Below, in pieces: positions 1 through 64,000 of a stretch of 64,000 nucleotides of DNA. The notes beneath the pieces were generated by a model, which had not been told where the DNA came from, did not search any database, and saw only the letters and a list, made by a program, of their open reading frames with translations. Positions within the stretch are counted from its first letter, which is position 1. Every line of letters starts with the position of its first letter. Made by a program: the position numbers and the translations under genes. This DNA comes from Pseudomonas sp. UBA2684 (GTDB lineage: Bacteria > Pseudomonadota > Gammaproteobacteria > Pseudomonadales > Pseudomonadaceae): contig DELY01000053.1 of NCBI GenBank assembly GCA_002354655.1, positions 20,476 to 84,475 on the forward strand, in the 5' to 3' direction.

Positions 1-83
1 GCTGGGGATTCGAACCGCTGGCGAGACGCGCCCCAGCAGTTGGCCATTGGTTAAGCGCGTACTGGTGATGGGCGAGACAACGC

Positions 84-1229
84 ATGGAATTCGAGAAACT
101 GCTGCGCCTGATGGTGGAGAAAGGCGGCTCCGACTTGTTCATTACCGCTGGCGTGCCGCCGTCGATGAAGGTCAACGGCAAGATCATGCCCGTCACCAAG
201 ACGCCGATGTCGCCGGAGCAAACCCGGGAAACCGTGCATTCGGTGATGAACGAGCAGCAGCGCCGCGACTTCACCGAAAACCACGAGTGCAACTTCGCCA
301 TCAGCGCCCGCGGTGTCGGGCGCTTTCGCGTCAGTGCGTTCTACCAGCGCAACCTGGCCGGTATGGTGCTCCGGCGCATCGAGACCAACATCCCGACGCT
401 GGACGACCTCAAGCTGCCGGAAATCCTCAAGAAACTGGCGCTGACCAAGCGTGGCCTGGTGCTGTTTGTCGGCGCCACCGGCACCGGTAAATCCACTTCG
501 CTGGCGGCGATGATCGGCTACCGCAACAGGAACAGCAGCGGCCACATCATCTCCATCGAAGACCCGATCGAATATATCCACCAGCACCAGAGCTGCATCG
601 TCACCCAGCGCGAAGTCGGCATCGACACCGAGTCGTTCGAGGTGGCGCTGAAGAACACCCTGCGCCAGGCGCCGGATGTGATCCTTATCGGTGAGGTGCG
701 CACCCGCGAGACCATGGACCATGCCGTGGCCTTCGCCGAAACCGGTCACCTGTGTCTGGCTACCTTGCACGCCAACAACGCCAACCAGGCGCTGGACCGG
801 ATCATCAACTTCTTCCCCGCCGACCGGCAGAATCAGGTGTGGATGGACCTGTCGCTCAACCTCAAGGCCATCGTTGCCCAGCAGCTGATTCCCACTCCGG
901 ATGGCAAGGGTCGCCGTGCGGTGATCGAGGTGCTGATCAATACCCCGCTGGCCGCCGACTTGATCCGCAAGGGCGATGTGCATGAACTCAAGGCGCTGAT
1001 GAAGCGTTCCACCGAGCAGGGCATGCAGACCTTCGATCAGGCGCTGTACAACCTCTACAGCCAGGGCGAAATCACCTATGAAGATGCCTTGTTGTATGCC
1101 GACTCGGCGAACGACCTGCGTCTGATGATCAAGCTGGGTTCGGAAACCGACGGCGATCATCTGTCGAGCATGTCCCAGGGCTTGTCGCTGGAAGTCAGCG
1201 AGGAAAATCCGGGTCGGCGTTTCCGCTAA
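84..1229 (+). CDS. pilU: Type IV pilus retraction-associated ATPase PilU
   Basis: This is a 381-residue hexameric AAA-type secretion ATPase of the PilT/PilU family. It acts at the cytoplasmic base of the type IV pilus and assists PilT-driven retraction. A Walker A motif GATGTGKS lies at about residues 130-137, followed by a Walker B/Asp region (LIGEVRTRETM) and a His box (HLCLATLHANNA). The C-terminal tail after the ATPase core is longer than in PilT, as expected for PilU. The start ATG is preceded by a weak GGGCGAG. pilT would be expected just upstream but is outside the window; the first 83 bases hold no recognisable gene end. The last 35 bases overlap the 3' end of the convergent gene. Identification is secure from near-identity to remembered PilU sequence. 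Confidence 0.97.
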   Translation: MEFEKLLRLMVEKGGSDLFITAGVPPSMKVNGKIMPVTKTPMSPEQTRETVHSVMNEQQRRDFTENHECNFAISARGVGRFRVSAFYQRNLAGMVLRRIETNIPTLDDLKLPEILKKLALTKRGLVLFVGATGTGKSTSLAAMIGYRNRNSSGHIISIEDPIEYIHQHQSCIVTQREVGIDTESFEVALKNTLRQAPDVILIGEVRTRETMDHAVAFAETGHLCLATLHANNANQALDRIINFFPADRQNQVWMDLSLNLKAIVAQQLIPTPDGKGRRAVIEVLINTPLAADLIRKGDVHELKALMKRSTEQGMQTFDQALYNLYSQGEITYEDALLYADSANDLRLMIKLGSETDGDHLSSMSQGLSLEVSEENPGRRFR

Positions 1230-2073
1230 CCCCCGCGCTGCGCGCGGTGTTGTGGCGAATACGCTTACCGGCCTTGTGCGCGACGGCTTGTGCCTGGCCG
1301 TTGCGCTGCGCCCCGGCCCGCGCTTGACTCATCAGTTGCGGAATCAACGGGCCTTCCGGCAGGTTCTTCCAGAACCGTACCGGCAGACTATTCTCCAGCA
1401 CGCTGCGGTTCAGGCGCGCCGGGTTGAAGGTGCTGCCGTAGTAAGCCAGCCATAACGCTTCGCCTTCATCGTCCTGCGCGCGCGCCAGGCGTTGCCAGTC
1501 CACGGGGCAGGGTTTGGCGTAGTGCAGCTGCTGGCCATCGCAGTACACGCCGTCCTCCGGCGTGGCGATTAACCAACTGTGCTGGCCCATGCGCTCGGCG
1601 AAATGCGCCGAAGCGCTGGCCAGAATGTCGTGGGCCGGCTCATGCCACGCCACGAACTGCGGAGGCCCGGCGGCGGCAGTGCGCGGGTGGAAGCGCAAAA
1701 AAGCGTGCAGATGATGGGCCTCACGGCGTACCGATTTGAGGCGTTTGTGCAACTCACTGCCATCGCTGTCGCCGGGCAACATGGCCGCAAGGTCGCCCTG
1801 GGCCACTCGCCAGAGGATGCGGTAGAGCAGGCTCCAGCGGTTGTCGACGCGAAATTCTGCGGCGCTTTGCAGCTGTTCGAGCAGTTGCCGTGGAATGCGC
1901 GGTGTCCTGTCTGGCGGGGTAACTGCTAGCGGCAGCGTAGGCTCATCGAACAGGCCGCTGTTGTCCTCATCGCTCGACCAACTGATCTGGTGCGGTGCAA
2001 CGGCCTGTTGTAACAGTTCGCGCGCGTGCTGGCGCCAGCCGGCGAAACTGCCGTCGAAACGGATGCAGTGCAT
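1195..2073 (-). CDS. DUF4130/TIGR03915-type DNA-metabolism protein, partner of the radical SAM protein
   Basis: This 292-residue protein resembles the TIGR03915 family (probable DNA metabolism protein). That family is encoded next to a radical SAM partner, and in many bacteria is fused to a uracil-DNA-glycosylase-like domain. Here there is no fused glycosylase domain: the protein ends shortly after the conserved core (motifs such as WRVAQGD, RREAHHLHAFLRF, ERMGQHSWLIATPEDGV, WLAYYGSTFNPARLN). It is translationally coupled to the upstream radical SAM gene through a TAATG junction, so the two are one operon. The biochemical role is not established; DNA repair or modification is inferred from the family name, the gene pairing and the LexA box upstream. 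The tail overlaps the end of pilU by 35 bases. Confidence 0.85.
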   Translation of the reverse strand: MHCIRFDGSFAGWRQHARELLQQAVAPHQISWSSDEDNSGLFDEPTLPLAVTPPDRTPRIPRQLLEQLQSAAEFRVDNRWSLLYRILWRVAQGDLAAMLPGDSDGSELHKRLKSVRREAHHLHAFLRFHPRTAAAGPPQFVAWHEPAHDILASASAHFAERMGQHSWLIATPEDGVYCDGQQLHYAKPCPVDWQRLARAQDDEGEALWLAYYGSTFNPARLNRSVLENSLPVRFWKNLPEGPLIPQLMSQARAGAQRNGQAQAVAHKAGKRIRHNTARSAGVSGNADPDFPR

Positions 2074-3284
2074 TACCAGAGTGCCATCTGTGCGGGGCTT
2101 TCGCTGAGTTGCTGGCGTAGCAGCAGGGATTCGCTGGTCGCCTGCAATGGGCGGTAATCCTGGGTGATGATGAAGGGTTTGGCTTTTTCCAGGGCGCAGC
2201 GCAGGCGTGTGAGGTCATCGAAGCGGATGCGCTTTTGCCGCCTCAACGCGACCAGGCGCTTGGCGCTCAGCACGCCAATACCTGGGATGCGCGCGATCAT
2301 GCTCGGTTCAGCACGGTTGAGGTCAACCGGGAAATGCTCGCGGTTGTTCAGCGCCCAGGCCAGCTTGGGGTCGATATCCAACGCCAGGTTGCCGGGGCCG
2401 CTGAGCAGTTCGCCGGCCTCGAAGCCGTAACCGCGCATCAGAAAATCCGCTTGGTACAGGCGGTGTTCGCGCAGCAGCGGCGGCGCTTCGAAGGGCAGGC
2501 TTTTGGGGCTTTGCGGGATCGGGCTGAAGGCCGAATAGTAGACGCGGCGCAAGCGATAGCTGCCATACAGCGCCTGGGCGGTGTGCAGGATGGTGCTGTC
2601 GTCGGTGGCGTCGGCGCCGACGATCATCTGTGTGCTTTGTCCGGCGGGGGCGAAGCGCGGCGAACCTTTCTCCTCCCTGGCTTGGCTTTCGCCTTGGTGG
2701 ATCGAGTGCATGGCCTGTTTGATGGTGAGCACCTGTTTTTCCGGCGCCAGGCGAATCAGGCTGCTTTCGGTTGGCAGTTCGATGTTCACGCTGAGGCGGT
2801 CGGCGTACCGGCCCGCCTCGGCAATCAGCAGGGGGGCGGCGTCGGGGATGGTCTTCAGGTGGATATAGCCGCGAAACTCGTGCTCTTCGCGCAGCAGTTT
2901 GGCCACGCGGATCAACTGCTCCATGGTGTAGTCGGCCGAGCGAATGATCCCGGAGCTGAGGAACAATCCGCTGATGCAATTGCGCGCGTAGAAATCCAGG
3001 GTCAGGGTCACCACCTCTTCCGGGGTGAAGCGCGCCCTCGGTACGTCGCTAGAGCGGCGATTGACGCAGTATTGGCAGTCGTACAGGCAGAAGTTGGTCA
3101 AGAGGATTTTCAGCAACGCCACGCAGCGGCCGTCGGGGGTGAAGCTGTGACAGATGCCCATGCCATTGGTGGCGCCGAGGCCGCTCTTGCCCTTGGAGCT
3201 GCGCGTCGGTGCGCCGCTGCTGGCGCAGGACACGTCGTACTTGGCGGCGTCGGCGAGTACGGTGAGCTTGTCGATCAGTTGCAT
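2073..3284 (-). CDS. Putative DNA modification/repair radical SAM protein (TIGR03916-like)
   Basis: This 403-residue protein carries the radical SAM signature CLYDCQYC (Cys66, Cys70, Cys73), which binds a 4Fe-4S cluster and S-adenosylmethionine. Three further cysteines lie upstream (20, 45, 54). The C-terminal part contains a helix-hairpin-helix segment (MIARIPGIGVLSAKRLVALR) typical of non-sequence-specific DNA binding. This combination and the linked downstream gene match the TIGR03916 family. The substrate is unknown; action on damaged or modified DNA is inferred. It is the first gene of a two-gene operon (TAATG junction with the next gene). The start ATG lies 16 bases downstream of a perfect LexA box, so SOS induction is likely. 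Confidence 0.88.
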   Translation of the reverse strand: MQLIDKLTVLADAAKYDVSCASSGAPTRSSKGKSGLGATNGMGICHSFTPDGRCVALLKILLTNFCLYDCQYCVNRRSSDVPRARFTPEEVVTLTLDFYARNCISGLFLSSGIIRSADYTMEQLIRVAKLLREEHEFRGYIHLKTIPDAAPLLIAEAGRYADRLSVNIELPTESSLIRLAPEKQVLTIKQAMHSIHQGESQAREEKGSPRFAPAGQSTQMIVGADATDDSTILHTAQALYGSYRLRRVYYSAFSPIPQSPKSLPFEAPPLLREHRLYQADFLMRGYGFEAGELLSGPGNLALDIDPKLAWALNNREHFPVDLNRAEPSMIARIPGIGVLSAKRLVALRRQKRIRFDDLTRLRCALEKAKPFIITQDYRPLQATSESLLLRQQLSESPAQMALW

Positions 3285-3300
3285 GGGTAGATCCAGTTAA

Positions 3301-3316
3301 CTGTTTATATATACAG
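3301..3316 (-). promoter_or_regulatory. LexA (SOS) box upstream of the radical SAM operon
   Basis: The 16-mer CTGTTTATATATACAG fits the gammaproteobacterial LexA consensus CTGT-N8-ACAG with an AT-rich alternating core. It lies 16 bases upstream of the ATG of the minus-strand radical SAM gene, where repressor binding would block transcription or promoter clearance. The divergent TM2 gene starts 126 bases on the other side and is less likely to be controlled. Confidence 0.85.
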
Positions 3317-3442
3317 TATTGTGGATTGCCCGGCCGGCTTCAAGCGGTTCGTTGCGTAAAGCCTGCCGACGGATTTCCCCTCCACTGGAAACCTCGCGTA
3401 GATTGAGGCGTCAGATAGATCTCATGCCAGCAGGAGGCAGAC

Positions 3443-3841
3443 ATGCAGCGACAAGATACCCATAGCAAACTCATCGGTTACTTACTGTGGATCTTCGGAT
3501 TTCTCGGGGCGCACCGCTTCTATTACGGCAAGCCGGTCACCGGAACCATCTGGTTTTTCACCCTCGGTTTGTTGTTCGTCGGCTGGATCATTGACCTGTT
3601 CTTGATCCCGGCGATGGACCGCGAGGCAGACCTGCGCTTTACCGCCGGCGAAACCGACTACAACGTCGCCTGGATTCTGCTGACCTTCCTCGGCATTTTC
3701 GGTGTGCACCGCATGTACCAGGGCAAGTGGATCACGGGAATCATCTACCTGTTCACCGGCGGCCTGTTCCTGATCGGCGTGCTCTACGATTTCTGGACGC
3801 TGAATACCCAGGTGTCGCTGAAGAACGCGGCGCGCGGGTAA
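3443..3841 (+). CDS. TM2-domain integral membrane protein
   Basis: This 132-residue membrane protein contains two TM2-type modules. Each has a helix pair with the G(A/V)HR(F/M)Y..K..TG pattern: residues about 8-60 (FLGAHRFYYGKPVTGTIWFF) and about 76-122 (FGVHRMYQGKWITGIIYLF). Such proteins sit in the inner membrane, with no settled function in bacteria. The ATG is preceded by a strong AGGAGG ribosome binding site. The gene is monocistronic and is followed by a strong bidirectional terminator. The internal duplication of the TM2 unit is clear by eye. Confidence 0.85.
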   Translation: MQRQDTHSKLIGYLLWIFGFLGAHRFYYGKPVTGTIWFFTLGLLFVGWIIDLFLIPAMDREADLRFTAGETDYNVAWILLTFLGIFGVHRMYQGKWITGIIYLFTGGLFLIGVLYDFWTLNTQVSLKNAARG

Positions 3842-3940
3842 ACCGCTGCGGGTGGGCAAGGCTGTGCCATGCCCACCCCGGAGGTTTCTGCGAGTAGGGC
3901 GGGGATGCCGAAGGCTTGTCCGCCGCAATCACGCGCAATC

Positions 3941-3976
3941 CATGCAAAAGCCCGCCGATTGGCGGGCTTTTGCATG
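3941..3976. terminator. Bidirectional rho-independent terminator between the TM2 gene and pyrC'
   Basis: A perfect 16 bp inverted repeat (CATGCAAAAGCCCGCC, loop GATT, then its complement) with a GC-rich stem flanked by A and T runs. It lies 10 bases from the pyrC' stop and about 100 bases from the TM2 gene stop, so it can end transcription from both convergent units. Confidence 0.85.
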
Positions 3977-3986
3977 GGCGTATGGT

Positions 3987-5258
3987 TCAGGCCTGGTAGC
4001 TGATATGCCCGTCGACCAGGGTGTAGCGCACGGCGCCGGGCAGGCAGTGGTCGATGAAGGGGCAGTTGGCGCCTTTGGAATACCAGCGCTCGCCCGCCAC
4101 GGTCGACGCTTGCGGATCGAACAGCAGAATATCCGCGGGCGCGCCAGCCGCCAGGCGTCCGGCCGGCAGGCGCAGGGCGTTGGCCGGGCCGCTGCTGAGA
4201 CGGGCAAGCAGGGTGGGCAGGTCGAGCAGGCCGTCCTGCACCAGGCTCATGGCCAGCGGCAGCAGCAGTTGTACGCTGCTGATGCCCGGCTCGGTGGCGC
4301 CGAACGGCGCCAGTTTGGCATCGCGCTCATGGGGCTGGTGGTGGCTGGCAATCGCCGCGATCACTCCGCTCTTCACTGCGTCGCGCAGGCCGTCGCGGTC
4401 GGCGCGGGTGCGCAGCGGCGGTTGCACGTGATACAGGCTGGAGAAGTCGATCAGCGCCTCGTCGGTGAGGATCAACTGGTACAAGGCCACATCGGCGCTG
4501 ACCGGCAGGCCGCGTGCCTGGGCGGCAGCAATCAGCTCGGCGCCACGGGCACTGGTCAGCTGGCTGAAGTGCGCGCGCACGCCGGTTTGTTCGACCAGCA
4601 GCAGGTCGCGGGCCAGGGCCACGGTCTCGGCGGTTTCCGGAATGCCCGGCAGGCCGAGGAAGCTGGCGGTGGCGCCTTCGTGAGCCAGACCGCCTTCGGC
4701 CAGGTCATGGTCCTGGGAGTGGAAGATCACCGTCAGGTCGAAGGTCGCCGCATATTCCAGGGCGCGGCGCAGGGTACGTACGTTGCGAAAGCTGTCCAGG
4801 CCGTTGCCGAAGGCCACGCAGCCGGCGTCGCGCAGCGCCACCAGCTCCGCCAGTTGTTCGCCTTCCAGGCCCTTGCTCAGCGCGCCGATGGGGAACACTT
4901 TGGTGTGCCCGGCTTCGCGGGCGCGGTCGAGAATCAGCTCGGCTACCGCCGGGGTGTCCAGCACCGGCTTGGTGAACGGCGGGCAGCACAGGCTGGTGAC
5001 GCCGCCGGCCGCCGCAGCCAGGGTTTCCGTGGCAATGCTGCCTTTACGGCTGTAACCCGGTTCGCGCAGGGCGACGTTGAGGTCGACCAGTCCGGGGGCG
5101 GCGACCAGACCGTTGGCGTCGATGGTTTGCTCGGCGACGAAGCCGGCCGGGGCTTGGCCGATAGCGGCAATTTTGCCGCCTTCGACATAGATATCGGCGA
5201 GCTGATCGAGGCTGCTGTTGGGGTCGATCACTCGGGCTCCGAGGATACGGATACGCAT
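3987..5258 (-). CDS. pyrC': Dihydroorotase-like protein PyrC' (non-catalytic ATCase subunit)
   Basis: A 423-residue amidohydrolase-fold protein homologous to dihydroorotase. The metal-binding HxH expected after PGLVD is absent: the sequence reads PGLVDLNVALREPG. It is therefore very probably the inactive PyrC' (PyrX) known from Pseudomonas, which assembles with PyrB into a stable aspartate transcarbamoylase holoenzyme. Its start codon overlaps the pyrB stop (TGATG), supporting translational coupling and stoichiometric production. A catalytic dihydroorotase must be encoded elsewhere. The missing metal ligands are seen directly; the structural role is family knowledge from Pseudomonas. Confidence 0.92.
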   Translation of the reverse strand: MRIRILGARVIDPNSSLDQLADIYVEGGKIAAIGQAPAGFVAEQTIDANGLVAAPGLVDLNVALREPGYSRKGSIATETLAAAAGGVTSLCCPPFTKPVLDTPAVAELILDRAREAGHTKVFPIGALSKGLEGEQLAELVALRDAGCVAFGNGLDSFRNVRTLRRALEYAATFDLTVIFHSQDHDLAEGGLAHEGATASFLGLPGIPETAETVALARDLLLVEQTGVRAHFSQLTSARGAELIAAAQARGLPVSADVALYQLILTDEALIDFSSLYHVQPPLRTRADRDGLRDAVKSGVIAAIASHHQPHERDAKLAPFGATEPGISSVQLLLPLAMSLVQDGLLDLPTLLARLSSGPANALRLPAGRLAAGAPADILLFDPQASTVAGERWYSKGANCPFIDHCLPGAVRYTLVDGHISYQA

Positions 5259-6268
5259 CAGTTCTGCTCCTCGGCATCTTGATTGAGTTGGCGCTGGGCG
5301 GTCTGCCCGCTCATGGCCATGGACAGCACGGCCATGCGGATGGCGATGCCGTAGGTGACCTGGTTGAGAATCACCGATTGCGGGCCGTCGGCCACCGCCG
5401 ACTCGATCTCCACGCCGCGATTGATCGGCCCCGGGTGCATGACCAGGGCGTCCGGCTTGGCCAGCTTGAGGCGTTCTTCGGTGAGGCCGAACAGGCGGTA
5501 GAACTCGCCTTCACTGGGCAGCAGGCCGCCGGTCATGCGCTCGCGCTGCAGGCGCAGCATGATCACCACGTCGACGTCTTTGAGGCCTGCCGCCATGTCG
5601 CTGTAGACCGTCACACCGTACTGCTCGATACCCACCGGCAATAGGGTTTTCGGCGCGATCACGCGGATGTCCGGGCAGCCGAGGGTCTTCAGCGCGAGCA
5701 TGTTCGAGCGCGCCACCCGTGAGTGCAGGATGTCGCCGACGATGGCCACCGAGAGGTTTTCGAAGCTGCCCTTGTGCCGGCGGATGGTCAGCATGTCGAG
5801 CATGCCTTGAGTCGGGTGAGCATGGCGGCCGTCGCCGCCGTTGATGATCGCCAGGTTCGGGCACACGTGCTCGGCAATAAAGTGCGCCGCGCCGGAGTCG
5901 GCGTGGCGCACCACGAAGATGTCGGCGGCCATGGCTTCGAGGTTACGCAGGGTGTCGAATAGCGTCTCGCCCTTGCTGGTGGAGCTGGTCGACACGTTCA
6001 GGGTGATGACGTCGGCAGACAGGCGCTGGGCGGCCAGTTCGAAGGTGGTGCGGGTGCGCGTGGAGTTCTCGAAGAACACGTTGCACACGGTCTTGCCGCG
6101 CAGCAGCGGGACTTTCTTCACCGCGCGTGCGCCGACTTCGAGGAAGGAGTCGGCGGTGTCGAGGATTTCCGTCAGCAGCTCGCGCGGCAGGCCGTCGAGC
6201 GAGAGGAAGTGGCGCAGTTGGCCTTGGTCGTTCAGCTGCAGCGGGCGCCTGGCGGCTATGGTCGTCAT
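5258..6268 (-). CDS. pyrB: Aspartate carbamoyltransferase catalytic subunit PyrB
   Basis: Transfers the carbamoyl group to aspartate in pyrimidine synthesis. Diagnostic segments are [13 protein letters not shown] (carbamoyl-phosphate binding), HPTQGMLD, and [10 protein letters not shown] near the C-terminus. The start is taken as the ATG giving [14 protein letters not shown], about 336 residues, in line with Pseudomonas PyrB. A TTG 21 bases further upstream (MPTETRQ) is an alternative that would overlap the pyrR stop. The stop overlaps the start of pyrC' (TGATG). It is the middle gene of a pyrR-pyrB-pyrC' operon. Confidence 0.96.
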
Positions 6269-6278
6269 CTGGCGAGTC

Positions 6279-6785
6279 TCAGTGGGCAAGCGTCTGGAGT
6301 TCGAGGGTCAGCGGCGTGGGGCCGGTCAATTTTACCCGCTGATCACTGGCCAGCGACAGGGTGGCGCCAACCACGTCCGGGCGGATCGGCAGCTCGCGGG
6401 CATTCAGGTCGAGCAGGCTGACCAGGGTTACGCTGGCCGGGCGGCCATAGTCGAACAGCTCATTGAGCGCGGCGCGGATGGTGCGGCCGCTCATCAGCAC
6501 GTCGTCGATCAGTACCAGGTGCTGGCCTTCGATCTCGAAGGGTAGTTCGGACGGTTGCACCTGCGGGTGCAGGCCGTTCTGGGTGAAGTCGTCCCGGTAA
6601 AAGGACACATCGAGAATGCCCAGCGCGTCCTGGCGACCTAGCGCTTCCAGCAGCGCCTGAGCGACCCAGACGCCGCCAGTGCGGATGCCGATAAAGCGCG
6701 GTTCGCCGATCTGCCGTTGGTTGAGGTGGTCGATCAGTTCCGCGGCCATCTGCGGCAGCAAGTCGGCGGGGTTGGGTAGACGCAT
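6279..6785 (-). CDS. pyrR: PyrR bifunctional regulator / uracil phosphoribosyltransferase homologue
   Basis: A 168-residue type I phosphoribosyltransferase-fold protein with the PRPP-binding loop [18 protein letters not shown]. In Gram-positive bacteria PyrR attenuates pyr operons. In Pseudomonas it has been implicated in control of pyrB expression, while its phosphoribosyltransferase activity is uncertain. A good AAGGAG site precedes the ATG. A hairpin with a short T run lies 29 bases upstream in the leader. It is the first gene of the pyrR-pyrB-pyrC' unit. Confidence 0.94.
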
Positions 6786-6813
6786 TGCAAACTCCTTGTG
6801 TGCAGGTCGTGTG

Positions 6814-6846
6814 AAAACCGCGGCGCATCGGTGATGCGGGGTTTTT
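6814..6846 (-). terminator. Leader hairpin between ruvX and pyrR (possible terminator/attenuator)
   Basis: On the minus strand an interrupted stem (AAAACCCCGCAT, short loop, ATGCG-CCGCGGTTTT) ends in four T residues. It falls between the ruvX stop and the pyrR ribosome binding site. It could terminate the yqgE-ruvX transcript or serve as a pyr leader attenuator. The T run is short, so confidence is limited. Confidence 0.45.
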
Positions 6847-6864
6847 AGCCGCCCCGTGATGTGG

Positions 6865-7311
6865 TTATCGACTCGGGCTGTTGTCGGCCAGCCAGCCTTC
6901 GAGCAGCAGGGCGGCGGCCAGCGCGTCGACCGGGCGTTCGCGGTAACCGCTGTTCTGCCCGTGCTGCAAGCGTTCGCCTTTGGCGGCGTAGGTGGTCAGG
7001 CGTTCATCGTGGGTGTGTACGGGCAGGTTGAAGCGGCCGTTTAGGCGGCGGGCGAATTTTTCCGCGCGCTCGCTCATCTCGCTAGGCGTGCCGTCCATGT
7101 GCAATGGCAGGCCGACGACGATGGCATCGGGTTGCCATTCGTTGACCAGCGCCTCGACCTTTTGCCAGTCGGGCACGCCGTTTTGCGCTTTCAGTACGCA
7201 GAGTTCGCGGGCCTGGCCGGTGATGACCTGGCCGACCGCCACGCCGATCTGTTTGCTGCCGTAATCGAAGCCGAGCAACAGGCGCAGCGGCTTTGCCTTC
7301 GCGTCGGCCAT
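6865..7311 (-). CDS. ruvX: Holliday junction resolvase-like pre-16S rRNA nuclease RuvX/YqgF
   Basis: This 148-residue RNase H-fold nuclease belongs to the YqgF family, assigned to pre-16S rRNA 5' end maturation and related to RuvC. Typical elements are the N-terminal [18 protein letters not shown] with the first acidic residue, [11 protein letters not shown] in the middle, and HDERLTT followed by a C-terminal [13 protein letters not shown]. The start codon overlaps the stop of yqgE (TGATG), so the two are co-translated, as in most gammaproteobacteria. Confidence 0.96.
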
Positions 7312-7880
7312 CAGGCGTGCCCGGCTTGCGAAGTGAGCAGGCTGAGGTTGATGCCTAGACGCGCAGCGGCGGCATTCAGGCGCTGGTCGAAGGGCAGGTC
7401 AAAGAGAATGGTGTTATCCGCGGGGCAGGTCAGCCAGGCATTGTCGGTCAGCTCGTTTTCCAGCTGGCCGGCTTCCCAGCCGGCATAACCCAGGGCGATC
7501 AGGTATTTTTCCGGACCAATGCCGTCGGCGATGGCGAACAGCACGTCTTGCGATGTGGACAAGCCCAGTTCGCCCAGTTCCAGGGTCGCCTGAAACTGCG
7601 GACCGGCCGGGTGCAGGACAAAGCCGCGGTCGGTCTGTACCGGGCCGCCGGAGAAAATCGGCAGGCTTTGGCAGCGCGCGGGCGGCTCGGTTTCAGGGCG
7701 CAGTTGCTCGAGCACATCGGCCAGGTTGAGGCCGTTCGGGCGGTTGATCACCAGGCCCATGGCGCCTTGTTCGTTGTGCTCGATCAGGTAGGTGACGGTC
7801 TGCGCAAAATGCGGATCGGCCATGTGTGGCATGGCAATCAGGAAGTGATGCTTGAGGTAGCTGGGGCTGGCGTCTTTCAT
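7311..7880 (-). CDS. YqgE/AlgH family protein
   Basis: A 189-residue cytoplasmic protein of the UPF0301/AlgH family, with the conserved opening YLKHHFLIAMPHMADPHFAQTV, the GAMGLVINRP motif, and ALGYAGWEAGQLENEL. AlgH has been named as a regulator of alginate genes in P. aeruginosa, but a molecular activity is not established. It is always next to yqgF/ruvX in this group and here is coupled to it by a one-base stop/start overlap. Confidence 0.93.
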   Translation of the reverse strand: MKDASPSYLKHHFLIAMPHMADPHFAQTVTYLIEHNEQGAMGLVINRPNGLNLADVLEQLRPETEPPARCQSLPIFSGGPVQTDRGFVLHPAGPQFQATLELGELGLSTSQDVLFAIADGIGPEKYLIALGYAGWEAGQLENELTDNAWLTCPADNTILFDLPFDQRLNAAAARLGINLSLLTSQAGHA

Positions 7881-7959
7881 GCCCGTTAGCTTAAAGCCTG
7901 TGGCCTGAGCCGGGAAGCCAAACCGCTAATCGGTGCTGCGGTTTGCCAGGCATGGCCGG

Positions 7960-8904
7960 CTAGTTGCTCGACAGGCGGTCGCCGCGCTCGAACCGCCAAG
8001 TGCGGATGATTTCCAGGCGGTCGACATCGGCCAGGTCGCCGGTAAAGGGCGCGAAGGGTGCGGCGAGGCGCACGATACGCTGTGCTGCCTGGTCGAGCAG
8101 GCTATGGCCGGAGGATTCGAGTACCTGGACTTCATATAAGGTGCCGTCGCGGTTGATCGACACCAGCAAGCGCAGGTTGCCATAAATCTGTTGGCGGCGA
8201 GCGTCGTCCGGGTAGTTGAGGTTGCCGATGCGTTCGACCTTCTTGCGCCACTCGTCCTTATACCAGGCGCCTTTGTCGCGCATGGTCGAGGCGGCGTTGA
8301 GGCGGTGGATCTTCGGGCGTTTGGCGTATTGCTGAATGTCCTGAGCCAGTTCGGCTTCCAGGCTGGCAATTTCTGCCGATAACTGCGCGCTGTCGAACAC
8401 CGGTGCCGGACGCACTTGTGGGACTGGCTTGCTTTCTTCGCGCTTGACTGGGGTTTTTTGCGGCTGCGGGGCGCGGGTGGCGACGGCGGCTTTTGGGGCT
8501 TCCTGGCGAACCGCGGGTTGTTGCGGGGCGGCCGGCGGGGTCACGCGTTTGACTTGGGTGTCCTGGAATAGCGCCTGCTCGGTGGTCTTGGGCGCGGCCT
8601 TGTGTTCCAGGGTGCCGCTACCTTGCTGGTTGTCTTGGGCGAGGAAGTCGGCCTCTTTGGGCTTCTCCTCACTCTTGAAGGTCGACAGGGTGATTTCCAG
8701 GGTTTTGCTGATCTGACTGGGCTCGGCCAGGGTGAAGCCCAGGCCGAGGATTAGTGCGGCATGCAGCGCCGCCGCGAGGAACAGGGTGAAGCCCAGGCGA
8801 TCCGCCGGGCGGACGCCGGTGGGGAGCGAATCGGGTGGGGTAGCGGCTGCGTTCATCGTGTTCGGGGTCAGCTCAGGTTGCCGCGCAGTCTGCCGAGGGC
8901 TCAT
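7960..8904 (-). CDS. tonB: TonB-family energy transducer
   Basis: A 314-residue inner membrane protein. A cytoplasmic N-terminal stretch is followed by one membrane helix (about residues 39-60, FTLFLAAALHAALILGLGF), a Pro/Ala/Lys-rich periplasmic linker (about 85-170), and a C-terminal TonB-like domain (NLRLLVSINRDGTLYEVQVLESSGHSLLDQAA) that contacts outer membrane receptors. By position it is the orthologue of P. aeruginosa PA0406 (TonB3), which has been linked to twitching motility. The gene follows gshB closely on the same strand. An internal ATG (MNAAATPP, 48 bases in) could be the true start; neither start has a clear ribosome binding site. Confidence 0.88.
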   Translation of the reverse strand: MSPRQTARQPELTPNTMNAAATPPDSLPTGVRPADRLGFTLFLAAALHAALILGLGFTLAEPSQISKTLEITLSTFKSEEKPKEADFLAQDNQQGSGTLEHKAAPKTTEQALFQDTQVKRVTPPAAPQQPAVRQEAPKAAVATRAPQPQKTPVKREESKPVPQVRPAPVFDSAQLSAEIASLEAELAQDIQQYAKRPKIHRLNAASTMRDKGAWYKDEWRKKVERIGNLNYPDDARRQQIYGNLRLLVSINRDGTLYEVQVLESSGHSLLDQAAQRIVRLAAPFAPFTGDLADVDRLEIIRTWRFERGDRLSSN

Positions 8905-8912
8905 GCAAAAGT

Positions 8913-9875
8913 CTATGAAGCACTGCGCGCATTGAGCTTCTCGGCAATCTTATCCATCAAGCGTTCGCCGATGCGCGTATCGAAGGCCGCATCGATCTCG
9001 CGGATGCAGGTCGGGCTGGTCACGTTGATCTCGGTCAGGTGCTCGCCAATCACGTCCAGACCAACGAACAGCAGGCCTTTCTCGCGCAGGCTCGGACCGA
9101 CTGCGGCGGCAATCTCGCGGTCGCGCTCGCTCAATGGTCGCGCTTCGCCGCGGCCACCTGCGGCCAGGTTGCCACGGGTCTCGCCGGCAGCCGGGATGCG
9201 CGCTAGGCAGTATGGCACCGGCTCGCCGTCAATCATCAGAATGCGCTTGTCGCCGTCCTTGATCGCCGGCAGATAGCCTTGCGCCATGATCTGCTGGGTA
9301 TCGTGGGCGGTAAGGGTCTCGAGAATCACCGAGAGGTTGGGGTCGCCCTCGCGGTGGCGAAATATCATCGATCCGCCCATGCCATCGAGGGGTTTGAGAA
9401 TGATGTCACGCTGCTCTTTGGCAAACTCGCGCAGAATGTCGGATCGACGGCTGACCAGGGTCGGCGGTGTGTACTGGGGAAACTGGGTAGCAAAGAATTT
9501 TTCGTTGCAGTCGCGCAGGCTCTGCGGCCGATTGACCACCAGCACGCCGGCTTGCTCGGCTTGTTCCAGCAGATAGGTGGAGTAGACGAACTCGTTGTCG
9601 AAGGGCGGGTCCTTGCGCATCAGGATCACGTCCAGCTCGCTCAACGGCATGTCCTGCTCGTCGCCTAGCTCGAACCAGCGTTGCGGGTCGTTGAACACCT
9701 TGAGTGCACAGGTGCGCGCGCGGGCCTGGCCCTTGGCCTGGTAGAGATCCTTCTGCTCCATATAGAAGAGGGTCCAGCCGCGTGCCTGGGCGGCCAGCAA
9801 CATGGCCAGCGAGCTGTCTTTCTTGAAGGCGATCTGGGCGATGGGGTCCATGACTATGCCGAGGCGAACGCTCAT
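8913..9875 (-). CDS. gshB: Glutathione synthetase
   Basis: An ATP-grasp enzyme joining gamma-glutamylcysteine and glycine, the last step of glutathione synthesis. The N-terminal MSVRLGIVMDPIAQIAFKKD and the glycine-rich DGMGGSMIFRH loop are diagnostic. The start at 9875 gives 320 residues, close to the usual length, with ACGGAGAA eight bases upstream. A longer reading frame extends 84 bases further upstream but is not family-like. It is transcribed away from pilG. Confidence 0.96.
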   Translation of the reverse strand: MSVRLGIVMDPIAQIAFKKDSSLAMLLAAQARGWTLFYMEQKDLYQAKGQARARTCALKVFNDPQRWFELGDEQDMPLSELDVILMRKDPPFDNEFVYSTYLLEQAEQAGVLVVNRPQSLRDCNEKFFATQFPQYTPPTLVSRRSDILREFAKEQRDIILKPLDGMGGSMIFRHREGDPNLSVILETLTAHDTQQIMAQGYLPAIKDGDKRILMIDGEPVPYCLARIPAAGETRGNLAAGGRGEARPLSERDREIAAAVGPSLREKGLLFVGLDVIGEHLTEINVTSPTCIREIDAAFDTRIGERLMDKIAEKLNARSAS

Positions 9876-10113
9876 GGGGATTCTCCGTGAAGGGCGGCAA
9901 CTAAAGGGGGCCGAGGCGGCGTGTGGCGCCAGGGTGGCGCTGAGCGGCCGGGTGGTCAAGGAAAAAACCTTGCCCTTCCGCGGCTTATAGCTTGCATGTA
10001 GAGAGTGTGCTAAAAAGGCCCGACGATTGGGTTGCAGCCCATCGGTGGCAGGGCCTCAGGCGCACTGATATAACGCAAAAATAACGACTCACCGAGGCGA
10101 TGGTAGGGCAAAC

Positions 10114-10521
10114 ATGGAACAGCATTCCGAAGGTTTGAGGGTGATGGTGATCGACGACTCTAAAACGATTCGTCGTACCGCAGAAACCCTACTAAAGAAG
10201 GTGGGTTGCGAGGTGATTACCGCGGTAGACGGCTTCGATGCTTTGGCAAAGATTGCCGATACCCACCCGAGTATCATTTTTGTCGACATCATGATGCCGC
10301 GGCTCGATGGCTATCAAACCTGTGCCCTGATCAAGAATAACAGTGCTTTCAAATCCACCCCGGTGATCATGCTGTCCTCTAAGGACGGTTTGTTCGACAA
10401 GGCCAAGGGTCGCATCGTCGGCTCCGATCAGTACCTGACCAAGCCCTTCAGCAAAGAAGAGCTGCTCGGTGCGATCAAGGCGCATGTGCCCGACTTTACC
10501 CCGGTGGAACAAGCATCCTGA
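10114..10521 (+). CDS. pilG: Twitching motility response regulator PilG
   Basis: A single-domain CheY-like receiver of 135 residues in the Pil-Chp system. It promotes pilus extension and cAMP signalling downstream of ChpA. Acidic pocket residues are in MVIDDSK, the phospho-acceptor is Asp58 in FVDIMMP, and the conserved lysine is in YLTKPF. It is the first gene of the pilGHIJK-chpABC cluster; its promoter should lie in the 238 bases between gshB and pilG, which are otherwise empty. Confidence 0.97.
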   Translation: MEQHSEGLRVMVIDDSKTIRRTAETLLKKVGCEVITAVDGFDALAKIADTHPSIIFVDIMMPRLDGYQTCALIKNNSAFKSTPVIMLSSKDGLFDKAKGRIVGSDQYLTKPFSKEELLGAIKAHVPDFTPVEQAS

Positions 10522-10569
10522 CGTCTGGCTGGACAGCCTTAGACGCCTCTTCATGTATTGGGAAACACC

Positions 10570-10935
10570 ATGGCTCGAATTCTGATTGTTGATGACTCGC
10601 CGACCGAGATGTACAAATTGACTGCCATGCTGGAAAAGCACGGTCATCAAGTGCTCAAGGCGGAAAATGGCGCGGACGGCGTTGCTCTGGCGCGCCAGGA
10701 AAAGCCCGATGCGGTACTGATGGACATCGTCATGCCTGGCCTCAACGGCTTTCAGGCGACCCGTCAGCTGACCAAAGATGCGGACACCAGCCACATCCCG
10801 GTGATCATCGTCACCACCAAAGATCAAGAAACCGACAAGGTCTGGGGCAAGCGCCAAGGCGCGAAAGACTACCTGACCAAGCCGGTCGACGAAGAGACAC
10901 TGCTGAAAACCCTGAATGCGGTATTGGCCGGCTGA
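10570..10935 (+). CDS. pilH: Twitching motility response regulator PilH
   Basis: A 121-residue CheY-like receiver that antagonises or balances PilG in control of pilus retraction. Asp52 in LMDIVMPGLNG is the phosphorylation site, and DYLTKPVDEETLL carries the conserved Lys. The start is the ATG giving MARILIVDDSPTEMYK, as in known PilH; a TTG four codons upstream is in frame but unneeded. It lies 48 bases after pilG. Confidence 0.97.
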   Translation: MARILIVDDSPTEMYKLTAMLEKHGHQVLKAENGADGVALARQEKPDAVLMDIVMPGLNGFQATRQLTKDADTSHIPVIIVTTKDQETDKVWGKRQGAKDYLTKPVDEETLLKTLNAVLAG

Positions 10936-10983
10936 TAATGCCGTGCAGGTCCGTAATTAAATAAGAAGAAGGCCACGGTTGGC

Positions 10984-11520
10984 ATGTCGGACGCGCAGAC
11001 TCCCTTTCAAACCCTCCTCGGAATCGACCAGCGTTGTCGATTGCTGGCGGCTGGCCTGCCTTCGCAGCAGTCGGCTGTACAGACCTGGAGCGGTATTGGT
11101 TTTCGCATGGGCGAGCGCTTGTTCGTCGCGCCGATGGGTGAGGTCGGCGAAGTGCTGCATGAGCCGCGTCATACCTTGTTGCCCGGCGTGAAAAACTGGG
11201 TCAAGGGTGTGGCTAACGTGCGTGGCCGGTTGCTGCCGGTGATGGATCTGTGTGGTTTCTTCGGCAATGAGCTGTCGCCACTGCGCAAGCAACGGCGGGT
11301 GCTGGTGGTCGATCACCAGGATGTATTCGCCGGCCTCACGGTCGATGAAGTGTTCGGCATGCAGCATTTCCCAGTGGACACCTTCTCCGAGCAGCTGCCG
11401 CCGCTCGAGGCGTCCATTCAGCCATTCATTCACGGTGTCTTTCAACGCGAGCAGCCCTGGTTGGTGTTCAGCCCACATGCGCTGGCCCAGCATCCGGGGT
11501 TTCTCGATGTGGCGTATTAA
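10984..11520 (+). CDS. pilI: Pil-Chp CheW-like adaptor PilI
   Basis: A 178-residue CheW-domain scaffold linking the receptor PilJ to the kinase ChpA. Typical segments are GEVGEVLHEPRHTLLPGVKNWVKGVANVRGRLLPVMDL and the following beta-barrel half with VDEVFGMQ. AAGAAGG is located upstream of the start. The gene lies between pilH and pilJ in the usual order. Confidence 0.96.
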   Translation: MSDAQTPFQTLLGIDQRCRLLAAGLPSQQSAVQTWSGIGFRMGERLFVAPMGEVGEVLHEPRHTLLPGVKNWVKGVANVRGRLLPVMDLCGFFGNELSPLRKQRRVLVVDHQDVFAGLTVDEVFGMQHFPVDTFSEQLPPLEASIQPFIHGVFQREQPWLVFSPHALAQHPGFLDVAY

Positions 11521-11604
11521 CAGCTTTTCGGTTGGGTCGGCTTTGCCGGCCTTTTGGCGTTACATGGGAACCGTAGTGCGGTCGGTCCAGGCGGGGGCCA
11601 GTTA

Positions 11605-13650
11605 ATGAAAAAACTAAATACAGGCAATCTATTCGCGGGTACGCGCAGCAGTACGCTGATCGCAGGACTGTTTATCGTCCTGATCGTTTCCATCGTGCTG
11701 TTGTTCGCCAACTTCGCCTACATCAACACCCAATCGAACTACGATACGGAATACATCAGCCACTCCGGTGAGCTGCGGGTTCTGTCCCAGCGTATCGCCA
11801 AGAACGCCACCGAAGCGGCGGCGGGCACCTCGGAGGCGTTTGGGTTGTTGCGCGATGCGCGCAACGACTTCCAGACCCGTTGGGGCTACCTGACCGACGG
11901 TAACGAAGAGGGCGGCGTGCCGCCTGCTCCGGAAGCTGTGCAAGCGCAGATGGCTGCCGTGCAGCAGGATTGGGACAGCCTGCGGCAGAATACCGATGCC
12001 ATTCTGGCCAGCGAACAAACCGTTCTTTCCCTGCACCAGGTAGCCGCCACGTTGGCGGAAACCATTCCGCAGTTGCAGGTCGAGTACGAAGAAGTGGTCG
12101 ACATCCTGCTGGAAAGCGGCGCGCCCGCGGCCCAGGTTTCGGTCGCTCAGCGTCAGTCGCTGCTCGCCGAACGTATCCTTGGTTCGGTGAACAAGGTGCT
12201 CGCCGGTGACGACGATTCGGTACAGGCCGCCGACATGTTCGGTCGCGACGCCAGTCTGTTTGGTCGCGTACTGGCAGCGATGCTCGAAGGCAACGCGGCG
12301 ATGGAAATCGCCCAGGTGAACGACGAGGAAGCCCTCGAACGTTTGGCGGAAATTTCCGAACTCTTCGAATTCGTTTCTGGCTCGGTGGACGAGATTCTCG
12401 AAACCTCGCCGGAACTGTTCCAGGTGCGCGAGTCGGCCAACGGCATCTTCAGCGTGTCGCAGACCCTGCTGGACAAGGCCTCGGAGCTGGCTTCCGGCTT
12501 CGAAGACCTGGCCGACGGTCGTGCCCTGAATACCCTGATCGGCTATGTGCTGGGCGCTCTGGCCTTGGGCTCGATCATCCTCATTGGTATCGTCATGGTG
12601 CGTGAAACCAACCGCCGCCTGAGCGAGACCGCCGAGAAGAACGAACGTAACCAGGCGGCCATTCTGCGTCTGCTCGATGAAATCGCCGACCTCGCCGACG
12701 GTGACTTGACCGTGGCCGCGACGGTAACCGAAGACTTCACCGGCGCCATCGCTGACTCCATCAACTACTCCATCGACCAGCTGCGTGATCTGGTCGCAAC
12801 GATCAACCTGACCGCCGTTCAGGTGGCGGGTGCCGCCCAGGAAACCCAGGCCACGGCGATGCACCTGGCTGAGGCTTCCGAGCACCAGGCCCAGGAAATT
12901 GCCGGCGCATCGGCGGCGATCAACGAAATGGCCGTGTCGATTGACCAGGTATCGGCGAACGCCTCGGAATCCTCCGCGGTAGCGGAACGTTCCGTAGCCA
13001 TCGCCAACAAAGGCAACGAAGTGGTGCACAACACCATCACCGGCATGGATAACATCCGTGAGCAGATCCAGGACACCTCGAAGCGGATCAAGCGCCTCGG
13101 TGAATCGTCCCAGGAGATTGGTGACATCGTTAGCCTGATTAACGACATTGCCGACCAGACCAACATCCTCGCACTGAACGCCGCGATCCAGGCCTCCATG
13201 GCCGGTGACGCAGGCCGAGGCTTCGCCGTGGTAGCGGACGAAGTACAGCGCCTTGCTGAACGTTCCTCTGCCGCAACCAAGCAGATCGAGGCGCTGGTTA
13301 AGACGATTCAGACCGACACCAACGAAGCGGTTATCTCGATGGAGCAAACCACCTCCGAAGTGGTGCGCGGTGCTCGTCTGGCGCAGGACGCCGGGGTGGC
13401 CCTGGAAGAGATCGAGAAGGTATCCAAGACCCTCGCGGCCTTGATCCAGAACATCTCCAACGCGGCGCGTCAGCAGGCTTCGTCGGCCGGTCACATCTCC
13501 AACACCATGAACGTGATCCAGGAGATCACCTCGCAGACTTCATCTGGTACCACCGCCACCGCCAAGAGCATTGGTAACTTGGCCAAGATGGCCAGTGAGA
13601 TGCGTAAGTCGGTGTCCGGCTTTACCTTGCCGGACGGGGAGCAGGCTTAA
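11605..13650 (+). CDS. pilJ: Twitching motility methyl-accepting chemoreceptor PilJ
   Basis: The 681-residue chemoreceptor of the Pil-Chp system. The first membrane helix is at about residues 15-40 ([21 protein letters not shown]). A large periplasmic part holds two PilJ-type repeats ([32 protein letters not shown]), followed by a second helix near 310-330, HAMP, and a signalling domain with the hairpin tip [16 protein letters not shown]. The tip reads [20 protein letters not shown] rather than the usual IEAARAGE, as in PilJ. The start [12 protein letters not shown] matches the family; an in-frame ATG 51 bases upstream lacks support. Confidence 0.97.
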
Positions 13651-13694
13651 GCGAGCGCGGCACGGCGGTCCGTAAGGGGCGCCAGCCGAAGCCC

Positions 13695-14576
13695 ATGGCC
13701 ATGAGCGAGGGGCACACCATGCAGTCAGGCGTCTGGGCCTTGCAACCCTTGGTGGACATGTCCGCCGCGGAGTTTCGTGCTTGGCAGGCGTTGCTCGAAG
13801 AGCGTACTGGAGTGGTTATCAGTGAGCAGCGTCGGGCGTTTCTGCAGACCAACCTGAGTGCGCGCATGCGTGAGCTGGGGGTGGCGGATTACGCCAGCTA
13901 TTACAGCCAGGTGACCAATGGCCCACGCGGTGCGGTGGAGTGGTCGACCTTGCTGGATCGTTTGACCGTGCAGGAAACCCGTTTTTTCCGCCATCGACCG
14001 TCTTTCGAAGTGCTCGAAAGCTACCTGCGCGAGCGTCTGGCGCAAGGTCTGCAACGGCCGTTGGAGTTGTGGAGTGTGGGCTGTTCAAGCGGTGAAGAGC
14101 CGTATTCGCTGGCGATCAGCGCCGCTGAAGTATTGCGCGATACCGAGCAGCCCGAGCACTTTGGCGTGACCGGCACTGACATCAGCCTGAACGCCCTGAG
14201 CAAGGCGCGCGATGGCCAGTATGGTGCGCGCAAGTTGGAACAGATGGACACAGACCTGTGTCAGCGCTATTTCGCGACCCAGGCCGATGGACGCTTCAAA
14301 GTAGTGCCGAGCCTGGCGGCGCGTGTGTGTTGCGCCAAGCTTAATGTGCTGGAACTGGCGAAGGCGCCAATGTCCGGTATGGATGTCATTTTTTGTCAGA
14401 ACTTGCTGATCTATTTTCGTCGCTGGCGTCGCCGCGAGATCCTCAATCGCCTGGCCGAGCGCCTGGCACCGGGTGGTCTGCTGGTGGTGGGGGTCGGTGA
14501 AGTGGTCGGTTGGCAGCACCCGGAGTTGCTCCCGGTGGCCGACGAGCGAGTGCTGGCGTTTACCCGCAAGGGATAG
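13695..14576 (+). CDS. pilK: Pil-Chp methyltransferase PilK (CheR family)
   Basis: A 293-residue SAM-dependent glutamate methyltransferase expected to methylate PilJ. The N-terminal helical CheR_N part is followed by LLDRLTVQETRFFRHRPSFEVL, the SAM site ELWSVGCSSGEEPYSLAI, and FGVTGTDISLNALSKAR. An FCQNLLIYF motif is where CheR proteins carry the CRNVLIYF segment. ATG codons at 13695, 13701 and 13719 are all possible starts. A MITE-like repeat begins directly after its stop codon, separating it from chpA. Confidence 0.95.
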   Translation: MAMSEGHTMQSGVWALQPLVDMSAAEFRAWQALLEERTGVVISEQRRAFLQTNLSARMRELGVADYASYYSQVTNGPRGAVEWSTLLDRLTVQETRFFRHRPSFEVLESYLRERLAQGLQRPLELWSVGCSSGEEPYSLAISAAEVLRDTEQPEHFGVTGTDISLNALSKARDGQYGARKLEQMDTDLCQRYFATQADGRFKVVPSLAARVCCAKLNVLELAKAPMSGMDVIFCQNLLIYFRRWRRREILNRLAERLAPGGLLVVGVGEVVGWQHPELLPVADERVLAFTRKG

Positions 14577-14781
14577 CAGGCCGTTGAAAAATGTAGGCGA
14601 GGCAGCCAGTGCAAGGCGCAACGACCAACGGGAGTAACAGCCGAAGGGCGAGCGCCAGCGAGTCAAAACAGGCGAGGACGCGACTGGGGTCGCATTCGAC
14701 TTTACGAGCGGTAAATGGGGCTCGCATCCGAGCCTGCTTTTAACGCAGCGATGGCAACGCAGGTAGTTTTTCAACAGCCTG
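14577..14781 (-). repeat. MITE-like element, copy A (205 bp, between pilK and chpA)
   Basis: A non-coding element with imperfect terminal inverted repeats: CAGGCCGTTGAAAAATGTAG at the left, and the complement of CAGGCTGTTGAAAAACTACC at the right. It starts immediately after the pilK stop. Its reverse complement aligns along its length with the element at 38220-38431, so it is oriented opposite to that copy. No transposase is present, so it would be a non-autonomous element mobilised in trans or a relic. It interrupts the Pil-Chp gene string without breaking a gene. Confidence 0.85.
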
Positions 14782-14815
14782 ATAAGGCAGAGCCAAGTAT
14801 ATGAGTGGAGTGGCT

Positions 14816-17800
14816 ATGGGTGATCGGCACGACTATGTCGCCCTGGAGTGGGTCAAAGGCGAAATCGCGGAAACCCTGAAGCAGGCGCGCCAAGCCCTGG
14901 AGGCGTTCGTCGAGAACCCGCAGGATCCGACGCGCATGCGCTTCTGCCTGACCTACGTGCACCAGGTTCACGGCACTCTGCAGATGGTGGAGTTCTACGG
15001 CGCAGCGTTGCTCGCCGAAGAGATGGAGCACCTGGCCCAGGCGCTGATGGAAGGCCGCGTGACCAACCAGGGCGAAGCCCTGGAAGTGTTGATGCAGGCG
15101 ATTCTGCAGCTGCCGGTGTACCTCGACCGCATCCAGACTGCGCGGCGCGACCTGCCGATGGTGGTACTGCCGCTGCTCAACGATCTACGTGCGGCCCGTG
15201 GCGAGAAGCTGCTGTCGGAAACCAGCCTGTTCTCCCCCGATATGTCCGGGCGCATGCCGGCGTTGTCCGTCGAGTCCCTGGCCGAGCTGCGCACGGCGGA
15301 ACTGCCGGTGCTGCTGCGCAAGCTGCGGCAGATGCTGCAAATGGCCTTGGTCGGGGTGATCCGCAACCAGGACCTGGCGACCAACCTGGGTTACATGGCG
15401 CGGGTGTTTGCGCGCCTGGAAAACCTTTGTAAAGACGCGCCGCTTGGGCCGTTGTGGCAGATCGCCTCGGGCCTCGTCGAGGGGTTGGCCAATGGCAGCG
15501 TGGTCAACGGCACGTCGATGCGCACCCTGTTGCGTCAGGTCGACAAAGAGCTCAAGCGACTGTCGGAACAAGGTGCGGATGGGATTAACCAGGCCGCGCC
15601 CGATGAACTGACCAAGAATCTGCTGTTCTATGTGGCCAAGGCGCCCGCGCAGTCGCCACGTATCCGCACCCTGAAAGAGCAATACCGCCTCGACGACGCC
15701 CTGCCGGACAACGAGGTGGTCGACGAAGAGCGGGCCCGCCTGGCCGGGCCGGACCGCGATGCCATGCGTTCGGTGGTCGGTGCCCTCTGCGAAGAGTTGG
15801 TGCGGGTCAAGGACAGCCTCGATCTGTTCGTACGCAGCGATCGTCAGCAGGTCAGCGATCTGGAGACCTTGCTGGCGCCGCTCAAGCAAATCGCCGACAC
15901 CCTGGCGGTTCTGGGTTTTGCCCAGCCGCGCAAAGTCATCGTCGACCAGATCGACGTGGTGCATGGCCTGTCCCTGGGCAAGCAAGAGCCAAGCGATGCG
16001 GTGTTGATGGATGTCGCGGGGGCGCTGTTGTATGTCGAGGCGACCCTGGCCGGAATGGTCGGCCCTGCGGAAGACGGGGGCCGCGAAGAGAGCCACCTGC
16101 CGACCACCGATGTCGCGCAGATTCACCAGCTGGTGATCAAGGAAGCGCGCAACGGCCTGGAGCAGGCCAAAGACGCGATCATCGAATTTATCGCCTCGCA
16201 GTGGAACCACGAACACCTGGCCCGTGTGCCCGAGCTGTTGACCCAGGTGCGTGGCGGTCTGGCGATGATTCCGCTGGCGCGTGCCGCGGAACTGTTGAAT
16301 GCCTGCAACCGCTATATCCAGGAACAGCTGCTGGCGCGCAAGGCCGTGCCGAATTGGCAGAGCCTCGACACCCTGGCCGATGCGATCACCAGCGTCGAGT
16401 ACTACCTGGAACGCTTAGCCGAAGATCACGCCACCCAGGGTGACCTGATTCTCGACGTGGCTGAGGAAAGCCTGGAGAGCCTGGGCTATCCGCTGAAAGA
16501 AAAACCTTCGATTCTTGACCGCGTCGAGCCGTTGCCGGAGCCTCCGGCACCGCTTGCCGATCCCCTGCATGACATCGAAGTGTTGGCCGACGAACCGCTC
16601 GACAGTGAGTGGTCGAGCGACGCGCTGGACGATTCCACGCCAGCGCTCAGCCTTGAGCCGGCAGACGAACTGAGTAGCGCATTTGCCGAGTTGGACGGTA
16701 CGGCCGCCGAGCCGGTGGTGTCGTCACTCGTCACTGACCCGTCGCTGGAAACCGATCTGCAAGCGCTTGACTTCAGCGTCGAGTTGCCGGATGACGCCCC
16801 CCTGCCAATGCTGGAGTTCAGCGAAGAGCCGGGCCTGCCGTTCAGTGGCGAAGAGCTGCAACTGGACGAGCTGAGTCTGGACGAACTGAACAGCCCGGCC
16901 AATTGGGATGAAGCCGAACTGGCATCGTTGGAGCTGCCGGACATCGAGTTGCCGAGTGCGCCGGAAATTTTTGCCGAGCCGCTGGCACCGGTGGAAAAAC
17001 CGCTGTCGATGGCCGATGTGATGGCCGCGCCGGTGCAAGCGATCAACCCTCCGGCGCATGACGTGCCGCCGAGTTTACTGCCGCCACCGGCCGACGAAGA
17101 GCCGATTGATGACGAGTTGCTGGAAGTCTTCATCGAGGAAGCCGGCGAAGTGCTGGAAACCATTGCCGAGTACTTGCCGCAATGGTCCGTAAACCCTGAT
17201 AACAAAGAGGCCCTGAGCGAAGTGCGCCGCGCCTTCCACACCCTCAAGGGCAGTGGTCGGATGGTCCGTGCACTGGTGATCGGCGAGCTGGCCTGGTCGA
17301 TCGAAAACCTCTTCAACCGCTTGCTCGATCGCAGCATCCAGCCGAGTGCCGAGGTGCAGCAGGTGGTTGACGACGTCGTCGCGCTGATGCCGGCGTTGGT
17401 TGACGAGTTTGCTGCCAAGGCCCAGCGCCAGCGCGACGATGTCGACCTGCTGGCCGCGGCCGCCCACGCCCTGGCGAAAGGCCAACACCTCCCAAAATCT
17501 GACGCCCCGGCTGCATCGGTAGCCGAGCCTGCGGGCGAACTTGAGGCTGCCGCAGCTGTGGATGACGACGCCGAAGTGCTCGATGGCGAGCTCCTCGACA
17601 GCGAGCCTCTCGATGGCGAGCCCCTCGATCCGCAGCTGTTGGAGATTTTCCGCAACGAGGCGGAAACCCATCTCGATACCCTGGTGGGTTTCCTTACCGA
17701 TTGCGCCCAGGAACTGCCGCAACCGGTTACCGACGACTTGCAACGTGCCCTGCATACGCTCAAGGGCAGCGCCTACATGGCCGGTATTCTGCCGGTGGCG

Positions 17801-20800
17801 GAGATTGCCGCACCGCTGGAAAAACTGGTCAAAGAATTTAAAACCAACCTGATCCCCATGGATCTGGCTGAAGCCGAACTGTTGAGCAGCGCCGAGAAAC
17901 TCTTCCGGCTTGGCTTGGGCCAATTGGAAAACCGGCCGCTGGCGCCGTTGCCTGGCGCGGTAGAGTTCCTCGAACGTGCGCACAAGCTGCACCAGGAACG
18001 TCTGGAAACCGCGGAAAACAACCGTAAAGGTGAGCAGGGCGAAACCCGCGATCCGCAACTGATTGGTATTTTCCTCGCCGAAGGCATGGACATTCTGCTG
18101 GACGCCGAAGATTTGCTGCGCCGTTGGCGCGAGCATCCGTCGGAGCGCCAGGAGCTCAGTGCCCTGCTGGACGAGTTGACGACCCTTGGGCGCGGCGCGG
18201 AAATGGCCGAACTGCCGCAGATCGACGAGCTCTGCGAAGCCTTGCTTGACCTCTACGGCGCCGTCGAAGAGGGCAGCCTGGCCGTCAGCGAGCGCTTCTT
18301 CAGCGAAGCCGAACAGGCCCATGAAGCGCTGATCAGCATGATGGATCAGGTCGCCGCCGGGTTGCAGGTCAGCGCTGAGCCGGCGCGTGTCGAAGCGCTG
18401 CGCGCCCTGCTCGGTGAGGCGCTGGATCCTCGTGCCCTGGCGCTATTGTCCAGCGACGGCCAGGCCGGACTGGAGATTGTCGAGCTGGATGAGGCCACGG
18501 CGGCACTCGAACGGCATCAATGGTTGCGCGAGACGGCGGCTGAAGCGTCAAGCGATCTCGACGTGCAAGTCGCCGAAGAGGCGCCGAGCCAGGCATTCGA
18601 AGGCTTCTCGTCCGAGGCCGAGTCGACCGGCCCCGCCACCGTCTACGAGGCGCTGGATGAGGAGATGGTGACGATCTTCCTCGAAGAGGCGGTGGATATT
18701 CTGGAAAGTGCTGGCCAGTCGCTTGAGCGCTGGTTGGCCGAGCCTGACAACAAGGCCGCCCTGTCGTCGCTGCAGCGTGACCTGCATACCCTCAAGGGTG
18801 GCGCGCGCATGGCCGAGATTCGCCCGATTGGCGACCTGGCCCATGAGCTGGAATCCTTGTACGAGGGCTTGGTGGATCGGCGCTACAGCCATTCCCCGCA
18901 ACTCGCCGGCCTGCTGCAACAAAGCCACGACTGCCTGGCGCTGCTGCTTGAACAGCTGCAAAGCCGCGCCGAGCTGCATCAGCCGTTGGCGCTGATCGAG
19001 GCGATTCGAAATTTCCGCCAAGGTGGGGCGCAGAGCTTGTCTGCCGCCGTGGCGCAGCCCGAGACTGATTTCGAAGCCGAAGCCGAAGCCGAAGCCGAAG
19101 CCGAAGCCGAAGCCGAAGCCGAAGCCGAAGCCGAACTTGCGCTTGAAGAGCCGCAAGACCTTGCGGCGCTGCCCTTGGCGCAGGTCGACGATGAAGCGAT
19201 CGTTGACGAACCCGCACAGGCATATGAGGTCGAGCCGCTGACCGCCCTGGCGGCGCACGTCGCGGCCGATGCCGTCGATCCTGCGGCGCCGACGGCCGAG
19301 GATAGTCCGCCATCGGCAGTGCCTGTGGTCGAGGAGGAGCGCGACGAAGAGTTGGTAGAAATCTTCCTCGAAGAAGGTTTCGACATCATCGACAGTTCCG
19401 GCGCCGCGTTGCAGCGTTGGATGGACGACGTCGACAACAGCCTTGAACTGGAAGCCCTGCAACGCGACCTGCATACCCTCAAGGGCGGTGCGCGGATGGC
19501 GGAGATCCGCGAGATCGGCGATCTCGCGCATGAACTGGAATTCCTCTACGAAGGGCTGTGCGGGGGGCGTTTGCGGGCCAGTCAGGCCTTGTTCGGTCTG
19601 CTTCAGGCCTGCCACGATCGCCTGGCCGAGATGCTCGACGCGGTGCGCGGCAAGCGTCCGGTACCGAGTGGCGACGCGCTGATCGAGACGATCAAACGCT
19701 TCCGCGCCAACCCCGATGAACAACTGAGCATGCCGTCCGCGGTGCAGCTCAAGGCGGCGCTCGCCAGCCAGAATGAGGATGACGCCGAGTCGGACATCCT
19801 CGATATTTTCCTGGAAGAGGCCGACGACCTGCTGGAGTCCATGGAGGCCGCTATCGGCCGTCTGGAGGACGGCCGCGAGGATGGCGGTGCACTCGATGAT
19901 TTGCTGCGCATCCTGCACACCCTCAAAGGCGGTGCTCGCCTGGCTGGGCAGAAACGCCTGGGTGATTTGAGCCACGATTTGGAATCGCACCTGACGGACG
20001 CCCAGCAGCAAGGCGCGCCGTGGCCGGAAAGCTTGTTCCTCGACGTGCAGTCCGGTTTCGAAGGGCTGCAGAAGGAGCTCGACCAACTGCGCCAGCGCCT
20101 GCACGACAGCCTGGCTGCGGAAAGCGCGGAGCCGGTGCAGGGCGAGGCCGTTGTGGCGCCGACGCAATTACCGAGCCTGGCCGCGCCGATTATTGCCGCC
20201 AGTGATCGGCCGACTCACGAACTAGTAGCCAAGGTGCTGCCGTTCGTCCGTCGTGCCGAAGAGGCGGCCCAGGAAGCCGCGTCCCGCCGAGCTCCGCAAG
20301 AGCTGGTCAAGGTGCCGGCGGAGTTGCTTGAGGGTCTGGTTAATCTGGCGGGTGAAACCTCGATTTTCCGCGGTCGGGTCGAGCAGCAGGTCAGCGACTT
20401 CGGTTTCACCCTGAGCGAGATGGAAGCCACCATCGACCGCGTGCGCGATCAGTTGCGGCGCCTGGATATCGAAACCCAGGCGCAGATTCTCAGCCGCTAC
20501 CAGGCCGAGGCCGAACGCGCCGGCTATGAAGATTTCGACCCGTTGGAAATGGACCGTCACTCGCAGTTGCAGCAACTGTCGCGCGCGCTGTTCGAGTCGG
20601 CCTCCGACTTGCTCGACCTGAAGGAAACCCTGGCCACGCGTAACCGCGATGCGGAAACCTTGTTACTGCAACAGGCGCGGGTCAACACCGAATTGCAAGA
20701 AGGCCTGATGCGCACCCGCATGGTGCCGTTCGACCGTCTGGTGCCGCGCTTGCGTCGTATCGTGCGCCAGGTGGCGGGCGAACTGGGCAAGCAAGTCGAA

Positions 20801-22153
20801 TTCGTCGTCGGCAACGCCGAGGGCGAGATGGACCGTACCGTGCTGGAGCGTATCGTCGCGCCGCTGGAGCATATGCTGCGTAACGCGGTCGATCATGGCA
20901 TCGAGCCGGCGGCAGTGCGTCGCGCTGCCGGCAAGACCGAGCAGGGCACCATCCGCCTGAGCCTGGGTCGCGAGGGCGGCGATATCGTCCTCAGCCTGGC
21001 CGACGACGGTGGCGGCATTAAGCTCGAGGCGGTCAAACGCAAGGCCATCGAACGCGGCCTGATGGATGCCGACTCGGACCTGACCGATCACGAAGTGCTG
21101 CAGTTCATCCTCGAAGCGGGGTTCTCCACCGCCGAACAGGTGACGCAGATTTCCGGGCGGGGCGTCGGCATGGACGTGGTGCACTCCGAGGTCAAGCAAC
21201 TCGGCGGCTCGATGAGTATCGACTCGACGCCCGGCGTCGGCACCACCTTCCTGATTCGTCTGCCGTTCACCGTGTCGGTCAACCGTGCGCTGATGGTGCT
21301 GTCCGGCGAAGACCTGTACGCCATTCCGCTGAACACCATCGAAGGCATCGTGCGGGTTTCGCCGTACGAGCTGGAAGCTTACTACGCACCCGATGCGCCG
21401 CGTTTCGAGTACGCCGGGCAAGCCTATGAGTTGCGCTACCTGGGCGACCTGTTGAACAACGGTCAGCAGCCCAAACTGGTCGGTCAGAGCCTGCCGTTAC
21501 CGGTGATCCTGGTGCGCTCCAGCGAGCACGCGGTGGCGGTGCAGGTCGACTCGCTGGCCGGCTCGCGGGAAATCGTGGTGAAGAGCCTCGGCCCGCAGTT
21601 CGCCGGGGTGCACGGTATCTCCGGTGCGACCATCCTCGGTGACGGCCGCGTGGTGGTGATTCTCGACCTGCTGGCGACCATTCGCGTGTTGCACGCGCAC
21701 TTGCTCAACCAGTTGCAGCCGCGTCTGGCCGGGCATACGGCGACGGCGGCGGAAATCGAAGCGGATCGGCCGACCCTGGTCATGGTGGTCGACGACTCGG
21801 TCACCGTGCGCAAGGTCACCAGCCGTCTGCTCGAACGTAACGGGATGAACGTGCTGACGGCCAAGGATGGGGTGGATGCCATCTCGCAGTTACAGGAGCA
21901 CAAGCCCGACATCATGTTGTTGGATATCGAGATGCCGCGCATGGACGGTTTCGAAGTCGCCACTCTGGTGCGCCACGACGAGCACCTGAAAGACCTGCCG
22001 ATCATCATGATCACCTCGCGTACCGGTGAGAAGCACCGTGAGCGGGCCATGGCCATCGGGGTCAACGAGTACCTCGGCAAGCCGTATCAGGAGTCGTTGT
22101 TGCTCGAAACTATTTCGCAACTGGTGGATCGCCACCCGGCCAAACGGACATGA
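14816..22153 (+). CDS. chpA: Giant Pil-Chp hybrid histidine kinase ChpA
   Basis: This CheA-type kinase of 2445 residues is the core of the twitching-motility pathway. Potential phosphotransfer sites are His49 (HQVHGTLQM), Thr476 (TQVRGGLAM), His808, His980, Thr1122 (TTLGRGAEM), His1324, His1553 and His1701 (the last three in HTLKGGAR contexts). These are followed by the dimerisation and ATPase region (N box near residue 2020, LRNAVDHGIEP; G boxes DDGGGI and GRGVGMDVV), a CheW domain (about 2150-2290), and a C-terminal receiver with Asp2370 in LLLDIEMP. Acidic linkers separate the Hpt domains; one holds a ten-fold Glu-Ala repeat. The start MGDRHDY with GGAG five bases upstream matches P. aeruginosa ChpA; an ATG 15 bases earlier is possible. 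The stop overlaps the chpB start. Confidence 0.97.
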   Translation: MGDRHDYVALEWVKGEIAETLKQARQALEAFVENPQDPTRMRFCLTYVHQVHGTLQMVEFYGAALLAEEMEHLAQALMEGRVTNQGEALEVLMQAILQLPVYLDRIQTARRDLPMVVLPLLNDLRAARGEKLLSETSLFSPDMSGRMPALSVESLAELRTAELPVLLRKLRQMLQMALVGVIRNQDLATNLGYMARVFARLENLCKDAPLGPLWQIASGLVEGLANGSVVNGTSMRTLLRQVDKELKRLSEQGADGINQAAPDELTKNLLFYVAKAPAQSPRIRTLKEQYRLDDALPDNEVVDEERARLAGPDRDAMRSVVGALCEELVRVKDSLDLFVRSDRQQVSDLETLLAPLKQIADTLAVLGFAQPRKVIVDQIDVVHGLSLGKQEPSDAVLMDVAGALLYVEATLAGMVGPAEDGGREESHLPTTDVAQIHQLVIKEARNGLEQAKDAIIEFIASQWNHEHLARVPELLTQVRGGLAMIPLARAAELLNACNRYIQEQLLARKAVPNWQSLDTLADAITSVEYYLERLAEDHATQGDLILDVAEESLESLGYPLKEKPSILDRVEPLPEPPAPLADPLHDIEVLADEPLDSEWSSDALDDSTPALSLEPADELSSAFAELDGTAAEPVVSSLVTDPSLETDLQALDFSVELPDDAPLPMLEFSEEPGLPFSGEELQLDELSLDELNSPANWDEAELASLELPDIELPSAPEIFAEPLAPVEKPLSMADVMAAPVQAINPPAHDVPPSLLPPPADEEPIDDELLEVFIEEAGEVLETIAEYLPQWSVNPDNKEALSEVRRAFHTLKGSGRMVRALVIGELAWSIENLFNRLLDRSIQPSAEVQQVVDDVVALMPALVDEFAAKAQRQRDDVDLLAAAAHALAKGQHLPKSDAPAASVAEPAGELEAAAAVDDDAEVLDGELLDSEPLDGEPLDPQLLEIFRNEAETHLDTLVGFLTDCAQELPQPVTDDLQRALHTLKGSAYMAGILPVAEIAAPLEKLVKEFKTNLIPMDLAEAELLSSAEKLFRLGLGQLENRPLAPLPGAVEFLERAHKLHQERLETAENNRKGEQGETRDPQLIGIFLAEGMDILLDAEDLLRRWREHPSERQELSALLDELTTLGRGAEMAELPQIDELCEALLDLYGAVEEGSLAVSERFFSEAEQAHEALISMMDQVAAGLQVSAEPARVEALRALLGEALDPRALALLSSDGQAGLEIVELDEATAALERHQWLRETAAEASSDLDVQVAEEAPSQAFEGFSSEAESTGPATVYEALDEEMVTIFLEEAVDILESAGQSLERWLAEPDNKAALSSLQRDLHTLKGGARMAEIRPIGDLAHELESLYEGLVDRRYSHSPQLAGLLQQSHDCLALLLEQLQSRAELHQPLALIEAIRNFRQGGAQSLSAAVAQPETDFEAEAEAEAEAEAEAEAEAEAELALEEPQDLAALPLAQVDDEAIVDEPAQAYEVEPLTALAAHVAADAVDPAAPTAEDSPPSAVPVVEEERDEELVEIFLEEGFDIIDSSGAALQRWMDDVDNSLELEALQRDLHTLKGGARMAEIREIGDLAHELEFLYEGLCGGRLRASQALFGLLQACHDRLAEMLDAVRGKRPVPSGDALIETIKRFRANPDEQLSMPSAVQLKAALASQNEDDAESDILDIFLEEADDLLESMEAAIGRLEDGREDGGALDDLLRILHTLKGGARLAGQKRLGDLSHDLESHLTDAQQQGAPWPESLFLDVQSGFEGLQKELDQLRQRLHDSLAAESAEPVQGEAVVAPTQLPSLAAPIIAASDRPTHELVAKVLPFVRRAEEAAQEAASRRAPQELVKVPAELLEGLVNLAGETSIFRGRVEQQVSDFGFTLSEMEATIDRVRDQLRRLDIETQAQILSRYQAEAERAGYEDFDPLEMDRHSQLQQLSRALFESASDLLDLKETLATRNRDAETLLLQQARVNTELQEGLMRTRMVPFDRLVPRLRRIVRQVAGELGKQVEFVVGNAEGEMDRTVLERIVAPLEHMLRNAVDHGIEPAAVRRAAGKTEQGTIRLSLGREGGDIVLSLADDGGGIKLEAVKRKAIERGLMDADSDLTDHEVLQFILEAGFSTAEQVTQISGRGVGMDVVHSEVKQLGGSMSIDSTPGVGTTFLIRLPFTVSVNRALMVLSGEDLYAIPLNTIEGIVRVSPYELEAYYAPDAPRFEYAGQAYELRYLGDLLNNGQQPKLVGQSLPLPVILVRSSEHAVAVQVDSLAGSREIVVKSLGPQFAGVHGISGATILGDGRVVVILDLLATIRVLHAHLLNQLQPRLAGHTATAAEIEADRPTLVMVVDDSVTVRKVTSRLLERNGMNVLTAKDGVDAISQLQEHKPDIMLLDIEMPRMDGFEVATLVRHDEHLKDLPIIMITSRTGEKHRERAMAIGVNEYLGKPYQESLLLETISQLVDRHPAKRT
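19073..19132 (+). repeat. GAAGCC hexanucleotide microsatellite inside chpA, ten units
   Basis: Ten perfect tandem copies of GAAGCC encode (Glu-Ala)10 in the linker between the His1324 and His1553 phosphotransfer domains. Because the unit is 6 bp, gain or loss of units keeps the frame and only changes linker length. Perfect identity of all units points to recent slippage. Confidence 0.95.
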
Positions 22154-23169
22154 CTGAAAAAAGCGCGGCACGTATCGCAGTGATTGCCGACACCTCGTTG
22201 CAGCGCCATGTGCTGCAACAGGCGTTGACCGGCAGCGGCTATCAAGTGGTGCTCAACAGCGACCCGGCGCGTCTGGATGAAGCAATGCTGTGCGCCTGCG
22301 AAACCGATTTGTGGTTGGTCGACCTGGCGCAGTCGGACGACTCGCCGCTGGTCGATAACCTTATGGAGCGCGCCTTGGCCCCGGTGCTGTTCGGTGAGGG
22401 GCATGCCCCCGAGCGGCACTCCGAGAATTACCCACGCTGGGAGCGGCGGCTGTTCGGCAAGTTGAAAAAACTGGTCGGCGACCCGTCGCAAGCGGTAGGC
22501 CCGAGCTTGCAGGCGTTGCTTGCCGAGGCGCAGCGCCCATCGCGCCTGGACTTGCCGCAAGTGCTGGCGGATACGCCATTGGTGGCGGGTGAGCCTGCCC
22601 GCCAAGTCTGGCTGTTGGCGGCTTCGCTCGGCGGCCCGGCGGCGGTAAAAGCCTTTCTCGATGCTCTGCCGGGCGGTTTGCCGGTGGGTTTTATCTATGC
22701 CCAGCATATCGACGCCAGCTTCGAGTCGGCGTTGCCGCAAGCAGTCGGTCGGCACAGCCAGTGGCACGTCAACCCGGCCCGGCATGGCGATCCGGTGCGC
22801 TGCGGCGAAGTGGTGGTGGCACCGATCAGCCGCGAATTGGGCTTTAGCGACGAAGGCACGATGCAGGTCAGCGAGCGTGCCTGGCCTGAGCCCTACAGCC
22901 CGTCGATCGATCAGATGATGCTCAACCTGGCGCAGCACTACGCCGGGCTCTGCGGGGTCATCGCGTTCAGCGGCATGGGCAGCGATGGCAGCGCCGCGGC
23001 CGCTTATGTGCGGCGCCAGGGCGGCACAATCTGGACCCAGCGCGGCGATACATGCGCCAGTCCGAGCATGCCGGACAGCCTGCGTGAGGGTGGTTACAGC
23101 AGTTACAGCGCCGACCCGCGCGAGCTGGCCGAGGCATTGGTCAATCACTTGGCCGAGCAATGCAGTTGA
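22150..23169 (+). CDS. chpB: Pil-Chp methylesterase ChpB (CheB family)
   Basis: A 339-residue protein expected to remove methyl groups from PilJ. The C-terminal half has the CheB catalytic triad residues Ser159 (AASLGGP), His186 (AQHID) and Asp279 (GMGSDGS). The N-terminal 110 residues look like a degenerate receiver (RIAVIADTS ... LWLVDL) without a clear phosphorylation pocket. The start codon overlaps the chpA stop (ATGA), so translation is coupled. Confidence 0.94.
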   Translation: MTEKSAARIAVIADTSLQRHVLQQALTGSGYQVVLNSDPARLDEAMLCACETDLWLVDLAQSDDSPLVDNLMERALAPVLFGEGHAPERHSENYPRWERRLFGKLKKLVGDPSQAVGPSLQALLAEAQRPSRLDLPQVLADTPLVAGEPARQVWLLAASLGGPAAVKAFLDALPGGLPVGFIYAQHIDASFESALPQAVGRHSQWHVNPARHGDPVRCGEVVVAPISRELGFSDEGTMQVSERAWPEPYSPSIDQMMLNLAQHYAGLCGVIAFSGMGSDGSAAAAYVRRQGGTIWTQRGDTCASPSMPDSLREGGYSSYSADPRELAEALVNHLAEQCS

Positions 23170-23278
23170 TGGTGATGTCCGTTCCCTCATCTGGCGCTGC
23201 GTGGGCGCCGGGCATGAGGCCGGTGTCGCCAGGCGCTTTTCAGGTTAATTCGGGTCGAGCCCCGCATAGGATGTTTTC

Positions 23279-23749
23279 ATGAGCCAAGCCGTAGCCACCC
23301 CGAATACTGTCAGCAGCCTGACCGGCCTGTTGGTGCCGCTGGCCGACCGTACCCTGTTGCTGCCCAACGTGGCGGTTGCCGAGTTGATTCCCTACCGCGC
23401 CCCGCAAGTCAGCACCGGCATGCCTGCCTGGTTTCTCGGCCAGATCGCCTGGCGTGACCTGCGCTTGCCATTGCTGTCGTTCGAAGCGGCTTCCGACGGC
23501 CAGGCGCAGATCGGTGCCGGTGCACGGGTGGCGGTGATCAATGCCCTCGGTGGTCGGCCCAAGGTCAAGTTCATCGCTCTGCTGGTGCAAGGCATTCCCC
23601 GCTCGTTGAAAGTCGGTGCCGACCTGCTGCGCGCCGATGCGCCCTTGGCCCCGCTGGAGCTGGATGCGGTGAGCATCGGCGACGATGTGCTGAAGATCCC
23701 CGATCTGATCGGTTTAGAGCAGAAGCTCGCGGATGCCGGATTGATCTGA
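23279..23749 (+). CDS. chpC: Pil-Chp CheW-like protein ChpC
   Basis: A 156-residue CheW-domain protein that can connect additional receptors to ChpA. Recognisable parts are LPNVAVAELIPYRAPQ, PAWFLGQIAWRDLRLPLLSFE and the C-terminal barrel. It is the last gene of the cluster here: the chpD and chpE genes that follow in P. aeruginosa are absent, and the next gene is the convergent rsmE. AGGATG lies just upstream of the start. Confidence 0.93.
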   Translation: MSQAVATPNTVSSLTGLLVPLADRTLLLPNVAVAELIPYRAPQVSTGMPAWFLGQIAWRDLRLPLLSFEAASDGQAQIGAGARVAVINALGGRPKVKFIALLVQGIPRSLKVGADLLRADAPLAPLELDAVSIGDDVLKIPDLIGLEQKLADAGLI

Positions 23750-23751
23750 GG

Positions 23752-23898
23752 GTAGGGCGGGTTAGGCGCGCCGGCCTCTACGCGATTACCTGGGCCCACC
23801 ATCGGCCGCGAGCCGAACTCCGCTGCGCTGGGTTACGCGGCGCCCGATCATCTGTGTCGAGTGCACGCTCGCTATGCAGCGCCGCTAACCCAGCCTAC
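23752..23898. repeat. Palindromic intergenic repeat, GTAGGGCGGGTTAG type
   Basis: The sequence begins GTAGGGCGGGTTAGGCG two bases after the chpC stop and ends with the near-complement CGCTAACCCAGCCTAC. It occupies the whole chpC-rsmE gap. The last bases (CTAC on the plus strand) supply the TAG stop codon of rsmE. No gene is seen inside. Confidence 0.7.
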
Positions 23899-24614
23899 AG
23901 ATCCCCCCACAATTGCTGTGCCACGCTAAGCGCGACAACCGGCGCGGTTTCCGTGCGCAGCACCCGGGGACCGAGGCGTGCGGCATGAAATCCCTGATGT
24001 GTTGCCTGTTCGACTTCGGCATCGGTCAAACCGCCCTCGGGACCGATCAGAAAGGCCAGGGACTGCGGTTGTGCGTGGCTGGTCAGGGGCTTGGCGACCG
24101 GATGCAGCACCAGCTTCAACTCGGCCTGCACCTGATGCAGCCAGTCGTTCAGGCTGATCGGTGGCTGAATAGTGGGCAGCACCGAACGTCCACACTGCTC
24201 GCAGGCGCTGATCGCCACTTGGCGCCAGTGGGCCATGCGTTTATCGGCGCGCTCGTCTTTCAGGCGCACTTCGCAGCGCTCGCTGACAATCGGGCTGATC
24301 GTATTGGCGCCTAACTCGGTAGCTTTCTGGATCGCCCAGTCCATCCGTTCGCCGCGCGACAGGCCCTGGCCTAGATGGGTATGCAGGGGTGATTCGGCCT
24401 GGCCGGCAAACGCTTCGCGCAACTCGACCCGCACATTCTTCTTGCCCACCTCGATCAGCTCGCCGAGAAACTCCTGGCCACTGCCGTCGAACAATTGCAC
24501 GGCATCACCGACGGCATGCCGCAATACGCGGCCGATATAGTGCGCCTGGGCTTCCGGCAGCTCGTGCTGGCCAAGGGAAAGCGGGGCGTTGATAAAAAAG
24601 CGGGATAGGCGCAT
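23895..24614 (-). CDS. rsmE: 16S rRNA (uracil1498-N3)-methyltransferase RsmE
   Basis: A 239-residue SPOUT-class methyltransferase that modifies U1498 of 16S rRNA. The N-terminal PUA-like part (MRLSRFFINAPL ... HYIGRVLRHAVGDAVQLFDGSG) is followed by the knotted domain with LAFLIGPEGGLTDAEVEQA and LGPRVLRTETAP. The reading frame stays open far upstream, but the family start is MRLSRF at 24614; MPMRLSRF two codons earlier is also possible. The stop codon lies within an intergenic palindrome. Confidence 0.96.
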   Translation of the reverse strand: MRLSRFFINAPLSLGQHELPEAQAHYIGRVLRHAVGDAVQLFDGSGQEFLGELIEVGKKNVRVELREAFAGQAESPLHTHLGQGLSRGERMDWAIQKATELGANTISPIVSERCEVRLKDERADKRMAHWRQVAISACEQCGRSVLPTIQPPISLNDWLHQVQAELKLVLHPVAKPLTSHAQPQSLAFLIGPEGGLTDAEVEQATHQGFHAARLGPRVLRTETAPVVALSVAQQLWGDL

Positions 24615-24670
24615 GGGCATCACTACAGGCGGCAAAGTCGAAGCGGGAAAGCTTAATGCTTTTGACGTGG

Positions 24671-24764
24671 GTAGGGTGGATAACGCTGTGCTTATCCACC
24701 ACGACGGCTGCGGGGGAGTCTGAATGACTATCGGTGGAAAACGCTTCGCGGTTTTCCACCCTAC
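24671..24764. repeat. Palindromic intergenic repeat, GTAGGGTGGATAAC type
   Basis: The element starts GTAGGGTGGATAACGC and ends GTTTTCCACCCTACG, with two inner sub-hairpins (TGGATAACGCTGTGCTTATCCACC; GGTGGAAAACGC/GCGGTTTTCCACC). It fills the gap between the divergent-side end of rsmE and the bioA stop. It belongs to the same broad group as the elements at 33220 and in the 60.5-61.1 kb array. Confidence 0.75.
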
Positions 24765-24766
24765 GT

Positions 24767-26173
24767 TCAACCCGGATCGCGAAAACCCGGGAAGCGCGTA
24801 TTGCCCTGGGCCACGCTGATCGAGGTGCGGGTCGCCAGGTCGATGCCTTCGCTCGCCACCTCGGCGAGGAAATCGATCTGCTCGGGGCTGATCACGTAGG
24901 GCGGCAGGAAATACACCACGCTGCCCAGCGGCCGTAGCAGCGCGCCGCGCTCGAGGGCGTGCTGATAGACCTTGAGGCCGCGGCGTTCCTGCCAGGGGTA
25001 GGCCGTCTTGCTGGCTTTGTCCTGGACCATTTCGATGGCCAGGGCCATGCCGGTCTGGCGCACCTCGGCGACATGTGGGTGCTCGACCAGGTGTGCGGTG
25101 GCGCTGGCCATGCGTGCGGCGAGTGCCTTGTTCGCCTCGATCACGTTGTCCTGCTCGAAGATGTCCAGGGTCGCCAGTGCGGCGGCACACGCCAGCGGGT
25201 TGCCGGTGTAGCTGTGCGAGTGGAGGAAGGCGCGCAGGCTGTCGTACTCGGCGTAGAACGCCTGGTAGACCTGGTTGGTGGTCAGGCAGGCTGCCAGCGG
25301 CAGGTAACCGCCGGTGAGGGCTTTCGACAAGCAGAGGAAGTCCGGGGTAATGCCGGCCTGTTCGCAGGCGAACATCGTCCCGCTACGACCGAAGCCGACG
25401 GCGATCTCGTCGAGGATCAGGTGTACGCCGTAGCGGTCGCAGGCCTCGCGCAGCAGCGTCAGGTAGATCGGGTGGTACATGCGCATGCCGCCAGCGCCTT
25501 GAATCAGCGGCTCGACGATCACCGCCGCGACTTCGTGGGCATGCTCGGCGAGGGTCTGTTCCATGTGCGCGAACATCGTCCGCGAGTGCGCTTCCCAGCT
25601 GACGCCTTCGGGACGGAAGTAGCAGTCCGGGCTCGGCACCTTGAGGGTGTCGAGCAACAGCGCTTTGTAGGTGTCGGTGAACAGCGCGACATCGCCCACC
25701 GACATGGCCGCGACGGTTTCGCCGTGGTAGCTGTTGGACAGGGTGACGAAGCGTTTTTTCTCGGGTTGGCCGACGTTGAGCCAGTAGTGGAAGCTCATCT
25801 TCAGCGCGACTTCGATGCACGAAGAGCCGTTGTCGGCGTAGAACACCCGATCCAGGCCAGCCGGCGTCAGCTTGACCAGGCGCTCGGATAACTCGATCAC
25901 CGGGGCATGGCTGAAGCCGGCGAGGATCACGTGCTCCAGCTGGTCGACCTGATCCTTGATGCGTTGGTTGATGCGTGGGTTGGCGTGACCGAAGACATTG
26001 ACCCACCAGGAGCTGACGGCGTCGAGGTAACGCTTGCCGTCGAAGTCTTCCAGCCACACGCCTTCGCCGCGTTTGATCGGCACCAACGGCAACTGCTCGT
26101 GGTCTTTCATCTGGGTGCAGGGGTGCCAAAGCACAGCCAGGTCACGTTGCATCCAGTGGTCGTTCAGGCTCAT
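24767..26173 (-). CDS. bioA: Adenosylmethionine-8-amino-7-oxononanoate aminotransferase
   Basis: A 468-residue class III PLP aminotransferase of biotin synthesis. It converts KAPA to DAPA with SAM as amino donor. Diagnostic stretches are LWHPCTQMKDHE at the N-terminus, DNGSSCIEVALKMSFHYW, LILDEIAVGFGRSGTMFA, and the PLP lysine in LSKALTGGYLPLA. GGAGAG precedes the ATG. The gene stands alone here, separated from the other bio genes. Confidence 0.95.
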   Translation of the reverse strand: MSLNDHWMQRDLAVLWHPCTQMKDHEQLPLVPIKRGEGVWLEDFDGKRYLDAVSSWWVNVFGHANPRINQRIKDQVDQLEHVILAGFSHAPVIELSERLVKLTPAGLDRVFYADNGSSCIEVALKMSFHYWLNVGQPEKKRFVTLSNSYHGETVAAMSVGDVALFTDTYKALLLDTLKVPSPDCYFRPEGVSWEAHSRTMFAHMEQTLAEHAHEVAAVIVEPLIQGAGGMRMYHPIYLTLLREACDRYGVHLILDEIAVGFGRSGTMFACEQAGITPDFLCLSKALTGGYLPLAACLTTNQVYQAFYAEYDSLRAFLHSHSYTGNPLACAAALATLDIFEQDNVIEANKALAARMASATAHLVEHPHVAEVRQTGMALAIEMVQDKASKTAYPWQERRGLKVYQHALERGALLRPLGSVVYFLPPYVISPEQIDFLAEVASEGIDLATRTSISVAQGNTRFPGFRDPG

Positions 26174-26386
26174 CTAGGCTCTCTCCATCATCTGCGGCAA
26201 GCCTATCAGATGCGCTTACGCGGGTGCGCGCCACAGCGGCCACGATAATCCGCACAGGAGAAATCGGCGGAGGGCCATCTATCCGCTCTAGAATGCCGCT
26301 GGTAGGCTGGCTGCTGAACTTATCGAGGGCGCGCTAGCCTAATTTCTCTGGTGGAAATATCTGGCTTTAATATCGAGCTGATCGAT

Positions 26387-26416
26387 GATTAAAAGCGGAA
26401 ATTTCCGCTTTTAATC
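26387..26416. promoter_or_regulatory. 30 bp perfect palindrome upstream of the cytochrome b561 gene
   Basis: GATTAAAAGCGGAAA is followed directly by its exact reverse complement with no loop. It lies 51 bases upstream of the cytochrome b561 start, in an AT-rich promoter-like stretch of the 294-base bioA-b561 gap. It could be an operator for a dimeric regulator. The lack of a loop makes a transcription terminator less likely. Confidence 0.55.
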
Positions 26417-26467
26417 GATAGGTTTGTCGCTAGTCTTGTTTCCATCGTTTTTACGGAACGCATCTCG

Positions 26468-27013
26468 ATGCAATTGCGCAATTCCTCCGCCCGCTATGGT
26501 GCGGTTAGTATTTTCCTGCATTGGTTGGTGGCTGTTGCGGTGTTCGGTCTGTTCGGCCTTGGCTATTGGATGGTCGGCCTGGATTACTACAGCAGCTGGT
26601 ATACAACGGCGCCGGACATTCACAAGAGCCTCGGCATTTTACTGTTCGTGGTGATGCTCGGGCGCATGCTCTGGCGCTGGCTCAGCCCGCTGCCGGCCAG
26701 CCTGCCGAATCATGGCCGGCTGACCCGCCTGGGCAGCAAGTTCGGCCATGCCTTCCTGTACGTCGGCTTGTTTGTGCTGATGCTCTCCGGCTACCTGATA
26801 TCCACCGCCGATGGCCGCGCTATCGAGGTATTCGGCTGGTTTAGCGTGCCGGCCACCCTCACCAGCATTCCCGACCAGGAAGACATTGCCGGCCTGGTGC
26901 ACGAGTACCTGGCCTGGGCCCTGGTTATTGTTGCCGGCCTGCATGGCCTGGCAGCGCTGAAGCACCACGTTATCGACCGCGACCGTACCCTGGCGCGGAT
27001 GCTCGGCCGCTAG
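26468..27013 (+). CDS. Cytochrome b561 family protein
   Basis: A 181-residue, four-helix inner membrane di-heme b-type cytochrome that passes electrons from the quinone pool. Heme-ligand histidines are visible in ISIFLHWL-like ([11 protein letters not shown]), [21 protein letters not shown] and [26 protein letters not shown] YceI-family periplasmic protein follows 71 bases later, a frequent pairing in proteobacteria that suggests a functional or transcriptional link. Confidence 0.93.
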
Positions 27014-27084
27014 CAGGCCGTTTTGTTCCTGGTGCGTGGAATGGTCCACGTGCCGACCCGTACACCCTCATAAGGAGAATGCCC

Positions 27085-27663
27085 ATGTTGAAGAAAACCC
27101 TCGCCGCACTGGCACTCGGTTCCGTTCTGTTCGGCGCCGGCCAGGCAATGGCTGCCGACTACGCGATCGACAAAAAAGGCCAGCACGCGTTCGTCAATTT
27201 CAAGATCAGCCACCTCGGCTACAGCTGGCTGTACGGCACGTTCAAGGACTTCGACGGCAGCTTCAGCTTCGACGACAAGAACCCCGAGGCGAGCAAGGTC
27301 AGCGTGACGCTGAACACCACCAGCGTCGACACCAACCATGCCGAGCGCGACAAGCACATTCGCAGCGCTGACTTCCTCAACGTCAGCAAAAATCCGACCG
27401 CCACCTTTGAGTCCACCTCGGTGAAGTCCACCGGCGAAGGCGCTGCCGATATCACCGGCAACCTGACCCTCAACGGCGTTACCAAACCAGTAGTCATCGC
27501 CGCCAAGTTCATTGGTCAGGGTGATGATCCGTGGGGTGGCTACCGCGCGGGTTTTGAAGGCAGCACCACACTGAAGCTGAAAGACTTCGACATCCAGAAA
27601 GACCTCGGCCCGGCTTCCCAGGAAGTAGAGCTGATCATCTCGGTGGAAGGCGTGCGCAAGTAG
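27085..27663 (+). CDS. YceI-family periplasmic protein
   Basis: A 192-residue secreted protein of the YceI lipocalin-like family, which binds isoprenoid or polyprenyl ligands. A signal peptide [23 protein letters not shown] is followed by conserved [34 protein letters not shown] and the C-terminal [15 protein letters not shown]. It resembles P. aeruginosa PA0423. The start at 27085 has AAGGAG seven bases upstream; the ATG two codons earlier is too close to that site. Its TAG stop is the TAG of a GTAGGATGG repeat. Confidence 0.93.
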
Positions 27664-27720
27664 GATGGGGCGGGCGGCGCTCCGCTGAGCGCAGCGATAC
27701 CCATGTCGATGGCGTGATCC
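27660..27720 (+). repeat. Partial palindromic intergenic repeat, GTAGGATGG / GCGATACCCAT type
   Basis: GTAGGATGGGGCGGGC at the end of yceI and the later AGCGATACCCAT resemble the left and central parts of the complete element at 44695-44781. The right arm is missing or degraded. The first TAG doubles as the yceI stop codon. Confidence 0.55.
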
Positions 27721-27740
27721 ACAGCGCTGACTCTGCACAA

Positions 27741-27773
27741 ACAAAAACGCCGCCCAATGGGCGGCGTTTTTGT
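27741..27773. terminator. Bidirectional rho-independent terminator between yceI and rhlE
   Basis: ACAAAAACGCCGCCC, loop AAT, then the exact complement ending in TTTTTGT: a 15 bp GC-rich stem with A/T flanks. It lies between two convergent genes and can stop transcription from either side. Confidence 0.85.
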
Positions 27774-27787
27774 ATCCGGCTAGCTGA

Positions 27788-29650
27788 CTAGGACTCTTCG
27801 CGGTTACGCGTCAGCAGGGCCGGCTTCTCGCCGCGCGGCCGGGCGTTCGACAGTTCGTCGAGTTGCTCCGGCGTCGGGAAGCGGTCCAGGCGCGAGCCCT
27901 TGTGCACGATCACCGGCTGCTTGTCGCGCGGGCTTTTCACGGCGGCTTCCTGGCGTGGCAGCTCGTCGCGGTTCAGCGAGGTGGTGCGGGTATCGCGCGG
28001 CGGACGCGCCCGACCGGAGCCGTTACGGCCCTGGCCGCCTTGGCCACCAGCGCCCTGACGACGGCCTTGTGCACCCGCGCCAGCACTTGCGCCGCTGCCA
28101 TTGCTGCGCGGGGGTTTAGCCGGGCGCGCGCCTTGGCCAACGCCATTGCTGGCGCTCGGGCCGGAAGCAGGCGCACCGGGCCGACGGCCACGGTTCTGCT
28201 GCTTGTTCTGGTTCGGGCTGACATAGTCGGCACGGTTGCCGAAATTATCGATTTCATCATCGCGGAACTCGTCCGGCGCGCGATCCGGAGGCAAGGCAGG
28301 CACCGCCGGCGCGGCAGCACGGGCCGTGCCACGTGGCTGTTGCGTGCGGCCGCCCTGGGGCTTGGCGCGACCGTGGTCCTTGCCGGTGTCTTTGCCCTTG
28401 TCCTTGCGGCCGCCACCGTGGCGTTCGCCGCTGGGGCTGCCGCCGCGCGGTGGGCGTGGCTTCTGCGGCTCACGCACTTCCGGACGCTCCGCTTCGACCT
28501 TGCTGGCGTCGAAACCGAGCAGATCGCCATCGGGGATCTTCTGCTTGGTCATCCGTTCGATGCCCTTAAGCAGCTTTTCTTCGTCCGGCGCGACCAGCGA
28601 GATCGCTTCGCCGCTACGCCCGGCCCGGCCGGTACGGCCGATGCGGTGCACGTAGTCTTCCTCGACGTTGGGCAGCTCGAAGTTGACTACATGCGGCAAC
28701 TGGTCGATGTCCAGGCCGCGTGCGGCGATGTCGGTGGCGACCAGGATGCGCACCTGGTTCGCCTTGAAATCGGCCAGGGCCTTGGTGCGTGCGTTCTGAC
28801 TCTTGTTGCCGTGAATCGCCACGGCCGGCAAGCCATGCTTGTCGAGGTATTCGGCCAGGCGGTTGGCACCGTGCTTGGTGCGGGTGAACACCAGCACCTG
28901 TTCCCAGGCGCCGGCGGTAATCAGGTGGGCGAGCAGGGCGCGTTTGTGGCTGGCCGCTAAGCGGAATACGCGCTGTTCGATGCGCTCGACCGTGGTGTTC
29001 GGCGGCGTGACTTCGATGCGTTCCGGGTTGTGCAACAGTTTGCCGGCCAGGTCGGTGATGTCTTTCGAGAAGGTCGCCGAGAACAGCAGGTTCTGGCGTT
29101 TGCTCGGCAGGCGCGCGAGGACCTTCTTCACGTCATGGATAAAGCCCATGTCGAGCATGCGGTCGGCTTCGTCGAGCACCAGGATTTCCACGTGCGACAG
29201 GTCGACGCTGCCTTGTCCGGCGAGGTCGAGCAGGCGGCCGGGGCAGGCCACCAGGACGTCGACGCCCTTGGCCAGGGCTTGCACCTGGGGGTTGATGCCA
29301 ACGCCGCCGAACACGCAGGCGCTGACGAATTTCAAATCGCGGGCATACAGCTTGAAGCTGTCATGCACCTGGGCGGCCAGCTCGCGGGTTGGGGTCAACA
29401 CCAGCACGCGCGGTTGTTTCGGGCCATGGCGGTGCTCGCGATCCGGGTGACCGTTGGGGAACAGTCGCTCGAGGATCGGCAGGGCAAAACCACCTGTCTT
29501 ACCTGTACCCGTCTGGGCCGCCACCATCAGGTCGCGACCTTGCAACGCGGCGGGGATGGCCCGCTGTTGCACCGGAGTGGGTTGGGTGTAGCCGGCGGAT
29601 TCGACCGCACGGACTAATGCCTCGGAGAGACCGAGGGAGGCAAAGGACAT
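27788..29650 (-). CDS. rhlE: DEAD-box ATP-dependent RNA helicase RhlE
   Basis: A 620-residue RNA helicase for RNA remodelling (ribosome assembly, RNA decay). Motifs in order: Q motif ([13 protein letters not shown], about 21-33), Walker A AQTGTGKT (45-52), [13 protein letters not shown] at 160-163, LLFSATFS, and [11 protein letters not shown] in the second RecA domain. Beyond about residue 385 there is a long, disordered, Gly/Arg/Lys-rich tail ([32 protein letters not shown]), typical of Pseudomonas RhlE and likely to bind RNA. AGGA lies six bases before the ATG. Confidence 0.95.
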
Positions 29651-29834
29651 GTGTAATCCTGTCTAGTGAGGGCGCAGCCCTATGGGGTGTATTGCCTGGC
29701 TTGAATCGCGCGTGGGGCGCGCAATCCCGTCCGGTACTACTGGCCTCTGGGGCTAGCATCCGGGCGCAAGCCTGGCGGGAAGGCCGGAGTATAACAGAGC
29801 GCAGCTATTGCGCAGCTGTCGGCTGCTTAACGGT

Positions 29835-30608
29835 TTAGCGCAGGTCGGCGGTCGGTGGCGCCGCACGTTGCGCGCTATAGCGCGCGATCAGGGCGGCGTA
29901 GGCCGGCTCGCGCTTGAAACGGCGCAATGCCTGGCTGAAACGTTGGGCCAATGGGGCCAGCCCGGCATCGCGGCGCAGGCCGAGGTAGAGCGCGTCGCGG
30001 CTGACGACGCGCGGATGGTGGGCGATCGCGTCGTCCAGGCCCATCTGCGCGATCAGGAAGTGCCCGCCGCGTTTGTCGTTGATCACCAGGTCGACGCGGT
30101 CACGCAGCAGCTTGCCGAAATTGGCCGCATGGCTCGGCGCCGGTTCGCGGGTAAACAGCTCGGACTCGCGAAATTCCGGGTTGGCATACCAGTAGCCGGC
30201 GGAAACCCCGACCTTCAGCCCTTGCAGGTCCTTGAGGCGCTGGTAGGGGTAGGGCCGCGCCTTGGCGTAGAACAGCACGAACTCGACCTGCGACATCGGC
30301 TCGTCGGGGAAAACGATCGTGGCCTGGCGTTCCTCGGTGCGGAAAATATCCAGAATCGCGTCGGCCTGGCCTTGTTCCAGCGCTGCCAGGCAACGCTTCC
30401 ACGGCAGCAGTTGCCACTCGGCTTCGACGCCCAGGCGTTGCAGGACGATGTGCGCGGTGTCGTAGTCGAGGCCGCGCAGTTCGCCGTTTTCTTCATAGAT
30501 GTACGGCGCCCAGGCTTCGCTGACGATGCGCAGGGGCTGAGCCTGCGCAGCGAGGCTCAGGCCGATCAGGAATAGTGCGACGAGTATTTGACGCTTGAAT
30601 AATGGCAT
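29835..30608 (-). CDS. Periplasmic solute-binding protein (SBP_bac_3 type)
   Basis: A 257-residue secreted protein. An N-terminal signal peptide (MPLFKRQILVALFLIGLSLAAQAQP) is followed by an amino-acid-binding-protein fold: LRIVSEAWAPYIYEENGELRGLDYDTAHIVLQRLG opens lobe 1, and RLKDLQGLKVGVSAGYWYANPEF and RVDLVINDKRGGHFLI belong to lobe 2 and the hinge. There are no transporter permease or ATPase genes nearby, so it may be an orphan receptor-type protein. The ligand is not predictable from sequence. Confidence 0.85.
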   Translation of the reverse strand: MPLFKRQILVALFLIGLSLAAQAQPLRIVSEAWAPYIYEENGELRGLDYDTAHIVLQRLGVEAEWQLLPWKRCLAALEQGQADAILDIFRTEERQATIVFPDEPMSQVEFVLFYAKARPYPYQRLKDLQGLKVGVSAGYWYANPEFRESELFTREPAPSHAANFGKLLRDRVDLVINDKRGGHFLIAQMGLDDAIAHHPRVVSRDALYLGLRRDAGLAPLAQRFSQALRRFKREPAYAALIARYSAQRAAPPTADLR

Positions 30609-30747
30609 ATCGCCAGGTTATCCAGGCTCACCCGCTTTGAGTAGTGACTCATGGGTCGCATGTCGGTGTTGTGTGATGCAGATCGCAAAAAACGCGTCGC
30701 GGCATGCGGCGGCGCCAGGGTCTTGGCTGGCGCCGCCGTCGGTGGTC

Positions 30748-32121
30748 TTACTTGGCTAGCCGGTAGCACGGCACGTAGGCGCTGTTGCCCGGCAGCTTCA
30801 TGCGGTGCTGGTCGACGAATGCCTGCAGGAGCAGATCCAGCGGTTGCAGGATGTCGCGGTCGCCGTTGATGTCATAAGGGCCGTGCTGTTCGATCAGGCG
30901 GATGCCCTGGTCTTTGACGTTGCCGGCGACGATGCCGGAGAACGCACGGCGCAAATGCGCGGCCAACTCATGCACGGGCTGGTTACGCGTCAGCTTGAGG
31001 CTGGCCATGTTGGCGTGGGTCGGGGCGAAGGGGTGCTGGAAGCTTTCGTCGATCTTCAGCAGCCAGTTGAAGTGGAAGGCGTCATCGTGCTCGCGGCGGA
31101 ACTGCTTGACCGCCTTGATGCCCTGGGCCATTTCCTGCGCCACCCGCTCCGGGTCGTCGAGGATGATCGTGTAACGCTGCTGGGCGGTCTCGCCGAGGGT
31201 CGCGCCGATGAACTCGTGCAACTGCTGCAAGTACGGCGCAGCGCGCTTCGGCCCCGTGAGGATCAGCGGGAAGGGCAGGTTCTGGTTGTCCGGGTGCATG
31301 AGGATGCCGAGGAAATACAGCAGCTCTTCGGCCGTACCGGCGCCGCCCGGAAAGATGATGATGCCGTGGCCGACGCGCACGAAGGCTTCCAGGCGCTTTT
31401 CGATGTCCGGCAGGATCACCAGCTCGTTGACGATCGGGTTGGGCGCTTCGGCGGCGATGATCCCCGGCTCGGTCAGACCCAGGTAGCGGCCGCGGACATT
31501 ACGCTGCTTGGCATGCGAGATGGTCGCGCCTTTCATCGGCCCCTTCATCACCCCCGGGCCGCAGCCGGTACAGATGTCCAGGCCGCGCAGGCCCAGTTCG
31601 TGGCCGACTTTCTTGGTGTATTTGTATTCTTCGCTGCTGATCGAGTGGCCGCCCCAGCACACCACGATCTTCGGCTCCACGCCGGCGCGCAGGGTGCGGG
31701 CGTTGCGCAGCAGGTGAAACACGTAGTCGGTGATGCCCTGCGAGCTGCCGAAATCGACCCGCTGGTTTTCCAGCTCGCTCTGCGTGTAGACGATGTCGCG
31801 CAGGGCGCTGAACAGCATCTCGCGGGTGCTGGCGATCATCTCGCCGTCGACGAAGGCATCGGCGGGCGCATTCAGCAGCTCCAGGCGAATGCCGCGATCC
31901 TGTTGATGAATGCGGATCTCGAAGTCCGGGTAGGCTTCCAGGATGGTCTTGGCGTTATCGCTGTGCGAGCCGGTATTGAGGATCGCCAGGGCGCACTGGC
32001 GGAACAGCCCGTACACGCTGCCGGAGCCGGTTTCGCGCAGCTGCTGCACTTCGCGTTGCGAAAGGGTTTCCAGGCTGCCTTTGGGCGAGACTGAGGCGTT
32101 GGTGGTTTTTCGTGCGGTCAT
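30748..32121 (-). CDS. ppnN: LOG-family nucleotide 5'-monophosphate nucleosidase PpnN (YgdH)
   Basis: A protein of about 457 residues with the length and architecture of E. coli PpnN, which cleaves nucleoside monophosphates to base and ribose-5-phosphate and is modulated by (p)ppGpp. The lysine-decarboxylase-like Rossmann core shows VCWGGHSISSEEYKYT, CTGCGPGVMKGPMKGA and the LOG motif PGGAGTAEELLYFLGIL. The start at 32121 (MTARKTTN) has GGAG seven bases upstream; longer forms from 32133 or 32151 are possible. The 235-base gap on its 5' side to metF shows no gene. Confidence 0.9.
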   Translation of the reverse strand: MTARKTTNASVSPKGSLETLSQREVQQLRETGSGSVYGLFRQCALAILNTGSHSDNAKTILEAYPDFEIRIHQQDRGIRLELLNAPADAFVDGEMIASTREMLFSALRDIVYTQSELENQRVDFGSSQGITDYVFHLLRNARTLRAGVEPKIVVCWGGHSISSEEYKYTKKVGHELGLRGLDICTGCGPGVMKGPMKGATISHAKQRNVRGRYLGLTEPGIIAAEAPNPIVNELVILPDIEKRLEAFVRVGHGIIIFPGGAGTAEELLYFLGILMHPDNQNLPFPLILTGPKRAAPYLQQLHEFIGATLGETAQQRYTIILDDPERVAQEMAQGIKAVKQFRREHDDAFHFNWLLKIDESFQHPFAPTHANMASLKLTRNQPVHELAAHLRRAFSGIVAGNVKDQGIRLIEQHGPYDINGDRDILQPLDLLLQAFVDQHRMKLPGNSAYVPCYRLAK

Positions 32122-32356
32122 GTGGCGCTCCATGAAGGTGATACCGCGCAAGCCGTGCTCGAGGAGCCTGGCGGCCTGTGTCCGTGGCCGAAGAAGTGCT
32201 TGCTGCGGGTGTGGCGCGAGGGCGTCGTGGCGCTGAGCCTAACAGCCTGGGTGCCGGCTTTCGCGTCGCGCGTTGTGACCAGCCGGCGCTGGACAAGTGC
32301 CGCGACCCGCAACGCGCGGGTGCGGCATGCGCCGTGCAATAGCTCTGGCGCGGCAC

Positions 32357-33202
32357 TCAGCGTGGCAGCTTGAGGTTATTCCAGATCGCCAGGCTCGGCT
32401 CGGCCTGGTTCAGGGTGTAGAAGTGCAGCCCTGGCGCGCCGCCTTGCAGCAGACGTTCGCACATCTCGCTGATCACCTGCTCGCCATAGGCCTGGATGCT
32501 CTCGATGTCGTCACCGTAAGCCTCCAGTTGCTTGCGCACCCAGCGTGGAATTTCCGCGCCGCAGGCGTCGGAGAAGCGCGCCAGCTTGCTGTAGTTGGTG
32601 ATCGGCATGATGCCGGGCACCACCGGGATATTCACCCCGAGTTTCTGCACGCGCTCGACGAAGTAGAAGTAGCTGTCGGCGTTGAAGAAGTACTGGGTGA
32701 TCGCACTGTCGGCGCCGGCCCGGGCCTTGCGCACGAAATTGGCGATATCGTCCTCGAAATTGCGTGCCTGCGGATGCATCTCCGGGTAAGCGGCGATTTC
32801 GATATGGAAGTGGTCGCCGCTCTCTTGGCGAATGAAGCTGACCAGTTCGTTGGCGTAGCGCAGCTCGCCGCTGGCCATGCCCATGCCGGACGGCAGGTCG
32901 CCACGCAGGGCGACGATGCGTTTGATCCCGGCGTTCTGGTACAGGGCCAGCAGCTCGCGCAGCTCGGCCTTGCTGTCACCGACGCAGGACAGGTGCGGTG
33001 CGGTCGGCACCTTGATCTCGCCATCGAGTTGCAGCACGGTGTTCAGCGTGCGGTCGCGGGTGGAACCACCGGCACCGTAGGTGCAGGAGAAGAAATCCGG
33101 ATTGTAGCTGGCCAGTTGGCGCGCCACGTTCAGCAGTTTTTCGTGCCCGGCTTCGGTCTTGGTCGGAAAGAACTCGAAGCTGTAACGGCGTTCTTGGGAC
33201 AT
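32357..33202 (-). CDS. metF: 5,10-methylenetetrahydrofolate reductase MetF
   Basis: A 281-residue FAD-dependent TIM-barrel enzyme making 5-methyl-tetrahydrofolate for methionine synthesis. Recognisable segments are RRYSFEFFPTKTEAG, CTYGAGGSTRDRT, ALRGDLPSG, and QYFFNADSYFYFVER. The start MSQERRYSFEFF is chosen because it matches the family; the frame continues upstream into an intergenic repeat, which would be spurious. It is downstream of sahH on the same strand, a classic metF-sahH linkage, though a palindromic repeat separates them. Confidence 0.96.
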   Translation of the reverse strand: MSQERRYSFEFFPTKTEAGHEKLLNVARQLASYNPDFFSCTYGAGGSTRDRTLNTVLQLDGEIKVPTAPHLSCVGDSKAELRELLALYQNAGIKRIVALRGDLPSGMGMASGELRYANELVSFIRQESGDHFHIEIAAYPEMHPQARNFEDDIANFVRKARAGADSAITQYFFNADSYFYFVERVQKLGVNIPVVPGIMPITNYSKLARFSDACGAEIPRWVRKQLEAYGDDIESIQAYGEQVISEMCERLLQGGAPGLHFYTLNQAEPSLAIWNNLKLPR

Positions 33203-33219
33203 AAAGAGTTTCCACGTTC

Positions 33220-33293
33220 GTAGGGTGGACGTGCGCAGCTTGTCCACCGTCATGCTCAAGAAGGTGGACAAGCCTTCGGCATGTCCACCCTAC
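33220..33293. repeat. Palindromic intergenic repeat, GTAGGGTGGACAAG type
   Basis: It starts GTAGGGTGGAC and ends with TTCGGCATGTCCACCCTAC. The arms are complementary over about 30 bases, with an inner CTTGTCCACC/GGTGGACAAG pair. It fills the gap between sahH and metF. The same palindrome forms the second half of each unit in the 60.5-61.1 kb tandem array. Confidence 0.8.
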
Positions 33294-33304
33294 GCCTCGG
33301 TTGC

Positions 33305-34832
<1,528 letters not shown>

Positions 34833-35019
34833 TGGCGGGAGCGACCGGAGCGGAGCCGGTCGTTTGAAGCTTGCGGATTATAGCCATGCCGGCGCCTAAG
34901 CCCAAGGTTTTCCGTCGGCCAATTGGCCGTGCCGCCAGCCTTGCGGGCGGCACGGTCATGGCATTTTTCAGGGGCCTGACACAAGCTGCCGCACTCATCC
35001 CCTGGGTTCTGGAGTTGCC

Positions 35020-35406
35020 ATGACTGTCGCCTACTGGTGTGTGTTGATCGCCTTGTTCTTGCCTTATCTGTCCACCGTCACGGCCAAGGCCGTCAGCGGC
35101 GGCTTTAGCCCGAAGCACAACCATGACCCGCGCGCCTTGCTGGCCAGCCTCGAAGGGCTGGGGCGGCGGGCGAATAATGCCCAGCTCAACAGTTTCGAGG
35201 TCACCCCGGCATTTGCGGCGGCAGTGATCATCGCCCACCTGGCCGGTGGCGCCGAACAGGCTTTACTCGACCAGCTGGCGATCGCGTTCATCATCAGCCG
35301 CCTGGCGTATTTCATCTGTTACCTGGCCGACTGGGCGCCCTTGCGCTCGTTGGTCTGGTTCGCCGGCATGGGGCTGATCATCAGCCTGTTTGCGGTGTCG
35401 GCGTGA
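35020..35406 (+). CDS. MAPEG-family membrane protein
   Basis: A 128-residue, four-helix membrane protein of the MAPEG superfamily (eicosanoid and glutathione metabolism). It has the pattern RRANNAQLNSFEVTPAFAAAVI and SRLAYFICYLADWAPLRSLVWFAG. Bacterial members are thought to act as membrane glutathione transferases or peroxidases; the substrate is unknown. It is divergent from sahH. The roughly 300-base gap between them holds the riboswitch and a GACCGG/CCGGTC hairpin near 34840, and nothing else recognised. Confidence 0.88.
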   Translation: MTVAYWCVLIALFLPYLSTVTAKAVSGGFSPKHNHDPRALLASLEGLGRRANNAQLNSFEVTPAFAAAVIIAHLAGGAEQALLDQLAIAFIISRLAYFICYLADWAPLRSLVWFAGMGLIISLFAVSA

Positions 35407-35559
35407 CCCGAAAGCGTTTGTGACCGGCCGGTCATTGCCCCGTTGTGGTGCATTTTGCGGGGCGAAGGCGGCCCACAGGCGCCTTGGGCCTGGCCGTGTT
35501 TTTGCTTGGGCCTGGGCATTTGGCGGGGATTTCCCGCCTAGCCTGCCCAGGAGCCTGCC

Positions 35560-37149
35560 ATGTCCGCCACCCTGTTTTTCGACCGCCTGCTGCGCACCGT
35601 CGGTCTGCGTACCCTGAATCAGCAGTTCCTGTTTTCTTACGCGCTGATGTTCGTCCTCGCGGTCACCGCTTCGGTGGCGCTGTACCTGAGCATGTCGGTG
35701 TCGCCGGAGACCATCAGCGTCGCTGGCGCGCAGCGCATGCTCAGCCAGAAGATGACCAAGGAAGCCCTGCTGCTGCGCGAGCAGGTGATCGCCCGTGGCG
35801 CCCTCGACGCGACCATGGCGCAATTCGACCAGGCCCATCGCGACCTGCTCGGCGGCAACTCGGCGCGCAATATCAGCGCCATCCAGGCTGCGGATATCCA
35901 GGCGCAGATGGCTCAGGTCGGCCACCTCTGGCAACGCTTTCGCGCCCAGCTGGAGCGTCTGGCGAATGGCGATGCGAGGGTCGAGCTGGCCGGCCTGGAG
36001 CAGCAGTCGAGCGAGCTGCTGCGCGAGACCAACAAGGCGGTCGGATTGATGGCCGCGCATGCCGAGCGCATGCAGCGTACGCAGATGTGGCTGGCCTTTG
36101 CCTGTGTGCTGGGCATCCTGCTGCTGGTGGTGCTTGGCCGCCAGTTCGGCCTGCGTCCGCTGATGGGTAACCTGCAGGCGGTGCAGGGCGCGCTGACCCG
36201 CGTTGGCGCTGGCGACTTTACCCAGGCGCTGGCTGGGCAGCACCAGGACAACGAGATCGGCCGCATCTTCAGCGGCTACAACCGCATGCAGGAGCAAGTG
36301 CGCAGCCTGCTCGCCGAGGTCAAGGAAACCGGTGGGCGTACCGGCCGGCATGTCGACGAGGTGGTGGCGGCGGCGCAGGCGGCGGGCGGCGGCGTACGGC
36401 GCCAGCACGAAGACCTCGACCAGGTGGCCACGGCGATGAACGAAATGAGCGCGACGGTGGCCGAGGTGGCGCGGCATGCCGCCCACGCCGCGGAGTCGGC
36501 GCGCGGGGCAGACGCATTCGCGCAAACCGGACAGAGCGCGGTGCGCCGCAGCGCCGAGCTGGTGGCGGCGCTGTCCGCGCAGTTGCAGCGCAGTGGCGAT
36601 CAGGTGCAGCGCCTGGAGCACGAGACGGCCGGGGTCGGCAAGGTGCTGGAGGTGATCACCGGGATCGCCGAGCAGACCAACCTGCTGGCGTTGAACGCGG
36701 CCATCGAAGCGGCACGGGCCGGCGAGGCCGGGCGCGGATTCGCCGTGGTCGCCGACGAAGTGCGCACCCTGGCCAGCCGCACCCAGCAGTCGACCGGGGA
36801 AATCCAGGCGATCATCCAGCGCTTGCAGGGCGGCGCCCGCGAGGCCGTGTCGGCCATGCAGCAGAGCGCCACGCTGGCCCACGACAATCTGGCGCATATC
36901 CAGGAGGCCACCGAGGTGCTGGCCAGCATCGTCGGCGCGGTGGACAGCATCAACGCCATGAACGCGCAGATCGCCACTGCCGCCGAGGAGCAATGCCAGG
37001 TGGCGCAGGATATCGACCAGCGCGTGACGCATATTTCCAGCCTGGCCGAGCAGACCCATGGCGACGCGGAAACGGTGATGCAGGCCAGTGCGCAGATCCA
37101 GGGCGAGGTGCAGCAACTCAATCACCACCTCGGCCGCTTCCGCACCTGA
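35560..37149 (+). CDS. Methyl-accepting chemoreceptor with PilJ/NarX-type sensor (nitrate-receptor-like)
   Basis: A 529-residue chemoreceptor. Two membrane helices (about 24-45 and 175-197) bracket a four-helix periplasmic sensor with a P-box-like sequence [16 protein letters not shown]. That motif is characteristic of PilJ-type domains, some of which (McpN of P. aeruginosa) bind nitrate. HAMP follows ([11 protein letters not shown] ... NRMQEQV), then a signalling domain with tip [22 protein letters not shown]. No C-terminal methylation-enzyme docking pentapeptide is evident. The gene is followed by a lipoprotein cytochrome c'. Nitrate sensing is an inference from the P-box only. Confidence 0.88.
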
Positions 37150-37257
37150 GTGCGGCGCGTCACCGGTCGCGTCGGACATGTTTGCTCATGCTCGGCGCTT
37201 GGCCTCGGCCGGCGGAGTGAGGATACTGGCGGCCTTTTTCAGCGTGCCCTGAGACCG

Positions 37258-37707
37258 ATGAAACCTACACGCCTTGCCCTCGCCGCCTTTGCCTGCCTGA
37301 CCCTTGCCGCTTGCGGCGGGGTCGACCCGAACTCGCCGATGGGCCAGCGCCAGGCGATTTTCAAACAGATGCTCAACACCAGCGAAGACCTCGGCGGCAT
37401 GCTGCGCGGGCGGCTGGCATTCAGCGCGCCGCGCTTCGTCGCCGGCTCTGCCGAGTTGGATCAGCTGTCGCGCACGCCGTGGCAACACTTTCCGCAAATC
37501 AAGGATGAGGGCGACAGCCGCGCCAAGGACGATGTTTGGCAACGTCAGTTGCGGTTCCAGGAGCTGGCACGCGAGCTGGAAGGCGCCACCGCCGCGCTGG
37601 TCGTGGCGAGCGCCGCGAGCCCGCTGCACAGCGCCGAGCTGGTGGCGCCCATGCAGCGGGTAGAAAACAGCTGCAAGGCTTGCCACGAAGAGTTTCGCGC
37701 CTACTGA
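37258..37707 (+). CDS. Lipoprotein cytochrome c' (CytC_2-like) with C-terminal CxxCH
   Basis: A 149-residue exported protein. The lipobox LAAC places the lipidated cysteine at residue 19, followed by a helical region of cytochrome-c'-like length and a C-terminal heme-binding CKACH (Cys139, Cys142, His143) close to the end, as in four-helix-bundle cytochromes c'. Such proteins bind NO or CO, or serve as electron carriers. The start at 37258 is chosen because it gives a clean signal peptide (MKPTRLALAAFACLTLAAC). It lies 108 bases after the chemoreceptor gene and may be co-transcribed with it. Confidence 0.85.
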   Translation: MKPTRLALAAFACLTLAACGGVDPNSPMGQRQAIFKQMLNTSEDLGGMLRGRLAFSAPRFVAGSAELDQLSRTPWQHFPQIKDEGDSRAKDDVWQRQLRFQELARELEGATAALVVASAASPLHSAELVAPMQRVENSCKACHEEFRAY

Positions 37708-37717
37708 GCACGCGTGA

Positions 37718-38116
37718 TCAGCGGTTCAACTGATCTTCGGCCTGCTTCAGCTCTTCACGCGCCTCGGCCAGTTTGGCCTGGCGCGTGGCGATCTTCTCGG
37801 CATCGCCTTTGGCCATGGCTTCGCGCAGGTCGACCTCGCGCTCGCTGACTTCCTGTGCGGCGCCGCGCACCTGCTCTTGCCGCTCCTGGCGCAGCGACTC
37901 ATCGCTGCAATTCGCGACTACCTCACTCAGGGCTTTTTCCAGGCCGGCTTGCTGGCGGCTGTTGCCGTGCTGGCGGGCTTCTTCGAGCTGTACGTTGATG
38001 GCTTGGCGTTTGGCCGCGCAGCCGGTCAGCGGGGTATCGGCTTGTGCGGCGAATGTCGCGCTGCCGAGCAAGGCGCTGGCGAGCGCCAGGCCGGTAAAGA
38101 TCGATTGCTGGACCAT
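37718..38116 (-). CDS. DUF1090-family periplasmic protein
   Basis: A 132-residue protein with a signal peptide (MVQQSIFTGLALASALLGSATFAAQA), followed by TGCAAKRQAINVQLEEARQHGNSRQQAGLEKALSEV and a long charged coiled-coil stretch. This matches DUF1090 (E. coli YqjC-like), small stress-associated periplasmic proteins with no known activity. Two cysteines (in TGCAAK and ANCSDE) could form a disulfide. It is convergent with the cytochrome c' gene. Confidence 0.88.
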   Translation of the reverse strand: MVQQSIFTGLALASALLGSATFAAQADTPLTGCAAKRQAINVQLEEARQHGNSRQQAGLEKALSEVVANCSDESLRQERQEQVRGAAQEVSEREVDLREAMAKGDAEKIATRQAKLAEAREELKQAEDQLNR

Positions 38117-38219
38117 AGGTCACTCCATTGAGAGAGGGAAACACTGATTTGGACGCGCTAAAGCTTACTGTCTTAGCGGTCCATAGGTGGGCTTTTTGAT
38201 CTTCCAGTCAGGTATTTAG

Positions 38220-38431
38220 CAGGCCGTTGAAAAACTACCTGTGTTGCCGATACGGCGTTAAAAACAGGCTCAGAATGCTCATTTACAGCACGTAAACTGC
38301 GCTTGATTCGCTGCGCTCACCCTGCGGGCCAGCCATTGGCTGTTACTCCGCTACGCTGCGTTTCTCGCCTGTTTTTGTCGGGGGCGCGTAGCCTTGTCTC
38401 GGCTGCCTCGCCTACGTTTTTCAACGGACTG
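38220..38431 (+). repeat. MITE-like element, copy B (212 bp), with TTAG flanks
   Basis: A full-length member of the family: left end CAGGCCGTTGAAAAACTACC, right end the complement of CAGTCCGTTGAAAAACGTAGG. It is flanked on both sides by TTAG, a possible 4 bp target-site duplication. It lies in the 329-base gap between the DUF1090 gene and ligB, ending 14 bases before the ligB stop. No open frame or transposase is inside. Interior sequence aligns with the reverse complement of copy A. Confidence 0.88.
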
Positions 38432-38445
38432 TTAGTGGTGTCTGT

Positions 38446-40155
<1,710 letters not shown>

Positions 40156-40197
40156 CTAGTCGCTGGATTGGACTTTAGCCCGCCAATCGGTGAAGTC

Positions 40198-40239
40198 CAC
40201 CACGCAAAAGCCCCGCACTTGGCGGGGCTTTTGTGGTGG
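40198..40239. terminator. Rho-independent terminator after metK
   Basis: CCACCACGCAAAAGCCCCGC, short loop ACTT, then GGCGGGGCTTTTGTGGTGG: a long stem with internal A/T runs, ten bases beyond the metK stop on the minus strand. It can also protect against readthrough in the other direction. Confidence 0.85.
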
Positions 40240-40248
40240 CGGCGAAGC

Positions 40249-41439
40249 TTACAGACCGGCGGCGGCGCGCAGGTCGGCGACCTTGTCGGTCTTTTCCCAG
40301 GTGAAGGTGGTGAAGGTGTCGTCGCCGACAGTCTTCTGCTCCGGGGTGCGGCCGAAGTGGCCGTAGGCCGCGGTTTCCTGGTACATCGGGTGCAACAGGT
40401 CGAGCATCTTGGTGATGGCGTACGGGCGCAGGTCGAATACCTCGCGCACCAGCTGGATGATCTTGTCTTCGGCGATCTTGTGGGTGCCGAAGGTGTTGAT
40501 CGAGATCGAGGTCGGTTGAGCCACGCCGATGGCGTAGGAGACCTGGATTTCGCAGCGCTCGGCCAGGCCGGCGGCAACGATGTTCTTGGCTACGTAACGG
40601 CCGGCGTAGGCAGCCGAACGGTCAACCTTGGAGGGGTCCTTGCCGGAGAACGCGCCGCCGCCGTGACGGGCCATGCCGCCGTAGGAGTCGACGATGATCT
40701 TGCGCCCGGTCAGGCCGCAGTCGCCCACCGGGCCACCGATGACGAAGTTACCGGTCGGGTTGATGTGGAACTGCGTGCCTTTGTGCAGCAGTTCGGCCGG
40801 CAGGGCGTGCTTGATGATCAGCTCCATCACGCCTTCGCGCAGGTCGGCCAGCGACACTTCCGGGTTGTGCTGAGTGGACAGCACCACGGCGTCGATGCCG
40901 ACCACCTTGCCGTTTTCATACTGGCAGGTGACCTGGCTCTTGGCATCGGGGCGCAGCCAGGTCAGCAGACCGGACTTGCGCGCTTCGGCCTGGCGCTGCA
41001 CCAGAGCGTGGGAGAAACGGATCGGTGCGGGCATCAACACGTCGGTTTCGTTGCTGGCGTAGCCGAACATCAGGCCCTGGTCGCCGGCACCCTGGTCTTC
41101 CGGCTTGGCGCGGTCGACACCCTGGTTGATGTCCGGAGACTGCTTGCCAATGATGTTCATCACGCCGCAGGTGGCGCCGTCGAAGCCGACGTCGGAGCTG
41201 GTGTAGCCGATGTCACAGATCACGTCGCGGACGATCTGTTCCAGGTCGACCCAGGCGCTGGTGGTGACTTCGCCGGCGACGATGGCCACGCCGGTCTTGA
41301 CCAGGGTTTCCACGGCCACACGGGCGTGTTTGTCCTGGGCGATGATGGCGTCCAGCACTGCATCGGAAATCTGGTCGGCGATCTTGTCCGGATGGCCTTC
41401 GGACACGGATTCGGAGGTGAAGAGAGAATATTCGCTCAT
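40249..41439 (-). CDS. metK: S-adenosylmethionine synthetase
   Basis: A 396-residue enzyme forming SAM from methionine and ATP. Signature segments are [36 protein letters not shown] (binding of ATP and Met) and [19 protein letters not shown] (phosphate loop). It lies 17 bases downstream of the ArsR-methyltransferase regulator gene on the same strand, so it is probably the second gene of that operon and subject to its autoregulation. Confidence 0.98.
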
Positions 41440-41456
41440 CTATCGGTTTTCCTGTT

Positions 41457-42470
41457 TTACCGGTGGGTGAGAGTGGCCCGCAGGCCGCTGTGTTCATCTG
41501 GCTTGGCAAAGTGCCGCACCTGAATCTGGAAACCATTACGTAAACCGACGTACTGGCTTTCGCCAGACGCCAGGCCCGCGGCGACGGCCCAGCGGGCCAG
41601 GTCGTCCTGTTCAAACCCCAGCCAGAGATCGCCACAGGCCTGCCTGGCCCAACTCTGGTTGTGGCTGCACAACTCGGTGATCACCAGGCTGCCACCGGGT
41701 TTGACCCGCAGCGCTAGGTGTTTCAGGGCCTCGGCCGGGGCGGCGAAATGGTGCAGGACCATGTTCAGCACCACGCAGTCGGCGGCCGGGTAGTCGTCGT
41801 TCAAGGCATCGGCAAGGTGCAGGGCGACGTTGCCCAGGCCTTCCTGCTCGCAGCGCATGCGCGCCAGTTCGAGCATCGCCGGGCTGTTGTCCAGCGCCGT
41901 GACCCGATGGAAGCGCCGTGCCAGGTCTGGCAGGAAGCCACCGTCGCCGGGGCCGACTTCCAGTGCCGTGGCCTGGGTGGCGAAGCCCTGCGCATCGAGC
42001 AGGGCCAGTACGCTGTCGCGGTACTGCGGCAGCCCGGCGATCAGGTCCTGCTGGGCCTGGAAGCTCGCGGCGCTGCGGGCGAAGAAATCCTGGCTGGTCG
42101 CGGCGCGTTGCTGGTGCACCTCGGCAATCCGTGCCTGCACGTCCGCCGGCAGGTGCAGCGCATCGATCTCATCGAGCAACGCGGCATGCAGGGTGCCGCC
42201 GAGCAACTCGCCCTGGGCCAGCGCGCGGCGATAGAAGATCGCATTGCCTTCGCGGCGCGTCGCCACCAGGCCCGCCTGGGCCAGCACCTTGAGGTGGTGG
42301 CTCATGCCCGACTGGCCGATGGCGAAAATCTGCGCCAACTCCAGCACGCCGAACGAGTCGTTGGCCAGCGCGCGCAGCACGGTCAGGCGCAGCGGATCAC
42401 CGCCGGCCTTGCACAGGGCGGCCAACTCGTCGGCTGGCTCAAAACGCAACTGGGGCACGCGCATATTCAT
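41457..42470 (-). CDS. ArsR-family regulator fused to a SAM-dependent methyltransferase domain (SahR-like)
   Basis: A 337-residue two-domain protein. The N-terminal winged helix (about 10-95: DPLRLTVLRALANDSFGVLELAQIF, then the recognition helix in GQSGMSHHLKVLAQAGLVATRREGNAIFYRRAL) is followed by a class I methyltransferase fold with VLEVGPGDGGFL-like motif I (ALEVGPGDGGFLPDLARRF). It resembles P. aeruginosa PA0547. Family knowledge points to SahR-type regulators of methionine/SAM-cycle genes that sense SAH; here the methyltransferase fold may serve as the SAH/SAM sensor. It precedes metK, and a large palindrome lies just upstream of its start. Confidence 0.88.
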   Translation of the reverse strand: MNMRVPQLRFEPADELAALCKAGGDPLRLTVLRALANDSFGVLELAQIFAIGQSGMSHHLKVLAQAGLVATRREGNAIFYRRALAQGELLGGTLHAALLDEIDALHLPADVQARIAEVHQQRAATSQDFFARSAASFQAQQDLIAGLPQYRDSVLALLDAQGFATQATALEVGPGDGGFLPDLARRFHRVTALDNSPAMLELARMRCEQEGLGNVALHLADALNDDYPAADCVVLNMVLHHFAAPAEALKHLALRVKPGGSLVITELCSHNQSWARQACGDLWLGFEQDDLARWAVAAGLASGESQYVGLRNGFQIQVRHFAKPDEHSGLRATLTHR

Positions 42471-42502
42471 AGGGGGCGCAGTCTAGTCGGTCATTTTTCA
42501 TA

Positions 42503-42544
42503 CAGCAACAGCAATATCAAAAAGTTTTGATATTGCTGTTGCTG
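42503..42544. promoter_or_regulatory. 42 bp palindrome between the ArsR-methyltransferase/metK operon and tktA: probable operator
   Basis: The 20-base arm CAGCAACAGCAATATCAAAA, a two-base spacer AG, and its perfect reverse complement. It lies 33 bases upstream of the regulator start and about 150 bases upstream of the tktA start. The core ATATCAAAA/TTTTGATAT resembles an ArsR-dimer operator, and position favours autoregulation of the regulator-metK operon. The arm is longer than a minimal ArsR site, so two dimers or an added cruciform are possible. Confidence 0.7.
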
Positions 42545-42692
42545 GGCGATGAACGAGTCGTGCATGTCGATCGATTGCCCAGAAAACATTGGCCCTGCGA
42601 CCATCTGTCATTGCCCCGACAGGCTCCGCTGGGCGAAAATGGCCGCCTTTTTCGACCCCCAGTTGCCCAAGCAGCCCGTAGGAGATTCAGTG

Positions 42693-44690
42693 ATGCCCAG
42701 CCGTCGTGAGCGAGCCAATGCCATTCGTGCCCTGAGCATGGATGCCGTGCAGAAAGCCAACAGCGGCCACCCGGGTGCCCCGATGGGCATGGCGGACATC
42801 GCCGAAGTGCTGTGGCGCGACTACCTCAAGCACAACCCGAGCAACCCGAGCTTCGCCGACCGTGACCGCTTCGTGCTGTCCAACGGCCACGGCTCGATGC
42901 TGATCTACTCGCTGCTGCACCTGACCGGCTACGACCTCGGCATCGAAGACCTCAAGCAGTTCCGCCAGCTGCACAGCCGCACCCCGGGCCACCCGGAATA
43001 CGGCTACACCCCGGGCGTCGAGACCACCACCGGCCCACTGGGCCAGGGCATCGCCAACGCCGTGGGTTTTGCCCTCGCCGAGAAAGTGCTGGGCGCGCAG
43101 TTCAACCGCGACGGCCACCAGATCGTTGACCACTTCACCTACGCCTTCCTCGGCGACGGTTGCATGATGGAAGGCATCAGCCATGAAGTCTGCTCGCTGG
43201 CCGGCACCCTGGGTCTGGGCAAGCTGATCGCCTTCTACGACGACAACGGCATCTCCATCGATGGCGAAGTCGAAGGCTGGTTCACCGATGACACGCCGAA
43301 GCGCTTCGAAGCCTACGGCTGGCAGGTGATCCGCAATGTCGACGGCCACGATGCCGACGAAATCAAGATCGCCATCGACACCGCGCGCAAGAGCGCGCAG
43401 CCGACCCTGATCTGCTGCAAGACCACCATCGGCTTCGGTTCGCCGAACAAGCAGGGCAAGGAAGAGTGCCACGGCGCGCCGCTGGGCAATGACGAAATCG
43501 CCCTGACCCGCGCCACCCTGGGCTGGAACCACGGCCCGTTCGAAATTCCGGCCGATATCTACGCCGAGTGGGACGCCAAGCAAGCTGGTGCCGCCGCCGA
43601 AGCTGCCTGGAACGACAAGTTCGCTGCCTACGCCGCCGCCTACCCGGAGCTGGCCAGCGAGTTCAAACGCCGTGTCGCCGGTGAGCTGCCCGCCGATTTC
43701 GCTGCCAAAGCCGCCGCCTATATTCAGGAAGTGGCCGAGAAGGGCGAAACCATCGCCAGCCGCAAGGCCAGCCAGAATGCCCTGAACGCCTTCGGCCCAC
43801 TGCTGCCGGAATTCCTCGGTGGTTCGGCGGACCTCGCCGGTTCCAACCTGACCCTGTGGAAAGGCTGCAAGGGCGTCTCCGCCGAAGATGCTTCCGGCAA
43901 CTATATGTTCTACGGCGTGCGCGAGTTCGGCATGAGCGCGATCATGAACGGCGTGGCCCTGCACGGCGGCTTCGTGCCGTACGGCGCGACCTTCCTGATC
44001 TTTATGGAATACGCGCGCAACGCCGTGCGCATGGCCTCGCTGATGAAGCAGCGCGTGCTGTTCGTGTTTACCCACGACTCCATCGGTCTCGGCGAAGACG
44101 GCCCGACCCACCAGCCGATCGAGCAACTGGCCAGCCTGCGTGGCACGCCGAACCTCGACACCTGGCGCCCCTGCGACGCCGTGGAATCGGCGGTGGCCTG
44201 GAAGCACGCCATCGAGCGCGCCGACGGCCCGTCCGCGCTGATCTTCAGCCGGCAGAACCTGCCGCACCAGTCGCGTAGCGCTCAGCAGTTGGCCGATGTC
44301 GCCCGCGGCGGCTATGTATTGAAGGACTGCGCCGGCGAGCCGGAGCTGATTCTGATCGCCACCGGTTCGGAAATTGGCCTGGCCATGCAGGCTGCCGCCA
44401 AGCTGGACGAGCAGGGCCGCAAGGTGCGCGTGGTGTCGATGCCGTCGACCAGCGTGTTCGATCAGCAGGACGCCGGCTACAAACAGGCCGTGCTGCCGGT
44501 ACAAGTGGGTGCGCGGATCGCCATCGAAGCCTCGCATGCTGACTACTGGTACAAGTACGTTGGTCTGGAAGGTCGCATCATCGGCATGACCACCTTCGGT
44601 GAGTCGGCCCCGGCCCCGGCGCTGTTCGAGGAGTTCGGCTTTACCGTCGAGAACATCCTGGAAACCGCCGCCGAGCTGCTGGACGCCTGA
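42693..44690 (+). CDS. tktA: Transketolase
   Basis: A 665-residue thiamine-diphosphate enzyme of the pentose phosphate pathway. It has the TPP motif [15 protein letters not shown], the [20 protein letters not shown] opening, and [22 protein letters not shown] in the pyrimidine domain. The start [12 protein letters not shown] at 42693 has GTAGGAGA seven bases upstream. The open frame upstream runs through the regulatory palindrome region and is not coding. It heads the tktA-epd-pgk-fba carbon-metabolism string. Confidence 0.97.
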
Positions 44691-44694
44691 CTCC

Positions 44695-44781
44695 GTAGGA
44701 TGGTGTTGAGCGAAGCGATACCCATCAATCGGCTGTGATGGGTATCGCAAAGCTCAGGCTACGCGCCCCGCCCCATCCTAC
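44695..44781. repeat. Palindromic intergenic repeat, GTAGGATGG ... GCGATACCCATC type
   Basis: Complete element: GTAGGATGGTGTTGAGC at the left, central GCGATACCCATC/GATGGGTATCGC hairpin, and GCGCCCCGCCCCATCCTAC at the right. It fills the gap between tktA and epd, starting four bases after the tktA stop. A partial relative follows yceI. Confidence 0.8.
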
Positions 44782-44804
44782 GATCGTTCCCCATCGAGAT
44801 CGCC

Positions 44805-45860
44805 ATGTCCAAGCGTCCCTATCGAATCGCCCTCAACGGCTACGGCCGTATCGGCCGCTGCGTGCTGCGTGCGTTGCATGAGCGCGGTGCCGGGGCGCAG
44901 CTGGAAATCGTTGCGCTGAACGACCTGGCCGACCAGGCCAGCATCGAATACCTGACCCGCTTCGACTCCACCCACGGGCGTTTTCCCGGCGAGGTGAAGG
45001 TCGACGGCGATTGCCTGCATATCAATGGCGACTGCGTGCAGGTGCTGCGCCAGGCGACGCCGGAAGGCGTCGATTGGGCCGCGCTGGATATCGACCTGCT
45101 GCTCGAATGCTCTGGCCAATACACCAGTCGCGCCGATGCGCAGCGCTTTATCGATGCTGGCGCGCCACGCCTGCTGTTGTCGCAACCGATGGCCAGCGAG
45201 GCGGATATCGACGCCACGGTGGTCTACGGGGTCAATCAGGATTGCCTGAGCGGCCGCGAGCAGCTGGTGTCGAACGCCTCCTGCACCACCAACTGCGGTG
45301 TGCCGTTGCTCAAACTGCTGAATGAAGCGGTGGGCCTGGAGTACGTCTCCATCACCACCATCCACTCGGCGATGAACGACCAGCCGGTGATCGACGCCTA
45401 TCACCACGAAGACCTGCGCCGTACGCGCTCGGCCTTTCAGTCGGTAATTCCGGTGTCCACCGGTCTGGCTCGCGGCATCGAACGCCTGCTGCCGGAACTC
45501 AGCGGGCGCATCCAGGCCAAAGCTATTCGCGTGCCGACGGTGAATGTCTCCTGCCTGGATATCTGCCTGCTGACGTCCCGCGATACCAGTGCCGAAGAGA
45601 TCAACGCGGTGTTGCGTCAGGCGGCCGAGAGTGGCCCGCTAAAAGGCCTGCTGGCCTACACCGAGCTGCCGCACGCCAGCTGCGACTTCAACCACGACCC
45701 GCATTCGGCCATTGTCGACGGCAGCCAGACCCGCGTGTCCGGCCCGCGTCTGGTCAATCTGCTGGCCTGGTTCGACAACGAGTGGGGCTTTGCCAACCGT
45801 ATGCTCGATGTCGCCGAACATTTCCTTTCCCTGACTAATCCTGTTTCCGCGAAGGACTGA
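44805..45860 (+). CDS. epd: Erythrose-4-phosphate dehydrogenase
   Basis: A 351-residue GAPDH-fold enzyme oxidising erythrose-4-phosphate to 4-phosphoerythronate for pyridoxal phosphate synthesis. It has the NAD-binding NGYGRIGR and the catalytic cysteine in SNASCTTNC, with [24 protein letters not shown] characteristic of Epd rather than glycolytic GAPDH. It lies between tktA, which can supply erythrose-4-phosphate, and pgk, the usual gammaproteobacterial order. Confidence 0.94.
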
Positions 45861-45865
45861 TTGCC

Positions 45866-47029
45866 ATGACCGTTCTGAAGATGACCGACCTCGACCTCGC
45901 CGGTAAGCGCGTGCTGATCCGCGAAGACCTCAACGTGCCGGTAAAAGACGGCGTGGTGAAGAGCGACGCGCGCATCCTCGCCTCCCTGCCGACCATCAAA
46001 CTGGCCCTGGAGAAGGGCGCGGCGGTGATGGTCTGCTCGCACCTGGGGCGCCCGACTGAAGGCGAGTTCAGCGAAGAGAACAGCCTCAAGCCAGTCGCCG
46101 ACTACCTGAGCAAGGCCCTGGGTCGCGATGTACCGCTGGTGGCAGATTATCTGAACGGTGTCGAGCTCAAGGCCGGCGAGATCGTGCTGTTCGAGAACGT
46201 GCGCTTCAACAAGGGCGAGAAGAAGAACAGCGACGAGCTGGCTCAGCAGTACGCTGCGCTGTGCGACGTATTCGTCATGGACGCCTTCGGCACCGCCCAC
46301 CGCGCCGAGGGCTCGACCCATGGCGTGGCCAAGTTCGCCAAGGTTGCCGCTGCCGGCCCTCTGCTGGCCGCCGAACTGGATGCCTTGGGCAAGGCGCTGG
46401 GTAACCCGGCCAAGCCGATGGCGGCGATTGTTGCCGGCTCCAAGGTGTCGACCAAGCTCGACGTGCTCAACAGCCTAAGCCAGATCTGCGATCAACTGAT
46501 CGTCGGCGGTGGTATTGCCAACACCTTCCTGGCTGCCGCCGGCTACCCGGTTGGCAAGTCGCTGTACGAAGCCGACCTGGTTGATACCGCCAAAGCCATC
46601 GCGGCCAAGGTCAGCGTGCCGTTGCCGGTCGACGTAGTGGTGGCCAAGGCCTTCGCCGAAGACGCCGAAGCCACCGTCAAGCTGGTCGCCGATGTGGCTG
46701 AAGACGACATGATTCTGGATATCGGCCCGCAGACTGCCACGCAGTTCGCCGAGCTGCTGAAATCCTCCAAGACCATTCTGTGGAACGGCCCGGTTGGCGT
46801 GTTCGAATTCGACCAGTTTGGCAACGGCACCCAGGTGCTGGCTCAGGCCATCGCCGAAAGCCCGGCGTTCTCCATCGCGGGCGGTGGCGACACCCTGGCG
46901 GCCATCGACAAATACGGCGTTGGCGCGCAGATCAGCTATATCTCCACCGGCGGCGGCGCGTTCCTCGAGTTCGTCGAGGGCAAGGTGCTGCCGGCCGTGG
47001 AAGTATTGGAACAGCGCGCCAAGGCGTGA
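45866..47029 (+). CDS. pgk: Phosphoglycerate kinase
   Basis: A 387-residue glycolytic/gluconeogenic enzyme. Diagnostic regions are [53 protein letters not shown], and the nucleotide loop [16 protein letters not shown] near the C-terminus. The start lies five bases after the epd stop, so it is an operon with epd. Confidence 0.98.
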
Positions 47030-47055
47030 ACAGCCTGATCAGGGAGCGAGCCTCG

Positions 47056-47376
47056 ATGTTGAAACGGACTACGCTGATGGCGCTGTTGAGTCTGCTTGGC
47101 GCTTGCGCCAGCCAGCCGCCAGCGTCGGATAACTGGACGCGCTGGGTCTGCGACAGCCAGACCGAAGTGCTCTGGCGTTTCGCCGACAGCAGCCGTGAGT
47201 CCATCGATGTGCGCCTGGGCGGCGGCGATATCGTCTATCGCCTGAGCCAGGAGCCCGCTGGCTCGGGTGCGCTGTACAGCGACGGTATGCTGTCCTTTCA
47301 CAGCAAGGGCGAAGAAGGGCTGGTCTACTGGACGGCTAACGATGACCTGATCGGCCGTGGTTGCAAGGTACCCTGA
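47056..47376 (+). CDS. MliC-like lipoprotein (lysozyme inhibitor family)
   Basis: A 106-residue lipoprotein. A short signal sequence MLKRTTLMALLSLLGAC carries a lipobox with Cys17, followed by one MliC-type domain: WVCDSQTEVLWRF at the start, YSDGMLSFHSKGEEGLVYW in the middle, and a closing Cys in GRGCKVP that can pair with the cysteine of WVCD. MliC/PliC proteins inhibit C-type lysozymes. It sits 26 bases after pgk inside the carbon-metabolism string, as PA0553 does in P. aeruginosa. Confidence 0.82.
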   Translation: MLKRTTLMALLSLLGACASQPPASDNWTRWVCDSQTEVLWRFADSSRESIDVRLGGGDIVYRLSQEPAGSGALYSDGMLSFHSKGEEGLVYWTANDDLIGRGCKVP

Positions 47377-47486
47377 CAACGACTTGAATGCAGGCCAGGT
47401 TCACCCCCGGTCTGAATGACTTGAATAGCGCCTGCCCCTGCGGCAGGCTTGCACGATTAACGAGCCCCACCGGGAGAAAGAACACC

Positions 47487-48551
47487 ATGGCACTTATCAG
47501 CATGCGCCAGATGCTCGACCACGCCGCCGAATTCGGCTACGGCGTGCCGGCCTTCAACGTCAACAACCTCGAGCAAATGCGCGCGATCATGGAAGCGGCC
47601 GACAAGACCGACTCTCCGGTGATCGTCCAGGCTTCCGCCGGTGCGCGCAAATACGCTGGCGCGCCGTTCCTGCGCCACCTGATCCTGGCCGCCATCGAAG
47701 AATTCCCGCATATCCCGGTGTGCATGCACCAGGACCACGGCACCAGCCCTGACGTCTGCCAGCGCTCGATTCAACTGGGCTTCAGCTCGGTGATGATGGA
47801 CGGCTCGCTGAAAGAAGACGGCAAGACCCCGGCCGACTACGACTACAACGTCGCTGTCACCCAGCAGACCGTGGCGTTTGCCCACGCCTGCGGTGTGTCG
47901 GTTGAAGGTGAGCTGGGTTGCCTGGGCAGCCTGGAAACCGGCATGGCCGGCGAAGAAGACGGCGTTGGTGCCGAAGGCGTGCTCGATCACAGCCAGATGC
48001 TCACCGACCCGGAAGAAGCCGCTGACTTCGTCAAACGCACCCAGGTCGATGCCCTGGCCATCGCCATCGGCACCAGTCACGGCGCGTACAAGTTCACCAA
48101 GCCGCCAACCGGTGACATCCTCGCCATCGACCGTATCAAGGAAATCCACAAGCGCATCCCCAATACTCACCTGGTGATGCACGGATCGAGCTCGGTACCG
48201 CAAGAGTGGCTGGCGATCATCAACCAGTACGGCGGCGACATCAAAGAAACCTACGGCGTGCCGGTCGAGGAAATCGTCGAAGGCATCAAGTACGGCGTGC
48301 GCAAGGTCAATATCGACACCGACCTGCGTCTGGCCTCCACCGGTGCCATGCGTCGTCTGATGGCCACCAACCCGAGCGAGTTCGACCCGCGCAAATTCTT
48401 CGGTGCCACCGTCACCGCCATGCGCGATATCTGCATCGCCCGTTACGAAGCCTTCGGCACCGCCGGCAACGCCTCGAAGATCAAGCCGATCTCCCTGGAA
48501 GGCATGTTCCAGCGTTATGCCAAGGGTGAGCTGGCCGCCAAGGTCAACTAA
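47487..48551 (+). CDS. fba: Fructose-bisphosphate aldolase, class II
   Basis: A 354-residue zinc-dependent aldolase. It has [29 protein letters not shown] (zinc ligands and active site), [13 protein letters not shown], and [17 protein letters not shown] near the C-terminus. The start [10 protein letters not shown] with GGGAGA nine bases upstream is chosen over an upstream ATG in the same frame. It is the last gene of tktA-epd-pgk-fba. Confidence 0.97.
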
Positions 48552-48568
48552 GTCGTAGGCGAGAATAT

Positions 48569-48594
48569 TCAGCCCACCGCCCGGTGGGCTGAAG
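48569..48594. terminator. Hairpin after fba
   Basis: TTCAGCCCACC, loop GCCC, GGTGGGCTGAA: an 11 bp GC-rich stem 17 bases after the fba stop. There is no T run on the plus strand, so it may stabilise the transcript end or act only as a weak terminator. Confidence 0.5.
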
Positions 48595-48821
48595 CCCAAC
48601 TTACCCATGTGCTGTGCCCATTGCGGGTCGCATAAGGCGCTGTACCGCAGCAACAGTTAGCCGGTACAGAGCCTTTGTTTGGCTTCTGCGCCCGTCTGCA
48701 CCGCCTCGTCGTGGGCGCCGTCAGTTGCCGTCCAGGTAAAACAATGTAAAACACCCGCCCTCTGCTGGTGGCTGGTGTGGGTCATACTTTGCGGCACAGT
48801 CGTTCCAGGATGCCGCTCGCC

Positions 48822-49262
48822 ATGCCCAGCAAGTCCCGCCCCCTGTTGCTGTTTGTCCTCGCGGTGTTGGTCGCGACGGTCGTTGGCAGCATCATTCAGA
48901 CCCAGTTCAACCTCGCGGCCTTGCAGGCCATCGGTGCGCCGATGCCGCTCGATGTGCGCTTGCGCACCACCGGCCAGGATTTGCTCGGCTTCAGCCCGAC
49001 CCTCGGGTTGTTGGTGACCTTGGGGTTTGCGCTCGCGATTCCCGCTGCGGTGTGGCTCAGTCGCCCTTTGCCGGCGGCGCGCTTGGCAATTTTCGTCGTC
49101 GCCGGGGCGCTCGCCGTGCTGCTGGCAATGATGCTGGCCAATGCGTTGGCGCCCATGCCGACGCTGATCGGTGCCAACCGCAGCGTCGCCGGCACCCTGG
49201 GCTTGATGGCCAGCGGCAGCCTCGGCGCGCTGTGTTTCGCCGTGCTGAGTCGTCGCCCGTAA
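48822..49262 (+). CDS. Small integral membrane protein of unknown function
   Basis: About 146 residues with four predicted membrane helices: LLLFVLAVLVATVVGSII, LLVTLGFALAIPAAVWL, LAIFVVAGALAVLLAMMLANAL, and GTLGLMASGSLGALCFAVL. The first helix could be mistaken for a signal peptide. I do not recognise the family; a homologue at the same position exists in other Pseudomonas. ATG codons at 48810 and 48768 are alternative starts. The sugar dehydrogenase gene follows 53 bases later, so co-transcription is possible. Confidence 0.72.
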   Translation: MPSKSRPLLLFVLAVLVATVVGSIIQTQFNLAALQAIGAPMPLDVRLRTTGQDLLGFSPTLGLLVTLGFALAIPAAVWLSRPLPAARLAIFVVAGALAVLLAMMLANALAPMPTLIGANRSVAGTLGLMASGSLGALCFAVLSRRP

Positions 49263-49315
49263 CGCTAACGTCCGATGTTGGCCTACCTGCCATCTGCCCA
49301 GAAGGTCCCTGTCTT

Positions 49316-50416
49316 ATGTTGAAAACCACCATCAGTCTGCTGACCGCGGGCCTGCTGTTAAGCCCGTTGGCGCAGGCCATGGATTACCGCATCGAAACTG
49401 TCACCGAAGGTCTGGAACACCCCTGGTCGCTGGCCTTTCTGCCGGATGGACGGATGCTGGTCACCGAGCGGGTTGGCCGCCTGCGCATCATCGAGGCGGA
49501 CGGCAGCCTCAACCCGCAGCCGGTCGGCGGCGTGCCGCAGGCCTTTATTGCGGCGCAGGCCGGTCTGATGGAGGTGGCGCTCGATCCGGCGTTCGCCAGC
49601 AACCAGCAGCTGTACCTGAGCTATGCCTACGGCACGGCGGACGCCAACAACACACGGCTGGCGCGTGCGCGGCTGGTCGATGGGCAGTTGCACGATGTGC
49701 AGATCCTGTTCAGCGCGCAGCCGGCCAAAGCCGGGGCCGCACACTACGGCGGGCGCATGGCTTTTCTGGCGGACGACACCCTGGTGCTGACCTTGGGCGA
49801 TGGCTTCGACCTGCGCGAGCAGGCCCAGAACCCGAGCAACCATATCGGCAAACTGGTGCGCCTCAATCGCGATGGCTCGGTGCCGGCGGACAACCCGCTG
49901 GTCGGCCAGGCCGGCGCCGCGGCGGAAATCTACAGCCTCGGTCACCGCAATGTGCAGGGCATCGTCTACGACGCGCAGTTGCAGCGTCTCTACAGCCACG
50001 AACACGGCCCCCGCGGCGGCGACGAGTTGAACCTGATCGAGGCCGGCAACAACTACGGCTGGCCGCTGATCTCCTACGGGGTCGACTACACCGGCGCGCG
50101 CATCACGCCCTACAGCGAGCTGCCGGGCTACCAGCAGCCGCTGCTGCACTGGACGCCCTCGGTGGCGCCTGCCAGCCTCGCGCTGTATACCGGTGAGCTA
50201 TTCCCCGACTGGCACGGCGACCTGTTCGCCGCCACCCTGGCCGAACGCAGCGTGCGGCGTATCCGTGTGCAGGACGGCAAGCTGGCTGGCCAGGAGGTGT
50301 TGTTCGAGGAACTGGAGGAGCGTATCCGCGACGTGCGCAGCGGCCCCGACGGGGCGCTTTACCTGCTCACCGACAACGCCGAAGGTCGCCTGCTGCGAGT
50401 CTTGCCGACGGAGTGA
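49316..50416 (+). CDS. Periplasmic PQQ-dependent aldose sugar dehydrogenase (YliI/GSDH type)
   Basis: A 366-residue six-bladed beta-propeller enzyme with a signal peptide MLKTTISLLTAGLLLSPLAQA. Family segments are EGLEHPWSLAFLPDGRMLVTERVGRL, AHYGGRMAFLADDTLVLTLGDGFD, IYSLGHRNVQGIVYD, SHEHGPRGGDELNLIEAGNNYGWP, and TPSVAPASLALYTG. The family oxidises aldoses with pyrroloquinoline quinone; the physiological sugar is unknown. AGAAGG lies upstream of the ATG. Confidence 0.92.
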   Translation: MLKTTISLLTAGLLLSPLAQAMDYRIETVTEGLEHPWSLAFLPDGRMLVTERVGRLRIIEADGSLNPQPVGGVPQAFIAAQAGLMEVALDPAFASNQQLYLSYAYGTADANNTRLARARLVDGQLHDVQILFSAQPAKAGAAHYGGRMAFLADDTLVLTLGDGFDLREQAQNPSNHIGKLVRLNRDGSVPADNPLVGQAGAAAEIYSLGHRNVQGIVYDAQLQRLYSHEHGPRGGDELNLIEAGNNYGWPLISYGVDYTGARITPYSELPGYQQPLLHWTPSVAPASLALYTGELFPDWHGDLFAATLAERSVRRIRVQDGKLAGQEVLFEELEERIRDVRSGPDGALYLLTDNAEGRLLRVLPTE

Positions 50417-50481
50417 TAGGGCCGCAGGCAGTGGCTGCGGCATACTGCGCAGCCCGCCCCCGAGTGCACCGCGCCGCCATC

Positions 50482-50997
50482 ATGATTCCGCTGACCTTTC
50501 TCCAAGGCTACCCCGCCGCATTGCAGGAGCAGATCCGTCAACTGATTGCCCAGGACCGCCTGGGCGACTACCTGGCGCAGCGTTATGCCGGCAAACACAG
50601 CGTGCAGAACGACAAGGCCTTGTACGCCTACACCGTGGCGCTCAAGCAGGAACACCTGAAGAACGCGCCGGCCATCGATAAAGTGCTGTTCGACAACCGC
50701 CTCGACCTGACCCACCGCGCGCTGGGCCTGCATACGGCGATTTCGCGGGTGCAAGGCGGCAAGCTCAAGGCGAAGAAGGAAATCCGCGTCGCCGCGTTGT
50801 TCAAGGACGCCGCGCCGGAGTTTCTGCAAATGATCGTCGTGCATGAGCTGGCGCACCTGAAGGAAGCCGAGCACAACAAGGCCTTCTACAAACTTTGCGA
50901 ATACATGCTGCCCGGCTACCACCAGCTGGAATTCGACTTGCGCGTGTACCTGACCTGGCGCGAGCTGCAAGCGCGCAAGCGGGTTAGCGGCGGCTAA
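50482..50997 (+). CDS. YgjP-like metallopeptidase (DUF45/M48-related)
   Basis: A 171-residue cytoplasmic protein with the zincin motif HELAHLKEAEHNKAFY, followed by a third potential ligand region. The N-terminal MIPLTFLQGYPAALQEQIRQLI matches YgjP-like proteins. The family is predicted to be a zinc metalloprotease, but substrates are unknown. The start at 50482 is preferred over an in-frame ATG at 50413. It is convergent with the DUF2789 gene, four bases away. Confidence 0.85.
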   Translation: MIPLTFLQGYPAALQEQIRQLIAQDRLGDYLAQRYAGKHSVQNDKALYAYTVALKQEHLKNAPAIDKVLFDNRLDLTHRALGLHTAISRVQGGKLKAKKEIRVAALFKDAAPEFLQMIVVHELAHLKEAEHNKAFYKLCEYMLPGYHQLEFDLRVYLTWRELQARKRVSGG

Positions 50998-51000
50998 GCG

Positions 51001-51243
51001 CTACTGCGGCGGGTCGCGCAGCAGCAGGTTGAGTTGATCGACCACCTCGGCCCAGTCGGCGTCTTCGAGTATTTCTTCGCGTAGAAAAGCCGCCTGGCCG
51101 CGGCTCCAGAACGGCGCGTCGGCGAGCTTGCAGGCTTGCGGCAGCGGCGTGTGCTCGCGGATAAAACGCTCGATGCTGGTCGAGTCGGCAGGCAGGCCGA
51201 GCTGTTTGAACAGCGCCGTCAGGTCGTGCACGGGGTTTTCCAT
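51001..51243 (-). CDS. DUF2789-family small protein
   Basis: An 80-residue acidic protein, MENPVHDLTALFKQLGLP ... DAPFWSRGQAAFLREEILEDADWAEVVDQLNLLLR, matching the DUF2789 pattern common in Pseudomonas. Function is unknown. The reading frame continues upstream, but the family start is the ATG at 51243. Confidence 0.85.
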   Translation of the reverse strand: MENPVHDLTALFKQLGLPADSTSIERFIREHTPLPQACKLADAPFWSRGQAAFLREEILEDADWAEVVDQLNLLLRDPPQ

Positions 51244-51378
51244 GGTTCTGTACCCACAGGGTTGATGGCACAAGGGAGGGCGGATCGCCGCCCGGATCAT
51301 CCTAGATAGACTAGCGCAGACGCTGGAAACGCTGGGCGCTGCTAATCTGCACTCACTCGACAATCAGGTCCTGACAGC

Positions 51379-52137
51379 ATGCATTCGGTCGTTCTGCGCG
51401 GTGTGCTCGCGGTGTGGCTGACCTTGCTGGTCGGCAGTGCCGCGTCGGCACGTGAGCTGCTCGCGGTTGGCACCAGCTTTCCGCGGGTGTTCGAGCGCAC
51501 ACCTGCGGGGCAATACAGCGGCTTGGCCACCCGTGTGCTGAGCGTGACGCTCACGCAGCTCGGCCACAGCGTGCGCTTCGAGTTGTACCCGTGGGCGCGG
51601 GCGCAACGGATGGTCGAGCTGGGCCAGGCCGACATTCTTATCGGGCCCTATAAAAGCCCGGCGCGCGAGGCGCGGTTCGCCTTTGCCGCGCAGGCGTTCT
51701 ACCGCGACCGCATCGTCTTCTACCGGCGCAGCGACAGCCTGCTGCACTGGTCGGGCGATTACCGCCAGCTGCGCGGACGGCGCGTTGGCGTGGTGCGGGC
51801 CTGGGCCTATGGCACGCGCTTCGATGACGCCCGCGCAGGGCTGGATCTGGTCACCGTGGAAGGCGTCGAGAATGGCTTGAAGATGCTCAGCATGGGTCGT
51901 CTGGCGTTGCTCGCGAGCAATCAGCGCAACACCCAGCCGGTGCTCCAGGCATTGGGCTTGAACGACGAAATCGTTCAACTGGAGACCTTGATCGACACCC
52001 AGGACGGCTACTTCGCCTTTCCCCGGCAGAGCAGCCACCGGTCATTGCGCGAGGATTTCGATCGGGTGTTTCAGCAGATGATCGAACAGGGCCAGCTGGC
52101 GCAACTCGCCGCCCAGTGGCAGGTGGAAATACCCTGA
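51379..52137 (+). CDS. Periplasmic solute-binding-like protein (SBP_bac_3 type)
   Basis: A 252-residue exported protein with a signal peptide (MHSVVLRGVLAVWLTLLVGSAASA). The binding-protein fold shows ARELLAVGTSFPRVFERTPAGQYSGLATRVLSVTLTQLG, WARAQRMVELGQADILIGPYKSPAREARFAF and LRGRRVGVVRAWAYGTRF. No transport permease is adjacent. It is a second orphan binding protein in the window, along with the one at 29835. Ligand unknown. Confidence 0.83.
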   Translation: MHSVVLRGVLAVWLTLLVGSAASARELLAVGTSFPRVFERTPAGQYSGLATRVLSVTLTQLGHSVRFELYPWARAQRMVELGQADILIGPYKSPAREARFAFAAQAFYRDRIVFYRRSDSLLHWSGDYRQLRGRRVGVVRAWAYGTRFDDARAGLDLVTVEGVENGLKMLSMGRLALLASNQRNTQPVLQALGLNDEIVQLETLIDTQDGYFAFPRQSSHRSLREDFDRVFQQMIEQGQLAQLAAQWQVEIP

Positions 52138-52147
52138 GCGCGAGCTG

Positions 52148-52630
52148 TTAGCAGACCCGCAACACCGCGAAGGTCTGCGTGCTGCCGCCGACCTGCACCG
52201 CGACCTCGTCGCCCTCCGCGCAGCCGATCAAGCGCTGGCCAAGGGGCGCGCGCGGGCTGATCACCAGCACCTCCTGGGCGTCCCACTGGACCTTCAAGCC
52301 GGCGCCGTCCGGGCCGAGGAACAGGCATTGTTCGGCCCCCTGGGCATCGCTCAACCAGACCAGCGCCGTCAACTGAATCCCCCGCTGGGCATCGAACGGG
52401 CGTAGCGTCAGCTGCTGCCAGGCGCTTAGGCTCTGACGGATTTCTTCCACGCGACGGGCCTGCCCAGCGGCCAGGTAGGAGGCTTCCAGGCCGAGGGTGT
52501 CGTATTTGTTTTCGGCGATATTTTCTTCGTGGGTGGCCGTCTCGTAGGCCGTCAACGCCGCGCGCTCGGCCTGTGCCAGGTTGGCCTGCAGCCTGTCGAT
52601 GATCAGTTGGTGCAACGGTGCTTTGTTCAA
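52148..52630 (-). CDS. GreA/GreB C-terminal-domain protein (transcription-elongation-factor-like)
   Basis: About 160 residues. An N-terminal coiled coil (HQLIIDRLQANLAQAERAALTAYETATHEENIAENKYDTLGLEASYLAAGQARRVEEI) is followed by a GreA/B-type C-terminal domain (VLVISPRAPLGQRLIGCAEGDEVAV). This suggests a factor that inserts into the RNA polymerase secondary channel. The start is taken as a TTG giving MNKAPLHQLI, because remembered homologues begin MNK; ATG codons at 52687 and 52696 would add about 20 unrelated residues. The 300 bases between it and the divergent HDOD gene hold no recognised gene. Confidence 0.78.
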   Translation of the reverse strand: MNKAPLHQLIIDRLQANLAQAERAALTAYETATHEENIAENKYDTLGLEASYLAAGQARRVEEIRQSLSAWQQLTLRPFDAQRGIQLTALVWLSDAQGAEQCLFLGPDGAGLKVQWDAQEVLVISPRAPLGQRLIGCAEGDEVAVQVGGSTQTFAVLRVC

Positions 52631-52930
52631 GGGGCTGTTCGCCTGGCGCGGGTTAGAGGACGGATTATCGGCGATTGGCGCGCGCATGTGCAGCAACCGC
52701 TAATGGCGTCGGCCGCGGCATGTTGGGCGGCCAGTCAGCCGTGGCAACCAGGGGCCGGCTTAGCGTGTTGGCGGTTGACCATTCGCCGCCGCGCGAGGCT
52801 GCGCATTAGGACGGCGGTGTCGGTGTTTTGGCGTTTCAATGCGTCTAAATCTTGACCGTTTATCCACGGTAAAAGCCGCGCCGTAGAGGCTTGGCTTGGC
52901 TACACTGCGGAGCATGTTGGGTGGGAGAAC

Positions 52931-53791
52931 ATGATGGACGCAAGCCAGTCGGATTACGCGGTGTATCGGCAGTTGGTCAGCCAGTTGATGTGTGACGAGG
53001 AGCAGTTGCCGAGCCTGCCCACCCTGACCCTGGAAATTCGTCGGGCGCTGGCCATGCCGGAAGTGAGCATGGCGCGCCTGAGTAAGCTGGTCGGCAAGGA
53101 CCCGGCGCTCAGCGCCTTGCTGATGAAGTATGCCTCCAGCGCCTTGCTGCGCACCCGCGTGGCGCCCAAGACCTTGCAGGAAGTGTTGCAGGTGCTGGGC
53201 ATGCGCCAGGTCGACCGGGTGGTGATGGTGCACAGCGTCAAGAGCCTGTTCACCCTGCACAGTGCCGGGCACAAGCAGCTGTTTATGGAGGCCTGGCAGC
53301 GCCTGACGCTGAAGGCGAGCATCTGCGCCTTTCTTGCCCGCACGGTCGGGCATGTGCCGGCGGACCATGCGGTGCTGGCCAGCCTGCTCAGCGAAGTCGG
53401 CTCGCTGGCGGTGCTGTCGGCGTTCAAGGACGCCAGCCTGATCCCGACGCCTGCGCGTTACCACGAGCTGTGCCGCGCTTACAGCAAATCGTTGGGGGTG
53501 ATCCTGCTGAAGAAATGGCGGGTAGACGAGGAGTACGTGCACATCATCCGCGAAGTCGGCAACTGGACGCTGCCCGGCGCGCGGCAGATCGAGTTGCTCG
53601 ACCTGGTCAACCTGAGTCTGTACCACGCCATCAGGGACACCAACGCCGCCGCCGAGCTGCCGCCGCTGTCCAGCCTGAGCGCCTATGCCAAGTTGGCCGC
53701 CCCGCATAACGAGCTGGCGGCGGATGGCTGCCTGCGTCTGGTCGGTGAGCACTGGGACGACATCTATGCGCTGGCCGCCGCCCTGCGTTAA
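52931..53791 (+). CDS. HDOD-domain protein
   Basis: A 286-residue single-domain HDOD protein (a signal-output relative of HD phosphohydrolases without their metal site). Conserved parts are LPSLPTLTLEIRRALAMPEVSMARLSKLVGKDPALSALLMKYASSALLR, TLQEVLQVLGMRQVDRVVM, and ASLLSEVGSLAVLSAF where active HD enzymes carry HD. The likely role is regulatory. A truncated MITE-like element begins right after its stop. Confidence 0.85.
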   Translation: MMDASQSDYAVYRQLVSQLMCDEEQLPSLPTLTLEIRRALAMPEVSMARLSKLVGKDPALSALLMKYASSALLRTRVAPKTLQEVLQVLGMRQVDRVVMVHSVKSLFTLHSAGHKQLFMEAWQRLTLKASICAFLARTVGHVPADHAVLASLLSEVGSLAVLSAFKDASLIPTPARYHELCRAYSKSLGVILLKKWRVDEEYVHIIREVGNWTLPGARQIELLDLVNLSLYHAIRDTNAAAELPPLSSLSAYAKLAAPHNELAADGCLRLVGEHWDDIYALAAALR

Positions 53792-53848
53792 CAGACCGTT
53801 GAAAAACTACCTGGGTTGCCGATACGGCGTTAAAAACGGCCTGTCGAT
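53792..53848 (+). repeat. MITE-like element, copy C (truncated)
   Basis: CAGACCGTTGAAAAACTACC and the following TTGCCGATACGGCGTTAAAAAC match the left end of copy B almost exactly; the rest is missing. It occupies the whole gap between the HDOD gene stop and the stop of the convergent FUSC gene. Confidence 0.85.
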
Positions 53849-53850
53849 CC

Positions 53851-56028
53851 TCAGGCTTGGCTGCGACCCTTGAGCAAATGCGCGGCCAGGGTGCGCAGCG
53901 GGCCGAGCTGACGGCAGATCAGCGCCAGTTGCGTCTGCACCAGGCGGTGTTGGTCGTCGAGCTCCTCCGGCACTTGCTCCAGGCGGCTGGCGAGCTGTTC
54001 TTCGACGTCGCTGTGAATCGCCACGGGGCGCTCCTCGGTCAGGCTCAGGGCGATGTCGTCAAGGCTCGCGGCCAGGCTGGCGGCGCTGTCCAGCAAGTGG
54101 CGCGGCTCCTCGCTCAGGAGCATTTCACCGCGGTGCGCGCCGAGCCCCGAGAGGTAACTCAGCAGCGTGTGCGAGAGCACCAGGAAGCGAAAGCCGATGT
54201 CCGCCTCCTTACGAAAATGCCCCGGCTCCATGAGCATATTGCCGAGCGTGGTGGACAGCGCCGCGTCGGCGTTGTGCGCGTTGCGCCGGGCCAGGCGGTA
54301 GGCCAGGTCGTCGCGCTTGCCGCTGGCGTATTGCTGGATGATCTGGCGCAGGTAGGTGCTGTTGCAGCTCAGGGTGTTAGCGACCACCCGGTTGAGCCGG
54401 CGGCCTTGCCAGTCCGGCAGGATCAGGAACACCGCGAGGCCGGCGATCAGGCTGCCGAGCAGGGTGTCGATCAGGCGCGGCACGATCAGCCCGTAACCAT
54501 CGCCGACCTGGTTGAAGCAGAACAGCACCAGCAGGGTGATCGCCGCCGTGGCCAGGGTGTAGCGGCTGCTGCGCGTGGCGAAAAAGAACACCCCGGCCGC
54601 CACGGCGAGGAAGGCCTGGATCAGCGGGTTGGGAAACAGGTCGATCAGCGCCCAGCCGAGCACCAGGCCGAGCACCGTGCCGCTGATCCGTTGCACCAGC
54701 TTCATGCGCGTGGCGCCGTAGTTGGGCTGGCAGACGAACACCGTGGTCAGCAGAATCCAGTAGCCCTGATCCGGGTGAATCCAGTGCAGCACGCCGTAGC
54801 CTGCCGCCAGGGCGATGGACAGGCGCAGGGCGTGGCGAAACAGCAGCGAGGTCGGCGTCAGTTGCAGGCGCAGGCGTTCCCAGACGTCTTTGAGCGACTG
54901 CGGCTCGCGGTCGAGCAGGCTGCTGTCCTGTTGCTCGGCCATGGCATCGGGGTTGCTGGCATTGCCAAGCAACTGGTCGAGGGTGGCGAGGTTGCCGGTC
55001 AGCGCTTGCAGCGAGCGCAACAGGTGGCGCCAGGCCGGGTTGCTTTGCCGGCGCAGGTGCTCCAGCGAGGCGCGCAGGTCGTCCAGCGCCTGGCTGCACA
55101 GCTCGCGGTACTCGAACGGTTGGCGCAATTCGATGGCCTGGGCCAGGCGCTGACAGGCTTCGCCATGCAGGCGCAGCAGGCGTTGGCAGCGGAACAGCAC
55201 GTCGCTGTGGAAGAACGCTTCGGCCAGCTCGTTATACGGGTAGTGCGAGGAGCTGGCGCGCTCGTGGATGTCCTGGGCGAGAAAATACAGCTTCAGGTAA
55301 CGGCTGACCTTCGGCCCCGGCCGGCCATTGCCGACGCGGTGCAGGATGATTTCCTTGGTCGCGTTCAGCGCCGCCACCACCCGGCCGTTCTGCTTGGCCA
55401 GGGCCAACCGGCGTTGTTCCACGTCGAGTTGGCGCAGTGGCTCGAACAGCGCGGCCTTGAGCTTGAGGTACTGGCCCAACTCGCGGAACAGCCGGGCCAG
55501 GCTGTGCTGCACCGGCTGGTGGGCGAACAGCGCGTTCCAGATCACCGAAAGCACCCCATACCAGGCGGCGCCGGCTACCAGCAGCAAGGGCTCCAACCAC
55601 AGGGCGGCGCTGCCGCCGCGCTGCTCGACGCCGATCATGCTGTAGATCGCCAGGATCAGCGTCGCCCAGCCGAGGGTGGCGAAGCGCTCGCCGAGGGCGC
55701 CGAGCATGGTCAGGGCGAAGCTCGACAGGGCCAGGGCGCTGACGAACAACCAGGGGTAGGGAAAGAGGAATTCGACCGTGTAGGCCGCGGCGGTGAAACA
55801 GCCGAGGGTCACCAGCAGCGCGCCGAGGCGGCCCTGCCAGCTGTCGTCGGTCTCCGCCAGGGCGCTGGCGATCACCCCGAGAAACAGCGGGATCAGCGCC
55901 TGTATCCAGCCCTGCGACCAGCACAGCAGCAGGCTACCGCTGAGGGCGATGAACACCCGCAGGCTGTAGCTGAACTTGTCCAGCGCCCATAGGCGGCGCA
56001 GGGAATGGCTGAGGGAGCGGGACGGCAT
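53851..56028 (-). CDS. YccS-like FUSC-family inner membrane protein
   Basis: A 725-residue protein with two bundles of membrane helices, about residues 20-170 (YSLRVFIALSGSLLLCWSQGW onward) and about 385-520 (RHALRLSIALAAGYGVLHWI ... SSRYTLATAAITLLVLF), separated by a long soluble region and ending in a helical cytoplasmic tail. This is the YccS/YhfK type of the fusaric acid resistance superfamily, presumed efflux. The start MPSRSLSHSLRRL has AAGG seven bases upstream; the longer frame from 56097 is unlikely. Confidence 0.9.
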   Translation of the reverse strand: MPSRSLSHSLRRLWALDKFSYSLRVFIALSGSLLLCWSQGWIQALIPLFLGVIASALAETDDSWQGRLGALLVTLGCFTAAAYTVEFLFPYPWLFVSALALSSFALTMLGALGERFATLGWATLILAIYSMIGVEQRGGSAALWLEPLLLVAGAAWYGVLSVIWNALFAHQPVQHSLARLFRELGQYLKLKAALFEPLRQLDVEQRRLALAKQNGRVVAALNATKEIILHRVGNGRPGPKVSRYLKLYFLAQDIHERASSSHYPYNELAEAFFHSDVLFRCQRLLRLHGEACQRLAQAIELRQPFEYRELCSQALDDLRASLEHLRRQSNPAWRHLLRSLQALTGNLATLDQLLGNASNPDAMAEQQDSSLLDREPQSLKDVWERLRLQLTPTSLLFRHALRLSIALAAGYGVLHWIHPDQGYWILLTTVFVCQPNYGATRMKLVQRISGTVLGLVLGWALIDLFPNPLIQAFLAVAAGVFFFATRSSRYTLATAAITLLVLFCFNQVGDGYGLIVPRLIDTLLGSLIAGLAVFLILPDWQGRRLNRVVANTLSCNSTYLRQIIQQYASGKRDDLAYRLARRNAHNADAALSTTLGNMLMEPGHFRKEADIGFRFLVLSHTLLSYLSGLGAHRGEMLLSEEPRHLLDSAASLAASLDDIALSLTEERPVAIHSDVEEQLASRLEQVPEELDDQHRLVQTQLALICRQLGPLRTLAAHLLKGRSQA

Positions 56029-56222
56029 CGGGGCAACCTTGTTCGGCAACGATAGTGAGCAGACTAACGGACTATTCGGACGCCGGACATTCCCCAATCG
56101 GCACGTTTCGCCGCGTCCACGACGCTGCCCGGCTGCGGCAAAGCCGATGGACTATTCTGTAGTCAGGCAGCCGCGCTTTGCCGCTTGCGCTTGCCCCCAT
56201 GGCGGCTGCCGTGGAGAGGGCC

Positions 56223-57611
56223 GTGAAGGTTTCGCTGATACGCCGCTTGCTCCTCGCGCTGGCCTTGTTGCTATTGCCGGCGGGGCTGACAGCGGCACCG
56301 GCGACGGTGGTTGAGTTACGCGTCGACGGGGCGATCGGCCCGGCCAGCGCCGATTACATCGTGCGCGGCCTGGCCCGTGCGGTGGAAGACGGCGCGCAAT
56401 TGGTGGTGCTGAGCATCGACACCCCCGGCGGTCTGGATACCTCGATGCGCGCCATCATCAAGGCGATTCTCGCCAGTCCGATTCCGGTGGCCAGTTTTGT
56501 CGCCCCCAGCGGCGCGCGGGCCGCCAGCGCCGGCACCTACATCCTCTACGCCAGCCATATCGCGGCGATGGCGCCCGGCACCAACCTCGGCGCGGCCACC
56601 CCGGTGGCGATTGGCGGTATGCCCGGAACGCCGCAACCGTCGCCGGAAAAGCCCGATAAAGCCGACAAGGCCGAAGGCGAGGCCGACCCCGCCCCGACCG
56701 ACACCTTGAGCAAGAAGCAAATCAACGATGCCGCCGCCTACATCCGTGGCCTGGCGCAACTGCGCGGGCGCAACGTCGAGTGGGCCGAGCAGGCGGTGCG
56801 CGAAGCGGTCAGCCTGGCCGCTGAAGATGCGTTGAAGCTCAAGGTGGTCGATTACCTGGCGGCCGACCTGGCCGACCTGCTCAAGCAACTGCACGGCAAA
56901 ACCTTCACCGCCGCCGGCGTTGAGGTCACCCTGGACACCAAGGGGGCCGTACTGATCCGCCACTCGCCGGATTGGCGCACGCAGTTGCTGGCGGTGATCA
57001 CCAACCCCAGCGTGGCATTGCTGTTGATGATGATCGGCGTGTACGGGCTGTTCTTCGAGTTTTCCAACCCGGGCACCGGCATCGGCGGGGTGCTCGGCGG
57101 CATCTGCCTGATCCTCGCGCTGTACGCCCTGCAATTGCTACCGGTGAATTATGCCGGCATGGCCTTGATCATCCTCGGTATCGCCTTTATCGCGGCCGAG
57201 GCGTTCATGCCCAGTTTCGGCGTGATCGGTATCGGCGGAGTAGTGGCGTTCATCTTCGGCGCGCTGATTCTGATCGACACCGAGGTGCCCGGCTTCGGCA
57301 TTCCGCTGCCAGTGATCGTGACCTTGGCGCTGGCCAGCGGCGTGTTGATTTTCGCCATCGTCAGCATGGCCCTGCGCGCCAGGCAGCAGGCCCTGGTCGG
57401 TGGCGACACGGAGCTGGTCGGCAGCCTGGTTCGGGTCGCCGCGGTGCAGCCGAGCAACCCGTTGGGCGGCTGGGTGCAACTGCAAGGGGAGAACTGGCAA
57501 GTGCTCAGCCAGGCGCCATTGCAACCCGGCCAACAGGTGCGGGTGCTGGCGCGCAAGGGCTTGCTGCTGGACGTCGCGGCGGTTGAGCCGGCACCGCCGC
57601 GAGGAGATTAG
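56223..57611 (+). CDS. NfeD-family membrane serine protease
   Basis: About 462 residues from a GTG start (GGAG eight bases upstream). A signal peptide ([23 protein letters not shown]) is followed by a ClpP-like domain with the catalytic serine in [16 protein letters not shown] and [19 protein letters not shown] charged low-complexity insert ([19 protein letters not shown]) follows, then three or four membrane helices and a C-terminal OB-like NfeD domain ([31 protein letters not shown]). NfeD proteases of this long type cleave the C-terminus of their partner stomatin, encoded next here (2-base gap). An ATG at 56199 is an alternative start. Confidence 0.9.
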
Positions 57612-57613
57612 CC

Positions 57614-58366
57614 ATGGCTTTTCAACTGAGTTTTGCCGCCCTGACGCTGCTGTTGATCGCCTTGCTGTTCTCGGCGTTTCGCATCTTCCGCGAGTACGAG
57701 CGTGGCGTGGTGTTCCAGCTCGGGCGTTTCTGGCGGGTCAAGGGCCCGGGGTTGGTGATCATCATTCCGGGCATTCAACAGGTGGTGCGCGTCGATCTGC
57801 GCACCGTGGTGCTGGATGTGCCGCCGCAGGACGTGATCACCCGCGACAACGTCTCGGTCAAGGTCAACGCGGTGATCTATTTCCGTGTACTCGACGCGCA
57901 GCGCGCGATCATTCAGGTCGAAAACTTCCTCACCGCCACCAGCCAGCTGGCGCAGACCACCCTGCGTGCGGTGCTCGGCAAACATGAGCTGGACGAGTTG
58001 CTCGCCGAGCGCGAGCGGCTCAACGCCGACATCCAGCAGGTGCTCGATGCGCAGACCGATGCCTGGGGCATCAAGGTGGCGAACGTCGAGATCAAGCACG
58101 TCGACCTCAACGAGTCGATGATTCGCGCCATCGCCAAGCAGGCCGAGGCCGAGCGTGAGCGGCGGGCCAAGGTGATCCACGCCGAGGGCGAATTGCAGGC
58201 CTCGGAAAAACTCATGCAGGCCGCCGAGATGCTTGGCCGTCAGCCCGGCGCCATGCAACTGCGCTATATGCAGACCCTGAGCAATATCGCCGGCGACAAG
58301 AGCTCGACCATCGTCTTCCCGCTGCCCATCGAGATGTTGCAGGGCCTCGCCGAGCCGAAGCGCTAG
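57614..58366 (+). CDS. Slipin (stomatin/SPFH family) membrane protein
   Basis: A 250-residue protein with one N-terminal membrane segment ([21 protein letters not shown]) and an SPFH domain: [57 protein letters not shown] and [41 protein letters not shown]. It forms the classic NfeD-slipin pair with the preceding gene; such proteins scaffold membrane microdomains. It starts two bases after the NfeD stop, so the two are an operon. Confidence 0.93.
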
Positions 58367-58517
58367 CGCCGCCGCTGCCGGTAACGCTGTCCTTGTAATC
58401 CCCGTGCATTCAGTTCTAAGTTGGCGCCACGTTGCCGCGGCCGAGCCAGGCTGTGGCGTTGCACCAGCGGCGGCAGGCTCTTGGCCTGCCTGCCGATCCG
58501 GCGTCCAGGAGATGACG

Positions 58518-59198
58518 ATGCGTGAACTGTACGAACTGCGCGGGGCCGACCCCGAGCTGCTGTTTTCCCCGTATTGCTGGCGTGTGCGCCTGGCCCTGCA
58601 CCACAAGGACCTAGCGTTCGTCAGCCGGCCGCTGCGCTTCAGCGACAAGCAGCCCCTGTTGGCGTGTTCGGGGCAGCAACTGGTGCCGGTGCTGTGCGAC
58701 GGCGAGGCGGTGGTGCACGACAGCCTGGCGATCTTCCAGTACCTGGACCTCAGCTACCCGGAGCGCCCTCTGCTGGGCAGCGGGGTGGCGCTTGAGCGCG
58801 CCCGTCTGGTCGAGCGCCTGGTGTTTCAGGCGGTGCGCATGCCGCTGTTGAAAATCCTCCTGCCACGGGTGTTCGCGCTGATCGATCCGGCGGACCGCGA
58901 GTATTTTCGCAGCAGTCGCGAAAAAGCCCTGGGCACGACCTTGGAAGCCTTTGCCGACCCGGCGGCCGGCACCGAACAGTTCCGTGTGGCGATTGCGCCC
59001 CTGCAAACCTGGCTGAGCGAGCAGCCATACCTGGATGGCGCTGAGCCCGGCGGCAGCGATTACCTGGTGGCCGGCCTGTTTCTCTGGGCCTGGTGCCTGG
59101 GTGAACAGCCCTGGGCGGCGGGCACGGCGGTGGACGGCTGGTTCCAGCGCATTCTCGCGACTTATCAGGCGCAGCACGGGCCGGTGAAGCGCGCCTAG
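58518..59198 (+). CDS. Glutathione S-transferase family protein
   Basis: A 226-residue protein with an N-terminal thioredoxin-like GST domain (LYELRGADPELLFSPYCWRVRLALHHKDLAFVSRPLRFSDK ... VPVLCDGEAVVHDSLAIFQYLD) and an all-helical C-terminal domain. The SPYCWR motif places a cysteine near the glutathione site, as in omega/beta-like GSTs. The substrate is unknown. AGGAG is six bases before the ATG at 58518; the ATG at 58512 is too close to it. Confidence 0.88.
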   Translation: MRELYELRGADPELLFSPYCWRVRLALHHKDLAFVSRPLRFSDKQPLLACSGQQLVPVLCDGEAVVHDSLAIFQYLDLSYPERPLLGSGVALERARLVERLVFQAVRMPLLKILLPRVFALIDPADREYFRSSREKALGTTLEAFADPAAGTEQFRVAIAPLQTWLSEQPYLDGAEPGGSDYLVAGLFLWAWCLGEQPWAAGTAVDGWFQRILATYQAQHGPVKRA

Positions 59199-59321
59199 GG
59201 TTGCCGCGCATGCACGGATTTCAGGGAATTCCCCTGAAATTCGCGGGTAATTCAGGTGGGCTGTGGCGTCGGGTTTCCTAAACTTTCCTATGCCCACTCA
59301 CCGGTCTGCCCGGAGGTTGTT

Positions 59322-60464
59322 ATGCGCATCGGCGTGCCCAAGGAAATCAAGAACCATGAATACCGTGTCGGCCTGACGCCGCAATCGGTGGCCGAACTAA
59401 GCGCCCTCGGCCACGAACTGTGGGTCGAGACCCAGGCCGGTGCTGCCATCGGTTTCAGCGATGCCGATTACCAGGCCGCCGGCGCGCAGATTGCCGCCAG
59501 TGGCGAGGCGCTGTTCGCCACGGCGCAACTGATCGTCAAGGTCAAGGAACCGCTGGCGGTGGAGCGCGCGCGGCTGCGTCCGCAGCACACCCTGTTCACC
59601 TATTTGCACCTGGCGCCGGATCGCCCGCAGACCGACGAACTGATGGCCAGCGGCGCCACCTGCATCGCCTATGAAACCGTCACCGACGACCATGGCCGGC
59701 TACCGCTGCTGGCGCCGATGTCCGAGGTGGCCGGGCGCATGTCGATCCAGGCCGGCGCTAATTGCCTGGAAAAAGCCAAGGGCGGTCGCGGCGTGCTGCT
59801 CGGCGGGGTGCCGGGCGTGGCGCCGGGCAAGGTGGTGATTCTCGGCGGTGGCGTGGTCGGTAGTCATGCCCTGGCCATGGCGGTGGGCCTGGGCGCGGAT
59901 GTCACGGTGCTGGACAAGAGCGTCGATGCGCTGCGCCGGCTGGATGCGCAATACGGCAACCGCATCACCACGCTGTATTCGACCCGCGCGGCCTTGCGCG
60001 AGCAGATACTGGCGGCGGATCTGGTGATTGGCGGCGTGCTGATTCCCGGCGCCGCAGCGCCCAAGCTGATCAGCGCCGAGATGGTCCGGCAGATGCAGCC
60101 GGGCGCGGTGCTGGTGGACGTCGCCATCGACCAGGGCGGCTGCGCGGAAACCTCGAAGGCCACCACCCACGCCGAGCCGACCTATGTGGTCGACGACGTG
60201 GTGCACTATTGCGTGGCCAATATGCCCGGCGCGGTGGCGCGCACCTCGACCCTGGCGCTGAACAACGCCACCCTGCCGTTCGTGATCGCCCTGGCGGAAA
60301 AGGGCACCCGGCGGGCCCTGGAAGAAGACCCGCACCTGTGCAACGGCTTGAACGTGGCCAAAGGCGTGATCACCTGCGGCAGTGTGGCGGAGGCCCACGG
60401 TTTGCCGTTCCAGTCAGCCACCAGCGTGCTGGAGCATTTGCAGGGCACCCACAACGTGCGTTGA
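59322..60464 (+). CDS. ald: Alanine dehydrogenase
   Basis: A 380-residue NAD-dependent enzyme interconverting L-alanine with pyruvate and ammonia. Typical regions are [36 protein letters not shown], the dinucleotide fold [30 protein letters not shown], and [25 protein letters not shown] precedes the ATG at 59322. The tandem repeat array starts immediately after its stop codon. Confidence 0.97.
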
Positions 60465-61160
60465 GAACGGCGGCGCATCGCGCTTGCTGCTCGTCGCCGG
60501 CCGCGTCATGGCGTTGTTCAGAAACGTAGGGCGTACATGGCGAAGCCTTGTCCGCCAGGGTGTTTGTTTTGGTGGACAAGCCTGCGGCATGTCCACCCTA
60601 CGCCTTAGGAATGGCGGCGCATCGCGCTTGCTGCTCGTCGCCGGCCGGGTCATGGCGTTGCTCAGAACTGTAGGGCGTACATGGCGAAGCCTTGTCCGCC
60701 ATGGTGTTTTTTTTGGTGGACAAGCCTGCGGCATGTCCACCCTACGCCTTAGGAATGGCGGTGCCTCGCAACCTGCTGCTCGGCGCCGGCCGCGTCATGG
60801 CGTTGTTCAGAAACGTCGGGCATACATGGCGAAGCCTTGCCCGCCAGGGTGTTTGTTTTGGTGGACAAGCCTGCGGCATGTCCACCCTACGCCGTAGGAA
60901 TGGCGGTGCCTCGCGACTTTCTGCTCGGCGCCGGCCGCGTCATGGCGTTGTTCAGAAACGTAGGGCGTACATGGCGAAGCCTTGTCCGCCATGCTGTCTG
61001 TCTTGGTGGACAAGCCTGCGGCATGTCCACCCTACGCTGTAGGAATGGCGGTGCCTCGCAACCTGCTGCTCGGCGCCGGCCGCGCCATGGTGTTGCTCAG
61101 AACTGTAGGGCGTACATGGCGAAGCCTTGTCCGCCAGGGTGTTTGTTTTGGATGTCCACC
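60465..61160 (+). repeat. Tandem array of five roughly 145 bp units between ald and the dioxygenase gene
   Basis: Units begin at about 60465, 60608, 60752, 60897 and 61042 (periods near 144-145 bp) and are about 90% alike. Each has two parts. The first 60 or so bases read AATGGCGGTGCCTCGC ... CTGCTCGGCGCCGGCCGCGT-CATGGCGTTGTTCAG and resemble the 5' coding end of the dioxygenase gene downstream. The second part is the palindromic GTAGGGCGTACATGGCG ... GGCATGTCCACCCTAC element, related to the one at 33220. The fifth unit lacks part of its right arm. Differences in period (144 against 145) break the reading frame between units, so the array is not one gene. It fills the 731-base gap with nothing else recognised. 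Confidence 0.9.
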
Positions 61161-61195
61161 CGGTTTTTAGCGCGGCGGGCGGCGGAGGTTAAAAC

Positions 61196-61849
61196 ATGGC
61201 GTATGCGTTGTTAGGACGTCGCGACTTATTGCTCGGTGCCGGTAGCGCCATGCTGTTGTTCAGCGCGCCGGGCGCCTTCGCCGAGCGGTTGCTGACGCCG
61301 GCGCAAACGCTCGGGCCGTTTTACCCCGACGCGTTGCCGTTGGATCGCGACAACGACCTGCTGATTGTCGACGACCACCTGACCCCGGCCAGCGGCACCG
61401 TGGTGCATTTGCATGGGCAGATCGTCGATCCGCGCGGCACGCCGCTCAAGGGCGCCCTGGTGGAAATCTGGCAGGTCGACGCCAACGGCATCTACCTGCA
61501 CAGCCGTGGCGGCGCGCGCAGTCGGCGCGACCCGAACTTCCAGGGTTATGGCCGTTTTCTCACCGCCAGTTCGGGCGAATACCGCTTTCGCACCATTCGC
61601 CCGGTGAGCTATCCGGGGCGCACGCCGCATATCCATGTTGCCGTGACCTTGCCTGGCCAGCCGCGTTTCGCCACTCAGTGCTACATCCGTGGCGAGCCGC
61701 GCAACCTGCGCGACGGCATCCTCAATGCGCTGGCCGATCCACGCGCGCGCGAGCTGCTGATCGTGCCTTTTGCGCCGCTCGCCAACTCGGCGCTCGGCGA
61801 GCAGGTGGCGCGTTTCGATATCGTCCTCGGGCTCACTCCCGCGTCCTGA
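61196..61849 (+). CDS. Exported intradiol ring-cleavage dioxygenase (protocatechuate 3,4-dioxygenase-like)
   Basis: A 217-residue protein with a twin-arginine-like leader (GRRDLLLGAGSAMLLFS; Arg8-Arg9) and a dioxygenase core. It has LTPAQTLGPFYPD, VVHLHGQIVDPRGTPLKGALVEIWQVDANGIY, NFQGYGRFLTASSGEYRFRTIRPVSYPGRTPHIHVAV, and FATQCYIRGEP. The four expected non-heme Fe(III) ligands are present: Tyr100, Tyr139, His145 and His147. Export by Tat suggests the metal is inserted in the cytoplasm. The substrate is unknown; no catechol pathway genes are nearby. GGAGG lies eight bases before the ATG, just after the tandem array, so its promoter must be in or upstream of the repeats. Confidence 0.88.
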   Translation: MAYALLGRRDLLLGAGSAMLLFSAPGAFAERLLTPAQTLGPFYPDALPLDRDNDLLIVDDHLTPASGTVVHLHGQIVDPRGTPLKGALVEIWQVDANGIYLHSRGGARSRRDPNFQGYGRFLTASSGEYRFRTIRPVSYPGRTPHIHVAVTLPGQPRFATQCYIRGEPRNLRDGILNALADPRARELLIVPFAPLANSALGEQVARFDIVLGLTPAS

Positions 61850-61938
61850 GCATGGGTAGCGGCCTTGGCCGCGATGAGCGCCGCTGGCCGTTGCGCCGCA
61901 GCCCAGTCATACGGTTTGGCCATGCCCTGGTGGGCGTC

Positions 61939-63807
61939 TCAGAGCGGCCAGAACAGCAGCAGCAAAGGCACGCTGACCAGCACCACGAGAATCTCCAGGG
62001 GCAGGCCGAGCTGCCAGTAATCGCCAAAGCGAAAGCCGCCGGGGCTGAGAATCAGGGTGTTGTTCTGGTGGCCGATGGGCGTCAGGAACGAGCAGGAGGC
62101 GCCAATCGCCACGGCCATCAACAAGGCGTCCGGGCTGACCCCGAGCTGGCTGGCCGCGCTCAGCGCGATGGGGCACATCACCGCGGCAGTGGCGGCATTG
62201 TTCATGAAGTCCGAGAGGGTCATGGTCACCACCAGCAACAGGGTGAGCACGATCACCGGGTGGCCCTGGGCGATATTCTCCATCAGCACCCGCGCCAGCA
62301 AATCCGCCGCGCCGCTGGTGGACATGGCACCTGCCACCGGAATCAGAGCACCGAGCAGAACGATCACCGGCCAGTCGATGGCTTCGTAAATCGCGCGCAG
62401 CGGCACCACGCGCAGCACCATGAACGCCAACACGCCGAGGGCGAACGCCACCGCCGCCGAGAGCACGCCAAAGGCGGCGGTGATCACCGCCAGCAGCATC
62501 ACGCTTAGCGCAATGGTCGCCTGGCGCGGGTTGGGGATGCTGATGTCGCGGCTGGCCAGCGGCACGCAGGCATAGTCGGCGGCGAACTCGGCGATATCGT
62601 CCGGCGCGCCCTGCATCAGCAACACGTCCCCAGTCTGGATCGGCGTCGAACGCAGGCGTTTGATCGAACGATGACCTTGCCGCGAGATCGCCAGCATGTT
62701 GATCGCATAGCGGCTGCGCAGGCGCGTATCGCTGGCGCTGCGGCCGATCAGGTTGGACTCGGGCAGTGCCAGCAGCTCTTGCAGCACACTGGATTCGGCG
62801 TCCGGGTCTTTCTTGGCGCTGCTCTTTTCCTCGGCGGCATTGTCCGTGGCCGCTGCTGGCGCGCTGTCGGCAGTGGTTGCGGTGGTTGGTTCGGCGGCCT
62901 CCAGTTCGACCGGTGGCGGTACGTCGGCTTCCAGTTTCAGACCCAGGCTGACGAGCGCGGCGCCAAGCGATTCCGGGTCCGCTTCGATGACCAGCACATC
63001 GTCGACCTGGAGCACCCGACGCGGGTTGGGCGCAGAGACGCGGAACTTGTTGCGCACCATGCCGACGATTTGCGCATCGGCCTCATCCAGCAGCAGCTCG
63101 ACTTCACGCAGGGTTTTACCCACCGCCTTGGCGCCGTCTTTGACCCGCGCCTCGGTCAGGTACGTGCCGGTGTCGAAACTGGCGGCGTTGGCCACTTCGC
63201 GCTTGGGCACCAGGCGCCAGCCGAGCAGCGCGATAAACAGCACGCCACTCAGCGCCACGGCGACCCCCACCGGGCTGAAGTCGAACATGGCGAACGGCCC
63301 GGCGCCGCTTTGCGCGCGGAAGCTGGAAACGATCAGATTGGGCGGCGTGCCGATCAACGTGGTCATGCCGCCGAGGATGGTGCCGAAGGCCAGCGGCATC
63401 AGCACGCGGCCGGGCGGCAGGCCTTGTTTGGCGGCGATCTGCAAGGCAATCGGCATCAGCAGGGCGAGGGCGCCGACGTTGTTCATAAAGGCCGAGAGCA
63501 ACGCGCCGAGACCCGTCAGTGCGGCAATCGCCACCATCGGCCCGGCGTTGGCCGGCAATACCCGTTTGGCCAGGGCATCCACCGCGCCGGTGATCTGCAA
63601 GCCGTAACTCAACACCAAGACGCAGGCGACGGTGATCACCGCCGGGTGGCCGAAACCGGCGAAGGCATCCTTGTCCGGTACCAGGCCGACGATCACGCAT
63701 GCCAACAGCGCGCCCAGGGCGACGATGTCATGCCGCCAGCGCCCCCAGATAAACAGCACCACGGTGGCGGCCAGAATGGCGAAGATCAAACCTTGGTCTT
63801 GGGTCAT
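61939..63807 (-). CDS. SLC13-family permease with internal TrkA-C domains
   Basis: A 622-residue inner membrane transporter of the divalent-anion:sodium symporter (DASS/SLC13-like) type. Two membrane halves carry the related motifs SAFMNNVGALALLMPIA ... TTLIGTPPNLIVSSF and SDFMNNAATAAVMCPIA ... SFLTPIGHQNNTLILSPG. Between them are two RCK/TrkA-C-like regulatory domains (LLLDEADAQIVGMVRNKFRVSAPNPRRVLQVDDVLVIEA; NMLAISRQGHRSIKRLRSTPIQTGDVLLMQG), joined by a low-complexity Ala/Thr/Glu/Lys stretch. The substrate is unknown (sulfate or dicarboxylate are possible). The start at 63807 (MTQDQGLIF) is preferred over 63906. Confidence 0.9.
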   Translation of the reverse strand: MTQDQGLIFAILAATVVLFIWGRWRHDIVALGALLACVIVGLVPDKDAFAGFGHPAVITVACVLVLSYGLQITGAVDALAKRVLPANAGPMVAIAALTGLGALLSAFMNNVGALALLMPIALQIAAKQGLPPGRVLMPLAFGTILGGMTTLIGTPPNLIVSSFRAQSGAGPFAMFDFSPVGVAVALSGVLFIALLGWRLVPKREVANAASFDTGTYLTEARVKDGAKAVGKTLREVELLLDEADAQIVGMVRNKFRVSAPNPRRVLQVDDVLVIEADPESLGAALVSLGLKLEADVPPPVELEAAEPTTATTADSAPAAATDNAAEEKSSAKKDPDAESSVLQELLALPESNLIGRSASDTRLRSRYAINMLAISRQGHRSIKRLRSTPIQTGDVLLMQGAPDDIAEFAADYACVPLASRDISIPNPRQATIALSVMLLAVITAAFGVLSAAVAFALGVLAFMVLRVVPLRAIYEAIDWPVIVLLGALIPVAGAMSTSGAADLLARVLMENIAQGHPVIVLTLLLVVTMTLSDFMNNAATAAVMCPIALSAASQLGVSPDALLMAVAIGASCSFLTPIGHQNNTLILSPGGFRFGDYWQLGLPLEILVVLVSVPLLLLFWPL

Positions 63808-63930
63808 GGGGGCAGACGATCCTTGTACGAAACAGCGGGAGGAGGGCGGCGCAGGCGAGCACCCCAATACGTTGTAGCAGAGCGCCGGCGGCGCCGTCAG
63901 TTCCACTGCCGGTAACGGCAGTACGCCGCC

Positions 63931-64000
63931 CAGGTCGTTGAAAAACCAAGGGTCTGTTGCCGAGACAAGGCAAGAACAGGCGAGAAACGCAGCGTAGCGG
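63931..64000 (-). repeat. MITE-like element, copy D (runs off the window)
   Basis: CAGGTCGTTGAAAAACC at the left end is followed by GTTGCCGAGACAAGGC and AACAGGCGAGAAACGCAGCG. These match the reverse complement of the right half of copy B. The element continues past the window end. Confidence 0.85.

Follow-up and report, generated by a model that had tools for sequence, protein, structure and literature searches.

A tandem REPIN array between ald and an intradiol dioxygenase-like gene, with spacers resembling the start of that gene

The Pseudomonas DNA analysed here, a stretch of 64,000 nucleotides (the window), contains an alanine dehydrogenase gene, ald, and an intradiol dioxygenase-like gene separated by 731 bp (stop at 60464, start at 61196). 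Five repeat units of about 145 bp fill nearly all of this interval. One part of each unit is a palindrome and the other resembles the start of the downstream gene. How did a gene start come to be repeated in front of the gene itself, and does the resulting array influence its expression?

Anatomy of the array

Reading of the sequence gave five units spanning 60465 to 61161, while TRF called the array at 60485-61151 with a period of 145, 4.6 copies and 91% matches. The five units of about 145 bp reported in a preliminary description of this DNA were thus recovered, although the genome (4,833,297 bases in 59 contigs) is a draft assembly and the unit number is therefore provisional. Every unit is composed of a spacer of 61-68 bases followed by a 77-bp REPIN, that is, two inverted REPs headed by GTAG; the fifth REPIN is internally deleted. 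For most units, identity to one another is 83-94% in the spacers and 91-100% in the REPINs. The features are as follows (REPINs carry no strand).

59322-60464, plus strand: ald, alanine dehydrogenase (Pfam AlaDh_PNT_N/C)
60465-60525, plus strand: spacer of unit 1; gene-start-like core at 60478-60521 with a 1-base deletion, aligning locally with the gene start at a score of 38
60526-60602: REPIN 1, two inverted REPs with cores at 60526 (plus) and 60586 (minus); hairpin of -23.1 kcal/mol, z -5.87
60603-60669, plus strand: spacer of unit 2; core at 60622-60665 with a 1-base deletion, score 28, the weakest
60670-60746: REPIN 2, placed by REP core matches and sequence
60747-60814, plus strand: spacer of unit 3; core at 60766-60810, 35/45 against the gene
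60815-60891: REPIN 3, one head mutated to GTCGGG
60892-60959, plus strand: spacer of unit 4; core at 60911-60955, 37/45 against the gene, the best copy
60960-61036: REPIN 4; hairpin of -23.3 kcal/mol, z -5.90
61037-61104, plus strand: spacer of unit 5; core at 61056-61100, 36/45 against the gene
61105-61161: REPIN 5, internally deleted with loss of the long hairpin; 61105-61160 folds at z -1.73
61162-61195, plus strand: unrepeated 34 bases 5' of the gene, in which GGCGGAGG (61181-61188) resembles, by eye, a ribosome-binding site
61196-61849, plus strand: intradiol dioxygenase-like gene with a signal-like N-terminus (Pfam Dioxygenase_C, 1.1e-25)

The dioxygenase-like gene scores under the cut-offs of all five NCBIfam equivalogs listed. 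Its N-terminus contains GRRDLLLGAG, which we take, by eye, to be a candidate twin-arginine (Tat) motif. At the other end of the array, the Ald C-terminus extends six or seven residues beyond that of the relatives compared; the array may thus have been trimmed or altered at its left edge. Within 60430-60464 the extra residues begin at GCAGGGCACCC (GCAGGG), a degenerate REP-head-like sequence by eye; they may be what is left of a REPIN lost from the left end of the array. Elsewhere in the window, positions 19072-19135 carry a perfect 6-base tandem repeat, CGAAGC, in 10.7 copies.

The palindrome, made up of two inverted REPs (GTAGGG...CCCTAC), is a REPIN in the sense employed in the part of Bertels and Rainey consulted (PMC3116915). 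Folded as single DNA strands, two of the four full REPINs gave one long hairpin that none of 200 shuffles equalled, whereas the deleted fifth did not. The GTAG head is found on each REP with two exceptions: GTCG stands at one end of unit 3, and one end has been lost in unit 5. Across the genome the REP core produced 246 matches (up to two mismatches) against 9 for a reversed-pattern control. The family is thus dispersed, and the likeness noted previously between the array's palindrome and an element between sahH and metF was confirmed, since a REPIN of the same REP lies there:

33220-33293, no strand: further REPIN of the same family, between metF (32357-33271, minus strand) and sahH (33305-34729, minus strand), overlapping the 5' end of the metF open reading frame as listed

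Three genes in the genome exceed the NF047646 cut-off for REP-associated tyrosine transposases (RAYTs). Within about 1.5 kb of these three, no copy of this REP was found save one weak match, probably due to chance; for the RAYT gene on contig C30, the nearest REPs among the matches listed lie at distances of 3.3 kb and about 5.7 kb. RAYT genes devoid of REP flanks occur in several species according to the portion of PMC3733652 available, and for this reason the unflanked genes were not taken as excluding REPIN identity. Identity as an Rfam RNA was considered and rejected, the two hits obtained falling far below their gathering scores (24.3 against 40 and 20.3 against 100).

Likeness of the spacers to the dioxygenase gene start

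The spacer core of 45 bp aligns with the dioxygenase 5' coding sequence at 61219-61263, the source of the copied core within the gene, with 35 identities in unit 3, 37 in unit 4 and 36 in unit 5. The value for unit 4 agrees with the roughly 37 identical positions over about 45 bases of the preliminary description. Units 1 and 2 align with one gap, a 1-base deletion against the gene start, and reach local scores of 38 and 28. When 2,000 dinucleotide shuffles were scored per unit, the maxima for units 1 to 4 were 35, 32, 33 and 34, compared with observed scores of 38, 28, 40 and 50. Units 1, 3 and 4 therefore surpass shuffled sequence, a comparison that the preliminary description had named as a possible refutation, but unit 2 taken alone does not (28 against a maximum of 32).

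Among 2,956 tiles from the same genome, some from overlapping loci, the gene-start tile ranked first for unit 1 (38 against 31 for the next tile), unit 3 (40 against 34), unit 4 (50 against 31) and unit 5 (45 against 40). A wider set comprised 9,314 tiles (699,848 bases, both strands) drawn from the window and from loci of many bacteria, some overlapping. Here the gene start was clearly first for unit 4, scoring 50 where none of the other 9,313 tiles exceeded 37. It led by a single point for unit 3 (40 against 39 for the orthologue start of Pseudomonas sp. AOB-7, locus L041), tied at 45 with the start of the same AOB-7 orthologous dioxygenase for unit 5, shared its score of 38 with an unrelated tile in the case of unit 1, and was absent from the best ten tiles for unit 2. 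The five units are copies of one another and so constitute one observation, best preserved in unit 4.

Where, then, did the copied core come from? Eleven orthologues of equal N-terminal length were chosen from 34 loci compared (L034-L056, taken from a set of 80, and L114-L124, where L114 is the gene itself; AOB-7 was not among the eleven). To these orthologues, units 3-5 show 19-28 identities in 45 and the gene itself 20-25, whereas the units show 35-37 to the gene. Because units 3-5 are this much closer to the gene than the gene is to its chosen orthologues, the core, on these alignments, most likely derives from the gene of this same lineage, or was exchanged with that gene, at a time later than the split from the chosen relatives.

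Differences between units and gene were also considered by codon. The synonymous changes pointed out in the preliminary description exist, in three to four codons per unit, but they do not serve as an argument, as no third-position excess is present: units 3-5 differ from the gene at 3-6 first, 1-3 second and 4 third positions. The lack of such an excess means that the differences do not show evolution of the copies as coding sequence. Two further proposals were rejected. Extension of the homology upstream, by way of TGCGTTG, TTAGGA or ATGGCG shared with the first 23 bases of the gene, was matched in score by 162, 361 and 338 of 5,000 mononucleotide shuffles. The leader open reading frames also make poor decoy signal peptides, for P-R replaces the twin arginine, no usually spaced ribosome-binding site is visible by eye and the 145-bp period shifts the frame.

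In the genome itself 40 of 158 first-look candidates were scored, and among the 76 matches the leader half was found nowhere outside the five array units; the remaining matches of the whole unit begin at query base 56 or later. Thus no copy separate from a dioxygenase gene, a finding that the preliminary description had held would count against it, was encountered in that set, and its central proposal, a gene-start copy linked in each unit to a dispersed palindrome, is supported. Whole-unit matches in other genomes were absent from 199 genomes of the genus (1e-15) and 144 relatives (1e-8); these sets overlap and include the genome under study, and with four or five candidates scored per genome the negatives are soft.

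Comparison of the interval itself drew on the same 34 loci, of which four repeats (L115, L118, L119 and L120) were set aside to leave 30. The ald gene lies upstream within the fetched flank in 18 of these, the present locus included, and does not in the other 12. In the 17 other genomes sharing this order the two genes are 6-254 bp apart, compared with 731 bp here, the distance being just 27-46 bp in nine of them. No gene-start copy was detected in the interval in the 16 of the 17 that could be scored (scores of 11-22 against 50 here). Among the 18 genomes with ald upstream, the array is found only in this one. In two of the 17 (L049 and L123) the interval contains, by eye, REP-head motifs of other types, and it seems to be a recurrent landing place for REPs.

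Origin of the array

We consider it probable that the array arose by ordinary tandem amplification of a REPIN together with a neighbouring stretch that by chance took in the dioxygenase gene start. A REPIN would have arrived between ald and the dioxygenase gene, and slippage or unequal exchange at its hairpin would have duplicated the REPIN and the gene start several times, leaving one intact dioxygenase gene at the right-hand end while extra starts piled up leftward. Such events are favoured by long hairpins and, once two units are present, homologous exchange alters the number of units. The unconstrained gene-start copies would then have decayed, an internal deletion would have cost one REPIN its hairpin, and the array would have been trimmed on its left side, against ald.

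Other arrays in the genome bear on this reading. On the contigs with listed REP matches we saw five tandem arrays, that of the window and those on contigs C33 (period 155), C1 (157), C37 (102) and C31 (158); arrays on other contigs may be missed by this count. The C33 array (locus L125, 1064-1827) has five units, and its spacer repeats betA (choline dehydrogenase, NF002550) from the final codons through the stop. Two of its spacers scored 53 and 31 against betA's own end, while the best others of 2,268 tiles scored 28 and 27. TRF also assigns this array a 311-bp higher-order period. In the C1 array (L126, 1308-1901; 3.8 copies) the repeat begins with the three final codons and the stop of an upstream CxxCxxCC gene; the coding part is 12 bases, unremarkable alone, and continues unbroken into the flank that is repeated with it, in an alignment of 48 columns that scores 59. 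Since the betA and C1 arrays extend into the 3' ends of genes, the window's unit is in keeping with a local duplication that takes whatever adjoins the REPIN. No gene end was noticed by eye in the units of the C37 or C31 arrays, the C31 locus (L137) containing masked bases.

A REPIN at C33:35303 (L179, 402-618; C33:35211-35427) sits between 46-bp direct repeats and perhaps resembles a two-unit stage of array growth. Direct repeats astride every REP site were rejected as a general rule. The survey took in 40 REP sites from 100 listed of the 246 matches (zero-mismatch only, contigs up to C40), and L143 was dropped because its masked bases matched each other. One of the remaining 39 sites was clear (L179, score 61) and one doubtful (L144, 39), the next scoring 26; a cross-locus control (1,560 pairs, L143 included) had top scores of 56, 45 and 37 and a 99th percentile of 30.

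Several findings speak against the amplification reading. The units are without the gene's ribosome-binding stretch, and a leader copy rather than a REPIN opens the array, so that extra deletions are needed. Units 1 and 2 lie near or below chance level in their likeness to the gene. In addition, units 3-5 differ from the gene at 8-10 of 45 positions, a greater divergence than that between most units, which implies that the first duplication predates the amplification. The near absence of this REP around the three RAYT genes, the shortness of the C1 coding part and the units of C37 and C31, in which no gene end was noticed by eye, also weigh on this side.

An alternative is that a complete second dioxygenase gene once lay between ald and the present gene, that a REPIN inserted into its 5' end, and that the rest was lost while the leader and REPIN were amplified. 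In its favour, the first element past the ald stop is a leader copy, the units running from leader to REPIN, and the gene-start copies of units 3-5 have diverged from the gene by 18-22%. Nevertheless, we judge this course of events unlikely: no remnant of the rest of a gene is visible by eye in 60465-61195, the dioxygenase's sole own-genome match at 1e-30 is the gene itself, and no more than 254 bp separate the two genes in the 17 other genomes of the same order. Neither is there excess change at third codon positions, and more steps are required. The origin put forward in the preliminary description, insertion of the palindrome into a former gene copy, was for these reasons not upheld, the joint duplication of REPIN and gene start needing fewer steps.

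The dioxygenase signal region is itself unusually diverged (20-25 identities in 45 to the 11 chosen orthologues), a feature that it shares with the array. REPIN arrays might conceivably sample neighbouring gene ends and donate them for gene conversion of signal peptides or as new start sites, in which case the dioxygenase signal region would owe part of its sequence to exchange with the array; we regard this as very unlikely. Scarcely credible, finally, is a convergence of GC-rich signal-peptide-like codons on the gene start: units 1 and 2 do stay near or below the chance maximum, and the AOB-7 orthologue start equals the gene for unit 5 (45) and nearly does so for unit 3 (39 against 40), but the score of 50 for unit 4 compares with no more than 37 for any of the other 9,313 tiles, the match lies right beside the very gene and on its strand, and the units are far closer to the gene than the gene is to its 11 chosen orthologues.

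Expression and relation to known REPIN clusters

Irrespective of its origin, the array could act as a control region in which the number of hairpins sets read-through or message stability, copy number tuning a putatively exported enzyme. Such a role is compatible with tandem amplification, as it concerns function and not origin. Four REPINs able to form long hairpins (two were folded) lie between co-directional genes that are 27-46 bp apart in nine of the 17 other genomes, and an action of REPs on messages is proposed in the accessible part of PMC3733652. Against this, no sigma-70-like promoter was found in 60380-61300 (shuffles, 0.2), where 4 terminator-like sites were counted compared with 1.7 (sd 1.4) in shuffles, the dioxygenase gene has its own ribosome-binding-like site, and other genomes of the same gene order manage without an array. 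The site, GGCGGAGG, is retained by the gene (by eye), and GCGGAGG stands 5' of the dioxygenase start in many of the relatives compared too. We therefore hold the control-region reading to be quite improbable, and the tuning by copy number anticipated in the preliminary description was not substantiated. Most likely the array has no specific effect; by analogy with REPs generally, its hairpins may at most stabilise or attenuate the message between ald and the downstream gene.

In the BIME-2 arrays of Escherichia coli, tandem REPs alternate with short, family-specific spacers. Here, in contrast, every array has its own spacer taken from its locus.

Tandem REPIN clusters with flanks are already known, as the parts of PMC3116915 and PMC3733652 consulted make plain. 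In P. fluorescens SBW25, 16 clusters of tandem, nearly identical REPINs with flanking sequences are described in the first of these, the largest comprising four REPINs plus one REP over more than 700 bp. Like the array in the window, the SBW25 clusters repeat the REPIN together with its flank. They differ in having another REP sequence, and the available portion of that source (PMC3116915) makes no mention of a repeated flank that is a gene's 5' coding end. The GTAG-tagged REPs, of which 24 families are recorded in the sections of PMC3733652 drawn on here, form large clusters that are mostly singletons or dimers reiterated with flanking DNA segments; these clusters and the array share inverted dimers of GTAG-headed palindromes and repeated flanks. 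No further case of gene ends inside REP arrays was found in a literature search outside which most subscription journals lay, and a flank that appears, from its sequence, to trace to a neighbour's 5' coding end is a detail not found in the literature searched.

The locus clearly exemplifies a tandem REPIN array with a spacer traceable to coding sequence of the neighbouring gene. It cautions against annotating open reading frames in such spacers as small signal-peptide genes, and helps to reconstruct how these arrays grow, namely by local duplication with flanking DNA rather than by repeated insertion of bare REPINs.
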